Part shown: positions 1-13,551 of the stretch, piece after piece
Numbering within the stretch: position 1 is the first letter of the stretch
Layout of the letters: every line of letters starts with the position of its first letter
Assembly (NCBI GenBank): GCA_015234495.1
Contig: JADGMZ010000306.1
Location: forward strand, 1-13,551
Direction of reading: 5' to 3'
Length of the DNA stretch: 13,551 bases
Source: Brevundimonas sp.
GTDB lineage: Bacteria; Pseudomonadota; Alphaproteobacteria; Caulobacterales; Caulobacteraceae
The notes under the pieces: generated by a model
Databases searched by the model: none
Told to the model about the DNA's origin: nothing
Seen by the model: only the letters and a program-made list of their open reading frames with translations
Program-made: the position numbers and the translations under genes

Positions 1-1
1 G

Positions 2-364
2 GCGACCATCGGCATCGCCGAGCCGGGCTCTCGGCTCGAGGTCGTCTATCTGCGTGCCGTGCGCGAGGGCCGCGCGACCGTGGAGGTCGAGTCGCCGGGT
101 GACCGTTCCGTGGTTCTCGGCGCCGAGGTGGTGGCGGCGCGAGGTCTGAGCGCCCGGGCCGGTACCGACGGCCTTCAGGTGTTCGCGGTCGAAGGGGGAT
201 CTGTCGCCGCCGCTGCTGGACTGGAGGCGGGCGACCTCATCCGGCTGGTCGACGACACCCCGGTCCGGGGCCTGGACGATCTGGCCGAGGCCCTTGCCGG
301 CGACGGCCAGCGGATTCTCTCGCTGATGCGCGGCGGCGAACCGGTCGAGGTCATCCTGCCTTGA
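2..364 (+). CDS. HtrA/Deg-family serine protease, C-terminal PDZ part (5' partial)
   Basis: The frame is open to the left edge and stops at TGA 362-364, so only the last 120 residues are visible. The first ~30 residues (A-E-P-G-S-R-L-E-V-V-Y-L-R...) look like the end of a first PDZ domain, where Deg proteases have a 'PG-x-x-V-x-L-x-V-x-R-x-G' strand pair. The rest is a complete-looking second PDZ domain with the signature AAAAGLEAGDLIRLVDDTPV (about residues 63-82) and a final strand ending V-I-L-P. A protein ending with tandem PDZ domains fits periplasmic DegP/DegQ/Do-type endopeptidases, which degrade misfolded envelope proteins. The trypsin-like domain with His-Asp-Ser lies outside the window, so the protease call rests on the tandem PDZ layout only. 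Another PDZ protein, such as a type II secretion or RseP-like protein, is less likely. A hairpin follows 30 nt after the stop. Confidence 0.7.
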   Translation, partial: ATIGIAEPGSRLEVVYLRAVREGRATVEVESPGDRSVVLGAEVVAARGLSARAGTDGLQVFAVEGGSVAAAAGLEAGDLIRLVDDTPVRGLDDLAEALAGDGQRILSLMRGGEPVEVILP

Positions 365-394
365 CCCCGGCGCCGCCGGGCGCCGGACAGCAAA

Positions 395-436
395 ACGCCC
401 GCTCAGCCGGAGGGGGGAGGGTGGCGGAGCGGGCGT
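395..436 (+). terminator. Hairpin terminator after the HtrA-like gene
   Basis: A perfect 10-bp inverted repeat, ACGCCCGCTC (395-404) and GAGCGGGCGT (427-436), encloses a 22-nt purine-rich loop. It is preceded by AAAA and followed by TCTCGCTT. It lies 30 nt past the stop codon of the upstream gene. The T-run is poor, which is common in high-GC genomes. Nearly the same arms recur in the hairpin at 11605-11636, suggesting a favoured terminator sequence in this genome. Confidence 0.6.
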
Positions 437-706
437 CTCGCTTGGAGGAAGCATCGACCCGCCGGAGCCCTTGAATGGAGTGATCCAGGGGGGCTGGGGG
501 GGCTGTTCAGGATCCGGGATCGCTCCGGGCCCCGACGAGCCGATGGGTCTGGTGTCGCCCCCCAAGGGGGCGGACGATGGGCGGAACCGCGGCTATTTCG
601 TGTTCCGGGCGATTTCTTCGGCGAGTGGCGTTCGAAGCACGCGGATCGACCGCGCGAACCCGCCGCCGGGACTGGCCTTTCCCGCCTATCCGCCTACGAT
701 CGGGCC
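437..706. other. Intergenic stretch without a convincing gene
   Basis: This is the remainder of the ~340-bp gap between the HtrA-like gene and the DUF2794 gene. Short frames cross it on the plus strand, but they are Gly/Pro/Arg-rich, start without a Shine-Dalgarno, and either overlap or run into the DUF2794 gene in another frame, so I do not call them. Visible structure is limited to G-runs at 488-493 and 496-502 and a 7-bp hairpin CGCCCCC/GGGGGCG (556-562 and 566-572). The promoter of the downstream gene is presumably here, but I cannot assign -35/-10 boxes. No tRNA T-loop or cloverleaf was found. Confidence 0.5.
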
Positions 707-1039
707 ATGAGCGACGCCGCCGATTTGCAGTCCGCGCCCGGTCCGGTCTTCTTCGACCGGCGCGAGCTGGACCTGATCCTGAGGGTCTACGGACGGATGG
801 TGGCGGCAGGCGAGTGGCGCGACTACGCCATGGCCGGACATCGCGACGTCGCCGAGTTCGCCGTCTTCCGCCGCTCGGGCGACGCGCCCCTCTATCGCAT
901 CGAGAAACGCCCCGCCCTGCGCCTCAAACAGGGCCAGTGGGCGGTCATCGGCGAGGGCGGGATGGTGCTGCGCCGCGGCCGGGATCTGGCCCAGGTGCTG
1001 CGCGTCTTCGACAGCCGCCGCTTCACCGTCGTCGAATAG
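707..1039 (+). CDS. DUF2794 domain-containing protein
   Basis: The product is 110 residues and matches the DUF2794 family over almost its whole length. From memory of that family, the diagnostic blocks are FFDRRELDLILRVYGRMVAA (residues 15-34), the following GEWRDYAM, the central FRRSGDAPLYRIEKRPALR segment, and the C-terminal WAVIGEGG plus LRRGRDLAQVLRVFDSR. The family is small, soluble and largely alphaproteobacterial, and its function is not established to my knowledge. No signal peptide or membrane segment is visible, so the protein is probably cytoplasmic. The ATG at 707 has no clear Shine-Dalgarno. It is kept because the family similarity begins soon after it and the first residues (MSDAADLQSAP) look like a normal variable N-terminus. 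The gene is monocistronic, ending 2 nt before a strong hairpin. Confidence 0.85.
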   Translation: MSDAADLQSAPGPVFFDRRELDLILRVYGRMVAAGEWRDYAMAGHRDVAEFAVFRRSGDAPLYRIEKRPALRLKQGQWAVIGEGGMVLRRGRDLAQVLRVFDSRRFTVVE

Positions 1040-1041
1040 AA

Positions 1042-1071
1042 AAGGGCCCCGGCGTCTCCGCCGGGGCCCTT
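1042..1071 (+). terminator. Strong GC hairpin terminator of the DUF2794 gene
   Basis: A perfect 13-bp stem, AAGGGCCCCGGCG (1042-1054) with CGCCGGGGCCCTT (1059-1071), has a TCTC tetraloop and begins 2 nt after the TAG stop. The arm ends in TT and is followed by a weak pyrimidine/T tail. Because the stem carries AA and TT ends it could act in both directions, also limiting readthrough from the convergent BI-1 gene. Confidence 0.8.
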
Positions 1072-1121
1072 CAGGTCTGGCCTGCCGCCCTTCGGGCTGT
1101 TTGAGGCCATCGCGCCCAGCA

Positions 1122-1142
1122 GGTCGGGACCGCGTCCCGACC
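1122..1142 (-). terminator. Hairpin just downstream of the BI-1 gene
   Basis: A perfect 9-bp stem GGTCGGGAC/GTCCCGACC with a 3-nt loop lies 12 nt beyond the BI-1 stop codon on the minus strand. There is no T-run, so it may be a terminator that relies on another factor, or a 3'-end stabilising hairpin. With the 1042-1071 hairpin it fills the gap between two convergent genes. Confidence 0.55.
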
Positions 1143-1154
1143 GTTAGCGCCTCA

Positions 1155-1916
1155 TCAACGCCGGCCGCCGAACAGCATCAGCAGGAACTGGAACATGTTG
1201 ATGAAGCTGATGTACAGGCTCAGCGCGCCGTAGCTGGTCGCCACGCTCATCGCCGTCTGGTTCCCGCCCAGGGCGTAGTAGGTCATCTTCAACCGCTGGG
1301 TGTCGTAGGCGGTCAGGCCCGCGAAGATCAGCACGCCGGCGATGCTGATGATCATCTGCATCATTGAGCTTTGCAGGAACATGTTGACCACCATGGCGAT
1401 GATCAGGCCGATCACCCCCATGATCAGGAAGCTGCCGATGCCCGACAGGTCCTTCTTCGTCGTGTAGCCGAACAGGCTCAGCGCGCCGAAGGCCGCGGCG
1501 GTGATCAGGAAGGTCTGGATCACCGAGGCGCCGGTGTAGACCAGAACCACCGTGCCCATCGAGGCGCCGATCAGGGCCACGATCAGCCAGTACAGCGCGC
1601 TCGCGCCGCCGGCGGTCGGGTTCTTCATCACGAAGTTCGATCCGAGGATCAGCACCAGCGGCGAGAAGGCCACGATCATGCCCAGCAGGGTGAAGCCGGT
1701 CAGGCGCTCGACCCCGTCAGGGAAGACCTGGGTGGCGAACATCAGATCGCGGACCGGCGGATAGGAGCCGGTCAACCAGGCGAGGGCGGCCGAAACCAGC
1801 AGGCCCAGCGCCACCTTGTTGTAGACGCCCAGCATGAAGCTGCGCAGACCCGTGTCGACCGACATGTCGGCGGACTGGGGAAGCGGCCGGGCGTAGCCGT
1901 TGTTGAAGTCGCTCAT
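1155..1916 (-). CDS. Bax inhibitor-1/YccA family membrane protein
   Basis: The product is 253 residues with about seven hydrophobic segments (roughly 30-50, 72-92, 104-126, 129-151, 160-182, 187-204, 228-250), the BI-1/TMBIM layout. Two conserved family spots are present. One is Y-T-T-K-K-D-L-S-G (151-159) after the fourth segment. The other is G-L-T-A-Y-D-T-Q-R-L-K (200-210), whose Asp (D205) belongs to the acidic pair linked to the pH-dependent Ca2+ leak in the bacterial member BsYetJ. Other bacterial relatives (E. coli YccA) modulate the FtsH protease. Either role would be at the inner membrane, and the sequence does not decide between them. The start at 1916 is supported by AAGGAG (1929-1934 on the complement), 12 nt upstream, a slightly long spacing. 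The gene stands alone, divergent from thpR across a 127-bp spacer that must hold both promoters. Confidence 0.92.
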   Translation of the reverse strand: MSDFNNGYARPLPQSADMSVDTGLRSFMLGVYNKVALGLLVSAALAWLTGSYPPVRDLMFATQVFPDGVERLTGFTLLGMIVAFSPLVLILGSNFVMKNPTAGGASALYWLIVALIGASMGTVVLVYTGASVIQTFLITAAAFGALSLFGYTTKKDLSGIGSFLIMGVIGLIIAMVVNMFLQSSMMQMIISIAGVLIFAGLTAYDTQRLKMTYYALGGNQTAMSVATSYGALSLYISFINMFQFLLMLFGGRR

Positions 1917-2043
1917 CGCGAGTTCGTTCTCCTTGTGCGCCGGGGATCAATCCCGGCCTTGGGCCAAATATCGGGGTCGCACAGGCTGGACGCAAGGAAA
2001 ACCGGACTTGGGCGGTCGGGTTTCACCCGCTACGAACGGTCGC

Positions 2044-2583
2044 ATGATCCGGCTGTTCACCGCCCTGTCGATGCCCGACGACGTCGCCGATGTCCTGGAG
2101 CGGCGTCAGTCCGGCCTGCCCGGCGCGAAATGGCGATCGCGCGAACAATTGCACCTGACGCTGGCCTTCTACGGCGAGATCGAGGAACGGCGCGCAGACG
2201 ACCTGGCGGCCGAGCTCGGCCGCGCCGCCTCGGGCGGACCGTTCGAGATCGCCCTGCAGGGGGTCGGGGCCTTCGGCGACAATCACCGCAGCCACACCCT
2301 GTGGGCCGGGGTCGAGGCCAACGACCGGCTGTCGGTGCTGGCCGGCCGCTGCCGCGCCGCCGGCGAGCGCGCGGGCGTGGTCATGGAGCGCCGCGACTAT
2401 CGCCCGCACGTGACCCTCGCCTATCTCAAGCCGCAGACCAATCCGGATCGCATCGGCGCCTGGATCGCGGGCCACAACCTGCTGCGTTCGCCGCCGATCC
2501 GGGTCGACCGTTTCGGCCTGTGGTCCAGTGTCCTGACCCAGGATGGCAGCCACTACCAACTGGAGCAGGAGTACTGGCTTTGA
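2044..2583 (+). CDS. thpR: RNA 2',3'-cyclic phosphodiesterase (2'-5' RNA ligase family)
   Basis: The product is 179 residues, normal for ThpR/LigT. Both HxTx motifs of the 2H phosphoesterase superfamily are present: H37-L-T39-L within QLHLTLAFYG, and H122-V-T124-L within PHVTLAYLK. The two histidines form the active site. Family members hydrolyse 2',3'-cyclic phosphate RNA ends to 2'-phosphate and show reversible 2'-5' RNA ligation in vitro. The cellular role is still uncertain. The frame is open well upstream (to 1900), but ATG 2044 is chosen because M-I-R-L-F-T-A-L is the typical family N-terminus and the upstream extension overlaps the BI-1 gene start. The Shine-Dalgarno is poor. The stop (TGA 2581-2583) overlaps the TTG start of the acetyltransferase gene. 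Confidence 0.9.
   Translation: MIRLFTALSMPDDVADVLERRQSGLPGAKWRSREQLHLTLAFYGEIEERRADDLAAELGRAASGGPFEIALQGVGAFGDNHRSHTLWAGVEANDRLSVLAGRCRAAGERAGVVMERRDYRPHVTLAYLKPQTNPDRIGAWIAGHNLLRSPPIRVDRFGLWSSVLTQDGSHYQLEQEYWL
2567..2571 (+). promoter_or_regulatory. Shine-Dalgarno that fixes the TTG start of the GNAT gene
   Basis: AGGAG lies inside the 3' end of thpR, 8 nt before TTG 2580. No ATG exists near the start of the acetyltransferase frame, and the first recognisable family residues (I-E-T-A-R-L-T-L-R) begin five codons later. The combination supports TTG as the initiator, with translation coupled to thpR. Confidence 0.65.
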
Positions 2584-3119
2584 CCGCACCCGTGATCGAG
2601 ACCGCCCGGCTGACGCTGCGCCCGCCGGCGATGGAGGACTTCCCCCGCTGGGTGGAACTGATGGGGCACCCCGAGGCCTCCAAATTCATCGGCGGGCCGA
2701 TGCCCCCCGAGACCGCCTGGCGGGGCTTCATGACCATGGCCGGGGCGTGGAGCCTGACCGGCGTCGGCATGTTCTCGCTGATCGAGCGCGACAGCGGCCT
2801 GTGGCTGGGCCGGATCGGGCCTTGGACGCCGCTGGGCTGGCCGGGAACCGAGGTCGGCTGGGGCCTGCACCCGGACGCCCAGGGCAAGGGCTACGGCGTC
2901 GAGGCGGCGACGGCGGCCATCGACTACGCCTTCAACGTTCTGGGCTGGACCGAGGTCATCCACTGCATCGATCCGGACAACACGCCGTCGCAGCGGCTGG
3001 CCGAGCGGCTGGGCTCGCGCAACCTCGGCCCGACCCGCCTGCCGCCGCCGTTCGACGCCCTGGCGATCGATCGCTGGGGCCAGTCCCGCGAGCAGTGGCG
3101 CGCTCGCCGCGGATCGTGA
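2580..3119 (+). CDS. GNAT family N-acetyltransferase (RimJ/RimL-like)
   Basis: The product is 179 residues, read from TTG 2580 and overlapping the thpR stop as TTGA. It opens with I-E-T-A-R-L-T-L-R-P (6-15), typical of the Acetyltransf_3/RimJ-RimL group. It has the beta-strand before motif A (E91-V-G-W-G-L) and the acetyl-CoA pyrophosphate loop Q101-G-K-G-Y-G106 followed by the alpha-3 helix E-A-A-T-A-A-I-D-Y-A-F. Motif B carries the family signature N134-x-x-S-x-R-L-A-E-R-L-G (134-145). Such enzymes transfer acetyl from acetyl-CoA to an amine, either a protein N-terminus or a small molecule. The substrate cannot be read from this sequence. A GTG at 2592 is an alternative start but would remove part of the first conserved strand. 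Confidence 0.88.
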   Translation: MTAPVIETARLTLRPPAMEDFPRWVELMGHPEASKFIGGPMPPETAWRGFMTMAGAWSLTGVGMFSLIERDSGLWLGRIGPWTPLGWPGTEVGWGLHPDAQGKGYGVEAATAAIDYAFNVLGWTEVIHCIDPDNTPSQRLAERLGSRNLGPTRLPPPFDALAIDRWGQSREQWRARRGS

Positions 3120-3194
3120 ACCCGTGCGACCGTTTCGCGCGTTTCATGCTCAAGCTTTGCCCCGCCGTCGCCATCGGCTAGGCAGGAAGCAGTC

Positions 3195-4442
3195 ATGACG
3201 AGGAATGGACGGATGCGGGTTCTGGTTCTGGGCGGCGACGGATTCTGCGGCTGGCCGACGGCCTTGCACCTGTCCGCGCAGGGCTGGGAGGTCCTGATCG
3301 TCGACAACCTGAGCCGGCGCAACATCGACAACGAGCTGGAAGTCCAGTCCCTGACCCCGATCCGGACCATGGGCGAGCGCATCGCCGCATGGAAGGAGGT
3401 CTCGGGCAAGACCATCGAGTTCGTCAACATGACGGTCGGCAAGGAGTTCGACCGCCTCGTGGCCCTGATCCGCGAATGGAAGCCGGACAGCGTGGTCCAC
3501 TTCGCCGAACAGCGCGCCGCGCCCTATTCGATGAAGTCGGCGCGGCACAAGCTGTACACGGTGGACAACAACCTGAACGCCACCAACCACCTGCTGGCGG
3601 CGATCGTGGAGAGCGGGCTGGACGTGCACCTGGCCCACCTCGGGACCATGGGCGTCTATGGTTACACCACCGCCGGGCTGCGCATCCCGGAGGGGTATCT
3701 GAAGGTCACGGTCGACACCGACCTGGGGCCGACCGAGCAGGAGATCCTGTTCCCGCCCAACCCGGGCTCGATCTACCACATGACCAAGACCCAGGACGCC
3801 CTGCTGTTCCAGTTCTACGCCAAGAACGACGGCGTCCGGATCACCGACCTGCACCAGGGCATCGTCTGGGGCGCCCAGACCGAGGAGACCCGCCAGGACG
3901 AGCGGCTGATCAACCGCTTCGACTATGACGGCGACTACGGCACGGTGCTGAACCGCTTCCTGATGCAGGCTGCGGTGGGCTATCCGCTGACGGTCCACGG
4001 CACGGGCGGGCAAACGCGGGCCTTCATCCACATCCAGGACACGGTGCGCTGCGTCGAACTGGCCCTGAAACACCCGCCCAGGGCCGGCGAACGGGTCAAG
4101 ATTCTCAATCAGATGACCGAGAGCCGGCGGGTGCGCGACCTCGCCGCCCTGATCGCCGGCATGACCGGCGCCGAGGTCCACAACGTCCCCAACCCCCGGC
4201 TGGAAGCCGACGAGAACGAACTGGTCGTCGCCAACGACCAGTTCCGCGAACTGGGCCTGAAGCCGATCACCCTCGCCGAGGGTCTGATGCAGGACGTCAC
4301 CGAGGTGGCGCGCCGCTACGCCCACCGCGCCGACCTGACCAAGGTGCCCTGCGTGTCCAGCTGGAACAGCAAGCGGGCCGAGGCCCTGAAGGACGACGCC
4401 GTCGTCGTCGCCCCCTCCCCCGCCCACGCCCGCTCGGCCTGA
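3195..4442 (+). CDS. sqdB: NAD-dependent epimerase/dehydratase, SqdB/SQD1-like (UDP-sulfoquinovose synthase family)
   Basis: The product is 415 residues and an extended SDR. The dinucleotide loop is G13-G-D-G-F-C-G19-W. The block V-V-H102-F-A-E-Q-R-A-A-P-Y-S-M113 closely matches plant SQD1 as I remember it (HFGEQRSAPYSM). The proposed catalytic trio is T151 (L-G-T-M-G), Y194 and K198 (Y-H-M-T-K). Further SQD1-like blocks are D-L-H-Q-G-I-V-W-G, the L-N-R-F-x-x-Q-A-A-V-G-x-P-L-T-V stretch, G-G-Q-T-R-A, and V-P-N-P-R-L-E-A-D-E. SqdB/SQD1 converts UDP-glucose plus sulfite to UDP-sulfoquinovose, the head-group donor of the sulfolipid SQDG. No sqdC, sqdD or sqdX partner is in the window, so exact chemistry is inferred. 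ATG 3195 has AGGAAG 5 nt upstream. ATG 3213 (also with AGGAA upstream) would give 409 residues and start closer to the Rossmann strand. The next gene, an SDR, begins 10 nt after the stop. Confidence 0.82.
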   Translation: MTRNGRMRVLVLGGDGFCGWPTALHLSAQGWEVLIVDNLSRRNIDNELEVQSLTPIRTMGERIAAWKEVSGKTIEFVNMTVGKEFDRLVALIREWKPDSVVHFAEQRAAPYSMKSARHKLYTVDNNLNATNHLLAAIVESGLDVHLAHLGTMGVYGYTTAGLRIPEGYLKVTVDTDLGPTEQEILFPPNPGSIYHMTKTQDALLFQFYAKNDGVRITDLHQGIVWGAQTEETRQDERLINRFDYDGDYGTVLNRFLMQAAVGYPLTVHGTGGQTRAFIHIQDTVRCVELALKHPPRAGERVKILNQMTESRRVRDLAALIAGMTGAEVHNVPNPRLEADENELVVANDQFRELGLKPITLAEGLMQDVTEVARRYAHRADLTKVPCVSSWNSKRAEALKDDAVVVAPSPAHARSA

Positions 4443-4452
4443 CCGCGCCGGC

Positions 4453-5349
4453 ATGAAGACCGGCGGCGCGCAATCTGACCCGCTCCCGAGGTTGCTGGTC
4501 TTCGGCGGCGGCTGGCTGGGGAAGGCGGCCGCGCGCGAGGCGGTCCGCCGCGGCGGCGCGGCGGCGCTGACCAGCCGCGACCCGGGACGCCGGGCGGCCC
4601 TGACGACGGACGGCTTCGAGGCCATGGATCCTGACGATCCGGCTGCGCTGGACGCCGCCGTCGCCGACGCCACGGCCCTGCTCGTCACCGCCCCGCCCGA
4701 GAGTGACGGCTGCCCGGGCCTGAAGCGCCTTCTCCCCGCCCTGACCCGCACCGGCGCCTTTCCCGACTGGATCGGCTACGTCTCCTCGACCGCCGTCTAC
4801 GGCGACCGAGCCGGCGGCTGGGCCTTCGAGGACGACCCGCTCCACGCCGCCTCGCTGGAGGGCGCCCGCCGGGTCCGGGCCGAGCGCGACTGGCTGGACG
4901 CCGGGCGCGGCATGGGGCTGACGGTGCAGATTTTCCGCCTGCCCGCCCTGTACGGCCCCGGCCGCTCGCCGATCGACCGCATTCGCGACGGCACGGCCCG
5001 CATCGTCCGCAAGCCCGGACAGGTGTTCAACCGCATCCATGTGGACGACGCCGTCGCCGGCCTGTTCGCCTCCATGGCCCGGCCGCACCCGGGTCGCGCC
5101 TACACCCTGTGCGACGACGAGCCCGCCCCCGCCGACCTGGTCATGGAAGGCGCCGCCCGCCGTCTGGGCCTGCCGCGCCCGCCCGAGGTCGATCTGGACG
5201 ACCCATCGGTGTCCGACGCCATGCGGCGCTTCTATCTGGACTCCAAACGCCTCTCGAACGCCCGCGCCAAGGCCGAACTGGGCTGGCGGCCGCGCTATCC
5301 GACGTGGCGCGAAGGGCTGGAGGCGATGCTCGCCGACGCCGATACATAG
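4453..5349 (+). CDS. Atypical SDR family NAD(P)-dependent protein (YeeZ-like)
   Basis: The product is 298 residues. The N-terminal Rossmann loop is L-L-V-F-G18-G-G-W-L-G23, the G-x-G-W-L-G form I associate with E. coli YeeZ-like atypical SDRs. A strand ending Y-V-S-S-T-A-V-Y-G (109-117) is the usual SDR active-site strand. However, the Tyr is followed by G-D-R-A, so the canonical YxxxK Lys is absent and ordinary dehydrogenase chemistry is doubtful. Later blocks (F-R-L-P-A-L-Y-G-P-G-R-S, then N-R-I-H-V-D-D) are shared with extended SDR epimerases. The C-terminus A-K-A-E-L-G-W-R-P-R-Y-P-T-W-R-E-G-L is typical of sugar-nucleotide epimerases. It lies 10 nt behind the SqdB-like gene with no strong Shine-Dalgarno, so co-transcription is likely and a nucleotide-sugar substrate is plausible but unproven. 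Confidence 0.8.
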   Translation: MKTGGAQSDPLPRLLVFGGGWLGKAAAREAVRRGGAAALTSRDPGRRAALTTDGFEAMDPDDPAALDAAVADATALLVTAPPESDGCPGLKRLLPALTRTGAFPDWIGYVSSTAVYGDRAGGWAFEDDPLHAASLEGARRVRAERDWLDAGRGMGLTVQIFRLPALYGPGRSPIDRIRDGTARIVRKPGQVFNRIHVDDAVAGLFASMARPHPGRAYTLCDDEPAPADLVMEGAARRLGLPRPPEVDLDDPSVSDAMRRFYLDSKRLSNARAKAELGWRPRYPTWREGLEAMLADADT

Positions 5350-5445
5350 TCGACACCGGCCCAATACATTTCCGGCGATACATCCGTGACACTGGTGGCC
5401 GCGACAAGCGCGACATCCGGACAGGCGCGACATTGCCCCCCATCA

Positions 5446-5581
5446 CCGTCATCCTCGAGCTTGACCCGAGGCTCAGACGTGGGAGCGCCCTGTGCGTCTG
5501 AGATGGCCCGACGAGCGCGCCCGCGCCCCTGTCACCGAGCACCGGACGGTCTGATCCTCGGGTCGAGCCCGAGGATGACGG
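5446..5581. repeat. REP-like inverted repeat pair between convergent genes
   Basis: Two 33-nt arms, 5446-5478 and 5549-5581, are reverse complements of each other with only three mismatches. They share the core CCGTCATCCTCG ... GACCCGAGG ... TCAGAC and are separated by 70 bp. Each arm contains its own short palindrome: in the right arm CCTCGGG/CCCGAGG, in the left the shorter CCTCG/CGAGG. The inner end of the left arm also forms a second perfect 8-bp inverted repeat, CTCAGACG (5472-5479) with CGTCTGAG (5495-5502), so alternative folds are possible. Paired palindromes in an intergenic gap fit a bacterial interspersed mosaic/REP-type element. Lying between two converging genes, it could also end transcription from both sides. 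Copy number elsewhere in the genome is not visible here. Confidence 0.7.
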
Positions 5582-5599
5582 ATAGACCGGGGCGATCCC

Positions 5600-6211
5600 C
5601 TAGAACGGCAGGATGTTCCGCTGACGGCTGTAGGCCATGGTGCCCACATTGGCGCCCAGCCGCAGGCCGACGCCGGTGCGGATCGGGGCCAGCACGATGC
5701 CCTCGGCGCTCTGGTAGTTCACCCCCAGCCCGCCGACCAGATAGGCCGACCCCTCCACGCCGGGGTAGCGGCGGTAGATCATGTCGGGGTGGTAGAGGCC
5801 GTACACCAGGGTGAACACCCGGCTGGCGTTGCCGCCGACGTCCCAGCCGATCGAGATGCCCTGCCAGAACACCTCCTGCGAGGCCGACAGGTCCTTCATG
5901 TGCAGGGCGCCGCGGCCGTAGCGCGCCCCCACGGCCAAGGCTCCCGCGGCTTCCTCGCCGGCGATGTAGGCGGTCGGCCGGTCGCCCTGGTCGGCGAAGA
6001 TGCGCTCGATGGCCCCGCCGATGGCCTCGGCGGCGATGCCCAGCTCGCGCGAGCCGGCGGCGATCAGCTCGTCGGCGGTATAGGCCTGGGCCTGCTGGTC
6101 CGACCGGATCGGATAGTTCGGATTGGCCGGAGGGTTGGTGGCGCAGGCCGACAGGCCGGAGGCCCCGGCGGTGGCGGCGAGACCGGAAAGGATCAGCTGA
6201 CGGCGGTGCAT
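5600..6211 (-). CDS. DUF1134 (EipA-like) envelope lipoprotein
   Basis: The product is 203 residues. The body matches DUF1134, the family of Brucella EipA, a periplasmic protein tied to envelope integrity. Conserved blocks are Y-I-A-G-E-E-A (82-88), W-Q-G-I-S-I-G-W-D-V-G (116-126), G-S-A-Y-L-V-G-G-L-G-V (154-164) and L-A-P-I-R-T-G-V-G-L-R-L-G-A-N-V-G (174-190), ending N-I-L-P-F. The N-terminus is MHRRQLILSG, a hydrophobic stretch, then lipobox L20-S-A-C23, so the mature protein should be lipidated at Cys23. The Arg3-Arg4 pair before Q-L-I-L resembles a Tat signal. With Ala at +2 the E. coli Lol rule predicts outer-membrane sorting. ATG 6211 is chosen over the longer frame (to 6268) because it puts the signal peptide at the terminus and has GGAG 8 nt upstream (complement of 6220-6223). 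The gene converges on the SDR gene. Confidence 0.88.
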   Translation of the reverse strand: MHRRQLILSGLAATAGASGLSACATNPPANPNYPIRSDQQAQAYTADELIAAGSRELGIAAEAIGGAIERIFADQGDRPTAYIAGEEAAGALAVGARYGRGALHMKDLSASQEVFWQGISIGWDVGGNASRVFTLVYGLYHPDMIYRRYPGVEGSAYLVGGLGVNYQSAEGIVLAPIRTGVGLRLGANVGTMAYSRQRNILPF

Positions 6212-6339
6212 GGCGATGGCTCCGAAGGCGCGGGACGGTCCGCCCGACTCGCGCGGGCGCTGGCTCACACCGTCTCCGGTCTTTGAGTCAGCCTTGCGGC
6301 GGCGAGGTTAACGAGAGGTTGCGGCGGCCCAGCGGCGGC
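6212..6339. other. Spacer upstream of the DUF1134 gene
   Basis: This 128-bp gap lies between the stop of the UPF0114 gene and the start of the DUF1134 gene, both on the minus strand. It should hold the DUF1134 promoter if that gene is transcribed separately. A 10-bp direct repeat TTGCGGCGGC occurs at 6294-6303 and 6319-6328, with GTTAAC between the copies. No convincing -35/-10 pair or terminator hairpin was identified. Confidence 0.4.
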
Positions 6340-6888
6340 TCAGTGTTTATCGGTCTTGGCCGCGATCCAGTCCATCGCCGCCAGCAACACGCCCGAACCG
6401 ACGAATGTGAGGTGGATGATCACCGCCCATTTCAGCGCCGCCTCGTCCAGCGGATAGCCGGGCTTGCCGATGTTCATGAAGCTCTTCAGCAGGTAGATCG
6501 CCGAGATCGCCACGATGGAGGCGATCAGCTTCATCTTCAGGCCCGAGAAGTCGACCGTGCCCATCCACGGCGGCCGGTCGACGTGGTTCTCGTCGAGATC
6601 CAGCTTGGAGACGAAATTCTCGTAGCCGGAATAGAGCACGATCAACAGCAGGTTGCCGGCCAGCGACAGGTCGACCAGGCTCAGGATCGCCAGGATCGCC
6701 GTGTCCGAACCCATGTGGCCCTCGCCGACCATGAAGGCCTGCGGCACGTAGTAAACCAGTTCGCGCACGAAGACGGCGAGCAGCATGACCAGCGCCGCCA
6801 CCAGGCCCAGGTAGAAGGGGGCCATCAGCCAGCGCGCGCGGAACAGGCTCCGCTCGAAGGCGGTCTCCGCCCAGGGTTTCCGGCTCAT
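6340..6888 (-). CDS. UPF0114/TIGR00645 (YqhA-like) inner-membrane protein
   Basis: The product is 182 residues with four hydrophobic segments, about 20-42, 63-87, 120-138 and 153-173. The family pattern is clear: R-x-L-F-x-x-R-W-L-M-A-P-F-Y-L-G-L near the N-terminus, L-S-L-V-D-L-S-L-A-G-N-L-L-L-I-V, S-G-Y-E-N-F-V-S, and M-K-L-I-A-S-I-V-A-I-S-A-I-Y-L-L. The molecular function of this widespread family is not established. The ATG at 6888 comes 1 nt after the pheT stop (TGAGATG), and its Shine-Dalgarno GAGGAG (complement of 6894-6899) lies inside the last pheT codons, so translation is probably coupled to pheT. It is the last gene of the pheS-led operon, with a 128-bp gap after it. Confidence 0.9.
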   Translation of the reverse strand: MSRKPWAETAFERSLFRARWLMAPFYLGLVAALVMLLAVFVRELVYYVPQAFMVGEGHMGSDTAILAILSLVDLSLAGNLLLIVLYSGYENFVSKLDLDENHVDRPPWMGTVDFSGLKMKLIASIVAISAIYLLKSFMNIGKPGYPLDEAALKWAVIIHLTFVGSGVLLAAMDWIAAKTDKH

Positions 6889-6889
6889 C

Positions 6890-9313
6890 TCAGCTCCTCA
6901 GCGTCGCGCCGGCCTTGCCCGCCGCCTGCACGATCTTGCCCGACAGCGCCTCGATCTCGGCCTCGGTCAGGGTCGCCTCGCGCGGCTGGACGACGACTTC
7001 CAGCGCCACCGACTTCATGCCCTCGGCCACGCCGGGGCCTTGGTAGACGTCGAACACCCTCACCTCGGCGATCAGCGCCTTGTCGGCCCCGGCCACGGCG
7101 CGGACGAGGTCGCCCGTCGGCTTGCCGTCCTCGACCACGAAGGCGAAGTCGCGGGTCAGCGGCATCAGCGCCGACAGATTGGCGGCGCCCCGCGCCTTGG
7201 TCGCCTTGCCGCGCGGCTCGGGCACGGCGTCCAGCACCATCTCGAAGGCCAGCATCGGACCATCGGCGTCGAGCGCCTTGAGCACCCGCGGGTGCAGGGC
7301 GCCGAACTCGGCCATGACGTTCTTCGGGCCGAGCTGCAGCCGGGCCGATCGGCCCGGGTGCCACCAGTCGCGGTTCTGGCCCTGGACCAGCTGCAGCGAG
7401 GCGACCGGGGCGCCCAGCTCTTCCAGCAGGGCCAGCAGGTCGCCCTTCAGGGCGAACAGGGCGTCCTCCGGAGCGGCGCCCCAGTGACGGGCGGAGCGCG
7501 GGGCGACGAGGCCGGCGACGACCGTGCGCTGGCCGGTCGGACTGTCGTCCAGATAGATGGGGCCGATCTCGAACAGGGCTGCGTCGGGATGGCCGCGGTC
7601 GGCGTTGCGCGCCGCCGCCTGGATCAGGTTGGGCAGGGCCGAGGGCCGCATGCAGTCGAGGTCGGCGGCGATCGGATTGTCGACCACCAGCCGTTCGGCG
7701 CCGCCGCCGAACAGGGCTGCGGTCGATCGTTTGGTGAAGGACCAGGTGACGGCTTCGGCGTAGCCCATGCCCGCCAGCGCCCGGCGGGCGGCGCGGACCC
7801 GGGCCTGCCGGGCGTTGAGCACGCCCTTCGACGGCGCGCCCAGCCCAGGCAGGGGCGTCGACGGCAGTTCGCCGTAACCCTCGATTCGCGCCACCTCCTC
7901 GACCAGGTCCGCCGGCCCCTCGACGTCGCGCCGCCACGACGGCGGGGTCACGCTCCACGGGGTTCCGCGCGCGACCTCGAAGCCCAGTCGGGTGAGGATT
8001 TCCGCAATCCGGTCCTCGTCCAGCGACAGGCCGGTCAGGGCGCCGACGCGGGCGGGATCGAAGGCGAAGGCCGAAGGATTGGCCGGGGCCTGGCCGGCCA
8101 CCACGACCTCCGACGGCTCGCCGCCGCACAGGTCGAGGATCAGTTTCGTCGCCAGCTCCAGGCCGGGGACCACGAAGGCCGGGTCGACGCCGCGGGCGAA
8201 GCGGTACTGGGCGTCGGAATTGATCGTCAGGGTCCGGCCCGTCTGGGCGGTGACCAGGGGATCGAACCAGGCGCTCTCGACGAAGACGTCGACGGTCTCG
8301 TCCGAACAGCCGGTGGATTCGCCGCCCATGACGCCGCCGAGGCCGATCGGGCGCTCGCCGGCCGCATCGGCGATGACGCAGACGCCGGGATCGGCGGCGT
8401 AGATCTTGCCGTCGAGGGCGATCAGCTGCTCGGGCGTGCCCGCCGCGATATGCTCCGCGCCCACGGACAGCTGGCCGCCGCGCACGACGATCTCGGAGCC
8501 GACCAGCTTGGCGGCGTCATAGACGTGCAGCGGCCGGCAGCGGTCGTAGGCGACCAGGTTGGTGACGTCGACCAGCCGGTTGATGGGGCGCAGGCCGATG
8601 GCGATCAGCCGCCGCTGCAGCCACTCCGGCGAGGGGCCGTTCTTCACGCCCCGGATCAGGCGGCCGGCGAACACCGGGCACATCCCTGGCGCCTCGATGC
8701 GGACGGCGATCGGCGACGGGAACATCCCGGGGACCGGCGTCACCGCCGGCGTCGTCAGCTGGCCCAGGCTGGCGGCCGCCAGATCGCGGGCGATGCCGGC
8801 CACGCCCAGCCAGTCAGCGCGGTTGGGGGTGACCTCGAAATCGATCACCGGCTCGGCCCCGAAGACGCCCGCCGCCGGCGCGCCGACCTCGAGATCGTCG
8901 TCCAGTTCGAGGATGCCGTCGCTGTCGTCGGCCAGCTCCAGCTCCGCGGCCGAACACAGCATGCCGTGCGAGACCACGCCGCGCACCGGCTTCTCGACCA
9001 GGGTCACGTCCAGCCCCGGCACATAGGCGCCGATGGGGGCGTAGATGGTGGTCAGGCCGGCCCGCGCGTTCGGGGCGCCGCAGACGATCTCCTTCATCCC
9101 GTCGACGGTGTCGACCTGGCAGACCTGCAGCCGGTCGGCGTCGGGATGGCGCGCGGCCGAAACGATCCTGGCCACGGTGAAGGGCGCCAGGGCCGCGATC
9201 GGGTCGTGGACCTCCTCGACCTCGAGACCGGCCATGGTCATGGCCTCGGCCACGGCGTCCACCCCGGCGTCCGTGTCGAGATGGTCCTTCAGCCAGGAGA
9301 GGGTGAATTTCAC
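6890..9313 (-). CDS. pheT: Phenylalanine--tRNA ligase beta subunit
   Basis: The product is 807 residues, full length for the bacterial beta subunit of the (alpha-beta)2 enzyme that charges tRNA-Phe. The N-terminus M-K-F-T-L-S-W-L-K is typical. An EMAP-like tRNA-binding OB domain follows (about 40-150, with H-P-x-A-D-R-L-Q-V-C and G-V-x-S-x-G-M-L-C-S). The B3/B4 editing region comes next (about 210-395). The B5 domain ends with the signature [20 protein letters not shown]. Then comes the catalytically dead class II-like core, and a C-terminal FDX-ACB anticodon-binding domain spans about 715-805. The start is GTG 9313, overlapping the upstream gene's stop as GTGA, with GGAG 8 nt before it. Unusually, two small genes lie between pheS and pheT. 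Confidence 0.97.
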
Positions 9314-9750
9314 GCCGACGGCTCCGACGCCGCGGCGAGCTCCGACAGCGACTTCAGACCCTGCAGCTCCTCCAGCAGGGCGTCGGACCCCGTGAAACCG
9401 ACCTGCACGAAGCGGCAGCGCACGAAGCGGCAGTTCTTCACCCCGACCAGCCCGGCCATCTTGTCCTGGCTGAGCGGGCGGTAGAGCAGGGTCCGCATGT
9501 CGCTGGTCGCGCCCATGGCGCAGCTGTCGAAGACGGTGCCGTTCATCACCGCCATCACCGCCGGGCCCTCGATGACGCAGTCGGTGAAGGTCTTGCCGTC
9601 GATGGCCATCTGGCCCGCGTTCCAGTGATGCACGGCCAGCTGCGGCAGCCAGACGGCTTCCCTCTCGAAGCTGGTGCGGGCCACCAGGGCGCGGCCGGCG
9701 GCTTCCTCGGGCGACATCTCGCCGGTCGGGGCGGAGGTTTCGTCAGTCAT
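9310..9750 (-). CDS. Uncharacterised small protein B (pentapeptide-like, paralogue of A)
   Basis: The product is 146 residues. I do not recognise a named family. A charged N-terminal region (1-50, with the aromatic patch A-V-H-H-W) precedes a core that closely repeats protein A: T54[12 protein letters not shown]66, R91-P-L-S-Q95, and V104[10 protein letters not shown]114. In the last block bulky residues recur every five positions in an N-C-x-F-x-x-C-x-F pattern, as in pentapeptide-repeat or other right-handed beta-solenoid proteins. The array is short and imperfect. A likely helical tail follows (about 123-141). There is no signal peptide or membrane segment, so it is presumably cytoplasmic. 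The ATG at 9750 has a weak GAGAG upstream. Its TGA overlaps the GTG of pheT by 4 nt, so its translation should feed pheT. Function unknown; an accessory role for PheRS is only inferred from position. Confidence 0.8.
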
Positions 9751-9777
9751 GGTTCGTCTCTCGATCTGGATCTGGCG

Positions 9778-10173
9778 CTAGTCGACGGTGGTGACCTGGT
9801 CGACCAGCATCGTCAGCAGGCCCTCGCCGCCGGTGATCCCCAGCGTGTGGAACTGGCAGTTCCGAAAAGTGCAGTTGCGCACCGGAATGGCGCCGATCGC
9901 CATCTGCTGGCTCATCGGACGGAACAGCATGTTGCGCAGGTCGCCGCCGGTCGGGCCGAAATTGACGCTCTCGAAATGCACTCCCTCCAGCGCCAGCATC
10001 ACCGCCGGCCCCTCGATGAAGCAGTCGGTGAAGGTGCGGCCCTCGATGATCGCGCCGGCGCCGGACTGGATGTTGGCGCGGTAGAGGTCGAACAGGGCGA
10101 AATGGCCGCCGCTGATCTCGGTGGCGCGCGGGTCGATCTCGCGCGAGGTCGGGGTCGGGGTCGGGTCGATCAT
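9778..10173 (-). CDS. Uncharacterised small protein A (pentapeptide-like, paralogue of B)
   Basis: The product is 131 residues. The start ATG (10173-10171) shares one base with the pheS stop (TGATG), indicating termination-reinitiation coupling. After a T-P-T-P-T low-complexity N-terminus (residues 5-9), the core has E44-G-R-T-F-T-D-C-F-I-E-G-P-A-V-M59, R85-P-M-S-Q89, and V98-R-N-C-T-F-R-N-C-Q-F108. These blocks match protein B almost residue for residue (12 of 13 in the T-F-T-D-C block). The F/C/I spacing of about five residues resembles a short beta-solenoid. No known catalytic motif, signal or membrane segment is visible. A tandem duplication followed by divergence best explains the A/B pair. 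Function unknown. The longer upstream frame to 10560 overlaps pheS entirely and is ignored. Confidence 0.8.
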   Translation of the reverse strand: MIDPTPTPTSREIDPRATEISGGHFALFDLYRANIQSGAGAIIEGRTFTDCFIEGPAVMLALEGVHFESVNFGPTGGDLRNMLFRPMSQQMAIGAIPVRNCTFRNCQFHTLGITGGEGLLTMLVDQVTTVD

Positions 10174-11249
10174 CAGGACAGTCCGCTGGCGGGGTTGGGC
10201 GCGGCGAAGGCCGAGAACCCATAGTGGGCCAGCCACCGGGTGTCGGCCTCGAACATCGGGCGCAGGTCGGGGATGCCGTATTTCAGCATGGCCAGGCGAT
10301 CCACGCCCATGCCGAAGGCGAAGCCCTGGTATTCGTCGGGGTCGATGCCGCAGTTGCGCAGCACATTGGGGTGCACCATCCCGCAGCCGAGAATCTCCAT
10401 CCAGCTGTCGCCCTGGTTGAGCTTCAGCTCGCCGCCCGAACGGTCGCAGCGGATGTCCATCTCGGCCGACGGCTCGGTGAAGGGGAAATGGTGCGGCCGG
10501 AAGCGCGCGTCGACGTCCTCGACCTCGAAGAAGCGGGCGACGAAGGTCTCCAGCGTCCACTTCAGGTGACCCATGTGGATGGCCTTGTCGATCACCAGCC
10601 CCTCGACCTGGTGGAACATCGGCGTGTGGGTGGCGTCGCTGTCCTTTCGGAAGGTCCGGCCCGGGGCGATGATCCGGATCGGCGGCTTCTGGCTCATCAT
10701 CGTCCGCACCTGCACCGGGCTGGTGTGGGTGCGCAGCACCTTGCGCTCGCCCGTCTCCGGGTCGGGCCTGAGGAAGAAGGTGTCGTGGGTCTCCCGCGCC
10801 GGATGTTTCGGCGGGAAATTCAGGGCGGTGAAGTTGTGGAAGTCGTCCTCGATGTCGGGGCCTTCCGCCACCGCGAAGCCCATGTCGGCGAAGATGGCGA
10901 TCATCTCGTCCATCACCTGCATGGTCGGATGCACCGAGCCCTTGCGGCGCGGCCGCGACGGAAGGGTCAGGTCGATGTGCTCGGCCTTCAGCCGGGCGTC
11001 CAGCTCGGCTGCCTCCAGCTCGGCCTTCTTCGCCGCCAGCGCCGCCGACACCCGGTCGCGCAGGCCATTGATCATCGGCCCCTTCTCGCGCCGCTCCTCG
11101 GGGCTCATCGCCCCCATGCCCTTGAGCAGGCCGGAGATCGAGCCCGACTTGCCGAGGGCCGCGACGCGCAGCTCCTCGACGGCGGCCGCGGTCTCGGCGC
11201 CGCCAATGGCGTTGATCAGGTCGAGTTCGAGCTGGTTGAGGTCGGTCAT
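10173..11249 (-). CDS. pheS: Phenylalanine--tRNA ligase alpha subunit
   Basis: The product is 358 residues, normal for the bacterial alpha subunit, the catalytic half of PheRS. An N-terminal coiled-coil region (about 1-90) precedes the class II core. Motif 1 lies around [10 protein letters not shown]. Motif 2 is R198-T-F-R-K-D and following residues [13 protein letters not shown]. Motif 3 is F-G-M-G-V-D317-R318-L-A-M-L. The T-H-T-S-P-V-Q-V-R block is the usual substrate-site segment. The start at ATG 11249 gives the standard M-T-D-L-x-x-L-E N-terminus, but no strong Shine-Dalgarno is seen. It follows dodecin by 65 bp with an inverted repeat between them, so it may have its own promoter. The stop overlaps the next gene's ATG. 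Confidence 0.97.
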
Positions 11250-11280
11250 CGCCGCAGTCGTCTAGCGGGCCGCAGGGCTT

Positions 11281-11314
11281 TCGTCACCCCGCCCGCGCGA
11301 CGACGGCGTGACGA
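11281..11314 (-). terminator. Inverted repeat between dodecin and pheS
   Basis: TCGTCAC (11281-11287) and GTGACGA (11308-11314) form a perfect 7-bp stem around a 20-nt GC-rich loop directly after the dodecin stop codon. There is no T-run on the minus strand (AAG follows). It could be a weak terminator or a pheS leader element, and the sequence does not decide. Confidence 0.4.
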
Positions 11315-11518
11315 TCAGTCCTCGAGGACGAAGGTGACCTTCATATTGACCCGGTATTCGGCGATCTCGCCGTTGCGGACCACGACCTTCTGTTCCTGGA
11401 TCCAGGCCCCCTCGATCTTGTTCAGGGTCTTGTCGGCGCGGGCGATGCCCTGCTTCAGGGCGTCCTCGAAGCTGACGGTGGACGAGGCGGTGACTTCGGT
11501 GACCTTGGCGATGGACAT
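11315..11518 (-). CDS. Dodecin (flavin-binding)
   Basis: The product is 67 residues, the normal size for this tiny family. The pattern M-x-x-A-K-V-T-E-V-T-A-S-S, S-F-E-D-A (16-20), I-E-G-A-W39-I-Q, and the C-terminal strand Y-R-V-N-M-K-V-T-F-V-L-E identify dodecin. W39 corresponds to the Trp that stacks on flavin in characterised dodecins. The protein assembles into a hollow 12-mer that stores or buffers flavin in the cytoplasm. AGGA lies 9 nt before the ATG. It sits between rplT and pheS, downstream of a terminator hairpin (11605-11636), so it probably has its own promoter in the 11519-11604 stretch. This location inside a translation-gene block is unusual. Confidence 0.92.
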   Translation of the reverse strand: MSIAKVTEVTASSTVSFEDALKQGIARADKTLNKIEGAWIQEQKVVVRNGEIAEYRVNMKVTFVLED

Positions 11519-11604
11519 GGGGATTTTTCCTGACGATGCGACGGCCGCGGCTGCGGCAACGCTTGTTCAACGCCAAGGGGCCGGGCCGGTTGCCCCGAAA
11601 CGAC

Positions 11605-11636
11605 AACGCCCGCCCCGGCGGACCGGAGCGGGCGTT
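11605..11636 (-). terminator. Terminator hairpin after rplT
   Basis: Fourteen-nt arms, AACGCCCGCCCCGG (11605-11618) and CCGGAGCGGGCGTT (11623-11636), pair with a single mismatch around a CGGA loop, 24 nt beyond the rplT stop. On the minus strand the stem is followed by GTCGTTTC, a weak T tail. It should separate the rpmI-rplT transcript from dodecin and pheS. The arms resemble those at 395-436. Confidence 0.75.
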
Positions 11637-11659
11637 TCGAAATCACGATGGAGCGTGGC

Positions 11660-12013
11660 TTACGCCAGCGCGCCGCGGACCTTGTCGGCGATCGCCTTGA
11701 AGGCGGCTTCGTCGGCGGCCATGGCGGCGAGAACCTTGCGGTCCAGCTCGATGCCGGCCTTGCCCAGGCCGTGGATGAACTGGCTGTAGGTGAAGCCTTC
11801 CAGACGGGCGGCGGCGTTGATGCGCTGGATCCACAGGGCGCGGAAATTGCGCTTCTTGGTGCGGCGGTCGCGGTAGGCGTACTGCCCGGCGCGGTCGACC
11901 GCGGCCTTGGCGGTGCGGATGGTGTTCTTGCGGCGGCCGTAGAAGCCCTTGGCCTGCTTCAGGACCTTCTTGTGCTTGGCGTGGGACGTAACGCCCCGTT
12001 TGACGCGAGCCAT
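11660..12013 (-). CDS. rplT: 50S ribosomal protein L20
   Basis: The product is 117 residues, one short of the usual ~118. The signature N-terminal basic region [19 protein letters not shown] is present, followed by G-F-Y-G-R-R-K-N and [10 protein letters not shown], then the globular C-terminal domain that binds 23S rRNA helices 40-41. L20 is an early 50S assembly protein, and in several bacteria it represses its own operon by binding the mRNA leader. AGGGA lies about 8 nt before the ATG. It is separated from rpmI by a 111-bp spacer, longer than is common for this pair. Confidence 0.98.
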
Positions 12014-12124
12014 GATGTTTTTCCCTAAGGAAGGCCCCTATCGCTCGCGACGCGGTCGCTCGCTGCTTGAGGGGCTCAGTTCAAATTCAAATGCGGTTGA
12101 GGATTCAGGTCTGCGCTGCGCCGA
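12014..12124 (-). promoter_or_regulatory. Structured 111-bp rpmI-rplT spacer
   Basis: The gap holds a GCCCCT/AGGGGC pairing (12034-12039 with 12070-12075) and an 8-nt direct repeat TCGCTCGC (12041-12048 and 12056-12063). It also has an AT-rich patch with a repeated ATTCAAA-like word (12080-12093). Just before rplT, TTCC and GGAA can pair across the Shine-Dalgarno. It could be a site where L20 tunes its own translation, or a second promoter. Both are inference. Confidence 0.35.
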
Positions 12125-12322
12125 TCAGGCGTAGGGCATGTAGGACTTGATCTTCTTGGCGTCGGCGTCGGCCATGACCGAGGTGCCGCGGTTCTGGCGG
12201 ATGTATTTGCTGTTGTGGCTGATCAAGCGGTGCCGCTTGCCCGCCACGCCGGCCTTCACCTTGCCAGTCGCCGTGAATTTGAAGCGCTTCTTGGCGCCCG
12301 ACTTCGTCTTCAGTTTCGGCAT
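12125..12322 (-). CDS. rpmI: 50S ribosomal protein L35
   Basis: The product is 65 residues, normal for L35. The pattern [21 protein letters not shown] is diagnostic, followed by [11 protein letters not shown] and a short C-terminal tail. L35 is a small basic component of the 50S subunit. The start ATG 12322 is fixed by the family N-terminus. A GAGAG-type Shine-Dalgarno lies 5-6 nt upstream. It is the first gene of the rpmI-rplT pair here, because infC is not upstream. The preceding gene is an S9 peptidase, with a structured 158-bp gap between. Confidence 0.97.
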
Positions 12323-12342
12323 TTTCACTCTCTGTATTGAGC

Positions 12343-12384
12343 GGGCGATCGCCTGTCGGCTGCTTGAGCCCCCAGGAATCGCCC
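12343..12384 (-). promoter_or_regulatory. Extended hairpin in the rpmI leader
   Basis: On the rpmI mRNA strand, three consecutive helices stack into one long imperfect hairpin: GGGCGAT/ATCGCCC (7 bp), CCTG/CAGG (4 bp) and GGCT/AGCC (4 bp), closed by a 5-nt CAAGC loop. Small internal loops (T/CG and GG/GA) separate them. It ends about 20 nt before the rpmI start, so it could affect initiation. The 3' arm also contains a self-palindrome, GGCGATCGCC, which would compete with this fold. L20 autoregulation through the rpmI leader is known in E. coli and B. subtilis. Whether this is an L20 target is inferred from position. Confidence 0.5.
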
Positions 12385-12391
12385 TGATTGA

Positions 12392-12426
12392 GAACCGCCC
12401 AGGCATGCCTGTTCGCCCGGCGGTTC
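12392..12426 (-). terminator. Hairpin after the S9 peptidase gene / distal rpmI leader
   Basis: GAACCGCC (12392-12399) and GGCGGTTC (12419-12426) form an 8-bp stem. Inside it lies a 12-nt perfect palindrome CAGGCATGCCTG (12400-12411). There is no T-run. It could end transcription from the peptidase gene or form the 5' part of the rpmI leader. Confidence 0.45.
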
Positions 12427-12480
12427 GGTACGCGAAGGCGCGGCTTCTAGTCGAAGCGACGCCTGAAAGCAAGCGGCGGC

Positions 12481-13551
12481 CTAGCGCGGCGGGTTGTGCT
12501 CCTCGAGGAATTCGATGGTCTCGGTCAGCATCCGGCGGCGGGTGGCGGGGAAGGTCATGTGGTGATCCTCGCCGTCGAGGGCGACCAGTTCGACATCCTT
12601 GCCCGCGGCGCGCATGGCCCGCTCCATGATCTGGCTCTGCTCGAACGGGACGACGGTGTCCTCGCGTCCGTGGATCAGCAGGACCGGACCGTCGATACGG
12701 GTGGCCAGCTGCGCCGGCGACCGCTCGGCCAGGGTCGGGTCGTTGTCGGTGGTCACCCCCATGAAGCGCTGCCAGTAGCGCATGCCGCTGTTGAAGCGGG
12801 CCCGGCCGCCGTGACGGCGCTCGGAGGCGAGGAAGGCGGTCAGGTCCGAAACGCCCGACACCGCCACGGCGCAGCGATAGACGCCCTTGTCCAGCGTCAT
12901 CCCGGCCAGGGCCGCATAGCCGCCGTAGCTGGAGCCGACGATGCAGACGCGGGCGGGATCGACCACGCCGCGCTCGGCGAGGTAGCGGACGCCGTCCGAA
13001 AGGTCGCTCTGCATCTTGCGGCCCCACTCGCCGTATCCGGCTTCCAGCAGATCCATGCCGAAGCCGTCGGAGCCGCGGAACTGGGGCTGGAACACGGCGT
13101 ACCCCCGAGAGGCCAAGGCCTGGGCCTTGTAGTCGAAGCCGGTGAAGTCGCGCGCCGCCGGACCGCCGTGCGGCAGCAGGACCAGCGGCAGGTTGCGCGC
13201 CTCGCGGCCGTTCGGGGTGGTCAGATAGCCGATCAGCTCGCGTCCATCGGCGGCGGAGTAGGCGACCACGCTGACCTGGGACACGTCGGTCGGGGCCAGG
13301 TCCGGATACTCACGCCCGATCAGGTTGACGCTCTGGCGCTCGGCGTCGAACAGATAGATCGATCCGGGCTCCCCGGCGCCCTCGGCGCGGAACAGCAGCA
13401 CGCTCAGGTCGTCATCGGCGTCGGACAGATACAGCTGGCTGCCGGCCAGACCGAGCTGCAGCTTCTCCCAGTTGGCCTGCAACTCCTCGTCGAACAGGGT
13501 GTAGGACTGGGTCAGGCCCTGCCGACTGAGGCCGACAAGCAGCCCCTGCCC
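12481..13551 (-). CDS. S9 family (prolyl oligopeptidase-type) serine peptidase, 5' partial
   Basis: The visible part is the last 356 residues, and the frame continues off the right edge. The first ~100 residues are the end of a beta-propeller-like region. From about residue 115 the alpha/beta-hydrolase peptidase domain follows: [11 protein letters not shown], then the nucleophile motif G-S-S208-Y-G-G-Y, Asp298 in H-G-R-E-D-T-V-V-P, and His330 in G-E-D-H-H-M. This is the complete Ser-Asp-His set in the order and spacing of S9 peptidases (acylaminoacyl-peptidase/DPP-like S9C type). The enzyme cleaves short peptides. Location cannot be judged without the N-terminus. The stop is 158 bp before rpmI on the same strand. 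Confidence 0.93.

Follow-up and report, generated by a model that had tools for sequence, protein, structure and literature searches.

Tandem knotted-solenoid genes between pheS and pheT in Brevundimonas and other Caulobacteraceae, and their possible relation to phenylalanyl-tRNA synthetase

A coupled gene pair within the pheST operon

The stretch of Brevundimonas sp. DNA analysed here (13,551 nt, referred to as the window) carries a translationally coupled tandem pair of small genes, A and B, within the pheST operon, and by sequence homology their products almost certainly belong to the recently described Knotted Solenoid (KS) family. Along the reverse strand, pheS (10173..11249, 358 aa; PF01409, E=4.3e-102; PF02912, E=5.2e-22), encoding the alpha subunit of phenylalanyl-tRNA synthetase (PheRS), is followed by gene A (9778..10173, 131 aa), a 27-nt spacer read from the sequence (9751..9777), gene B (9310..9750, 146 aa) and pheT (6890..9313, 807 aa), which begins with GTG and encodes the beta subunit. 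A domain search of PheT returned the editing domain B3/4 (PF03483, E=5.8e-56) and four more, B5, FDX-ACB, tRNA_bind and CLM, which is the usual set.

The stop codon of pheS and the ATG start of gene A share one nucleotide (TGATG), and the stop codon of gene B overlaps the pheT start by four (GTGA). An earlier note on this DNA had described both overlaps as coupling the pair to the synthetase genes, and they were confirmed on re-reading the sequence. It had also recognized two paralogous small genes between pheS and pheT, in agreement with the alignment of A and B (48% identity over 81 aa, E=2e-26). The span it gave, 9310..10175, holds the pair itself, but positions 10174-10175 belong only to the pheS stop codon, the start codon of gene A beginning at 10173.

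Assignment to the Knotted Solenoid family

Structures of KS proteins (PDB 9QIX, 9RDS and 9SOJ) were reported in PNAS in April 2026 as a 3_1-knotted beta-solenoid, with no function ascribed in the main text (PMC13123833). According to that text, KS proteins of 100–160 aa form three-sided, knotted solenoids with a skip-and-backtrack order of coils, in which a Phe with a Cys three residues on (FxxC) opens coils 2, 3 and 4 and a Gly-Pro opens the knot core, and singly purified members are homodimers joined through a hydrophobic face (PMC13123833). Searching the main text for operon, pheS, pheT, tRNA, synthetase, paralog and heterodimer gave no result.

In phmmer searches against the PDB, the gene A product matched 9QIX (E=9e-23), 9SOJ (5.4e-22) and 9RDS (1.1e-21), and the gene B product matched 9RDS (E=4.2e-16), 9QIX (6e-14) and 9SOJ (1.1e-13); a profile of 65 KS sequences matched the crystallised members with E=2.4e-47. 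These matches supply a named family where the earlier note had recognized none, and they bear out its view of the pair as short beta-solenoids, both proteins being homologous to the crystallised ones. Its description of them as pentapeptide-like is incomplete or wrong: each scores 16.9 bits against PF13576, below the cut-off of 27, and is not a plain pentapeptide protein.

Both products carry no extra domain and lie within the published length range. The gene B product shows the KS motif throughout (F55/C58, F74/C77, F109/C112 and G62-P63); that of gene A has F48/C51, F103/C106 and G55-P56, and in coil 3 F67 is followed by V70 in place of Cys. AlphaFold2 (AF2) models of A and B (pLDDT 84.1 and 88.4, respectively) were compared with the published fold in the order of their secondary-structure elements, which agrees, namely two strands with an outward helix, strands, a linker of ~25 residues, strands and a capping helix. 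A PDB fold library with entries up to 2026-04-08, in which none of the three KS structures appeared, gave no match for gene A at E<=0.001.

Conservation of the genomic position

In Brevundimonas sp. SH203, a gene located between pheS and pheT and directly preceded by another KS gene encodes a protein identical to 9SOJ at 132/132 positions; the 9RDS gene occupies the same interval in Brevundimonas sp. G8. That the genes of two of the three crystallised KS proteins sit in this interval is a new observation of the present analysis. The family was present in 122 of 131 Brevundimonas genomes, and strong matches were found in the interval in all 121 examined (one contig ends before pheT), where the number of KS genes in the interval equalled the genome-wide number, the exceptions being G020 and G029, each with a single additional weak match. 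In other Caulobacteraceae, represented by three genera, the KS genes lay between pheS and pheT in 22/22 genomes with a strong match. The placement described in the earlier note is thus conserved in Brevundimonas and in some other Caulobacteraceae genera, and far from occurring mostly elsewhere, KS genes are found there in all 121 + 22 genomes with strong matches. The pair goes beyond chance, because relatives hold the same genes at the same site on the sense strand and because dN/dS is low.

In 99/120 loci, the stop codon of the terminal KS gene and the pheT start share 4 bp. Contrary to what the earlier note had proposed, coupling to pheT is not obligate, given that in eight KS-less Brevundimonas genomes with a readable interval pheS and pheT are <=52 bp apart; on the pheST tree, nine changes are needed for the nine KS-absent loci. 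Strongly matching KS genes of relatives remain in the interval, duplicate in place, split into subfamilies and are sometimes deleted.

Copy number, subfamilies and divergence

Loci contain 1–3 KS copies, and two or three are present in 54 of the 121. None of these 54 multi-copy loci held two copies of one subfamily, for which 20,000 shuffles gave a mean of 10.1 and a minimum of 1, and the gene A subfamily was found only in first position in a pair with the gene B subfamily (18/18). A second genus also has two-copy loci, its KS proteins grouping apart from those of Brevundimonas. The missing same-subfamily neighbours may just reflect the loss of near-identical tandem copies by recombination.

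KS proteins diverge fast and are under purifying selection: pairwise dN/dS had a median of 0.32 and a maximum of 0.95 (867 comparisons), vs 0.12 for pheS and 0.21 for pheT, and the median identity in compared pairs was 68% for KS vs 93% for PheS and 84% for PheT. Nearly invariant positions hold Phe, Cys, Gly, Pro, Leu or Thr. Median net charge is −4 (176 proteins), and this negative charge does not favour direct binding of tRNA, one of the roles that the earlier note had suggested besides assisting PheRS assembly or regulating it.

Possible function in relation to PheRS

Judging from the published crystal structures, each KS protein would be a trefoil-knotted, three-sided beta-solenoid that dimerizes side by side through its hydrophobic face. 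Given that the nearly invariant residues are fold residues, KS proteins are probably binding or scaffold proteins and not enzymes. The two paralogues would serve as different subunits of a single homo- or hetero-oligomer, produced in step with PheS and PheT; that they work as a hetero-oligomer is conceivable, if somewhat short of an even prospect. Their partner may be PheRS itself or something acting on PheRS, which we hold to be a little more doubtful still, and KS would then be an accessory of PheRS (a regulator, stabilizer or shield) rather than a required subunit. A PheRS link is plausible. Set against it are the far quicker divergence of KS proteins compared with PheS and PheT and the lack of an evident conserved polar surface patch in the KS alignments, which would be unexpected in a protein that works closely with a conserved enzyme. 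The absence of KS from eight Brevundimonas genomes with a readable interval, the nine changes on the pheST tree and the homodimers reported for singly purified members also count against an oligomer tied to PheRS. As a whole, the explanation of a co-produced KS oligomer acting as an accessory tied to PheRS is put forward tentatively, with slightly less than even confidence. Its most specific form, a lineage-specific accessory of Caulobacteraceae in which tandem paralogues form heteromeric knotted dimers that bind or shield PheRS, is rather unlikely.

The interval itself suggests another explanation. Of 29 KS-less relatives, 10 (pheT located) have an unrelated reading frame in the pheS-pheT interval; those scanned include an ASCH protein (E=2.5e-15), a GNAT protein (3.2e-6) and an NAD-binding dehydrogenase (2.9e-35), one each; 13 others have gaps <=58 bp, four have gaps of 112–183 bp, and in G038 and G544 pheT was out of reach. 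Some KS loci also carry a further gene, a cupin-like one ahead of KS in another genus and a frame of ~460–490 bp downstream of KS in 3/120 Brevundimonas loci. The unrelated frames weaken the inference from position to a function in PheRS. KS could be a passenger captured once at a Caulobacterales junction that tolerates small coupled genes, with a role unrelated to PheRS, and passed on vertically at this site thanks to the steady translation that the operon provides; vertical inheritance yields a fixed position. This is a serious possibility, though somewhat below an even chance, and it is set against the fact that strong KS genes occur at no other site in the 121 + 22 genomes despite repeated loss and duplication.

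The fast change, copy-number turnover and loss of KS would be accounted for if it were a guard or decoy that binds an element (a phage protein, toxin or inhibitor) attacking PheRS or translation. The KS dN/dS, above those of pheS and pheT, and the presence of the N-terminal domain of HalA, the effector of the Hailong anti-phage system, among the closest outside relatives are in line with such a role. We nevertheless regard it as improbable: no KS was found in plasmid or phage collections queried with gene B, PADLOC returned nothing, no KS dN/dS exceeded 1, and the similarity to HalA may be that of a shared solenoid repeat only. Least probable by far, and hardly to be expected, is that the DNA or its translation matters and not the protein, the frames being spacers that tune PheT vs PheS translation, perhaps via Phe codons. 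The frequent 4-bp overlap with pheT and the median Phe content of KS (6.1%) agree with this, but Phe is just 4.1% in gene B, KS-less relatives have direct pheS-pheT junctions, selection on KS proteins is purifying with fold residues nearly invariant, and the products fold stably and were crystallised, as the main text of the KS paper describes (PMC13123833).

If true, the reading of tandem KS paralogues as a heteromeric PheRS accessory would give the knotted-solenoid fold its first function and its first heteromeric example. The fold was published without genomic context in the main text; here, strong matches in 143 genomes examined place it within a single essential enzyme's operon, and this fixed place offers a testable lead on the purpose of the knotted solenoid and on whether the knot serves it. 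Although KS proteins have been examined as homodimers, a partner is often encoded alongside, as the multi-copy loci indicate, and an interval within an essential operon can serve repeatedly as a slot for small coupled genes.

Comparison with known systems

The N-terminal solenoid part of HalA (NF051894; PDB 9nyi) remotely resembles KS. The NF051894 profile was matched by 16/17 KS proteins (best E=9e-8), all far under the cut-off where scored; with 19 bits for A and 12.8 bits for B vs a cut-off of 250, neither is assigned to HalA. Profile-profile comparison of KS with HalA gave a probability of 95.6%, and 9nyi ('HalA in complex with oligodeoxyadenylate') matched KS with E=0.0056 (best domain i-E 0.17). 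A and B differ from HalA in having neither its C-terminal part nor a nucleotidyltransferase neighbour.

Asticcacaulis and relatives encode KS-like proteins anchored in the membrane (~210–240 aa), whose C-terminal part can be aligned with 9RDS (E=2.2e-5) and, at 98.1% probability, with the KS profile. These proteins differ in their N-terminal hydrophobic segments and unrelated neighbourhoods, and are rare (five proteins found).

Pentapeptide repeat proteins (PF13576) include Qnr/MfpA-like gyrase protectors. They share Phe/Cys-rich solenoid repeats with KS (weak match, E=0.008), whereas the main text of the KS paper gives the KS solenoid three sides and a knot (PMC13123833).

The crystallised KS proteins are the closest to A and B, with homology over nearly the whole length, similar size, the FxxC and GP motifs, the genus Brevundimonas and, for 9SOJ and 9RDS, the same operon position. 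Gene A departs from them in lacking the third-coil Cys, and A and B pair two subfamilies, whereas in the main text of the paper the members are single proteins that form homodimers (PMC13123833).

Identity of the paired genes

Two small minus-strand genes, A and B, separate the genes for the alpha (pheS) and beta (pheT) subunits of phenylalanyl-tRNA synthetase (PheRS) in the window, in the order pheS, A, B, pheT. The ATG of A (9778–10173, 131 aa) overlaps the pheS stop codon (TGATG), and B (9310–9750, 146 aa), which follows 27 nt after A, ends in a stop codon overlapping the GTG start of pheT (GTGA). The two proteins share 48% identity across 81 aa (E=2e-26), which bears out the earlier description of two paralogous, coupled genes. 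PheS and PheT retain their customary Pfam domains, including the editing domain B3/4. Upstream, a dodecin gene (11315–11518, minus strand; PF07311, E=1.1e-23) lies between rplT (PF00453) and pheS.

The earlier note called both products pentapeptide-like and recognised no named family. The only Pfam match of A and B was indeed to the pentapeptide family, but it was sub-threshold, and the PDB searches placed both in the Knotted Solenoid (KS) family instead. A (E=9e-23 to 9QIX) and B (E=4.2e-16 to 9RDS) match the same three structures (9QIX, 9RDS and 9SOJ), and a profile built from 65 relatives reached the KS entries at 2.4e-47. KS proteins are described as trefoil-knotted, three-sided beta-solenoids, homodimeric both in the crystal and in solution, with function given as unknown (PMC13123833, PNAS, April 2026). 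The AF2 models of A and B (pLDDT 84.1 and 88.4) follow the published KS element order, in agreement with the short beta-solenoid proposed for them. A and B belong, then, to a known but functionally blank family, which its gene order ties to the pheST operon. The main text of PMC13123833 mentions neither phenylalanyl, pheS, pheT, operon, tRNA or genomic context nor neighbor, paralog, heterodimer or synthetase.

Two of the crystallised proteins, 9SOJ and 9RDS but not 9QIX, were traced to their genes. 9SOJ is identical (132/132) to the product of L157:4001–4396 from Brevundimonas sp. SH203 (order pheS, a further KS gene, 9SOJ, pheT), and 9RDS (132/132) to that of L161:4001–4396 from sp. G8 (pheS, 9RDS, pheT).

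Distribution and gene order

The KS profile matched 122 of 131 Brevundimonas genomes. Besides the window's own genome, 129 matched pheS at E<=1e-80; their pheS regions gave 130 loci (one genome has two), and the window made 131. Genome G137 had no such match. With pheT in view, 67 loci carry one KS gene, 52 carry two and one carries three; in G147, two KS genes precede a contig end before pheT. Nine of the 131 loci are empty, and the G093 contig stops inside pheS. Every KS gene at the Brevundimonas loci lies on the sense strand. Counts in the interval equal genome-wide match counts, save for a second, empty locus in G118 and one weak extra match (E about 1e-5) in each of G020 and G029. NCBIfam assigns the G020 match to HalA (437 bits against a cut-off of 250), which serves as effector in the Hailong anti-phage system; the G029 match is a protein with hydrophobic N-terminal segments. 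The two loci of G118 (L053 and L117), one with KS and one without, probably reflect a mixed assembly (contamination about 4%).

Among 199 Caulobacteraceae genomes, 64 matched: 40 Brevundimonas, 22 genomes of three other genera with strong matches, all 22 with KS genes between pheS and pheT, and two genomes with weak matches only, both to membrane-anchored KS-like proteins of Asticcacaulis. Strong KS genes were found nowhere but in this interval in the 143 genomes examined; the position first noted in the window is shared by Brevundimonas and some other Caulobacteraceae genera. Searches at the level of order, class and phylum (120, 385 and 398 genomes), of limited sensitivity, returned matches inside Caulobacteraceae only and did not reproduce the 49% of KS proteins counted outside this family in PMC13123833.

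A 4-bp overlap links the last KS stop to the pheT start at 99 of 120 loci (GTGA in 50, ATGA in 49), and 25 of the 120 have TGATG at the pheS end. In genomes without KS, the pheS-pheT gap is at most 10 bp in seven and 52 bp in G116 (L155), where a frame of 14 codons, with the same GTGA overlap at its end, may be what an internal deletion of KS left behind in this one draft genome. On a FastTree phylogeny of pheS and pheT, KS presence must change 9 times to account for the 9 loci lacking it; for subfamily make-up the figure is 67 changes across 129 loci. An additional 457–488 bp separates the last KS gene from pheT in three Brevundimonas loci (L106, L069 and L120), holding in L106 a 158-aa frame with no Pfam family above cut-off. 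In another genus (L178, L179 and L188), a cupin-like frame, with PF07883 below cut-off in the scan of L179, stands between pheS and KS.

Pairing and selection

When the KS tree was cut into 25 groups, no group was represented twice at any of the 54 multi-copy loci (two or three KS genes each); in 20,000 shuffles, the mean was 10.1 loci with a repeated group, and zero was never reached. Identity between pair members is 26–46%. At all 18 of its loci, the group of A supplies the first gene of a pair and the group of B the second; the group of B is also found alone or beside other groups. The pairing pattern favours division of labour or hetero-oligomers; if recombination purged tandem copies that are near-identical, same-group pairs would be missing as well. 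Since three genomes of another genus also carry two copies, and the KS proteins of that genus cluster apart from those of Brevundimonas, pairing probably arose more than once.

Selection was estimated from 695 genome pairs that had a subfamily in common, a pheS identity of 86% or more and a pheS dS of 0.03–0.9, leaving out comparisons with dS outside 0.02–2. Median dN/dS was 0.32 for KS (867 comparisons, maximum 0.95), 0.12 for pheS (695) and 0.21 for pheT (675), with median identities of 68%, 93% and 84%. By these measures, KS genes are kept as proteins yet fast-changing. Among 65 KS sequences, only F, C, G, P, L and T residues reach 90% identity, which makes catalysis unlikely. Nor does the net charge (median -4, range -9 to +1, 176 proteins) suggest RNA binding.

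Possible role

We compared 29 relatives lacking KS (26 Caulobacteraceae, three from other families; 30 were sought, one without a pheS match). Their pheS-pheT gap is at most 58 bp in 13 and 112–183 bp in four, while 10 hold another reading frame of at least 77 aa and in two pheT lies past the end of the fetched DNA. Among the frames scanned are an ASCH protein, a GNAT acetyltransferase and an NAD-binding dehydrogenase, and three have no Pfam family. Several frames in these relatives (L225–L252) have start or stop overlaps. Given the unrelated frames in 10 of 29, this part of an essential operon is a slot into which small genes have inserted time and again.

This recurrence cuts against a role in PheRS function and lends appreciable weight, though less than an even chance, to KS being a passenger, merely the most successful tenant of the slot. 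The confinement of strong KS genes to the interval in the 143 genomes speaks against a passenger and is why we still favour, tentatively, a link to PheRS as the most likely reading, with the passenger nearly level. On that reading, KS proteins would have no enzymatic activity and would act as co-translated dimers that bind PheRS or an agent acting on it. Gene order, in any case, pins a functionally blank family to the pheST operon.

Relatives of the KS family

Some rare proteins of about 210–220 aa, which profile comparison shows to be homologous to KS, carry hydrophobic segments at the N-terminal end. They are encoded at L199:2742–3386 (minus strand), L201:2760–3422 (minus) and L211:2604–3236 (plus); by eye, the L201 gene has flagellar-looking neighbours. 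HalA genes proper are present at L209:2619–3749 (plus strand, 368 bits) and L210:2315–3445 (minus, 437 bits; cut-off 250 for both). Both adjoin frames that by eye resemble nucleotidyltransferases (HalB-like), and Hailong systems thus look, on inspection, to occur in Caulobacteraceae.

A and B themselves fall below the cut-off of the HalA model (NF051894) and were rejected as members. The likeness is remote: 16 of 17 KS proteins match this model (best E=9e-8), and profile-profile comparison gives a probability of 95.6%. In the PDB, the HalA–oligodeoxyadenylate structure is a borderline match to the KS profile (E=0.0056, best domain 0.17). A repeat pattern common to both suffices to account for this likeness; it is also possible that KS and the Hailong effector HalA descend from a common solenoid ancestor.
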